This document shows positions 1-33,685 of a stretch of DNA of 33,685 nt, one piece after another; position 1 is the first letter of the stretch, and each line of letters starts with the position of its first letter. The translations under genes were made by a program, and so were the position numbers. The stretch covers positions 1-33,685 of the forward strand of contig JAUNDI010000002.1 in the NCBI GenBank assembly GCA_030526155.1, given 5' to 3'. This DNA comes from Bacteroidia bacterium. GTDB taxonomy: Bacteria > Bacteroidota > Bacteroidia > Bacteroidales > Marinilabiliaceae. Below the pieces are notes generated by a model, which ran no database searches, had not been told where the DNA came from, and worked only from the letters and a program-made list of their open reading frames with translations.

Positions 1-105
1 TGTAGAGCCTTTTCATGAAAAGGCTCCGTATTATTGGGTTAAACGTTATACTCTATTTAATCTATTTTCTTGCGGCGTGGAGCCTTTTCATGAAAAGGCT
101 CTACA
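1..105. repeat. Composite inverted repeat built from two palindromes
   Basis: Bases 1-27 are the exact reverse complement of bases 79-105, so the segment is a 27-bp perfect inverted repeat with a 51-nt spacer (28-78). Each arm itself contains a 22-bp perfect palindrome (5-26 and 80-101) with core AGCCTTTTCATGAAAAGGCT. The left arm begins at the first base of the window, so the true repeat may extend further left. Neither palindrome is followed by a T-tract on either strand, so they do not look like ordinary terminators. The layout resembles REP/BIME-type intergenic repeats or a very small non-autonomous element; no coding sequence is inside. Confidence 0.85.
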
Positions 106-141
106 ATGGTTGTTGTTTGTGTTGAGGATTAAGGTTAATTG

Positions 142-954
142 CTATTTGATATATCTATTTCGAAACTCTATTATAATATTCTTCATCTCTTCGGGAAGGT
201 ATGTTAATGCTTTGTTTTCTATCCATTCTGGAATTCCCCATAGAGCTTTGGCTATGCTGCCTACTATTGCGCCTAACGTGTCAGCATCTCCACCTAAAGA
301 GACAGCTTTTCTTACGGCATCTTCATAACTAGTTGAATTTATAATAATCCACAATGCTACTGGAACTGTACCTTGGCATGTTTCGTCGAACTTGTTCCTG
401 TATCGTTCTATATCAATTTTAAATTCTCGTGAATCTATGCCGTACATCCCTATGCTTTGACGTAGGGCGTAGTCTCGTATCTCTTCTTTAGTAAAGGTGT
501 TATTTTGTTGTTTCCTAATAAACTCTCGACATCCATATATTGCGCAAGCTACAGATTGAGCACCTTTAATACCCTCTATGTGGTTATGCGTGCATTCCGC
601 CGACTTTTGGGCTTGTGACATCACTTCGTCATTATTAAAGCGCCATCCAATGGGACTAACGCGCATAGCTGAGCCATTACCAAACGAGTTGTACGGTTTT
701 GGAGAGCTGCTTGCTACCCATTGTGCGAATCTTCCACCATATCCACCCATAGGGTGTTGGTATTTATTGCACCAATTATGTATGTACTTCCCATACTCCT
801 CCGAGTTGTGAAGTATAGCGTCTGCTACCGCTATTGTACATATAGTATCATCCGTAAAACCATTCTTATCTGAGAATAGCTCAAAGTTGTAGTCGTTGGT
901 TGGAGAGAACTCCCACCGACTACCTATTATGTCTCCTATTATTGCTCCAAGCAT
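142..954 (-). CDS. ADP-ribosylglycohydrolase family protein
   Basis: This 270-residue protein belongs to the ADP-ribosylglycohydrolase (DraG/ARH) family, all-alpha dinuclear-metal enzymes that remove ADP-ribose from proteins or small molecules. The family signatures are present: GAIIGDIIGS at residues 3-12, the metal-binding FTDDT at 33-37 (Asp35, Asp36), a central SFGNGSAMRVSPIG stretch, and the C-terminal metal motif GGDADTLGA beginning at residue 221 (Asp223, Asp225). The length is normal and there is no signal peptide, so it should be cytoplasmic. It is transcribed alone, towards the palindromic repeat at 1-105. No ADP-ribosyltransferase partner is visible, so the substrate cannot be named. 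Many bacterial members act on small ADP-ribosyl compounds rather than on a dedicated partner toxin. Confidence 0.9.
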   Translation of the reverse strand: MLGAIIGDIIGSRWEFSPTNDYNFELFSDKNGFTDDTICTIAVADAILHNSEEYGKYIHNWCNKYQHPMGGYGGRFAQWVASSSPKPYNSFGNGSAMRVSPIGWRFNNDEVMSQAQKSAECTHNHIEGIKGAQSVACAIYGCREFIRKQQNNTFTKEEIRDYALRQSIGMYGIDSREFKIDIERYRNKFDETCQGTVPVALWIIINSTSYEDAVRKAVSLGGDADTLGAIVGSIAKALWGIPEWIENKALTYLPEEMKNIIIEFRNRYIK

Positions 955-1009
955 AGTGTATGGTCTTTGTTTGCTCGCAAATTTTTATTTATGTTACTAG
1001 TTAATACTG

Positions 1010-1017
1010 CAAAGATA
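1010..1017 (-). promoter_or_regulatory. Possible -7 promoter box for the ADP-ribosylglycohydrolase
   Basis: On the minus strand this reads TATCTTTG, an exact match to the Bacteroidota -7 consensus TAnnTTTG, about 55 nt upstream of the start codon at 954. The nearest TTTG upstream (plus-strand CAAA at 1032-1035) is only 14 nt away, shorter than the 19-20 nt seen at the other promoters of this window, so only the -7 element is supported. Confidence 0.4.
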
Positions 1018-1172
1018 CTAGCATGATATGCCAAATGATGGCTCATCTATATATGGTAATACTCTTATTGCGTACTTTTAGTTTCTTTAACTCAGATATG
1101 CCTATGAATTAATTGTTTATGGCGGTGGTGTTGTAACCTAACCATCATCTTTTTCGTCTAAGAGATAGATTA

Positions 1173-1202
1173 TTGATGTTAGCAATTTTATTTTTATCTT
1201 TG
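1173..1202 (+). promoter_or_regulatory. sigma-ABfr-type promoter of ahcY
   Basis: TTG at 1173-1175, a 19-nt spacer, then TATCTTTG at 1195-1202, matching the Bacteroidota consensus TTTG / TAnnTTTG. Transcription would begin near 1209, leaving a leader of about 40 nt before ahcY. No riboswitch-like fold for S-adenosylhomocysteine or SAM was recognised in that short leader. The rest of 955-1172 shows nothing else identifiable apart from a repeat-like stretch near 969-988. Confidence 0.7.
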
Positions 1203-1248
1203 TAGTTTAGTAGTCTTGTTTATTTGTTGAATAACTTTATACAATACA

Positions 1249-2670
1249 ATGATATCTTTTATTGATGAAAATCAGTACCCATATAAGGTAGCTGACATTA
1301 ATTTGGCGGCTTTCGGTCGCGAGGAAATTAGCATCTCAGAGCTTGAGATGCCTGGTCTTATGGAGCTTCGTAAGCGTTATGCTGATAAGAAACCTCTCAA
1401 GGGTGCTCGTATTACCGGTTCACTTCACATGACAATTCAGACAGCCATTCTCATTGAGACATTAGTTGCTCTTGGTGCTGAGGTTCGTTGGTGTTCATGT
1501 AATATTTACTCTACTCAAGATCATGCAGCAGCTGCTATTGCTAAGGCTGGCGTACCTGTATTTGCATGGAAGGGTGAGTCGCTCGCTGAATATTGGTGGT
1601 GTACAAAGATGGCACTTGACTTTGGTAATGGTCTTGGTCCTAATCTTATAGTTGACGATGGCGGTGATGCTACACTTCTTATTCATAAGGGTGTAGAGGC
1701 ACAAAAAGATCCATCTATCCTTGAGAAGGATTATTCTGATTGTGGCGAAGACTACCAAGAGTTGATAGAGCTTTTGCGTATGATGCAAGGTCATATCAAC
1801 TGGGAGAAAATAGCAGCAGATGTAAAGGGTGTTTCTGAGGAGACAACAACAGGTGTTCACCGCCTCTACCAAATGATGGAGAAGGGTGAACTTTTGTTCC
1901 CTGCTATTAACGTTAATGACTCCGTTACAAAGAGTAAGTTTGATAACCTATATGGTTGCCGTGAGTCTCTTGCAGATGGTATCAAGCGTGGTACTGACGT
2001 TATGGTAGCCGGTAAGGTAGCCGTAGTGTGTGGATATGGTGATGTAGGTAAGGGTTGTGCTCAATCTATGAGAGGCTTTGGCGCACGTGTTATTGTAACA
2101 GAGATCGACCCTATCTGCGCATTACAAGCAGCTATGGAGGGCTATGAGGTTAAGACTGTAGATGACGTAGTAGAGATTGGTGATATCTTCGTAACATGTA
2201 CTGGTAACTGTGATATTATTACAGCAGAGCACATGTCAAAGATGAAGGATCAGGCTATTGTATGTAATATTGGTCATTTTGACAATGAGATACAGGTGTC
2301 ACGTTTGGAGCAGTGGCCAGGTATTAAGGAGGTAAATGTTAAACCACAAGTTGATAAGTTTATCTTCCCTGATGGTCATTGTATCATTCTTCTTAGCCGT
2401 GGTCGCCTTGTGAACCTTGGCAACGCTACAGGTCACCCATCATTTGTGATGTCCAACTCGTTTACAAACCAGACATTGGCACAGTTGGAGTTGTGGCAAA
2501 ATCAATATGAGGTAGGTGTGTATCGTTTGCCAAAGCATCTTGATGAGGAGGTAGCTCGTTTGCACCTTGCTAAGTTGGGTGTACATCTAACAACCTTGTC
2601 GCAGAAGCAAGCAGATTATATTGGAGTAAAAGTAGAGGGTCCTTATAAGACAGACTTCTACAGATACTAA
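1249..2670 (+). CDS. ahcY: S-adenosylhomocysteinase
   Basis: This cytoplasmic, NAD-dependent enzyme hydrolyses S-adenosylhomocysteine to adenosine and homocysteine, removing the product inhibitor of SAM-dependent methyltransferases. The 473-residue length fits bacterial AhcY. Visible hallmarks are the N-terminal substrate region ([14 protein letters not shown] and [11 protein letters not shown], about residues 59-97), [26 protein letters not shown], the NAD-binding Rossmann motif GYGDVGKG near residue 260, GHFDNEI, and the conserved C-terminal KTDFYRY that completes the neighbour's cofactor site in the tetramer. The start follows a good promoter and a short leader. The next gene, a chemoreceptor-like protein, begins 40 nt after the stop with no promoter motif between, so the two may be co-transcribed. 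Confidence 0.98.
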
Positions 2671-2710
2671 TACTTTTCACCTAAACAACCTATTTTATAC
2701 TTCTTGTACA

Positions 2711-4555
2711 ATGAATTTAACGTTTTATAGATTAAGCCGAATCAAGTATTCCATAGCGTTACTTGTAACGTTGGTTTCTGGAGTGTCATGCCTTTTAATG
2801 ATACTTCTTTCAATAGAAATATCCAAGACCTCTATTGAAGACGAACTTGCTAAGGCTTTGCAAATAGATGCTAAGATTCTAGTACAGGAGGTAACGGAAT
2901 TTCAGGATATGCAGAACTCACAAGTTTCTGCAGTCGCAAGTTCCGCTTTTGTTGATTTTGATAATCTTGATGACATCAATAGCCCTCGTTTAGTAGGGCT
3001 ATTGAATAGTCTCAAGAATGTTGCCGAATCAGATGAGCATATATCCCATTATGTCGTTATTAACCTTAAAGGAGAAGGAAGGTCGACTAAGGGACAAATA
3101 GCTAATTACAACGACCGTAAATACTACAGAAGTATTATAGAGACAGGGTCGTGCGTACCAGAGCGTGTGGTTAGTCGTACCACTGGTGCTCATACAATAA
3201 TGTATGCTAAGCCTATTATCAATTCGAAAGGTAAAACTATAGGCGTATTGGCATCAGGTATAGATAATTTGGTATTCTGTAAGATGATGAATGATATTCA
3301 CATAGGCTCGCAGAATCCTTATCTTGTAAAATATGATGGTGAGTTGATATCTCACAAGGATATGTCTCTTGTCAATTCGGGTGTAAATGTTTTGTCAGAA
3401 GGATACCCTGATTTTTACAAAACCGTTTGTGCGGCAAAAGAGCCAGGTTATGAGATATACGACGAAGAGGAGATATTGCCAGATGGTACAAAGAAGGTTC
3501 GTACTATAATGGCTGGATATTGTCCATTGGATGCTACACCATGGGTAGTAATAGTCCCAATGGACCAGGCAGAAGCAAATAATATTAGTTCTATGGCCCA
3601 GCAAGTGGGAATATTTGGATGTATTCTCATTTTGATAGTTTCGTTATTGGGTATATATATAGGAGCGAAGATAGGCGCACCTATCGCTGCAGCTGAGAAG
3701 ATTATCTCTCATATGGAGAATGGGGTTGTCAATGAAGACGTCCTCACGGCAAAGCAGTGGAGAGTAATGCTTGAGAGACCCGACGAGTTAGGTAAGTTAG
3801 GCGTCAGCGTGAGAAATTTGATTATTAAGCTAAAGAATGTACTTGGGGATATACAGAACTCGTCAGAACAGTTGACAGTAAATGCTGGTCAGATTAGTTC
3901 CTCAAGTCAGAGCGTATCAGATGGAGTGAATCAGCAGGCTAATATGACAGATAACGTATCTTCTACTATGGAGGAGATTAGTGGTGTTATTCGTATGAAT
4001 GCCGAAAACTCACAAGAGACACTCAACTTAGCTAGAAATTGTGTATCTCAAGGTAGAGAGGGTCTTGACGCAGTAATGCGTACTCAGAGCTTTATGCATG
4101 AGATCTTGGAGAAGATTGACGTCATAAATGCTATTGCAGAGCAGACTAATATTCTATCTCTAAATGCAAGTATTGAGGCCGCAAGAGCAGGAGCAGCAGG
4201 TAAGGGCTTTTCAATAGTAGCCAATGAGGTGAGAAATCTAGCCCAATTAACCCAAGATGCTGCCAACGATATAGTCTCTCTTGTAGACAATACAGCAAAG
4301 GCTTCGGATGTTAGTGAGGCCAAGATAAAATCTCTATTGGAGGAGATAGAGAGAACTGATAATCTTGTTCAAATGATTAGTAACGCTAGTGTGGAACAAG
4401 AGGTAGGTTCCCGAAATGTTACTCACTCTATGGAGCAGATGAATATTGTGACACAGCATAATGCTGCATCGGCTGAAGAGCTCAGTTCTATGGCTCAAGA
4501 GCTAGCATCTCTTGCTGTAATGTTGCAGTCAGCTATTAAATTCTTTAAATTTTAG
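2711..4555 (+). CDS. Methyl-accepting chemotaxis-type receptor with Cache sensor
   Basis: This 614-residue membrane receptor has the full chemoreceptor layout: a first membrane helix (about 11-37), an extracytoplasmic double-Cache-like sensor (about 40-290, with the [14 protein letters not shown] and [17 protein letters not shown] stretches typical of Cache domains), a second membrane helix (about 297-320), a HAMP-like linker containing [14 protein letters not shown], and a long helical signalling domain (about 370-614). The hairpin tip that contacts CheA/CheW is near residues 468-513 ([20 protein letters not shown], then [16 protein letters not shown]). There is no C-terminal NWETF-type CheR tether. 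No cheA, cheW, cheR or motility gene lies in the window. The ligand cannot be inferred. The gene follows ahcY closely, and the trp promoter begins 10 nt past its stop. Confidence 0.93.
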
Positions 4556-4564
4556 CTCTTAATA

Positions 4565-4595
4565 TTTGAATTTGTCAGATTAAGTGGTATTTTTG
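4565..4595 (+). promoter_or_regulatory. sigma-ABfr-type promoter of the trp operon
   Basis: TTTG at 4565-4568, a 19-nt spacer, then TATTTTTG at 4588-4595: an exact match to both Bacteroidota promoter elements at the preferred spacing. The predicted start site near 4602 puts the leader peptide ATG about 23 nt into the transcript. The promoter lies immediately after the stop codon of the upstream receptor gene. Confidence 0.75.
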
Positions 4596-4624
4596 TATTC
4601 GTAAATAAGTCAATAAAGCAAAAT

Positions 4625-4684
4625 ATGAAGAATATGTCTCTAATATGGTGGCGTTGGCAACTTCCTTCCAGAGTACGGAGGTAA
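4625..4684 (+). CDS. trpL: trp operon leader peptide
   Basis: A 19-codon reading frame encodes MKNMSLIWWRWQLPSRVRR and ends with TAA at 4682-4684. Three of its codons at positions 8, 9 and 11 are TGG, the pattern expected of a tryptophan-sensing leader peptide. It lies between a strong promoter match (4565-4595) and a Rho-independent terminator (4722-4755) upstream of trpE. It is too short for routine gene calling. In the enteric mechanism, scarcity of charged tRNA-Trp stalls the ribosome on the Trp codons and prevents the terminator from forming. Here the last Trp codon (4655-4657) overlaps the 5' arm of the first competing hairpin (GGCAAC, 4656-4661), which fits that mechanism. There is no Shine-Dalgarno sequence, as is normal for this phylum. 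Confidence 0.85.
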   Translation: MKNMSLIWWRWQLPSRVRR

Positions 4685-4725
4685 GCGATAGCCTGTTGCC
4701 TATAGAGTAATAGAATACAACAAGC
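4656..4725 (+). promoter_or_regulatory. Competing hairpins of the trp attenuator
   Basis: Two mutually exclusive pairings precede the terminator. Segment 1:2 pairs GGCAAC (4656-4661) with GTTGCC (4695-4700). Segment 2:3, the antiterminator, pairs 4691-4698 (GCCTGTTG) with 4718-4725 (CAACAAGC), seven of eight bases matched, and can be extended by CTAT (4700-4703) with ATAG (4710-4713). Segment 3 runs into the first four bases of the terminator's 5' arm, so forming 2:3 would break the terminator. The pairings were found by eye and have not been energy-minimised. Confidence 0.7.
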
Positions 4726-4755
4726 CTTGTCGATAACTCCGACGAGGCTTTTTTT
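4722..4755 (+). terminator. trp attenuator terminator
   Basis: An 11-bp stem pairs AAGCCTTGTCG (4722-4732) with CGACGAGGCTT (4740-4750), with one G-U pair and a 7-nt loop, followed directly by T's through 4755. It lies upstream of trpE and downstream of the Trp-rich leader peptide, so it serves as the conditional terminator of the attenuator. Confidence 0.85.
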
Positions 4756-4801
4756 ATTTGTTGACTTAGGATATTAACACAGAATATAAATACAAAGAAA
4801 T

Positions 4802-6211
4802 ATGACACAGATTCACGCACATGTTACACAGGTTCCAGCACAGATATCAGATGTGATTACGCCTGTTTCGGCCTACTTGAAGCTACGTGATGTCTATCCC
4901 AACACCGCGCTACTCGAGAGTACAGATTACCACACATACGCATATGCTATGTCGTTTGTCTGCTTCGACCCTATATCAGAGTTTATAGTTGAGGGTAATA
5001 AGATGAAGATTTTGACAGACAATATTGTGACTACAGAAAAAGATATTACATCTGTAGGTGAGGCTGTCAAGGAGTTAGATAAGTATATATCCTCTTTCGA
5101 GGTAAAAAGTGATAGCCCAGAGGCACAGTTTAATGGCGTATTTGGTTATACTGGTTATGATGCCGTACAACATTTTGACTCTTTGAAATTACAAGACAAG
5201 TCGGATAAGCCATACGCAGTTCCAGATATTAGATATACAGCATACCGCAAGATATTAGCTTTCTCGCATTTTTCTCATAGAATGTTCCTTTTGGAGAATC
5301 TGAGAGCAGATGAGCAGTCGGATGCTGACCGTCTATTCGATTTCTTCCACAATCCAGTACTTTCGCAGTTTACATTTACCCCACTAAATGATGAGCAATC
5401 AAATGTAACAGACGAGGAGTACAAGAAGATGGTAACTAAAGGCAAGGAGCATTGCTATAGGGGTGATGTATTCCAAATCGTACTAAGCCGTCAGTTCTCT
5501 AGAGGCTTTGAGGGTGATGAGTTTAATGTCTATAGAGCTCTCCGCCATGTCAACCCTTCGCCATATATGTTCTTCTTTGATTATGGTACATACAAAATAT
5601 TTGGCTCTTCACCAGAGACAGAGTTGTTAATAAAGAAGGGTGTAGCTCAAATTAACCCTATAGCGGGAACATTTAAGCGCACGGGCGACGAGGAAAAGGA
5701 TAAGGAGTTGGCTGAACTCCTCAAAGTCGACCCTAAAGAGTCAGCAGAGCATATCATGCTAGTAGATTTGGCTCGTAACGATTTAAGCCGTCATTGTGAA
5801 AATGTCAAGGTTAATAATTTCAAAGAGATACAATTCTACTCTCATGTACTTCACATGGTGTCCAATGTAAGCGGTCAGCTTGTAGACGGAGCTACGACAG
5901 CTGAGTTGATGGCAGCAACATTCCCAGCAGGTACATTAAGCGGAGCTCCTAAGTATAAAGCCATGGAGTTGATTGATAGTATTGAGAACCAACCACGTGG
6001 TATATATGGCGGTTGCATTGGTATAATGCGTTTTGATGGCGATTTTGACCAAGCTATCATGATTCGTACATTCCTTTCCAAAGGCAATAGGCTCTATTAT
6101 CAAGCTGGTGCAGGAGTAGTGGCGAAGAGTGTAGAGGATAACGAACTTCAGGAGGTAAACAATAAATTAGGAGCTCTTACTAAGGCTCTCGAGATAGCAA
6201 AGGACTTTTAA
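4802..6211 (+). CDS. trpE: Anthranilate synthase component I
   Basis: TrpE converts chorismate plus ammonia to anthranilate, the first committed step of tryptophan synthesis, using ammonia supplied by TrpG. The 469-residue protein has the N-terminal regulatory motif LLES at 37-40, the site through which tryptophan inhibits TrpE allosterically, and a C-terminal chorismate-binding domain with PIAGTFKRTGDEEKD, LVDLARNDL, TFPAGTLSGAPK and YQAGAGVVAKS. The presence of LLES and the trpGDC neighbours distinguishes it from PabB. It is the first structural gene after the attenuator, so it is controlled both at transcription (leader peptide) and probably by feedback inhibition. The stop is 12 nt before the trpG ATG. 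Confidence 0.97.
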   Translation: MTQIHAHVTQVPAQISDVITPVSAYLKLRDVYPNTALLESTDYHTYAYAMSFVCFDPISEFIVEGNKMKILTDNIVTTEKDITSVGEAVKELDKYISSFEVKSDSPEAQFNGVFGYTGYDAVQHFDSLKLQDKSDKPYAVPDIRYTAYRKILAFSHFSHRMFLLENLRADEQSDADRLFDFFHNPVLSQFTFTPLNDEQSNVTDEEYKKMVTKGKEHCYRGDVFQIVLSRQFSRGFEGDEFNVYRALRHVNPSPYMFFFDYGTYKIFGSSPETELLIKKGVAQINPIAGTFKRTGDEEKDKELAELLKVDPKESAEHIMLVDLARNDLSRHCENVKVNNFKEIQFYSHVLHMVSNVSGQLVDGATTAELMAATFPAGTLSGAPKYKAMELIDSIENQPRGIYGGCIGIMRFDGDFDQAIMIRTFLSKGNRLYYQAGAGVVAKSVEDNELQEVNNKLGALTKALEIAKDF

Positions 6212-6223
6212 TATTTGACGACG

Positions 6224-6823
6224 ATGGAAAGTAATAATAAAAATCTCAGAGTCTTGGTACTCGATAACTATGACTCATTTGTATATAATCTTGTTCATTA
6301 TCTAAAAGAGATATTGGGTGGCAGAGGTACTGTAGATATTTATCGAAATGACGAGATATCTATTGAAGAGGTGGCAAAATACGACAAGATTCTTCTCTCT
6401 CCTGGTCCTGGTATTCCAGATGAGGCTGGAATACTAAAGGAACTTATCCGTACATATGGTGCAACTAAAAGCATTCTCGGAGTATGTCTTGGATGTCAAG
6501 CCATAGCAGAGGTATATGGTGGTCAGATAATCAACATGAAAGATGTATACCATGGCGTAGCATTAGATACCCTCACGACAGAGAAAGATGAGTACCTTTT
6601 TGCCGGTCTTCCTTTTATTTTCAAATCGGGTCGTTACCACTCTTGGGTGGTAGATGCGAAGACATTGCCAAATTGTCTTACTATTATCTCTCGTGACCTT
6701 GACACTGGTATGGTAATGGGAATACGACATAATGAGTATGACGTAAGAGGAGTACAATTCCACCCCGAGTCGGTTCTTACAGAAGGCGGAATGCAAATGA
6801 TAAAGAACTGGATAGAAAAATAG
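6224..6823 (+). CDS. trpG: Anthranilate synthase component II (glutamine amidotransferase)
   Basis: TrpG is the class I glutamine amidotransferase that hydrolyses glutamine and passes ammonia to TrpE. The 199-residue protein has the expected DNYDSFVYNLVHYL start, SPGPGIP, the nucleophile elbow GVCLGCQ (Cys88) and the catalytic GVQFHPESV (His180, Glu182). The second position after the nucleophile loop is Cys where His is more usual (GVCLGHQ). An in-frame TTG lies three codons upstream at 6215, but the ATG at 6224 is preferred because it fits the usual start and leaves a normal 12-nt gap after trpE. It is not fused to TrpD, unlike the enteric arrangement. Confidence 0.95.
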   Translation: MESNNKNLRVLVLDNYDSFVYNLVHYLKEILGGRGTVDIYRNDEISIEEVAKYDKILLSPGPGIPDEAGILKELIRTYGATKSILGVCLGCQAIAEVYGGQIINMKDVYHGVALDTLTTEKDEYLFAGLPFIFKSGRYHSWVVDAKTLPNCLTIISRDLDTGMVMGIRHNEYDVRGVQFHPESVLTEGGMQMIKNWIEK

Positions 6824-6848
6824 TCTCACATACACACACATACACGCA

Positions 6849-7835
6849 ATGAAAGCAATATTAAACCATATAGCAGAGTATAAGATGCTCACACGTCAGC
6901 AAGCGCATGACGTGTTGATGAATATCGCTCAAGGAAAATATAATAATAGTCAGGTAGCCGCATTCCTAGGCTGTTACACTATGCGTCCAGCAATGGTGGA
7001 CGAGCTAATAGGTTTTCAAGATGCCCTACTAGAGTGCTGCAAGAAAATCGACTTGTCTGAATTTGACTGTATGGATCTTGTCGGCACGGGCGGCGATTGC
7101 AAGAATACCTTTAATATCTCTACACTCTCTACCTTTGTCCTTGCAGGTGCAGGTATAAAAGTATCTAAGCATGGTAATTATGGTGTATCCTCAGGCTGTG
7201 GTTCTAGTAACGTTCTTGAGTCTTTAGGCTATAAGTTTACATCTGACCAGGATGAATTAAAGCGCCAAGTGGATAAGGCGGGTATCTGCTTCCTCCACGC
7301 TCCTCTATTCAATCCAGGTATGAAGGCTATAGCCCCATTCCGTAAAGAGCTTGGTGTAAAGACATTCTTCAATATCCTTGGTCCGCTTGTTAATCCATCG
7401 TTCCCAAAGAATCAGATGTCAGGTGTGTTTAATCTCGAGACATTGCGTCTATATAACTATATCTTCCAAAAGTCAGGTAAAAAATTCTGTGTTCTATATG
7501 CTCTTGATGGATACGATGAGATATCTCTTACTGGAGGCTGTAAACTGATTACAAACGAAGGCGAGAAAGTAGTCTATCCAGAAGATATGGGATTCCGAAC
7601 ATTAAAGCCAGAGGAGATAGCAGGCGGTAATACTGTAGAAGAGGCAAAAGAGGTATTTTTGAATATTATTTCAGGTAAGGGTACCGAGGCGCAAAGAAGT
7701 GTAGTGTTGGCAAATTCTGCATGGGGTATTAAGACTTTCTATCCTGAGCTCTCTTTTGAGGAGGCTAAGGCTAAGGCTATAGAGAGCCTTGATGGAGGTA
7801 AGGCATTAGAGGTATTGAAGAAACTAGTAGGGTAA
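6849..7835 (+). CDS. trpD: Anthranilate phosphoribosyltransferase
   Basis: TrpD joins anthranilate to PRPP, giving phosphoribosylanthranilate. The 328-residue length is normal for a stand-alone enzyme. The PRPP-binding GTGGD motif is at residues 79-83, followed by NISTLSTFVLAGAG, KHGNYGVSSGCGSSNVLESLG (the family's KHGN and GS loop, with Tyr and Cys substitutions near it), FFNILGPLVNP, and DGYDEIS in place of the common DGLDEIS. The gene begins 25 nt after trpG and its stop is separated from the trpC ATG by a single base, so tight co-expression with trpC is expected. Confidence 0.96.
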   Translation: MKAILNHIAEYKMLTRQQAHDVLMNIAQGKYNNSQVAAFLGCYTMRPAMVDELIGFQDALLECCKKIDLSEFDCMDLVGTGGDCKNTFNISTLSTFVLAGAGIKVSKHGNYGVSSGCGSSNVLESLGYKFTSDQDELKRQVDKAGICFLHAPLFNPGMKAIAPFRKELGVKTFFNILGPLVNPSFPKNQMSGVFNLETLRLYNYIFQKSGKKFCVLYALDGYDEISLTGGCKLITNEGEKVVYPEDMGFRTLKPEEIAGGNTVEEAKEVFLNIISGKGTEAQRSVVLANSAWGIKTFYPELSFEEAKAKAIESLDGGKALEVLKKLVG

Positions 7836-7836
7836 G

Positions 7837-8628
7837 ATGAACTATCTTGATAAGATAATAGCGTCGAAAAAGGAGGAGCTAGTTAGCGAGAAACTAGTGC
7901 GCTCATTAGCAGATGTAAGGTCTATGGCAAGAGACGCTAAACCTACATTGCCTTTTGCCCAGTCTATTAGAGAGCGTAATGGTATAATAGCAGAGTTTAA
8001 GCGCAAGAGTCCCTCTAAGGGTATGATACACCCAGGCGATATCTATCCTCGTAATGTAGTGCCATATTATGAGGAGGCTGGTGTTTCTGCAGTTTCAGTT
8101 CTTACTAATAAGCAGTGGTTTGGTGGAGAACTATCTGATTTGCAGGAGGCATCATCATGTTTAGGTATCCCTGCATTGAGGAAGGAGTTTATTATTGACC
8201 CATATCAAGTATACGAGGCAAGAGCTTTTGGTGCTTCTGCTATGTTGCTTATTGCAGCGGTACTTGATGTTCACCAAGCAGAAGATTTAGCGGGATTGGC
8301 GAAGGAGTTAGGACTTGAAGTTCTCATGGAGCTACATGGGGAGGATGAGTTTGGCTATATGGTAGATGGTGTTACTGTTGCAGGAATAAATAATAGAAAT
8401 CTCAAGACATTTGAGGTCGACCTAAATCACTCTATAAAGATGGCAAATATGTTGCCATCAGAATTGCCAAAGATATCAGAAAGTGGTATACGTACTATTG
8501 ATGATATGCTGAAATTGAAGAGTGAGGGTGGTTTTGATGGATTCCTAATAGGAGAGAATTTTATGAGGGAACAAAATCCGGGTAAAGCATGTATAGATTT
8601 CTGCAAGAGATATAGAGATGCACAATAG
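7837..8628 (+). CDS. trpC: Indole-3-glycerol phosphate synthase
   Basis: TrpC closes and decarboxylates 1-(2-carboxyphenylamino)-1-deoxyribulose 5-phosphate to indole-3-glycerol phosphate. The 263-residue single-domain TIM barrel carries IIAEFKRKSPSKG at 50-62 (catalytic Glu53 and Lys55 region), VSVLTNKQWFGG, LRKEFIIDPYQVYEARAFGA, VLMELHGEDEF, GINNRNLKTFEVD and SESGIRT. It is not fused to TrpF. Its substrate is made by TrpF, which is not encoded in this window, so phosphoribosylanthranilate isomerase must be supplied from elsewhere if the pathway works. An RNA methyltransferase gene follows after 15 nt. Confidence 0.96.
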   Translation: MNYLDKIIASKKEELVSEKLVRSLADVRSMARDAKPTLPFAQSIRERNGIIAEFKRKSPSKGMIHPGDIYPRNVVPYYEEAGVSAVSVLTNKQWFGGELSDLQEASSCLGIPALRKEFIIDPYQVYEARAFGASAMLLIAAVLDVHQAEDLAGLAKELGLEVLMELHGEDEFGYMVDGVTVAGINNRNLKTFEVDLNHSIKMANMLPSELPKISESGIRTIDDMLKLKSEGGFDGFLIGENFMREQNPGKACIDFCKRYRDAQ

Positions 8629-8643
8629 TATATTATAATATAA

Positions 8644-9162
8644 ATGAAAGAGAACGATTCAAGAGAGTTATTCAGTGCTAAGAATCAGTTGGAGGATGCT
8701 CCTATTATTCTTTGTGATAGTTTTAAGACGCCAGAGAATATAGGGAGCATTGTCCGTTTGGCTGCCAATGTAGGTTGTACCAAGGTAATAAGCATAGGCG
8801 GAGGAACATATAAGCCATGGCGTGTTAAGAGAACAGCGTGTATGGCTATCGACTATGTGGAGTTGGTAGAGTTGGAAACAGAGGATTTCCTTAACCGTAT
8901 GTCAGAGCTTATTCCAGAGGGATATGTGATGACGGCAGTAGAGACAAGTCCGACGGCTACAAATATCTACAAAACATCTCTACCTCGTAAGGCTGTATTG
9001 GTATTAGGAAGCGAGATAAACGGAGTCTGTGAAGATGTCCTAAGATTATGCCCAGTACAAGTATATATACCTATGACGGGTCCTGCTACCTCTATGAATG
9101 TAGCTACGGCTGCTTCGGTGGCTATCTTTGAGTGGCAAAGACAGGCGTTGTACTCTGAGTAG
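8644..9162 (+). CDS. SpoU-family RNA 2'-O-methyltransferase
   Basis: The 172-residue protein is a compact SPOUT (trefoil-knot) methyltransferase that would transfer a methyl group from SAM to a ribose 2'-OH of tRNA or rRNA. All three family motifs are visible: motif 1 TPENIGSIVRLAANVG, motif 2 VLVLGSEINGV and motif 3 YIPMTGPATSMNVATAASVAIFEW. The size resembles single-domain members such as TrmL, but the sequence does not allow a confident target. It is the last gene of the trp transcription unit, 15 nt after trpC with no promoter match between, and it converges on the next gene with only 7 nt separating the stops and no terminator in the gap. Confidence 0.9.
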   Translation: MKENDSRELFSAKNQLEDAPIILCDSFKTPENIGSIVRLAANVGCTKVISIGGGTYKPWRVKRTACMAIDYVELVELETEDFLNRMSELIPEGYVMTAVETSPTATNIYKTSLPRKAVLVLGSEINGVCEDVLRLCPVQVYIPMTGPATSMNVATAASVAIFEWQRQALYSE

Positions 9163-9169
9163 GGTAGTG

Positions 9170-10441
9170 TTATAGTCTTGCGTCTACAATATCTCTGGGT
9201 AAGGTGCTACATACGTCGTATACCACGGCATTGTCGGATAAGAGTGATTTGAGGTTGATGTTACTGAATGTGTCGTGGGCTACAGCATGTATTATAGCAT
9301 CGTAACGTATATCAGTCGCTAGGGTAGAGCATATCTCTATATTATACTCTTTCAAGACTATATCTCGAGAGGCCCATGGGTCATAAATCGTGATATTGTT
9401 GGTATACTCATTTAGTGTGTAGTATATATCTACAACCTTAGTATTACGTATATCCGGACAATTCTTTTTGAAGGTAATCCCTAATATAAGTATTTTGGCA
9501 TCCTTTATAAGGATGCCTTTTTTGTTCATACACTCAATGGTCTGTTTGGCAACGTATGTCCCCATGTTATCGTTTAATTTACGGGCCGACTGTAGAATAT
9601 GTGGCATAATGCCATATAATTTCGCCTTCTCTATTAGGTAGTATGGGTCAATAGATATACAATGCCCGCCCACTAGTCCCGGGTACATACGTATAAAGTT
9701 CCATTTGCTTGAGGCTGCATCTAGAACATCTTTTGTATCTATACCCATAGCGTTGAATATCTTAGCTACCTCGTTCATAAAGGCGATATTTACGTCTCGC
9801 TGAGCGTTCTCTATTATTTTAGCTCCCTCTGCAATCTTGATACTTGGGGCCTTATGAGTCCCATTTTCAAGTACGCTATTATATAGGTTATCTATAATAT
9901 CTGCTATTTCAGGTGTCGAGCCCGAGGTTATTTTCCTTATCTTCTCAACTGTATGTTCTTTGTCGCCTGGGTTTATACGCTCTGGAGAGTAACCTGCAAA
10001 GAAGTCAATATTATATTTTAAACCACTAATTCTTTCTATTATAGGTATGCACTCTTCTTCGGTAACTCCAGGGTAGACGGTAGATTCATATATTACTATG
10101 TCCCCCTTTGATATTACTTGCCCCACAGTTTCACTAGCCTTGAAAAGCGGATTTAGATTTGGAGTATTATCTATATTTGTAGGTGTTGGTACCGTAACTA
10201 TATAGATATTACAAGAGCGGATATCGTTAATATTAGATGTGCATTCTAATTTGTGACTGTCTATAGCATCTAATATAATGGATTGGGATAACTCCATATT
10301 TGCATCATAGCCAGATTGTATCTCTGATATGCGCTGTGTATTGGTGTCATATCCAATAGTATGATATTTCGTGGAAAACAAACGTGCAAGGGGAAGACCT
10401 ACGTATCCCAACCCTATGATGCATATTTTATATCCTGACAT
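9170..10441 (-). CDS. UDP-N-acetylhexosamine 6-dehydrogenase, TviB/WbpO type
   Basis: This cytoplasmic NAD-dependent nucleotide-sugar dehydrogenase would oxidise C6 of a UDP-N-acetylhexosamine twice, giving the uronic acid for a capsule, O-antigen or exopolysaccharide. The 423 residues include the Rossmann motif GLGYVG (10-15), TVPTPTN, YESTVYPGVTEE, and FAGYSPERINPGDKEHT followed by KITSGSTPE, a stretch I associate with TviB/WbpO-like enzymes; then the catalytic-Cys motif GGHCISIDPYYL (Cys261) and the C-terminal UDP-binding domain with GITFKKNCPDIRNTKV. UDP-glucose or UDP-ManNAc dehydrogenase activity is a less likely alternative. It stands alone, without an epimerase or glycosyltransferase, and its codon use (many ATA, AGA, TTA) differs from the highly biased next gene. 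Confidence 0.9.
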   Translation of the reverse strand: MSGYKICIIGLGYVGLPLARLFSTKYHTIGYDTNTQRISEIQSGYDANMELSQSIILDAIDSHKLECTSNINDIRSCNIYIVTVPTPTNIDNTPNLNPLFKASETVGQVISKGDIVIYESTVYPGVTEEECIPIIERISGLKYNIDFFAGYSPERINPGDKEHTVEKIRKITSGSTPEIADIIDNLYNSVLENGTHKAPSIKIAEGAKIIENAQRDVNIAFMNEVAKIFNAMGIDTKDVLDAASSKWNFIRMYPGLVGGHCISIDPYYLIEKAKLYGIMPHILQSARKLNDNMGTYVAKQTIECMNKKGILIKDAKILILGITFKKNCPDIRNTKVVDIYYTLNEYTNNITIYDPWASRDIVLKEYNIEICSTLATDIRYDAIIHAVAHDTFSNINLKSLLSDNAVVYDVCSTLPRDIVDARL

Positions 10442-10533
10442 TTTTTACCTCTGTTTTGTATATGCAAGATATCTATTTTTTTGTTAGCGTGGAAATGTAA
10501 TTATATATGTGAGTTCGATTGTTGTAAAAATAA

Positions 10534-10564
10534 TAGGGGCGATATAGAATGTATATCGCCCCTA
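10534..10564 (-). terminator. Terminator of the OmpA-like/TPR gene
   Basis: A 12-bp perfect stem (plus-strand arms 10534-10545 and 10553-10564, TAGGGGCGATAT with its complement) with a 7-nt loop. On the minus strand it is followed by TTATTTTTA, so it terminates the gene ending at 10586. It also lies in the leader region of the dehydrogenase gene, separating the two units. No exact sigma-ABfr promoter was found for the dehydrogenase in 10442-10533. Confidence 0.85.
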
Positions 10565-10585
10565 CAGAATGTATGTTAATTACTA

Positions 10586-12319
10586 TTAGTCTACGATTGA
10601 CTTGAATGTAGGCTCATTGAAGAACTTGATGAACTCAGCGTCCTTCTTAGCGTAATCCTTCCACTTAGCATCGAGGTTGCAAGCCTTGCGGAGGTTCTCA
10701 TACATAAGGTCGCCCTCGCCCTTGTTAGCACCGCAGATAGCCTTGAGGTAGTACTTGAAGCCTGTTTCTGCTGTGTTAGCGTTGAGGTTAGAGAGAGCAG
10801 CGTCTTGCTTGTCAAGGAGAATCTTAACGAGAGCAGCGTTGCAAGAGATTGTAGCGCCGAAGTATGTCTCAGCCTTAGCGTAGTCACCCTCCATGAGAGC
10901 GCAAACACCGAGGTTCTGATCGAGCTCAGCACCTACACCTGCAGCCTTGCCAAAGTACTCCTTAGCAGCTGTGTAATCCTTTGTAGCGAGAGCGCAAACA
11001 CCAAGGTTGTTCTCTACTTGTGGAGCAGCCTTGATAGCCTCAGCCTTCTCGAAGAGAGCCTTAGCAGCAGCTACGTCACCATTCTCGTATGTTACAACAC
11101 CCTTGTTGTTGAGTGTACGCCAGTCGTTAGGGAACTGAGCAGCAGCTGTCTCGTAGATCTTAGCCTCGTTAGCTGGGTCAATCTTAGCAGCGTAGAGGAG
11201 CTCCTCAACGTTGAGCTGTGCTGGATCTGAAGATGCAAGTGCCTTGATCTCCTCGTCTGACTTGCCGATAACCTCAGCGTTAACTGTAATCTGTGCACGA
11301 CGGAGTGATGGGAGAATCTCGTCAGCAATCAACTTGAATGCTGTGCCGAGCTTCTTAATCTCAGCCTCACGAACGTCATTGTCTGTATACATGCTAAGAA
11401 CGCGGAGGATAAGATCCTTATCTTGAATCTCGCTTTTCTCCATAGCAGCCTTGAAGCCTTCCCAGTCCTCTGGTGTGTTCTTTGCTACTACATTAGCGTC
11501 AGCCTTTGCCTTCTTGAGCTGCTTCTCGATGTACTTCTGTGCAGACTTCTCACGATTTGCAGAGAGCTTCTCGTTGAGTGACAATGCACCATCAGGTGAA
11601 GCGTATGCTGATACTACTACGTCCTTGAGGTTCTTATTCTCAGCTGCCTTAACTGCTGCGATGTAATCGTTGATAGCCTTTACGTCCTCCTTCTTGAGCT
11701 CACCATTGCGGATGTCTGCTCTGTTGATGAGATAGAGGAGCTCTGCTGTCTGATCCTCGTTGATAATACGCTGGAATGCATCCTTGCCAATTACAGCAAC
11801 TGGCTTCTCATTGTCGAGAAGAAGTGATGTAGCAATTACACCCTTCGCGATAGCACCATCGTGGTTAGGACCCATAGCGAGGTCAACTGTTGTAACCTCC
11901 ATAGACTCGCTACCCTTTGTGAACTTAATGCGAACGATAAGGTCTGATACACGCATCTTGTCGTTGAACTCGATAGCCTGCTCAGGATAGTTAATCTGAC
12001 CACCATTTGTGAATGATACAGTCTGACCATTGCCTTGTACTGCCTCACCATATACAGTGATTGATGGATACTCAGCCTTGCCACCCTCGTATACAAGTAC
12101 AGGAGTGATTTCTGCGCTTACCTTCTTGTCCCATACCTTTTGTGGAACTGTAGCCTTCAATGACATAGCAACCTGACCCTTGTGTGTCTCGAGAACCTCA
12201 GGAGTAACAGTGTACTTGATGTCCTTAGCAGCTTCCTTCATCTTGTCCAAGCTTGCACAGCTAGCCATAATAGCAGCCAAAGCTATGGTGCCAAAGATCT
12301 GAAATTTTGTCTGTTTCAT
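10586..12319 (-). CDS. OmpA-like and TPR domain lipoprotein
   Basis: This 577-residue protein begins with a lipoprotein signal (MKQTKFQIFGTIALAAIMASC, lipobox Cys21) and is therefore expected to be lipid-anchored in the cell envelope. The N-terminal half is beta-rich. An OmpA-like segment follows (about 230-265, VVVSAYASPDGALSLNEKL then SANREKSAQKYI), which in this family contacts peptidoglycan. The C-terminal third holds TPR-like repeats (about 390-500, including the recurring NNLGVCAL/NLGVCAL phrase). Homologous lipoproteins are common and abundant in Bacteroidales, but their exact role is not settled. Codon use is strongly biased (AAG, GAG, AAC, GCT, CTC/CTT), suggesting high expression. 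It has its own promoter and terminator and is monocistronic. Confidence 0.88.
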   Translation of the reverse strand: MKQTKFQIFGTIALAAIMASCASLDKMKEAAKDIKYTVTPEVLETHKGQVAMSLKATVPQKVWDKKVSAEITPVLVYEGGKAEYPSITVYGEAVQGNGQTVSFTNGGQINYPEQAIEFNDKMRVSDLIVRIKFTKGSESMEVTTVDLAMGPNHDGAIAKGVIATSLLLDNEKPVAVIGKDAFQRIINEDQTAELLYLINRADIRNGELKKEDVKAINDYIAAVKAAENKNLKDVVVSAYASPDGALSLNEKLSANREKSAQKYIEKQLKKAKADANVVAKNTPEDWEGFKAAMEKSEIQDKDLILRVLSMYTDNDVREAEIKKLGTAFKLIADEILPSLRRAQITVNAEVIGKSDEEIKALASSDPAQLNVEELLYAAKIDPANEAKIYETAAAQFPNDWRTLNNKGVVTYENGDVAAAKALFEKAEAIKAAPQVENNLGVCALATKDYTAAKEYFGKAAGVGAELDQNLGVCALMEGDYAKAETYFGATISCNAALVKILLDKQDAALSNLNANTAETGFKYYLKAICGANKGEGDLMYENLRKACNLDAKWKDYAKKDAEFIKFFNEPTFKSIVD

Positions 12320-12396
12320 AGATTAATATTACTTATTTTCAAGTTTTATTTTATTCTCGTATAATTTCTAGTCTGAACCTAGTTTATTATCTATTG

Positions 12397-12427
12397 CAAA
12401 TATATATCTTTTTAACACATTATACAA
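12397..12427 (-). promoter_or_regulatory. sigma-ABfr-type promoter of the OmpA-like/TPR gene
   Basis: Read on the minus strand: TTG (plus 12425-12427), a 20-nt spacer, then TATATTTG (plus 12397-12404), an exact TAnnTTTG box. The leader before the ATG at 12319 is about 70 nt and A/T-rich. The promoter lies just beyond the stop of the divergently unrelated upstream gene (ends 12449). Confidence 0.7.
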
Positions 12428-12448
12428 TGTGTACCGCAGAAATGTTAC

Positions 12449-14572
12449 CTATTTGACAATATAAGGATGATTAATTTCATTAAATATAAATGAGAAAACA
12501 TCTGTATTTTGGTCGATGATTTTACTCAATGGTTTTCCGGCACCATGACCAGCATTGGTGTCTATGCGTATCAACATCGGATTTTTGCCTGTATATGTGT
12601 TTTGTAGGCCCGCAATGTACTTAAATGAATGCGCTGGTACCACTCGGTCATCATGGTCGCCTGTCTGTACCAAGATAGATGGATACTCCTGATCTTTAAT
12701 AGTATGGACTGGCGAGTAGCTTCTTAAATACTCAAACATCTCTACATTGTCTTCAGATGTGCCGTAGTCTGTTGCCCAATATCTACCAATGGTAAATTTG
12801 TGATATCTAAGCATATCCATAACGCCTACTGATGGTAATGCTACTCTAAATAGCTCTGGATGACGATTGACAACAGCACCTATGAGTAGTCCTCCATTCG
12901 ATCCTCCCGAGCAGGTGAGTTTGTTAGCAGATGTGTATTTGTTCTCTATGAGATAGCGTGCTGCGTTCTCAAAGTCTTCAAATACATGTTTCTTCTGCAT
13001 GAGTGTGCCTGCTTTGTGCCACTTAGCGCCATATTCACCTCCACCTCTAATGTTTGGAACAGCGTATATGCCTCCTTGCTCTATCCAAGCTAGTATTTGG
13101 GCTGAGAATGATGGAGTCATGCTGATATTGAATCCGCCGTAAGAGTATATCCATGCAGGCGCACTGCCGTCAAGTTTAATGTCGTTACGTTTTACTATAA
13201 ACATTGGTACTCTTGCGCCGTCTGTACTCTCGAAAAATACTTGCTCTGTGCTGTAATTGTCGAAGTCAAATTGCACATCGCTCTTCATAAGTAGTCTATT
13301 CTCCTTCGTCTTGATATTATACTTGTATATCTGTGAAGGTGATAGGAATGATGTGAATGTGTAGTATATCTCTTCAGAGCCTTTGTCTGGCGAGAAGCCG
13401 CCTACCGCACCTATGCCCGAAAGTGATACACTATCTGTCTCTATGCCTCTATTGTCGTATATCTTAACGAGCGAATAGGCATCATGCATATATGTAACGC
13501 AGAGTTTGCCGTTCTCAAAATATGCCTCTTCTATCGCGTCTGCTTGCTCTGCTAAAATAGTGTTATATTCAGCATTCTGCTTTGCTTTGTTAATGTTTAT
13601 TGCAACAATCTGATAGTTTGACGCATCCTTATTCGTCATAAGGTAGATATTCTCAGCGTCGTCGCCAATATGGAAAAAGTCGTACTCAAATTGGTCTATT
13701 ACTTTTACTACTTTGCTCTGTGGTTGGTCAAGACGTTTGATGAATACGGCATTCCCGGATGTCGACTCAGTGGCTGTTATTATCAATACTCTTCCATCGC
13801 TAGATATGGACGTATTGTAACCTACTAATGGCTGTGTTGGATCTGCGTATATCGTTACGTCTTCTGATTGTGGTGTGCCTAATTTATGATAGCAGACCGT
13901 ATTGTCTTTGTTCTCGCCCTTTAGTATATCCTCTTCTGATGGCTGTGGGTAACGCGAATAGAAGAATCCATCTTTATACCATGTTATAGATGAGAATTTA
14001 ATCCACATTAGATGGTCTTCTAGGTCCTCTAATGTAGATAGGTCGCGTACATAAAACTCATTCCAATCAGAACCAGAACGCGCAATGCCGTATCCTAGGT
14101 ATTTTCCACCTTCTGATACCGATAGCGTGGATAGCGCTACTGTGCCGTCTTCCGAAAGTTTATTTGGGTCAAGGCAAACCACTCCATCTGTAGTGTCATT
14201 GTCTGCCATATAGAATACAGATTGGTTCTGTAGACCGTCGTTTTTCGAATAGAAGTACTTCTCGCCGTGCTTACTAGGTGCAGAGCGCTTGGTGTAATTC
14301 ATGAGCTGCTTGAGGCGGGTACTTATCTCCTCACGGTATGGTAGGGCGTCGAGGTATTCTCGTGTTACTCTATTCTGTGCCTTTACCCACTCTGCTGTCT
14401 CTGCAGAGTTGTCATCTTCAAGCCAACGATATGGATCGGCTACTTCTTGCCCAAAGTAAACGTCTACCGTATCCACTCTCTTCGTCTCTGGGTATGTCAT
14501 CTTTGTTGTCGTTGATGTGCATGCGCATAATGACGCAATACTGCACAATGTTATGAAGTTAATCTTTTGCAT
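12449..14572 (-). CDS. Prolyl oligopeptidase family serine peptidase (lipoprotein)
   Basis: This S9A-type peptidase cleaves short peptides after proline. The beta-propeller domain spans about residues 60-430 and the alpha/beta hydrolase domain about 440-700. The catalytic serine is in CSGGSNGG (Ser558 counted from 14572), the aspartate in TGDHDDRVVP and the histidine in NAGHGAGKP. An ATG at 14602 is in frame, but the second ATG at 14572 is preferred: it gives a clean lipoprotein signal, MQKINFITLCSIASLCAC, with a lipobox near Cys16-18, whereas the longer start places ten extra residues ahead of it. The product is 707 residues, normal for the family, and probably faces the periplasm. The gene is monocistronic, and no exact promoter motif was found upstream. 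Confidence 0.93.
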   Translation of the reverse strand: MQKINFITLCSIASLCACTSTTTKMTYPETKRVDTVDVYFGQEVADPYRWLEDDNSAETAEWVKAQNRVTREYLDALPYREEISTRLKQLMNYTKRSAPSKHGEKYFYSKNDGLQNQSVFYMADNDTTDGVVCLDPNKLSEDGTVALSTLSVSEGGKYLGYGIARSGSDWNEFYVRDLSTLEDLEDHLMWIKFSSITWYKDGFFYSRYPQPSEEDILKGENKDNTVCYHKLGTPQSEDVTIYADPTQPLVGYNTSISSDGRVLIITATESTSGNAVFIKRLDQPQSKVVKVIDQFEYDFFHIGDDAENIYLMTNKDASNYQIVAININKAKQNAEYNTILAEQADAIEEAYFENGKLCVTYMHDAYSLVKIYDNRGIETDSVSLSGIGAVGGFSPDKGSEEIYYTFTSFLSPSQIYKYNIKTKENRLLMKSDVQFDFDNYSTEQVFFESTDGARVPMFIVKRNDIKLDGSAPAWIYSYGGFNISMTPSFSAQILAWIEQGGIYAVPNIRGGGEYGAKWHKAGTLMQKKHVFEDFENAARYLIENKYTSANKLTCSGGSNGGLLIGAVVNRHPELFRVALPSVGVMDMLRYHKFTIGRYWATDYGTSEDNVEMFEYLRSYSPVHTIKDQEYPSILVQTGDHDDRVVPAHSFKYIAGLQNTYTGKNPMLIRIDTNAGHGAGKPLSKIIDQNTDVFSFIFNEINHPYIVK

Positions 14573-14673
14573 GCAAAATGAGTCTATAATGAAAAACAAC
14601 ATATTTTACGAAATAATGACAACTTTGTTGCGCCACCGCACCTCTAAATCTACTCTCTTTGTCATCCCCAAAC

Positions 14674-14812
14674 ACAAAAACTGCGAGCAAGTACGTATCT
14701 CCCTAAGTCTACAAATACAAAAACTGCGAGCAAAAAGCCTACACCCGCCCCTTCTTCTATCACTCTCTAGTCAATCTAGAACAACTAGAATAACTACAAA
14801 AACTGCGAGCAA
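14674..14812. repeat. Three copies of a 17-bp direct repeat
   Basis: ACAAAAACTGCGAGCAA occurs exactly at 14674-14690, 14717-14733 and 14796-14812, spaced 43 and 79 nt start to start, with unrelated sequence between. A related stretch in the opposite orientation, TTGCTCGCA then an A/T run, is at about 970-987, upstream of the ADP-ribosylglycohydrolase. Irregular spacing and short copies exclude a CRISPR array. Confidence 0.85.
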
Positions 14813-14900
14813 ATAGGGTGCATATCCCGTATTCGCCCCCTTCATCTAATCATTGGCAAGCACAACTATCCATTGTTCTCCCTTTATTGTCAACTTTTTT

Positions 14901-14938
14901 GAAAAAAAAGAGGAGACACCTTTACGATGCCTCCTCTT
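14901..14938 (-). terminator. Terminator of pfp
   Basis: On the minus strand an 11-bp stem (plus-strand arms 14908-14918 and 14928-14938, one G-U pair, 9-nt loop) is followed by a run of T's. It lies 30 nt past the pfp stop codon. Confidence 0.88.
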
Positions 14939-14967
14939 GGAATGTATCTCAATGATACTCGAACTTA

Positions 14968-16605
14968 TTAATGCTCGAGGATGAGAGTCTTTGTTGGTTG
15001 GTCACATACCTCTGTAGGACCGAAGTATTGGATAGGGCCAGGGTAAACGAATGCTGTCTCGATTGCCCACTCTGCACGCTTAGAAGCGAAGTACTTGAAT
15101 GGACCGCCGTCAAGCTTAACGAGAGCCTTTTGGATAACTGGCTTCATCTTACCGTTTCTCTTCTCCATGTTCATCATGGCTGTAATAGGTATACCACCTG
15201 CGAGCCACTCTGCTGCTGGCTTTGTTGTGTTACGTACTGATGACATGTAACCTGTCTTACCTGATGCGATAAGAAGAGCAGCTACACGACCGAGTGAGTA
15301 GCAGTAGTCAGCATCGAAGTTAGAAGGAGCTGCACAACGACCCTCATAACCGAAGAAGTGGTGCTGTGTAGCGAACTTGCCAACGAACTTGCCCTCTTTC
15401 TTCCACTCAGCGAGCTTCTTAGCAACCATATCTGCAAGAAGTTGCTCTGTTTCGATGAGAGATACCTGTACGTTGCCGTGTGGGTCACGCTCAAGTGCAA
15501 GCTGACGTGATACGCCAACAGGAAGGCTGTTGAAGATAGCTGCATTCTCTGCAGAGAGCTTGCTAGCTACATACTCAATCTTCTTGTCGTCTGCAATAGT
15601 GTCAAACTCTGCCTGGTTAGCAGCAAGCATATCGTTGAGCTCTGCAATAAGCTTCTTGATAGCTGGGATGAACTCGATAAGTCCCTCTGGAACGAGTACT
15701 GTACCGAAGTTGAGACCCTTAGCAGCACGTGCAGCTACTGCCTCAGCAATGTATGTTACTACGTCGTCGAGCGATTGGTTCTTTGCCTCTACCTCCTCGC
15801 CGATGAGTGTTACGTTTGGCTGTGTCTGAAGTGCACACTCCAATGTTACGTGTGATGCAGAACGACCCATCAACTTGATGAAGTGCCAGTATTTCTTTGC
15901 TGAGTTTGCATCACGCTCAATGTTACCAATAACCTCAGAGTATACCTTTGTTGCTGTGTCGAAACCGAATGATGTCTCAATCATCTCGTTCTTGAGGTCG
16001 CCGTCGATTGTCTTAGGGCAACCGATAACCTGGATACCTGTGTTCTTTGCGAGGTAGTACTCAGCAAGTACACAAGCGTTTGTATTTGAGTCGTCACCAC
16101 CGATGATGATAACAGCCTTGATGTTGAGCTGCTTGCAAATCTCAAGACCCTTGTCAAACTGCTCTGTCTCCTCGAGCTTTGTACGGCCAGAACCGATGAT
16201 ATCAAAACCACCTGTGTTACGATACTCGTCGATGATATCTGATGTCAACTCGATGTACTTGTGATCTACGAGACCTGAAGGACCACCAAGGAAGCCATAA
16301 AGCTTAGAATCCTTGTTGAGCTTCTTGATGCCGTCGAAAATACCAGAAATTACGTTGTGACCGCCAGGAGCCTGACCGCCTGAAAGGATGATACCTACAT
16401 TGAATGCCTCAACCTTTGCCTCTTGGTCGCCCTTCTCGAAAGTAACGATAGGCATGCCGTAAGTGTTAGGGAAGAGGTTCTTGATGTCCTCTTGGTCAGC
16501 TACTGATTGTGTAGCCTTGCCCTCAGCGAGCTTTGTAGCTCCCTCGATAGCTGCAGGTACCTTTGGCTGGTATGCGCTGCGTGCTTTTTGAAGTTGACTG
16601 ATCAT
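14968..16605 (-). CDS. pfp: Diphosphate--fructose-6-phosphate 1-phosphotransferase
   Basis: This cytoplasmic enzyme phosphorylates fructose 6-phosphate using pyrophosphate instead of ATP, reversibly, at the main control point of glycolysis. The 545-residue length fits the long PPi-PFK group (plant beta-subunit-like). Key motifs are [13 protein letters not shown] near residues 76-88, GGDDSNTNA near 168-176 (the second Asp replaces the Gly of ATP-dependent enzymes and marks PPi use), PKTIDGD near 197-203 (Lys in place of the ATP-type residue, with the catalytic Asp), and [14 protein letters not shown]. The codon bias is strong, as expected for an abundant glycolytic enzyme. It has its own promoter (16666-16696) and terminator. 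Confidence 0.97.
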
Positions 16606-16665
16606 TGTCTTATTTTATTGTTTTGTGTTTATCCTTTGTTGTCGCTATGTGTGCATAGCCCGACG

Positions 16666-16696
16666 CAAAAATAGTATATTCCGAGCACTTTACAAA
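16666..16696 (-). promoter_or_regulatory. sigma-ABfr-type promoter of pfp
   Basis: On the minus strand: TTTG (plus 16693-16696), a 19-nt spacer, then TATTTTTG (plus 16666-16673), exact for both elements. The -33 element abuts the T-tract of the upstream gene's terminator, giving a compact terminator-promoter junction. Confidence 0.8.
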
Positions 16697-16697
16697 A

Positions 16698-16734
16698 CAA
16701 AAAAACAGACTATCCGCACGGGCGAATAGTCTGT
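16698..16734 (-). terminator. Terminator of the GGGtGRT unit
   Basis: On the minus strand a 13-bp stem with one G-U pair and a 4-nt loop (plus-strand arms 16705-16717 and 16722-16734) is followed by seven T's. It lies 39 nt past the stop codon of the GGGtGRT gene. Confidence 0.9.
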
Positions 16735-16773
16735 CATGTTTCTATATTAAACTAGGTTGTACCTAGCGTAATA

Positions 16774-17787
16774 TTACTTGTTGAGAGCTGCTGCTACGTC
16801 AACGGCGATAGCTACAGTAGCACCTACCATAGGGTTGTTACCGATGCCGAGGAAGCCCATCATCTCTACGTGTGCAGGTACTGAAGATGAACCAGCAAAC
16901 TGAGCGTCAGAGTGCATACGGCCCATTGTATCTGTCATACCATATGAAGCAGGACCAGCAGCCATGTTGTCTGGGTGAAGTGTACGACCTGTACCACCAC
17001 CTGATGCTACTGAGAAGTACTTCTTACCAGCAAGTACACGCTCCTTCTTGTATGTACCAGCTACTGGGTGCTGGAAACGTGTTGGGTTTGTAGAGTTACC
17101 TGTGATAGATACGTCTACACCCTCTTTCCACATGATAGCTACACCCTCACGAACGTCGTCTGCACCGTAGCAACGAACCTTAGCGCGTGGACCGTCAGAG
17201 TAAGCAATCTCCTTAACTACCTTAAGCTCGCCTGAGTAGTAGTCAAACTGTGTCTGAACATATGTAAAGCCATTGATACGGCTGATGATTTGTGCAGCAT
17301 CCTTACCAAGACCGTTGAGGATACAACGGAGAGGCTCCTTACGTACCTTGTCAGCCTTAGCTGCAATCTTGATAGCACCCTCAGCAGCTGCAAATGACTC
17401 GTGACCAGCGAGGAAAGCGAAACACTTTGTCTCATCACGGAGAAGCATAGCTGCAAGGTTACCATGGCCAAGACCTACCTTACGGTCGTCAGCTACTGAA
17501 CCTGGAATACAGAATGACTGAAGACCAATACCGATTGCCTCAGCAGCCTCAGCAGCATTCTTACAACCCTTCTTGAGCGCGATAGCAGCACCACATACGT
17601 ATGCCCACTTTGCGTTCTCGAAGCAGATAGGCTGTGTAGACTCACAGGTCTCGTATGGATCAACACCATACTGCTCACAAATCTCGTTAGCCTCTTCTAT
17701 AGATTTAATACCGTTTTCGTTGAGGGCAGCAAGAATCTGCTTCATACGACGGTCTTGTGACTCGAATTTTACTTCACGTATTGCCAT
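16774..17787 (-). CDS. GGGtGRT family protein of unknown function
   Basis: The 337-residue protein contains the signature GGGTGRT at residues 263-269, after which this family is named. The molecular function is not established to my knowledge. Visible features are six Cys in the first 93 residues (37, 48, 55, 65, 75, 93), Gly-rich loops, a SITGNSTNPTRFQHP stretch, and a Gly/Ala-rich C-terminus (GFLGIGNNPMVGATVAIAVD). There is no signal peptide, so it is likely cytoplasmic. It lies 18 nt downstream of a NifU-like scaffold gene in one transcription unit, suggesting that it receives, or is matured with, an Fe-S cluster. Strongly biased codons (GGT, GCT, CGT, AAC, AAG, GAG) resemble pfp and the OmpA-like gene, so high expression is inferred. 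Confidence 0.9.
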   Translation of the reverse strand: MAIREVKFESQDRRMKQILAALNENGIKSIEEANEICEQYGVDPYETCESTQPICFENAKWAYVCGAAIALKKGCKNAAEAAEAIGIGLQSFCIPGSVADDRKVGLGHGNLAAMLLRDETKCFAFLAGHESFAAAEGAIKIAAKADKVRKEPLRCILNGLGKDAAQIISRINGFTYVQTQFDYYSGELKVVKEIAYSDGPRAKVRCYGADDVREGVAIMWKEGVDVSITGNSTNPTRFQHPVAGTYKKERVLAGKKYFSVASGGGTGRTLHPDNMAAGPASYGMTDTMGRMHSDAQFAGSSSVPAHVEMMGFLGIGNNPMVGATVAIAVDVAAALNK

Positions 17788-17805
17788 TTTTCTGTCCTCC
17801 TATTA

Positions 17806-18507
17806 TTACTCTTTACGTGGGTCAATAAATTTAACTGCACCAGCCTCAGCTGTGAAGCGGCCATAAGTACCTGTAACCTTCTTGAGCGCCTCGTTAGCGT
17901 CAGTACCCTTCTTAACCTCTTCCATGAACTTGCCGAAGTGGATGAACTCGTAACCGCAAACCTGGTCGTCCTTGTCAAGAGCGATACGGTTAATGTAGCC
18001 CTCTGCCATCTCAAGGTAACGAACACCCTTAGCCTTTGTGCCATAAAGTGTACCTACCTGTGAACGAAGACCCTTACCAAGGTCCTCAAGACCAGCACCA
18101 ATGATAAGACCACCCTCAGAGAATGCAGACTGTGTACGTCCGTATACAATCTGGAGGAAGAGCTCACGCATTGCTGTGTTGATAGCGTCACATACGAGGT
18201 CTGTGTTAAGTGCCTCAAGAATTGTCTTGCCTTGGAGAATCTCTGCAGCCATAGCAGCTGAGTGAGTCATACCTGAGCAACCAATTGTCTCAACGAGTGC
18301 CTCCTCGATGATACCCTCCTTAACATTAAGAGTAAGCTTACATGCACCCTGCTGTGGAGCACACCAGCCAATACCGTGAGTAAGACCTGAAATATCTTTG
18401 ATCTCAGTTGCTTTTACCCACTTACCCTCCTCTGGGATTGGGGCAGGACCATGCTTAGGACCTTTTTGAACGACACACATGTGTTCAACTTCGTGTGAAT
18501 AAATCAT
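17806..18507 (-). CDS. NifU-like iron-sulfur cluster scaffold protein
   Basis: The 233-residue protein matches the IscU/NifU N-terminal scaffold fold. ETIGCSGMTHSAAMAAEIL (Cys77) aligns with the IscU segment GCGSAIAS, and the other two scaffold-type cysteines are plausibly Cys49 or Cys56 (GWCAPQQGAC) and Cys106 (LVCDAINTAM). Extra Cys11 precedes them. The C-terminal half (about 130-233) is not part of classic IscU and has no function that I recognise. It is the first gene of a two-gene unit with the GGGtGRT gene; no iscS, sufS or other Isc/Suf gene is near. A dedicated cluster-delivery role for its partner is inference. Codon bias is strong. Confidence 0.88.
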   Translation of the reverse strand: MIYSHEVEHMCVVQKGPKHGPAPIPEEGKWVKATEIKDISGLTHGIGWCAPQQGACKLTLNVKEGIIEEALVETIGCSGMTHSAAMAAEILQGKTILEALNTDLVCDAINTAMRELFLQIVYGRTQSAFSEGGLIIGAGLEDLGKGLRSQVGTLYGTKAKGVRYLEMAEGYINRIALDKDDQVCGYEFIHFGKFMEEVKKGTDANEALKKVTGTYGRFTAEAGAVKFIDPRKE

Positions 18508-18561
18508 ATCGTCTTTATTTTGTTTTATTTTCTATTTGGGCACATTATGCCTAAAACTTTG

Positions 18562-18569
18562 CAAAAGTA
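18562..18569 (-). promoter_or_regulatory. -7 box upstream of the NifU-like gene
   Basis: On the minus strand TACTTTTG, an exact TAnnTTTG match, 55 nt before the ATG at 18507. No TTG is found at the expected 19-20 nt further upstream, so the -33 element is weak or the promoter depends on an activator. Confidence 0.5.
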
Positions 18570-18643
18570 CTGAATTTTACTTCTAAATGGTATACTTGGT
18601 TGCAAAAAATCACTTTAGGCAATAGTTAAAATGTGTTGGACTA

Positions 18644-20296
18644 TTAACGTAGGTCGGCTTCATAACGGAACCAATCAATATCCACATAACCACCAAGATG
18701 TTTAGTGGCGTAGTTGAATACCGCAAATTTTGTTCCCATAAAGAATCTCGTATAGTCAAATTTTACAGGTATCTCGCCTCCTATCTTTGTCCACTTCTTT
18801 CCATCAAGACTGTACTCATACCATGTCATATCTCTCTTCTCGTGGAAGTCGGCATAAACGCGTAGATATACTATAGTGCTGTTTATATCTACCGATGCTA
18901 CCTCTTCTGCCTCGACATGATCTATTACTCTATTGCCTCTCTGTAGCTTCATCGACTCTTTTGTCAATACTATCTTGCTTCGTCCGTTGTCTCTCTTTAC
19001 AGATAGTACGCCACAATCGCTTTGGAAGCCACTGATGCCTGCTCTGTCGCCATCTTTCATTTGACTGATGTCCATCTTTATGGCACCATTGCACTTCGGA
19101 CCAGTCATTCTTTGTGTCAAGGTGTTTGGTGCGTTGAAGATATTATCTGCTTTTCTAGCAGTGCGAAATCTCATGTAGCCTGGTCTCTCTGTTATACTCC
19201 ATGCTCTCTCTGTTACGCCATACTGGTTGATGTATAGCTCAATAGGGTTATGGTTCCACTGCCAACATAGCTTGAGCATGCTCTCTTTTTCGCCTGCATA
19301 GCCATAAATCTTGCCGTTGCCATCAAAGTCGTCTGATGATGTGATGCCTTCCATTGATTGGTATGGTTTGCTATAGTCGTTTGGTACCTTGCCTTCTGCG
19401 TCGCCAAGCATAGGCCACCCGTCTATCCATCTTACTGGGAGTAGGCATGGTGTGCGTCCAATGCCATCTCTATCTTGGAATATAAGCGAACTCCATGTGC
19501 CGTCAGCATTGTCAACTAGACAGCCCTGTCCTACGCCACCATAAATCTCGAATGGAGTCTCTACTAGTACTTTCTTTTCGTACGGACCAGTAATCTTGTC
19601 GGCTCTGTAGCATACCTCTCGTCTGTATCTATTAGGTACTCCCCATTTCATAGATATCATACATAGGTAATATTTACCATTGTGCTTGAATACGCTGCTA
19701 CCTTCCAATAGAGCGCCTTGCTCTTCTTCATCTCTGTCGAAGAGTATCATGTTAATGCCGCCCTCCTTGACATCAGATAGGTCTTCATTAAGCTCTACTA
19801 GGTGACCTGTCTCGCAGAAGATATACACGCGGTTGTCATCGTCAAAGAAGAGTGAGCCGTCGTGAAGATGTCTAGGACGTTGTATCAACTTCCATGGTCC
19901 CTCAGCTTTGTCAGCCGTATAGATGAATCCTTTGCCTGGCGCACCATTAGCGGTGAACCAAACGTAAAACTTACCATTGTGGTATCTGATAGAGGATGCC
20001 CATTGACCCTGACCGTATACTGTCTTATTGTCAATAAGGTCATATCTGTCCCCATCGTTAATCTTGTCAAATACGTATGATACAGTCTCCCAATTCTTCA
20101 TGTCTGTCGAACGCATAATTGGTGCGCCAGGCATCAAGTGCATGGTGGTACTAATAAGGTAGTAGTATTCGCCAACCCTGCAGAGCGACATATCTGGTAC
20201 GTCCGCATTGATGATAGGATTTCTATAGGTATCCTGTGCATTTATTGTAGCCAATGAGCATAGCGCTATCATGGCTAGTGTTAGTCTCTTGAACAT
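18644..20296 (-). CDS. Secreted glycoside hydrolase family 43 protein
   Basis: GH43 enzymes are inverting beta-xylosidases or alpha-L-arabinofuranosidases. The 550-residue protein has a signal peptide (MFKRLTLAMIALCSLATINA, cleavage before Gln21), a five-bladed propeller (about 22-320) with the candidate catalytic base Asp35 (VPDMS), the pKa-setting Asp146 (HDGSLFFDDD) and the candidate acid Glu198 (LLEGSSVFK), then a concanavalin-like beta-sandwich (about 350-550; GDRAGISGFQSD and WYEYSLDGKKWTKIG) as in many beta-xylosidases. The activity cannot be resolved further from sequence. It is the last gene of the GH31-GH29-GH43 cluster, starting 20 nt after the GH29 stop. It is probably periplasmic, because there is no lipobox. 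Confidence 0.92.
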   Translation of the reverse strand: MFKRLTLAMIALCSLATINAQDTYRNPIINADVPDMSLCRVGEYYYLISTTMHLMPGAPIMRSTDMKNWETVSYVFDKINDGDRYDLIDNKTVYGQGQWASSIRYHNGKFYVWFTANGAPGKGFIYTADKAEGPWKLIQRPRHLHDGSLFFDDDNRVYIFCETGHLVELNEDLSDVKEGGINMILFDRDEEEQGALLEGSSVFKHNGKYYLCMISMKWGVPNRYRREVCYRADKITGPYEKKVLVETPFEIYGGVGQGCLVDNADGTWSSLIFQDRDGIGRTPCLLPVRWIDGWPMLGDAEGKVPNDYSKPYQSMEGITSSDDFDGNGKIYGYAGEKESMLKLCWQWNHNPIELYINQYGVTERAWSITERPGYMRFRTARKADNIFNAPNTLTQRMTGPKCNGAIKMDISQMKDGDRAGISGFQSDCGVLSVKRDNGRSKIVLTKESMKLQRGNRVIDHVEAEEVASVDINSTIVYLRVYADFHEKRDMTWYEYSLDGKKWTKIGGEIPVKFDYTRFFMGTKFAVFNYATKHLGGYVDIDWFRYEADLR

Positions 20297-20316
20297 TGTA
20301 TTTGTTGTATTTCCTG

Positions 20317-21969
20317 TTATTTCGAAAAGTTAATCTTTAATGCTGGACATATATCTGTTGGGTGTTTCTCAGGTAGTATTACCTTTAGCCCCTCTTCTGT
20401 TTGTGAGAACTTTACCTTGCCCGAGCCAAGAAGTTGTATGCTCTTTATCTTCTCCTCTTTTATAGAGGTAATTGTAATCTCGTTATTCTCGGGCCAACCA
20501 AGTGGAATCGCATATAAGATATCTCCCTTAGTAGTGAAGCGTATCTCTTGTGCGCCTGCTTTGGTGTAGCTTCCTTCGTTAAATCCTTGCTCTTTAATTT
20601 CGATGACCGACTCCGCGATTGGGCCCTCACCAAATTTTCTCCATGGTCTAGTGCCGTAAATAGCCTCGCCGTTTATCTTCATCCACTGACCAATCTCAAG
20701 AAGTATCTTCTCCTCTTTGTCGTCAAATGTACCATCTGCACGTAGAGGTACACTGAGAAGTAGGTTGCCGTTCTTGCTGACAATATCTGCTAATAATCTG
20801 ATAACTGTTGCGGCCGACTTGTAGAGCCCGTATTTGTAGTAGTCATCATTATAATGCCAATTGCCAATACAAGAGCACGACTGCCATGGCTTAGGTACTA
20901 TGTTGTTTGGAGCACCTCTCTCTACATCCCATACGAGAGCATCTTTTTGCTCCTCACTAAGTATCTTGCCAAATACTATAGCCTCATTCTTTCCGTTGTG
21001 CTGTGCTATGGATTTGTTATACTGATGTGCCGTAATCTTTAATCCTGCATCAGAAAAAGGATAAAATGGTAATACGGTAACATCAAAATACAATAGGTCT
21101 GGATTATATCTATTAATGGCGTCAAGTGTTCTATTGTAGAAGTTAGTCACGAACTCTTGCGTAGGTTGGTTAGCTCCATTGCCCCATCCCCATTGGTCGC
21201 CTGTATCACTACCTTTCCAGAAGTTCTCGCTTAGGTCATGGTCTTGTACATATAATTTCTGAGGGTCTAAGCCTTTCCACCATTTCTCTGTGCCATCAGC
21301 ATTTGGCTTATAACCATCCTCCTTGGTGAGCCAACCGTCATATAATTTACCTCGTAACTCACCTTTTGTATCGAAACGCCTAGCGGTCTCATACCATATC
21401 CAAGCATGGTCGGCATGAAAGCTAATGCCCAATGGTAACCCAGCTTTCTCTGTAGCCTCTTTCCACTCTTTGAGAATATCTCTTTTAGGGCCTATGGCAA
21501 CAGAGTTCCACTCTTGGTACTGGCTATCCCATAGGTCGAAGTTATCATGATGGTTGCCAAGAACAAAGAAATATTTAGCGCCGACAACCTCCTTGTAGAA
21601 CTTTACTAGCTTCTCAGGATTCCAATTCTCTGCCTTGAAAAGTGGGAGGATATCTTTAAAGCCTACCTCTGAAGGGTGACCATAGTTCTCCTTGTGGTAT
21701 TTGTATGCCTTGGAACCCTCCATATACATATCTCTAGCCATCCAGTCGCCACTGCCCTCAACACACTGAGGTCCCCAATGTGCCCAAATGCCAAATTTAG
21801 CATCTTGGAACCATTCTGGTACTTCGTAGTTGCGGAGCGACTCCCATGTAGGTTCAAAAGTGCCAGTCTTCATTGGCTCTTGTGCCTCAGAAACTGGTAC
21901 GTCGTACTCCTGGGCTGTAATGTTCATTGAACTTGCGAGTAACAATGCAATAGTTATGACCTTTTTCAT
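20317..21969 (-). CDS. Secreted alpha-L-fucosidase, glycoside hydrolase family 29
   Basis: GH29 enzymes are retaining alpha-L-fucosidases. The 550-residue protein has a signal peptide (MKKVITIALLLASSMNITAQ), the family's N-terminal barrel motif PEWFQDAKFGIWAHWGPQ, the substrate-binding GNHHDNFDLWDS, and a candidate nucleophile Asp296 in PDLLYFDVTVLPF. A small beta-sandwich follows (about 450-550; GDILYAIPLGWP), as is usual. It lies between GH31 (55 nt upstream) and GH43 (20 nt downstream) on the same strand. The nearest promoter-like box upstream, TATCTTAG on the minus strand near 22005-22012, misses the consensus by one base. Fucose could come from plant xyloglucan or from host glycans; the sequence alone does not decide. 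Confidence 0.94.
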   Translation of the reverse strand: MKKVITIALLLASSMNITAQEYDVPVSEAQEPMKTGTFEPTWESLRNYEVPEWFQDAKFGIWAHWGPQCVEGSGDWMARDMYMEGSKAYKYHKENYGHPSEVGFKDILPLFKAENWNPEKLVKFYKEVVGAKYFFVLGNHHDNFDLWDSQYQEWNSVAIGPKRDILKEWKEATEKAGLPLGISFHADHAWIWYETARRFDTKGELRGKLYDGWLTKEDGYKPNADGTEKWWKGLDPQKLYVQDHDLSENFWKGSDTGDQWGWGNGANQPTQEFVTNFYNRTLDAINRYNPDLLYFDVTVLPFYPFSDAGLKITAHQYNKSIAQHNGKNEAIVFGKILSEEQKDALVWDVERGAPNNIVPKPWQSCSCIGNWHYNDDYYKYGLYKSAATVIRLLADIVSKNGNLLLSVPLRADGTFDDKEEKILLEIGQWMKINGEAIYGTRPWRKFGEGPIAESVIEIKEQGFNEGSYTKAGAQEIRFTTKGDILYAIPLGWPENNEITITSIKEEKIKSIQLLGSGKVKFSQTEEGLKVILPEKHPTDICPALKINFSK

Positions 21970-22024
21970 ATTCGCTTTAGATGTTGTACTTGTTAATATT
22001 CGACGCTAAGATAGAAAATTTAGG

Positions 22025-24454
22025 TTATTTAACAGTAATCTCCCTGCCGTTATATTTTACCCTATTACTCTTACCATCAATATTAATTACAAATTCTCTC
22101 TCCTTGAGACATCCATTATATGTGCCAATCTGTTTGCCAATAGTAAGTCTCTTTCTCTTGTTGTCCCACTTCATAGGTATGATGCTATATTGCCCTTGCT
22201 CGCAGTTGTAGTTGTCTCCCTCATCTTCGTAGAGGTCAAATGTAGCATCCTTACCAGAGTATACGTTTATCTCAAGAGGCATGTCGGTCTTCTGACTAGA
22301 GTACTCAATATCTGGACCAGTCACTATTATACTACCCGCCTTTACGAATAGAGGCAATATGTCAATAGGAGCATATGCCGTTATAGATACTCCGCCCGCA
22401 TAACGCTTACCTGTCCAATAATCAATCCATTCACACCCCTGTGGTAGATATACCTCACGAGAGGTAACATTAGGGTCGGTAACAGGGCAAACAAGTATAG
22501 CATCGCCAAACATATACTCGTCTTTAATATCTAGTACTTTGTTATCAGTGGCAAAGTCAAAAGCCAAGAGTCTACACATAGTATAGTCGGAATTAGTAAT
22601 CCTCCAAGCATTACTATATATGTATGGGAGCAGACTATACCTTAGCTTTATCATCTTAAGTATAGCGTCGTAATATTTAGTGCCAGGCTCACCGAAACGC
22701 CATATCTCTCGTGGGGTATCTGTACCATGGCTACGCATCATAGGTAAAAAAGTACCCCATTGTAGCATTCTAGTGTAATACTCCCTATAAGCATCGCTCG
22801 CCACGCCACCTTCAAATTCGCCGCAATAGAACCATCTATGCCATTGGTCATTTCCCCTTGTGAAAAAAGAGCCAATATCGACCGACCAATACGGACAGCC
22901 AGTAGCCATAAAGTTCAAGCCTGCAGGAATCTGCTGCTTAAACGAACGCCACGAAGCATGAGTATCGCCATTCCAAGTAATAGTAGCATATCGTTGCTGA
23001 CCAGCATAGCTAGATCGAGTAAGGTTTACTACTCTCTTTTCAGATGTTGTCTTCCTTTGGTTCTCATATATACCTCGAGCGTGATACAATGAGTATAGGC
23101 TACTTCTCTCTTCGCCCATAGAGGCACTTAGGATATCCATATTAAGGTGCCATCTCTCCTCTTGATTGTCTATACCATACCCTTCGCCCATATTCTTCCA
23201 GTCGCCATCAAGAGGCTCCGAGCAGTCGCACCACCACGCATCAAATCCCTTTGAGAAAAACTCATTATTGGCATAACTCCAATAGTAATCTCTTGCCTTA
23301 GGATTGAAAACATCATATACCGATTGCTTGAGCATATATCCACGCTCACTGAAATCTCTCTCTTGAGGGCAATATTGAGGATTAGGCCAAATGCTTATCA
23401 TCAGTTTTGCATTCATGGCGTGTACAGAATCGGCCATAGCCTTAGGATTAGGGAAGAACTTACTATCCATCTTCATATATCCCCATCCCTCTGGCCAATA
23501 ACTCCAATCTTGTACTATCATATCTATAGGTACATGTCGGCGCCTATACTCACGTAGTACGCCTACTAGTTCGTCTTGAGAAACATATCTCTCTTTTGAT
23601 TGTATATAGCCAAACATATACTTAGGCATCATAGGCGATTTGCCAGTCAAGAGACGATACTGCTTTATTATGTCGTCCATCTTATCTCCTACCATAATAT
23701 ACATATCTAGCTCACCAGCCGCCTCTAGCTCCATATAGCTCTCCTCCTTGGTATCGCAGAATTTCATGACACAACCAGCATCAAAAAGGAGACCATAACC
23801 ATTAGTAGAGTTTAAGACAGGTACCATAGCCTTAAGATTATGTTGAGTCAGATACATTGTCTTGCCCCTTAGGTTCATATAATCCTCCATATGAGCACCT
23901 AATCCGTATAGAGCTTCGCCCTCTTGAAAATTGAAATTCAAACGGTATTGCGTTACGAATCCAATAGTATCCTTACTAAGGATATCTTTTATAGTAACAT
24001 CACCATTAGCAGTATGCTCCACTCTAGCAGATGCCTCGTCATATTTAACATCCACTTTAGCTACTCTCTGGGCATAGAATGGAGCCTTGTTACTCGTAAA
24101 AAATAATATTCTGCCACTCTTTTTTTCCCTTATTACAAAACTACCATTTTCATTATTTACCGCTACCTCTATAAGTCCGCTAGATAGTGTCGTCTCCTTC
24201 CCCTCTTTGCTATATATCTTTGCGTCAGTATACTCGCCCTCATATAGGCATACACCAGTATTGTTGGGGTGTGATCCCTCTGTGAGAGCATATCTAACCC
24301 TAATAATTGTAGGTGTGATAAAGTTGATATTTAGCGAAGCTCCATCCCTATTTCCATTGTAATCTAATATCTTATGTACCTCTTCTGCATATAGCGCACA
24401 TAGGTCACACAACGATGCCAATATCGCTATGACCAAAACCAGTCTTCTCTTCAT
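22025..24454 (-). CDS. Secreted glycoside hydrolase family 31 protein (alpha-xylosidase or alpha-glucosidase)
   Basis: GH31 enzymes are retaining alpha-glycosidases. The 809-residue protein has a signal peptide (MKRRLVLVIAILASLCDLCA), an N-terminal beta-sandwich (about 30-220), a catalytic barrel (about 240-590) with nucleophile Asp410 in WWCDCSEP and acid/base Asp497 in WNGDTHASW, and a C-terminal DUF5110-like domain (LEINVYSGKDATFDLYEDEG). The SEP variant after the nucleophile and the domain layout resemble Bacteroidales alpha-xylosidase-like members more than starch glucosidases, but this is a weak call. It heads the GH31-GH29-GH43 cluster. The 61-nt gap after the RluA-family gene holds no promoter match, so read-through from that gene is possible. 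Confidence 0.93.
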   Translation of the reverse strand: MKRRLVLVIAILASLCDLCALYAEEVHKILDYNGNRDGASLNINFITPTIIRVRYALTEGSHPNNTGVCLYEGEYTDAKIYSKEGKETTLSSGLIEVAVNNENGSFVIREKKSGRILFFTSNKAPFYAQRVAKVDVKYDEASARVEHTANGDVTIKDILSKDTIGFVTQYRLNFNFQEGEALYGLGAHMEDYMNLRGKTMYLTQHNLKAMVPVLNSTNGYGLLFDAGCVMKFCDTKEESYMELEAAGELDMYIMVGDKMDDIIKQYRLLTGKSPMMPKYMFGYIQSKERYVSQDELVGVLREYRRRHVPIDMIVQDWSYWPEGWGYMKMDSKFFPNPKAMADSVHAMNAKLMISIWPNPQYCPQERDFSERGYMLKQSVYDVFNPKARDYYWSYANNEFFSKGFDAWWCDCSEPLDGDWKNMGEGYGIDNQEERWHLNMDILSASMGEERSSLYSLYHARGIYENQRKTTSEKRVVNLTRSSYAGQQRYATITWNGDTHASWRSFKQQIPAGLNFMATGCPYWSVDIGSFFTRGNDQWHRWFYCGEFEGGVASDAYREYYTRMLQWGTFLPMMRSHGTDTPREIWRFGEPGTKYYDAILKMIKLRYSLLPYIYSNAWRITNSDYTMCRLLAFDFATDNKVLDIKDEYMFGDAILVCPVTDPNVTSREVYLPQGCEWIDYWTGKRYAGGVSITAYAPIDILPLFVKAGSIIVTGPDIEYSSQKTDMPLEINVYSGKDATFDLYEDEGDNYNCEQGQYSIIPMKWDNKRKRLTIGKQIGTYNGCLKEREFVINIDGKSNRVKYNGREITVK

Positions 24455-24515
24455 CTTGTGTATTATAATGCTTGTGTAAGTGTATGCTAATATTGAATAA
24501 TCTTATCGAGATGTG

Positions 24516-25418
24516 TTACTGCTCGAAGATAATCTTCATCTCTTGTGGTAGAGGAGATTTTAACTCTATTGTTCTTCCTGTAGTAGGGTGTGTGAATTTT
24601 ATCTGATGGGCATGTAGACAAAGTCTATCAGCAGGATTGCTCTGTGCACCATATTTTACATCTCCAGCAATAGGGTGACCTATATGAGCAAGGTGAACTC
24701 TAATCTGATTCTTGCGACCAGTTTCAAGCTCTAGCTCTACCAAAGCATAACCATGCTTCTTGTTTATGACCTTATAATGAGTTATAGCCACCTGAGCCCC
24801 CTCGTCATTAGCTTCGCACACGCTCATCTTTAGACTCTTAGGATGTTCTCTTATGTAAGTACGTATTACACCCTCATTCTGCTCGAGGTATCCCTCACAT
24901 ATAGCTAGATACTTGCGTTGTTGGATAGTCTCGTTCCAATCGCGCTGTAGCTCCTCTTGTATCATTGGGCTCTTAGCGAAAAGTAACAAGCCAGAAGTAT
25001 CTCTATCTATACGATGTACGATGAATACCTTATCCTTAGGGTTGTAAAATTTAAGGTAATTAGAGATATAAGCGTATGCTGTTTTGCTCTGTTGCTTCTC
25101 TGTTGCCATGGTAAGTAGCCCCGAGTCTTTGTTGATAACGATAATATCCTTATCCTCAAAGACTATACGAACTCCCTGTGGCATCTTGAATTGAGGCTCA
25201 GCCTTAGGCAACATCTGTACTGTCATACCTGGCTCAAGCATTACATCTAGCTTCTTAATAGGCTTGCCGTTGAGAGTGATGACCCCCTTTGAAAGTAATT
25301 GCTTGATGGCGGTAGTGCTCTTGCCTTGCATATGCTTCGATAGAAGCTGCTCAATAGTACAAGATTGTTTTACATGAATTTGAGTGCCTTGTCTAGGCTG
25401 TCTATGTTGATTTGCCAT
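24516..25418 (-). CDS. RluA/RluD-family pseudouridine synthase
   Basis: This cytoplasmic enzyme isomerises uridine to pseudouridine in rRNA or tRNA. The 300-residue protein has an N-terminal S4 RNA-binding domain (about 15-75) and the RluA-type catalytic domain with HRIDRDTSGLLLFAK (catalytic Asp138), followed by LELETGRKNQIRVHL and HIGHPIAGD. The frame is open upstream to an ATG at 25469, but that start lies upstream of the -7 promoter box (25447-25454) and would add an atypical N-terminus; the ATG at 25418 (MANQHRQPRQG) is chosen. A 16-bp inverted repeat pairs this start-codon region with 25469-25484. The exact RNA target (RluC- or RluD-like) cannot be told. Confidence 0.92.
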   Translation of the reverse strand: MANQHRQPRQGTQIHVKQSCTIEQLLSKHMQGKSTTAIKQLLSKGVITLNGKPIKKLDVMLEPGMTVQMLPKAEPQFKMPQGVRIVFEDKDIIVINKDSGLLTMATEKQQSKTAYAYISNYLKFYNPKDKVFIVHRIDRDTSGLLLFAKSPMIQEELQRDWNETIQQRKYLAICEGYLEQNEGVIRTYIREHPKSLKMSVCEANDEGAQVAITHYKVINKKHGYALVELELETGRKNQIRVHLAHIGHPIAGDVKYGAQSNPADRLCLHAHQIKFTHPTTGRTIELKSPLPQEMKIIFEQ

Positions 25419-25484
25419 TGCGTCTATTATATTGTTTATTATAGTGCAAACATAAATATTGTTTCGCACAATGGCAAATCAACA
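25405..25484 (-). repeat. 16-bp inverted repeat flanking the RluA-family start
   Basis: TGTTGATTTGCCATTG (25405-25420) and CAATGGCAAATCAACA (25469-25484) are perfect complements separated by 48 nt. One arm contains the start codon (25416-25418) and first codons of the pseudouridine synthase; the other overlaps the -33 promoter element. In a transcript started upstream of 25484 the arms would form a hairpin covering the AUG. In a transcript from the gene's own promoter the far arm is absent. Confidence 0.85.
25447..25478 (-). promoter_or_regulatory. sigma-ABfr-type promoter of the RluA-family gene
   Basis: On the minus strand: TTTG (plus 25475-25478), a 20-nt spacer, then TATGTTTG (plus 25447-25454), exact for both elements. 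Transcription would begin near 25440, about 22 nt before the ATG at 25418, which supports that start over the ATG at 25469. Confidence 0.75.
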
Positions 25485-25495
25485 CCTCTATTCCT

Positions 25496-25858
25496 TTACT
25501 TGCGAATTCTGTCGCTTATAAATGGTATAGGCAATGCCAAGACAATAACTATCCATGCGCAAGGGTTGCTTGGCATGAAGCATACTGCTGATATACCATT
25601 GATTACTAGCATAGTCTCCGTTATTATCATTGGAATTTTTAGGAACTTATGCTCTTTCTCTTTGTCAGCTAGCATCACTATAATCAAGCCGCCCAACATT
25701 AGCATCAAACCACACATTGAACTCATGTAGGTAAATGCATGTCTGCTCGCCAACTCTAATGGAGCTAGTTTGCCAGCGATAATAGGAGAAAATGTGGCAA
25801 TTAGGTGGATGAACCCCATCAATACGATGCCAAGTGCTAAATACTGTCTTATTTTCAT
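25496..25858 (-). CDS. Small four-helix membrane protein of unknown function
   Basis: The 120-residue product is almost entirely hydrophobic, with four predicted membrane helices at about 7-29, 44-66, 74-94 and 98-114, short loops (ADKEKEHKF between helices 2 and 3) and a basic C-terminus (SDRIRK). I do not recognise the family. It lies upstream of the RluA-family gene on the same strand with about 77 nt between them. No exact promoter motif or terminator was found around it. Its reality is supported by the continuous, coherent hydrophobic pattern and by the lack of a better frame. Nothing in the neighbourhood points to a substrate. Confidence 0.7.
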   Translation of the reverse strand: MKIRQYLALGIVLMGFIHLIATFSPIIAGKLAPLELASRHAFTYMSSMCGLMLMLGGLIIVMLADKEKEHKFLKIPMIITETMLVINGISAVCFMPSNPCAWIVIVLALPIPFISDRIRK

Positions 25859-26072
25859 AGTATCTATATATAAAGTTATTCAGTTTTATACGATTGAATT
25901 TAAAACTTAAGAGCGGTAGTCGTTAACTATGCTAGAAAATCTCTGCCACTTTCTCAGTGCTACGGATGGTTATCTATTTGGTTGCGTTTTTCTGCTTTTT
26001 TTCTGTAGTGATGTTATGGTATACAACTAGTTAGCTAAAAGAATTAATATACGGAGAGTAGCGTCTGCATGC

Positions 26073-26103
26073 TTGTTCATCGCAAAAAAATGATTTATAT
26101 TTG
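26073..26103 (+). promoter_or_regulatory. sigma-ABfr-type promoter of the beta-barrel gene
   Basis: TTG at 26073-26075, a 20-nt spacer, then TATATTTG at 26096-26103. The ATG at 26069 would lie inside or upstream of this promoter, which decides for the start at 26132. The 270-nt gap 25859-26131 shows nothing else recognisable. Confidence 0.7.
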
Positions 26104-26131
26104 CTCATACAAACAGATAATTCACATTAGC

Positions 26132-26767
26132 ATGAAAAGATTTTTATTGATTTGTGTGCTTTTAGCTACAGCCTTGAGCGTAGATGCACAGTTAAAATTT
26201 GGTGTTAAAGGAGGCTTGAATGTCAGCAAGATTCGTGTTTCCGAAGGCGAGGTACCTGATTCAAAGGCAGGTTTCCATGCAGGTGTTATGCTTGATATTG
26301 CACTAACTAAGAGAATATATTTTAATCCTCAGCTTCTTTATACTCAGAGAGGTTTTTCTTTGGAAGGCCTTGAAATAGAAGGGTTGTCTGGCTCAAAAGG
26401 TGTTGAGGCTAAGGTGACTCTCAATTATTTGCAGTTGCCACTTGACCTAAACTATCGTTTGGGTATTACTGATATCATAACGGTCGATGGTATTGTTGGC
26501 CCATATTTAGCTATGGGTCTCTCTTCTAAGACAACAGCTGAGTTTGATGGTCATGAGATCACATCTAGTGAGAACTATTTTAGTGCTGATGATGGCTATA
26601 AGCGTTTCGACTGCGGTTTGCGTCTTGGCGTGGGTGCGCATTTGGGTAGCCATATCACAGCGTCAGTGGTGTACGATTTAGGTATGACCAATTTGTTGAA
26701 GGAGACCTATGACGACGAGAAAGCAAAGAATGGTATTTTCCAAGTCTCTGTTGGTTGGTTGTTCTAA
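26132..26767 (+). CDS. Outer-membrane beta-barrel protein
   Basis: The 211-residue protein starts with a clear signal peptide, MKRFLLICVLLATALSVDAQ, and continues with alternating hydrophobic/polar strands typical of the small porin-like barrel family common in Bacteroidota (LKFGVKGGLNVSKI near the N-terminus; YFNPQLLYTQRGF; LGVGAHLGSHITASVVYDLGMTNLL; C-terminal GIFQVSVGWLF ending in an aromatic residue as usual for barrel assembly). A longer frame opens at 26069 but would bury the signal peptide behind 21 residues and sit on the promoter. It should reside in the outer membrane; transport or adhesive function is unknown. It is monocistronic with its own promoter and terminator. Confidence 0.9.
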   Translation: MKRFLLICVLLATALSVDAQLKFGVKGGLNVSKIRVSEGEVPDSKAGFHAGVMLDIALTKRIYFNPQLLYTQRGFSLEGLEIEGLSGSKGVEAKVTLNYLQLPLDLNYRLGITDIITVDGIVGPYLAMGLSSKTTAEFDGHEITSSENYFSADDGYKRFDCGLRLGVGAHLGSHITASVVYDLGMTNLLKETYDDEKAKNGIFQVSVGWLF

Positions 26768-26790
26768 AAATATAGTTGTAGATATAAAAG

Positions 26791-26825
26791 AGAGTCGTCA
26801 TCTGTTCGGAAGGCGACTCTTTTTA
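26791..26825 (+). terminator. Terminator of the beta-barrel gene
   Basis: AGAGTCG (26791-26797) pairs with CGACTCT (26814-26820), extendable by two pairs, followed by TTTTATT. Confidence 0.8.
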
Positions 26826-26866
26826 TTGCTTATGCTTAAATTTACCATCATCATGCTTAAATCTCT

Positions 26867-26897
26867 TTTGTCATGATAAACAACCAAATTACCTTTG
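26867..26897 (+). promoter_or_regulatory. sigma-ABfr-type promoter of rubredoxin
   Basis: TTTG at 26867-26870, a 19-nt spacer, then TACCTTTG at 26890-26897, exact for both elements. The leader before the ATG at 26952 is about 48 nt. Confidence 0.8.
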
Positions 26898-26951
26898 CAA
26901 TCGTAATCAAACAATAAGAAACAGAGTTATTAATATTAAATACTATTAGTT

Positions 26952-27110
26952 ATGGAAAAATATGTATGTGACGTTTGTGGATGGGAGTATGATCCAGCAG
27001 TAGGTGTTCCAGAGGCAAATATCCCAGCAGGTACACCATTCGAAGAACTTCCAGAAGATTTCGAGTGCCCTCTTTGCTCTGTAGGCAAGGACCAGTTCTC
27101 AAAGGCTTAA
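26952..27110 (+). CDS. Rubredoxin
   Basis: This is a 52-residue one-iron electron carrier. The four cysteines that bind iron are in two CxxC knuckles: [10 protein letters not shown] at 6-15 (Cys6, Cys9) and CPLC at 39-42 (Cys39, Cys42). The acidic loop [15 protein letters not shown] is the usual rubredoxin pattern. In anaerobes such proteins commonly pass electrons to rubrerythrin or oxygen- and peroxide-reducing enzymes; no such partner is adjacent. It is a single-gene unit bounded by an exact promoter and a very strong terminator. Confidence 0.96.
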
Positions 27111-27129
27111 TATTTAACTATCTTTATAT

Positions 27130-27172
27130 AATCCCTATCAGAATACCCCCTCTGATAGGGATTTTGTTTTAT
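27130..27172 (+). terminator. Terminator of rubredoxin
   Basis: A perfect 13-bp stem pairs AATCCCTATCAGA (27130-27142) with TCTGATAGGGATT (27151-27163) around an 8-nt loop, followed by TTGTTTTATT. It is the strongest hairpin terminator in the window. Confidence 0.92.
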
Positions 27173-27235
27173 TCGTCTAGAAGCCAATCTATTACGTGAT
27201 AGCACATGCTTAGGGCGTTCTAGTCGATATTATCT

Positions 27236-27295
27236 CTTTTCGATATACCGAAAAGATTTATTGTTTTGGCGACAACTTTTCGATATACCGAAAAG
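27236..27295. repeat. Two identical near-palindromes 40 bp apart
   Basis: CTTTTCGATATACCGAAAAG occurs exactly at 27236-27255 and 27276-27295. Each copy is a 7-bp inverted repeat (CTTTTCG/CGAAAAG) around a TATA-containing centre. The start-to-start distance is exactly 40 bp, close to four helical turns. The pair lies about 70-130 bp upstream of the -7 box of the trmH-menF-menD operon. It could be a pair of operator sites or a repeat element. Confidence 0.85.
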
Positions 27296-27363
27296 CCTCC
27301 CTCCAATACCTCACCTCTATTCAAAAAAAACACCCCCATCTCCTCCTTTTCTTAATTAACCAC

Positions 27364-27371
27364 TATCTTTG
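27364..27371 (+). promoter_or_regulatory. -7 promoter box of the trmH-menF-menD operon
   Basis: TATCTTTG, an exact TAnnTTTG match, 20 nt before the ATG at 27391. No TTG is found at the usual distance upstream (27341-27344 reads TCCT), so the -33 element is poor, which would fit an activated promoter. Confidence 0.55.
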
Positions 27372-27390
27372 CCCCTCAAATTATGTATCT

Positions 27391-28071
27391 ATGACTGATA
27401 GCGAACTAATCGAAAAACTAAGACCATTTCTGACAGAGAAAAGAATGGAGACTCTCGAGTCTATGCTCGCAAAGCGTACAAAACACATGACCGTAGTTCT
27501 CGAAAATATCTTCCATTCTCATAACGCCTCTGCCGTAATGCGTACTTGCGAGTGCTTCGGCATCCAAGATCTTCACATAATTGAGAATAACAATAATTTC
27601 CAAGTGCACCCAGATATAGTGCGCGGCGCTACTAAGTGGCTGAATATTAATCGTTATTGCAACTCTACCGATAATACCCCCCTATGTATAGATGCCCTTA
27701 AGCGCGAGGGCTATCGTATAGTTGTTACCTCTCCTCATGGTGAGGGCGTAACAAAACTAGAGGATTTCGATGTATCCAAGGGTAAATTCGCTATCATGAT
27801 GGGTAGCGAGAAGGTGGGTATATCAGATTACGCTTGGGAGCATGCCGATGAGCGTCTCACTATCCCTATGTGTGGTTTTACAGAGAGCCTTAATATCTCC
27901 GTATCTACAGCTATTATCATACACACCCTCCGTGCAAAGATGGATGCCGCCGGAATCGACCCCGCCTTCAGCGATGAGGAGCGTCGTTCTACTCTCCTCC
28001 ATTGGATGGTAGAGAGCATTAGTAGCGGTAAGGAGGTACTTCGTCGTATTCTTGAGGATAATCTAGACTAA
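27391..28071 (+). CDS. trmH: TrmH-family RNA 2'-O-methyltransferase
   Basis: This SPOUT methyltransferase uses SAM to methylate a ribose 2'-OH. The 226 residues show an N-terminal extension (MTDSELIEKLRPFLTEKRME) like TrmH, motif 1 FHSHNASAVMRTCECFG, VHPDIVRGATKWLNI, motif 2 IMMGSEKVGIS and motif 3 IPMCGFTESLNISVSTAIIIHTL. The layout and length agree with tRNA (Gm18) methyltransferase TrmH, which modifies G18 in the D-loop; other tRNA targets are possible. Its stop codon overlaps the menF start by one base (TAATG), so it is translationally linked to the menaquinone genes although it has no direct role in that pathway. Confidence 0.92.
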   Translation: MTDSELIEKLRPFLTEKRMETLESMLAKRTKHMTVVLENIFHSHNASAVMRTCECFGIQDLHIIENNNNFQVHPDIVRGATKWLNINRYCNSTDNTPLCIDALKREGYRIVVTSPHGEGVTKLEDFDVSKGKFAIMMGSEKVGISDYAWEHADERLTIPMCGFTESLNISVSTAIIIHTLRAKMDAAGIDPAFSDEERRSTLLHWMVESISSGKEVLRRILEDNLD

Positions 28072-29021
28072 TGGACTATCAACAGATAGTAGATAGGATT
28101 GATGGACTAACCGCCCCTTTCGCCGTTATGCGCGAACCTGATACTGATGTGGTACTATGGTTCGAAGGGGACTCGTATTCCAATTTTATCATGCACCCCT
28201 ATTCCGAGGAGGCTGTCGGCCGTCGCCCTCTTGAGGCTACATCTCAAACCGATTACCAACAGTCGTTCCAAGAGGTTAAGAATTACCTCAACGAGGGTGT
28301 AGTAGATAAGGTGGTCTTGTCGCGTGTAGTCTCTCATGAGGGGATTAATAGCCATTCTCTCGGTACTCTCTTCGCCCACGCTTGCCAACTATATCCTCAC
28401 CAAATGATTTATCTCTGGGTTAATGGTAATAATGTTTGGTTGGGCTGTACCCCAGAGTTGCTATTGTCTTATAATGCTAATACCTCTGAGGGTCAAACTA
28501 TGGCTTTAGCAGGTACGCGCCCTGCTGTGGGGTCTGACGTTAAGTGGGATAGCAAAAATATACGCGAACAGGCAGTGGTAAGTAGCTGGATTGTTAGTCA
28601 GCTGAAAAACGAGGGCATAGATGTCCGTATGGGTGAGGTGTATACTACTCAGGCCGGCGGCTTGGAACATCTGCGTACCGATATCTCTATGCAAATCCCC
28701 GATGCCGTCGTGGCAGAGAAGGTGCTCAATATTCTCCATCCTACACCTGCCGTATGTGGTCAACCTCGTGCTAAGGCTATGGATATCATCTCTAGGGTAG
28801 AGAAGCACGACCGTGAGTTCTATTCTGGTTTCGTAGGATATCATAATGATAATGGTATGAGAATATATGTCAACTTGCGTTGCGCAGCACTGGATATTAT
28901 GGCCAATCGTGCTTTTATCTTCGTAGGTGGTGGCATAATGCCCGATTCCGTATGCGAAACAGAGTTCCAAGAGACTGAATATAAGGCTCAAACCATAAAA
29001 CGTGTTCTAAAATGCTCATAA
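28071..29021 (+). CDS. menF: Isochorismate synthase
   Basis: MenF converts chorismate to isochorismate, the entry step of menaquinone synthesis. The 316-residue protein is a short form, containing mainly the chorismate-binding domain: VVDKVVLSRVV, WLGCTPELLLS, MALAGTRPA, HLRTDISMQI, HPTPAVCGQPRAKAMDII, YSGFVGYHNDNGMRIYVNLR and IFVGGGIMPDS. Immediate coupling to menD (10-nt overlap) distinguishes it from trpE, pabB and salicylate-forming homologues. A start at 28071 overlaps the trmH stop. Short isochorismate synthases are usual in Bacteroidota. Confidence 0.94.
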   Translation: MDYQQIVDRIDGLTAPFAVMREPDTDVVLWFEGDSYSNFIMHPYSEEAVGRRPLEATSQTDYQQSFQEVKNYLNEGVVDKVVLSRVVSHEGINSHSLGTLFAHACQLYPHQMIYLWVNGNNVWLGCTPELLLSYNANTSEGQTMALAGTRPAVGSDVKWDSKNIREQAVVSSWIVSQLKNEGIDVRMGEVYTTQAGGLEHLRTDISMQIPDAVVAEKVLNILHPTPAVCGQPRAKAMDIISRVEKHDREFYSGFVGYHNDNGMRIYVNLRCAALDIMANRAFIFVGGGIMPDSVCETEFQETEYKAQTIKRVLKCS

Positions 29022-30622
29022 CATCCCTCCTCCATAGGTTCGGTATACATCACGTAGTGGTATGCCCTGGCTCTCGTAACGCACCTCTCGTAGATGCTTT
29101 TGCTCGATGCGCTCCTACATATAGTGTTCACCCTGTAACAGATGAGCGTAGCGCTGGCTTCGTAGCTATAGGTCTTGCTGAGTCTCTCGACGCCCCAGTG
29201 GCAGTATGCGTTACTAGTGGTACAGCCGTGGCTAACCTTTATCCTGCTGTCATCGAGGCTTATCATCGTAATATCCCTCTGGTGGTAATATCTGCAGATA
29301 GACCTATGGAGTGGATAGATCAGATGGATGGGCAGACTATGTCTCAGCCCGGTGCTTATGTGCGTTATGCTGAGTATTGTGATATCTTGCCTGAAAATGA
29401 TGAATCTGAGCGTCTTTGGTATAACAATCGTGAGCTCAATCGTATTCTTAATTATTCTACTCATTCTCATAAGCCATGTCATATCAATATTCAACTGAGA
29501 GAACCTTTGTTTAATTTCGAGAATACAGAGGATTTAATAGATAATAATGTGCGAATGGTCTCGAGTACTCCCTTGGTGCTCCCGCATACCTCGCTCTATG
29601 CAGACGCTATGCTCGCAGAGACCATAAAATCTAAATGGCAGAATTCCGAAAGAATAATGATTATAGTGGGCCAGCATAAGCCCGACCCTCATTTCGCCTC
29701 TCTCCTCGCTCGTATCAAGGAGAACTCTAATGCTGTTATCCTTGCGGAGTCTCTCTCTAATCTGTCTTCTGATATCGTTTCTGGTTCATACAATATTACC
29801 CCTAATGACGATACTATTGCTCCCGATCTTCTCTTGTATCTTGGTGGACACATCGTTAATAAGGATCTTAAACTATGGCTTCGTAAGCAGCCTATCCCTA
29901 ATGTATGGCAGTTGGCTCTCCATAACTATCGCGAGATGCCTGATCTTTTCCAACAGCTCTCGCTACAAATATATGCGGATTCTGATGTGCAACTCTTAGA
30001 GGCTCTGTCTACCTTGGTCCCTAGCTCTTCTGATGCTAATTTTGTCAACTCTTGGCAAAAACGTACATACGCTGCTACGCCTATTAAGCCTCAACAGCTA
30101 ATAGTGAATGAGTTTTTGTCTAACGCCGGCTTGAAGAATGCCAACCTAGTCTTGGCTAATAGCTCTTCTATTCGCTATGCCCAGAAATGCACTGGTTTTA
30201 ATGCTGCTGATTGTGCTTATGTTACTTGTAATCGTGGCGTAAATGGTATCGAGGGTACCATCTCTCAGGCTGTGGGTGTGGCTTTGGCTAATCCTGATAG
30301 ACTGACGGTCTGCCTCACTGGCGACCTTAGTTTCTTCTACGACCATAATGCTCTCTGGAATGTCAATCTGCCATCCAACTTGCGTATCTTACTGATAAAT
30401 GATGGGGGAGGCGAGATTTTTAAGGGTCTTAAGGGGCTCGAGCTATCTCCTGTGCGCGACTCCCTTGTTATGGCTAGCCATAATACCTCAGCCGAAGGGT
30501 GGTGCCGTGATTGTCGTGTCGACTATCTCGCATCTCATCTCAATGATTCTCAGCCTTCTATTGAGTGGCTGTTAGCTCCATCTGATAGGGCAAGGGTGCT
30601 AGAGTTTACCCTATGGGTATAA
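29012..30622 (+). CDS. menD: 2-succinyl-5-enolpyruvyl-6-hydroxy-3-cyclohexene-1-carboxylate synthase
   Basis: MenD is a thiamine-diphosphate enzyme that adds decarboxylated 2-oxoglutarate to isochorismate, the first committed step to menaquinone. The 536 residues show the N-terminal pyrimidine-binding domain (VVCPGSRNAPLVDAF near 17-31; RSAGFVAIGLAES; CVTSGTAVANLYPAVIEA), a central domain, and the C-terminal diphosphate-binding domain with RGVNGIEGTISQAVG and the Mg-TPP motif GDLSFFYDHNALW from residue 437. The start lies inside menF (overlap of 10 nt). Downstream men genes are not adjacent: the next gene is a ketoacyl synthase with a 132-nt gap. A 6-bp hairpin over the stop codon (ATGGGT 30613-30618 with ACCCAT 30625-30630) followed by TTTGCGTTTT may terminate the operon. 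Confidence 0.95.
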   Translation: MLITSLLHRFGIHHVVVCPGSRNAPLVDAFARCAPTYSVHPVTDERSAGFVAIGLAESLDAPVAVCVTSGTAVANLYPAVIEAYHRNIPLVVISADRPMEWIDQMDGQTMSQPGAYVRYAEYCDILPENDESERLWYNNRELNRILNYSTHSHKPCHINIQLREPLFNFENTEDLIDNNVRMVSSTPLVLPHTSLYADAMLAETIKSKWQNSERIMIIVGQHKPDPHFASLLARIKENSNAVILAESLSNLSSDIVSGSYNITPNDDTIAPDLLLYLGGHIVNKDLKLWLRKQPIPNVWQLALHNYREMPDLFQQLSLQIYADSDVQLLEALSTLVPSSSDANFVNSWQKRTYAATPIKPQQLIVNEFLSNAGLKNANLVLANSSSIRYAQKCTGFNAADCAYVTCNRGVNGIEGTISQAVGVALANPDRLTVCLTGDLSFFYDHNALWNVNLPSNLRILLINDGGGEIFKGLKGLELSPVRDSLVMASHNTSAEGWCRDCRVDYLASHLNDSQPSIEWLLAPSDRARVLEFTLWV

Positions 30623-30640
30623 ACACCCATTTTGCGTTTT
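30613..30640 (+). terminator. Possible weak terminator after menD
   Basis: A perfect 6-bp stem (30613-30618 with 30625-30630, 6-nt loop) spans the menD stop codon and is followed by TTTGCGTTTT. The stem is short, so this is a weak call. Confidence 0.4.
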
Positions 30641-30754
30641 AGTGTTCTTTATTTCAGAAAAAAAAAAGAAATTAGCGTCCAATTAGTAGGGGTGAACTAG
30701 CTCCTATTGAGTATAATTTATTGATAAACAAACAATTCACTATATTAGCCAAAA

Positions 30755-31984
30755 ATGGAAAAGAGAGTAGTTATTACGGGTATGGGCATCTATTCATGCC
30801 TTGGTACAACACTAGAAGAGGTAAAGAATTCTCTATATAATGGTGTCTCAGGCATCATTTTCGATCAAGCTCGTAAGGATATGGGCTTCCGCTCAGCTTT
30901 GACAGCTAATGTGCCTGTCCCAGATTTGAAAGGAATCGTAACTCGTCAGCAGAGAAACTTCATGGCTGATGAGGTTAAGTATGCATATCTCGCAACTCGC
31001 GACGCTTTGGCTCACGCTGGTATCGATCAGGATTACCTCGATAAGCACGACGTAGGCCTTCTCTATGGTAACGACTCTTCTGCCGACGCAGTGGTTAAGA
31101 GCGTAGACACAATGCGCGCTAAGAAGGATACTACACTCGTAGGTTCTGGTGCTATCTTCCAGTCTATGAACTCTACAGTGACAATGAACCTCGGTTGCCT
31201 ATTCCACCTCAAGGGTATCAACATGACAGTCTCTGCAGCTTGTGCTTCTGGCTCTCATGCTATCGGCCTCGGCGCTCTCCTTATCCGTAATGGCCTCCAA
31301 GATATGGTAGTCTGCGGTGGCGCTCAAGAGGTTAATCCTTTCTCTATAGGTTCTTTCGACGGTATATCTGCTTTCTCTACACGCGAGTCTGAGCCTACAA
31401 AGGCTAGCCGTCCTTTCGACCGCGATCGCGATGGCCTCGTTCCTGGTGGTGGTGCTGCTACTGTTATCATCGAGTCTTATGAGAGCGCTGTTAAGCGTGG
31501 CGCTACTATCCTCGGCGAAATCCTTAGCTATGGTTTCTCTTCTAATGGCGACCATATCTCTTCTCCTAACGTAGAGGGCCCTGCTAAGTCTCTCGAGAAT
31601 GCTATCCGTCTCGCTGGTATCAACCCTACAGAGATCGGTTATGTTAATGCTCACGCTACTTCAACACATATCGGTGATACTAACGAGGCTAAGGCTATCG
31701 CTCAAGTATTCGGCGACCATAAGCCTTACGTTACTTCTACTAAGTCTCAGACTGGTCACGAAATGTGGATGGCTGGTGCATCAGAGGTTATCTACTCTAT
31801 GCTCATGATGAAGAACAACTTCATCGCTGCTAACCTCAACTTCGAGAACCCTGACGAGGATACAGCTAAGCTAAATATCCCTGGTACTCGCGTAGATAAT
31901 GTACACTTCGATACCTTCTTGTCTAACTCGTTCGGTTTCGGCGGTACAAACTCTACTCTCATCGTTCGCGACTTCAAAGCATAA
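30755..31984 (+). CDS. fabB: Beta-ketoacyl-ACP synthase, FabB-like
   Basis: This condensing enzyme extends acyl-ACP with malonyl-ACP in fatty acid synthesis. The 409-residue protein has the thiolase fold with the nucleophile Cys163 in VSAACASGSHAIG, His300 in NAHATSTHIGD, Lys330 and His335 in STKSQTGHE, and the glycine-rich end SNSFGFGGTNSTLIV. The C-terminal stretch EVIYSMLMMKNNFIAANLN and LSNSFGFGGTN match FabB (KAS I) better than FabF as I recall those sequences. Codon use is strongly biased (CTC, ATC, AAC, GCT, CGT/CGC), implying high expression. The closest promoter-like match is TATATTAG at 30741-30748 with TTG at 30721-30723, only 7 nt before the ATG, so the transcript may be nearly leaderless. 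Confidence 0.93.
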   Translation: MEKRVVITGMGIYSCLGTTLEEVKNSLYNGVSGIIFDQARKDMGFRSALTANVPVPDLKGIVTRQQRNFMADEVKYAYLATRDALAHAGIDQDYLDKHDVGLLYGNDSSADAVVKSVDTMRAKKDTTLVGSGAIFQSMNSTVTMNLGCLFHLKGINMTVSAACASGSHAIGLGALLIRNGLQDMVVCGGAQEVNPFSIGSFDGISAFSTRESEPTKASRPFDRDRDGLVPGGGAATVIIESYESAVKRGATILGEILSYGFSSNGDHISSPNVEGPAKSLENAIRLAGINPTEIGYVNAHATSTHIGDTNEAKAIAQVFGDHKPYVTSTKSQTGHEMWMAGASEVIYSMLMMKNNFIAANLNFENPDEDTAKLNIPGTRVDNVHFDTFLSNSFGFGGTNSTLIVRDFKA

Positions 31985-32013
31985 GCGTCGCTAATTAAAA
32001 AATTGCGATGAAC

Positions 32014-32079
32014 AAGGTACTTCCCTTGTACTAGAGACTACCCTCAAAAGGTCCCTCTACATACCGAAAGTAGTACCTT
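32014..32079 (+). other. Potential RNA stem and tiny ORF after fabB
   Basis: AAGGTACT (32014-32021) pairs perfectly with AGTACCTT (32072-32079), enclosing 50 nt. An 8-codon frame MNKVLPLY (32008-32034) overlaps the left arm. The segment lies between the fabB stop and its terminator, so it is a long structured 3' untranslated region. Function is unknown. Confidence 0.4.
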
Positions 32080-32118
32080 CTATCGTTAGAAAATAGGAAG
32101 CTATTAAATAGTTTTATA

Positions 32119-32151
32119 AAACGCCTTGTATTTATTGTACAAGGCGTTTTT
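32119..32151 (+). terminator. Terminator downstream of fabB
   Basis: A perfect 12-bp stem (32119-32130 with 32138-32149; AAACGCCTTGTA and complement) with a 7-nt loop is followed by TT-G-TT. It lies 135 nt past the fabB stop. Confidence 0.88.
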
Positions 32152-32165
32152 GTTCCCTATATTTG
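32135..32165 (+). promoter_or_regulatory. sigma-ABfr-type promoter of nadE
   Basis: TTG at 32135-32137, a 20-nt spacer, then TATATTTG at 32158-32165. The -33 element sits in the loop of the preceding terminator. The leader before the ATG at 32204 is about 32 nt. Confidence 0.7.
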
Positions 32166-32203
32166 CATGTATTAATATAAAAAGATAAATATATAACGAC
32201 CTC

Positions 32204-33685
32204 ATGTTCGACTCAGGTTTTTATCGTATTGCAACCGCAATCCCAACTATCAAGGTTGCTGATATTCAAGCTAATGTAACTGAAATTATTGGACTCATTT
32301 CTGGCGCAAATGAAGAGGATGCTGATGTTGTCGTATTCCCAGAACTATGCGTTACTGGTTATACTTGCGCAGATCTCTTCCTTCAATCTTATTTTATAGA
32401 TGAGGCTATCGGTGGCGTACTAGATATATCTATGGCTACAAAGGATATGGATATAGTATCTATCGTCGGCGCTCCTCTCTACTTTAATGGTGCATTGTAT
32501 AATTGCGCATTCGTCCTTCAACATGGTGCTATCAAGGGTATCGTCCCTAAACAACATATCCCTAATTATGGCGAATTCTACGAGGCTCGCTGGTTCAAGA
32601 GCGGCTCTGAGATTCCTGCAGGTGCCTTCCATAAGGGGCTTAATGCTCCTATAGGTACCAATTTTATCTTCGGCGAGGCTCACTTTAAGTTCGGCGTCGA
32701 AATTTGTGAGGACCTCTGGACTCCTATACCTCCATCGTCTTATCTCGCCCAGGCAGGCGCTGATGTTATCTTCAATCTCTCGGCTTCTAACGAAATGGTG
32801 GGTAAGCATGATTACCTCGTATCTCTCCTTAGCCAACAGAGCGCTCGTACCATAAGCGTATATGCATACGCCTCAGCTGGTATCGGTGAGTCTACTACAG
32901 ACCTCGTATTCGCTGGCAATGGTATGGTATTCGAAAATGGTCAATTGATTTCAAGTGCCGACCGTTTCTGTCGCGAGAGCCAAATAGTTTTTGCAGATAT
33001 CGACCTCAATAAGATTAAGGCTATGCGAGCAAAAACTAATACGTTCAAGTCTCTCGCAGCCAATTACCAAATGATAGATCTTGTCTTTAATGACGCTCTC
33101 CCTGTAGAAAATATCGTTCGTAATTTCGATCCTCATCCTTTTATCCCTAAGGATGAACGTAGCATACGAGAGCGTTGCGAGGAGATCTTCAATATCCAAG
33201 TATGGGGCCTAGCTCAGCGTATGGAGGCTTCTCACTCTAAACGTGCCGTAGTGGGTATATCTGGCGGACTAGATTCTACTCTCGCTCTCCTCGTTACTGC
33301 TAAGACTTTCGATGTCTTGGGTTGGGATCGTAAGAATATCATAGGCATTACTATGCCTGGTTTCGGTACAACTGGTAGAACTTATAATAATGCTATCAAC
33401 CTCATGAAGGCTCTCGGCGTAGAGGTGCGCGAAATATCTATCAAGGAGGCTTGTATACAGCATTTCAAGGATATCAATCTCCCTGAGTCCGACCGCTCAG
33501 TGACTTACGAAAATTCTCAAGCTCGTGAGCGTACTCAGATTCTTATGGATATTGCTAATCGCGAGGGCGGACTCGTTGTGGGTACCGGCGATCTTAGCGA
33601 ATTGGCTCTCGGTTGGGCTACTTATAATGGCGACCAGATGTCTATGTATGGCGTAAATGCTTCCGTACCTAAGACTCTCGTGAAG
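32204..33685 (+). CDS. nadE: Glutamine-dependent NAD+ synthetase (3' end beyond window)
   Basis: NadE amidates nicotinate adenine dinucleotide to NAD+, using ammonia released from glutamine by its own nitrilase-type domain. The first 494 codons are present and the frame is still open at the end of the window. The N-terminal glutaminase domain (about 1-290) has the catalytic triad Glu47 (VVFPELCVTGY), Lys116 (VPKQHIPNYGEFYE) and Cys168 (FGVEICEDLW). The C-terminal synthetase domain begins about residue 330 with the ATP-pyrophosphatase P-loop SGGLDS at 353-358 and continues through TMPGFGTTGRT and VVGTGDLSELALGW. The start ATG at 32204 follows a good promoter. The gene is missing from simple closed-ORF lists because its stop is outside the window. 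Confidence 0.96.
   Translation, partial: MFDSGFYRIATAIPTIKVADIQANVTEIIGLISGANEEDADVVVFPELCVTGYTCADLFLQSYFIDEAIGGVLDISMATKDMDIVSIVGAPLYFNGALYNCAFVLQHGAIKGIVPKQHIPNYGEFYEARWFKSGSEIPAGAFHKGLNAPIGTNFIFGEAHFKFGVEICEDLWTPIPPSSYLAQAGADVIFNLSASNEMVGKHDYLVSLLSQQSARTISVYAYASAGIGESTTDLVFAGNGMVFENGQLISSADRFCRESQIVFADIDLNKIKAMRAKTNTFKSLAANYQMIDLVFNDALPVENIVRNFDPHPFIPKDERSIRERCEEIFNIQVWGLAQRMEASHSKRAVVGISGGLDSTLALLVTAKTFDVLGWDRKNIIGITMPGFGTTGRTYNNAINLMKALGVEVREISIKEACIQHFKDINLPESDRSVTYENSQARERTQILMDIANREGGLVVGTGDLSELALGWATYNGDQMSMYGVNASVPKTLVK

Follow-up and report, generated by a model that had tools for sequence, protein, structure and literature searches.

A probable ribosome-mediated trp attenuator of Bacteroidota with an antiterminator that appears to contact the tip of the terminator

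The window (the whole stretch of 33,685 nucleotides that was analysed) contains a trp gene cluster, which is preceded by a promoter, a short open reading frame and an intrinsic terminator. From position 4802 onward, Pfam analysis revealed the order Anth_synt_I_N plus Chorismate_bind, then GATase, Glycos_transf_3 and IGPS. The following elements were assigned:

4565 to 4595, forward strand: promoter of the Bacteroidetes sigma-A type (TTTG-N19-TAttTTTG), an exact match to TTTG-N19-TATTTTTG from 4565
4625 to 4684, forward strand: leader peptide ORF of 19 codons (MKNMSLIWWRWQLPSRVRR*), with TGG at codons 8, 9 and 11 (4646-4651, 4655-4657)
4660 to 4665, forward strand: protector strand P (ACUUCC), paired with 4677-4682 in the fold predicted without a ribosome
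4676 to 4680, forward strand: antiterminator element U (CGGAG), shortly 5′ of the leader stop codon, paired with 4737-4741 in folds of the nascent RNA
4686 to 4698, forward strand: inner antiterminator strand (CGAUAGC, UGUUG), containing segment 2 of the first-pass annotation, paired with 4718-4732 in nascent folds
4718 to 4732, forward strand: CAACA and the terminator 5′ arm (4722-4732), holding segment 3 of the first-pass annotation, by folding
4733 to 4741, forward strand: terminator apex, comprising the 7-nt loop (4733-4739) and the first bases of the 3′ arm, with the U target CUCCG at 4737-4741, by folding and by comparison of U with the apex
4722 to 4755, forward strand: intrinsic terminator with an 11-bp stem (4722-4732/4740-4750) and a T-run (4749-4755), by folding
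4802 to 6211, forward strand: trpE, by Pfam, with which the controlled operon trpE-G-D-C begins; the operon extends to 8628

The promoter, the leader ORF with its three Trp codons and the terminator (4722-4750) with its T-tract had already been described in a first-pass annotation of this DNA, and all of them were found where it had placed them. The folding it had recommended, carried out with the RNA from 4600 to 4770, yielded the terminator and was 4.2 standard deviations better than that of shuffled sequences. The pattern TTG-N17-23-TANNTTTG was detected in the 130 nt preceding the ATG in 49 of 165 leaders, compared to 4 of 141 control stretches. Directly after trpC, a gene for an RNA methylase of the SpoU family (Pfam) is located at window 8644-9162; no trpF, trpB or trpA family was present among the 20 ORFs of the window scanned with Pfam. 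The same window harbors another chorismate-binding gene and, after it, a gene for a TPP enzyme (28071-30622, Pfam), which we take to be, perhaps, the menaquinone genes menF and menD.

As in trp attenuators in general, a short ORF with consecutive Trp codons lies 5′ of the trp genes and an intrinsic terminator separates this leader from the first gene. A leader ORF with consecutive Trp codons (WW leader) preceded trpE at 172 of 205 loci of the phylum, and a terminator within the next 100 nt was found at 160 of the 205; conserved consecutive Trp codons were among the features that the first-pass annotation had proposed to look for. By contrast, only one of 81 control upstream regions of the same phylum (30 of hisG, 16 of ilvD, 19 of 30 of homoserine dehydrogenase, 16 of pheA) contained a WW leader and none a WW leader with a terminator. 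From 211 trpE upstream regions, these 205 were left after removal of three duplicates, of two loci from outside Bacteroidota and of one locus with 56 nt upstream; they still include the duplicate pair L006/L051. No WW leader with terminator was detected in 45 of the 205 regions. Judged from the sequence, ribosome-mediated attenuation of trp is the very probable function of window 4565-4755, since the arrangement occurs before trpE in 160 of 205 cases and in none of the controls.

With a slightly wider Trp pattern, leader and terminator were present at 44 of 72 loci from the window's order, at 54 of 60 from its class or phylum and at seven of 10 from named contigs, two of which are non-Bacteroidota. 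In one wider search, 60 upstream regions were read from 211 genomes with trpE, 55 of them from the class or order and five from beyond; G043 and G217 were left out, having too little upstream DNA. Leader peptides mostly comprise 16 to 32 residues with two to four Trp. Of 208 loci, 41 had no leader-plus-terminator call and were dropped from the pairing tests, although several of these carry a leader with a W-run whose terminator was missed by the finder (e.g. L025, L027, L106, L123, L197 and L223). The pairing set fell from 174 rows to 168 by filters and to 165 without duplicates, a few of which may be chance ORFs. At five loci (L008, L075, L083, L095 and L181), two tandem Trp leader ORFs precede trpE, each with its own terminator, an arrangement that suggests double attenuation.

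The first-pass annotation had noted that ribosome-coupled attenuation is best described in Proteobacteria and some Actinobacteria. The attenuator is not the first for its phylum, as a trp leader of Bacteroidetes is already recorded in Rfam as RF01692 'Bacteroid-trp' (Weinberg et al. 2010, PMC2864571, as far as the accessible part of that work goes). Like the element in the window, this family of trp leaders precedes trp genes of Bacteroidetes, with L101 and L113 as matches before trpE, and is provided with consecutive Trp codons; its consensus hairpin spans the Trp codons and the region of stop codon and linker. What separates it from the elements described here is its end at ...GGCUUGUC, the 5′ arm of the terminator, so that the model holds no terminator loop, 3′ arm or lid (the U:apex pairing treated below). 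Of 118 genomes of the phylum searched under stricter filters, RF01692 found a match in 10, which all belong to one family; eight of these matches exceeded the cut-off. The control genome of Bacteroides ihuae was matched as well. On the window the model reached 24 bits, below the gathering cut-off of 49 bits, and the window's own genome had no match. Among 18 hand-chosen loci, two reached gathering, L101 with 88.5 and L113 with 67.4 bits, and both of these carry the lid GUCGUGA:UCACGAC. In the window's family, leaders with a run of Trp codons plus a terminator occur in 62 of 66 trpE upstream regions, few such leaders being found by RF01692. An Rfam scan of the window gave no family at its cut-off; weak matches (PyrR, FsrA and others) were far below theirs.

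The accessible text of one paper reports strong clues that amino-acid operons of F. psychrophilum are subject to attenuation by leader peptides (PMC9723704), and that of another speaks of sORFs in B. thetaiotaomicron that bring leader peptides to mind (PMC7366714). A 2010 survey by Lopatovskaya et al., which we know through its citation in PMC4833913, may describe Bacteroidota cases. A bench-tested attenuator of Bacteroidota was not met in the literature searched.

The first-pass annotation had assigned to the leader the E. coli trp logic, with a 1:2 helix, a competing 2:3 helix and the terminator as 3:4. Complementarity for the 1:2 helix exists (GGCAAC at 4656-4661, GTTGCC at 4695-4700), and the helix can be formed in the close relatives L003-L005, with one G-U pair in L003. 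It was, however, absent from all minimum-energy folds made and cannot be formed in the next relative L019, and it was rejected as a working element on these grounds. In the fold of the window without a ribosome, the helix 4660-4665/4677-4682 took its place. The 2:3 helix (4691-4698, GCCTGTTG; 4718-4725, CAACAAGC) is present with its one mismatch. Its sequences are identical in L003-L005, so that the covariation expected by the first-pass annotation does not appear in this helix; it was found across the phylum in another pairing, that of the lid.

By eye, the region around the leader stop codon was seen to be complementary to the terminator loop, while the letters varied: CGGAG:CUCCG, GUCGUGA:UCACGAC, ACCGAGAGUU:AACUCUCGGU and UUGUGUUAAGC:GCUUAACACAA. 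For statistics, U was defined independently of pairing as the stretch 10 to 36 nt after the last Trp codon, and the apex as the loop plus the first three bases of the 3′ arm. Across 165 leaders, the mean score of U with the apex was 14.41, compared to 9.28 for mononucleotide shuffles (z=34) and 10.34 for dinucleotide shuffles (z=27.7). Scores of at least 14 were reached in 98 of the 165 rows, where 6.9 (mononucleotide) or 15.8 (dinucleotide) were expected. When U was swapped between genera or families, the score fell from 14.41 with the own apex to 9.90 with foreign ones (z=26.5); a first swap test that did not separate relatives had given a weaker contrast (16.3 versus 13.0) and was replaced by the between-group swaps. 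Sampling of one leader per group in five draws gave z=17.7-20.3 for the apex and z=0.6-1.7 for the 5′ arm.

Direct pairing of U with the 5′ arm was absent or marginal across the 165 leaders (z=2.0 with mononucleotide shuffles, -0.6 with dinucleotide shuffles, 0.7 with the between-group swap); hence, a stop-proximal element acting directly on the terminator 5′ arm, as in the E. coli type, was not found. Pairing with the whole 3′ arm, an early idea, was rejected (z=1.5, mononucleotide shuffles, 165 leaders), the target being the loop and about three bases. In the rows, the lid extended to the first three bases of the 3′ arm in 87, 82 and 57 cases, compared to 25 at the last base of the 5′ arm. 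In an earlier test, which used a wider loop definition and shuffled the stop region by dinucleotides, the loop reached z=21.8 together with four 3′-arm bases and z=18.3 together with four 5′-arm bases, either arm alone being near 0 and the pre-ATG control at 2.3. With the final U window, control pairings with pre-ATG, linker and coding stretches gave z between -3.1 and 0 (pre-ATG 0.0). Among rows selected because they pair, several lid positions showed each of the four Watson-Crick types; a MAFFT alignment displaces U by one or two bases between clades. By thresholds of our own choice (12 and 14), 125 of the 165 leaders, in 54 of 66 groups, belong to the apex class and 12, in six groups, to the 5′-arm class, while 28 belong to neither. 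In the window's genus, 13 leaders were classed, 11 as apex and two as neither. Thus, to judge from these comparisons, the best-supported antiterminator contact across the phylum looks to be that of the stop-codon region with the terminator loop and the first 3′-arm bases.

Support for the lid is comparative: in the window alone, the lid of 5 bp is not significant (p=0.08). This value, the choice of the register by best score and the lid statistics, which are not tree-based, would agree with a signal created by common descent or by the motif finder. Such an artefact is nevertheless extremely unlikely, as the null distributions use the identical best-score choice, and the between-group swaps, the one-per-group sampling, the control pairings, E. 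coli trpL and the phe leaders all behave as expected.

The position of U, too, is consistent with a ribosome acting on it. In 125 of 128 leaders scoring at least 12, U starts 15 to 23 nt after the last Trp codon (search range 10 to 36), and in 105 of 105 rows no more than about 15 nt separate it from the stop codon, these rows coming from a search limited to about -12 to +12 of the stop. A ribosome covers about 10 to 13 nt beyond its A site. We infer that U would stay accessible during a stall at the Trp codons but be masked by a ribosome that has arrived at the stop codon. Pairing of P with U was detectable over 105 leaders (z=5.6), though only 11 rows were individually significant (p<0.05); the RF01692 consensus likewise places a hairpin there.

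Folding of the RNA in the course of its synthesis is consistent with a mutually exclusive antiterminator that would be exposed by a stall at the Trp codons. When the nascent RNA left free by a stalled ribosome was folded as far as the third base of the 3′ arm, 140 of 165 minimum-energy folds contained four or more U:apex pairs, compared to 50.8 of 165 expected from shuffled U. When the RNA to 12 nt past the stop codon was left out, the terminator was contained in the minimum-energy fold of all 165 leaders. In the best fold of the window RNA from 4662-4671 to 4741, the helix 4676-4680:4737-4741 closes 4686-4690:4728-4732, 4691-4692:4724-4725 and 4694-4698:4718-4722. The 2:3 helix of the first-pass annotation coincides with the last two of these and is therefore regarded as the inner part of the antiterminator, not as the sole switch. 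In the 125 apex-type leaders, engagement of the terminator 5′ arm inside the lid amounted to 0.596, compared to 0.484 with the linker shuffled. Once the window RNA contains the whole 3′ arm, the terminator is the best fold even without the stretch of the stalled ribosome, and the antiterminator fold is weaker by 3.6 kcal/mol in the window and by 7.2 in the median of the 125 leaders. Since the complete terminator is energetically favored, the antiterminator would have to win kinetically, by forming first.

In our view, the leader region is quite likely, and best, explained as a ribosome-mediated transcription attenuator of the trp operon with a lid antiterminator; leader translation, ribosome stalling, timing, read-through and the direction of control are envisaged as follows. 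With ample Trp-tRNA, a ribosome at the leader stop codon (4682) would cover U (4676-4680), which would allow the terminator (4722-4755) to form and transcription to end. With scarce Trp-tRNA, the ribosome would stall at codons 8 to 11 and mask P (4660-4665), so that U would stay free and could pair with the terminator loop and the first 3′-arm bases (4737-4741) as they emerge. The resulting lid would close over the terminator 5′ arm, which would pair inside it (4686-4698 with 4718-4732), and the polymerase would read through. It might also be imagined that U binds to the loop of an intact terminator, as a pseudoknot or a loop-linear contact, and tunes the hairpin rather than replacing it. The target consists mostly of the loop and about three 3′-arm bases, and the lower stem could thus coexist with the pairing sterically. 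This is very unlikely, however, as the lid uses the first 3′-arm bases in many rows and competes with the top of the stem there; moreover, expression would have to rise with U exposed, and U pairing should therefore oppose termination.

In E. coli trpL, the position of the ribosome serves as the sensor, and a short leader peptide with tandem Trp codons is combined with a terminator and an alternative antiterminator. The window shares the tandem-Trp leader peptide, the terminator and the alternative antiterminator with this system. On the other hand, with the terminator arms of E. coli trpL placed manually and U taken to be everything between 10 nt past the Trp codons and the stem, this leader scored 15 with the 5′ arm and 7.5 with the apex, whereas the trp leaders of Bacteroidota favor the loop and first 3′-arm bases. 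Because the 2:3 helix lies further downstream in the window, the latter would work like the E. coli subtype without belonging to it. What the first-pass annotation said about ribosome-coupled attenuation is thus strongly supported by the comparison, but its simple switch of 2:3 against 3:4 is not.

Leaders before pheA behaved differently from those before trpE. Thirteen candidates for Phe-rich leaders followed by a terminator (L333-L347; MATNRFYFSNNFYFFFSRS is one of the peptides) were seen in 12 of 16 pheA upstream regions read (16 of 79 genomes; the 30 automatically given loci were not among them). Like the trp leaders, they combine a terminator with a leader peptide in which the amino acid made by the pathway is abundant. 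By contrast, 10 of the 13 revealed pairing with the 5′ arm (p<0.05) and none pairing with the apex, so that the lid is not general to the attenuators of the phylum. The ilv leaders gave pairing with the 5′ arm in one of two (p<0.05). The scoring recovers the classic type where it exists; among the operons examined, the apex lid hence belongs chiefly to trp. For the actinobacterial trp attenuators, which likewise combine a UGG-repeat leader peptide with a terminator, antiterminator and terminator have been described as having complementary triples (gGCC-rGCy-GGCC) in common, and the accessible part of the paper (PMC1262725) mentions no loop-directed element for trp.

An attenuator of the plain E. 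coli type, in which segment 2 (4691-4698) pairs solely with the 5′ arm (segment 3) and the match of U to the loop is incidental, has to be weighed against these data. It would account for the 2:3 complementarity, which is real and unchanged in L003-L005, for inner pairing of the 5′ arm above the level of the linker shuffles, and for the 5′-arm pairing of the phe leaders and one ilv leader. But it is unlikely in view of the 165 trp leaders, in which U matched the apex with z=26-34 and the 5′ arm directly with z=-0.6 to 2.0, and of L019, from which CAACAAG is missing. Returning to the lid, we lean, with reserve, towards a phylum-wide subclass of attenuators, in which the trp lid would cap the apical loop of the terminator, block nucleation of the hairpin and trap the 5′ arm, while phe would keep the classic 5′-arm switch and the contact site would have moved between loop and arm in evolution.

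Bacteroidota are dominant in many guts and largely do without Shine-Dalgarno initiation. While the kind of attenuator is already known, the place where the antiterminator grips the terminator is likely to be new, as far as sequence comparison can tell. The contact appears to be made with the tip of the terminator and not with its arm as in the textbook switch of E. coli, and this difference leads to a simple testable prediction for paired changes of U and loop. A loop-directed antiterminator was not found described in the literature searched, mostly open-access papers.

Some minor observations concern other operons. Before the gene for homoserine dehydrogenase, no leader was detected at 30 loci, several of which had little upstream DNA (gene start near the end of the 1500-base flank). 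In the window's own genome, a candidate branched-chain leader (MYNVRNIRVVVLLLNLIVLVVQG) followed by a terminator precedes ilvD (L256, G000:C75). Nine his leaders were obtained from 30 loci; three revealed pairing with the apex and four with the 5′ arm (p<0.05), L232 being counted in both. One His leader located before hisG (MNRTHRHHHHVHASPKGRW, L226) can form 9 bp between its stop region and the terminator loop (p=0.015) and is of the apex type outside trp.
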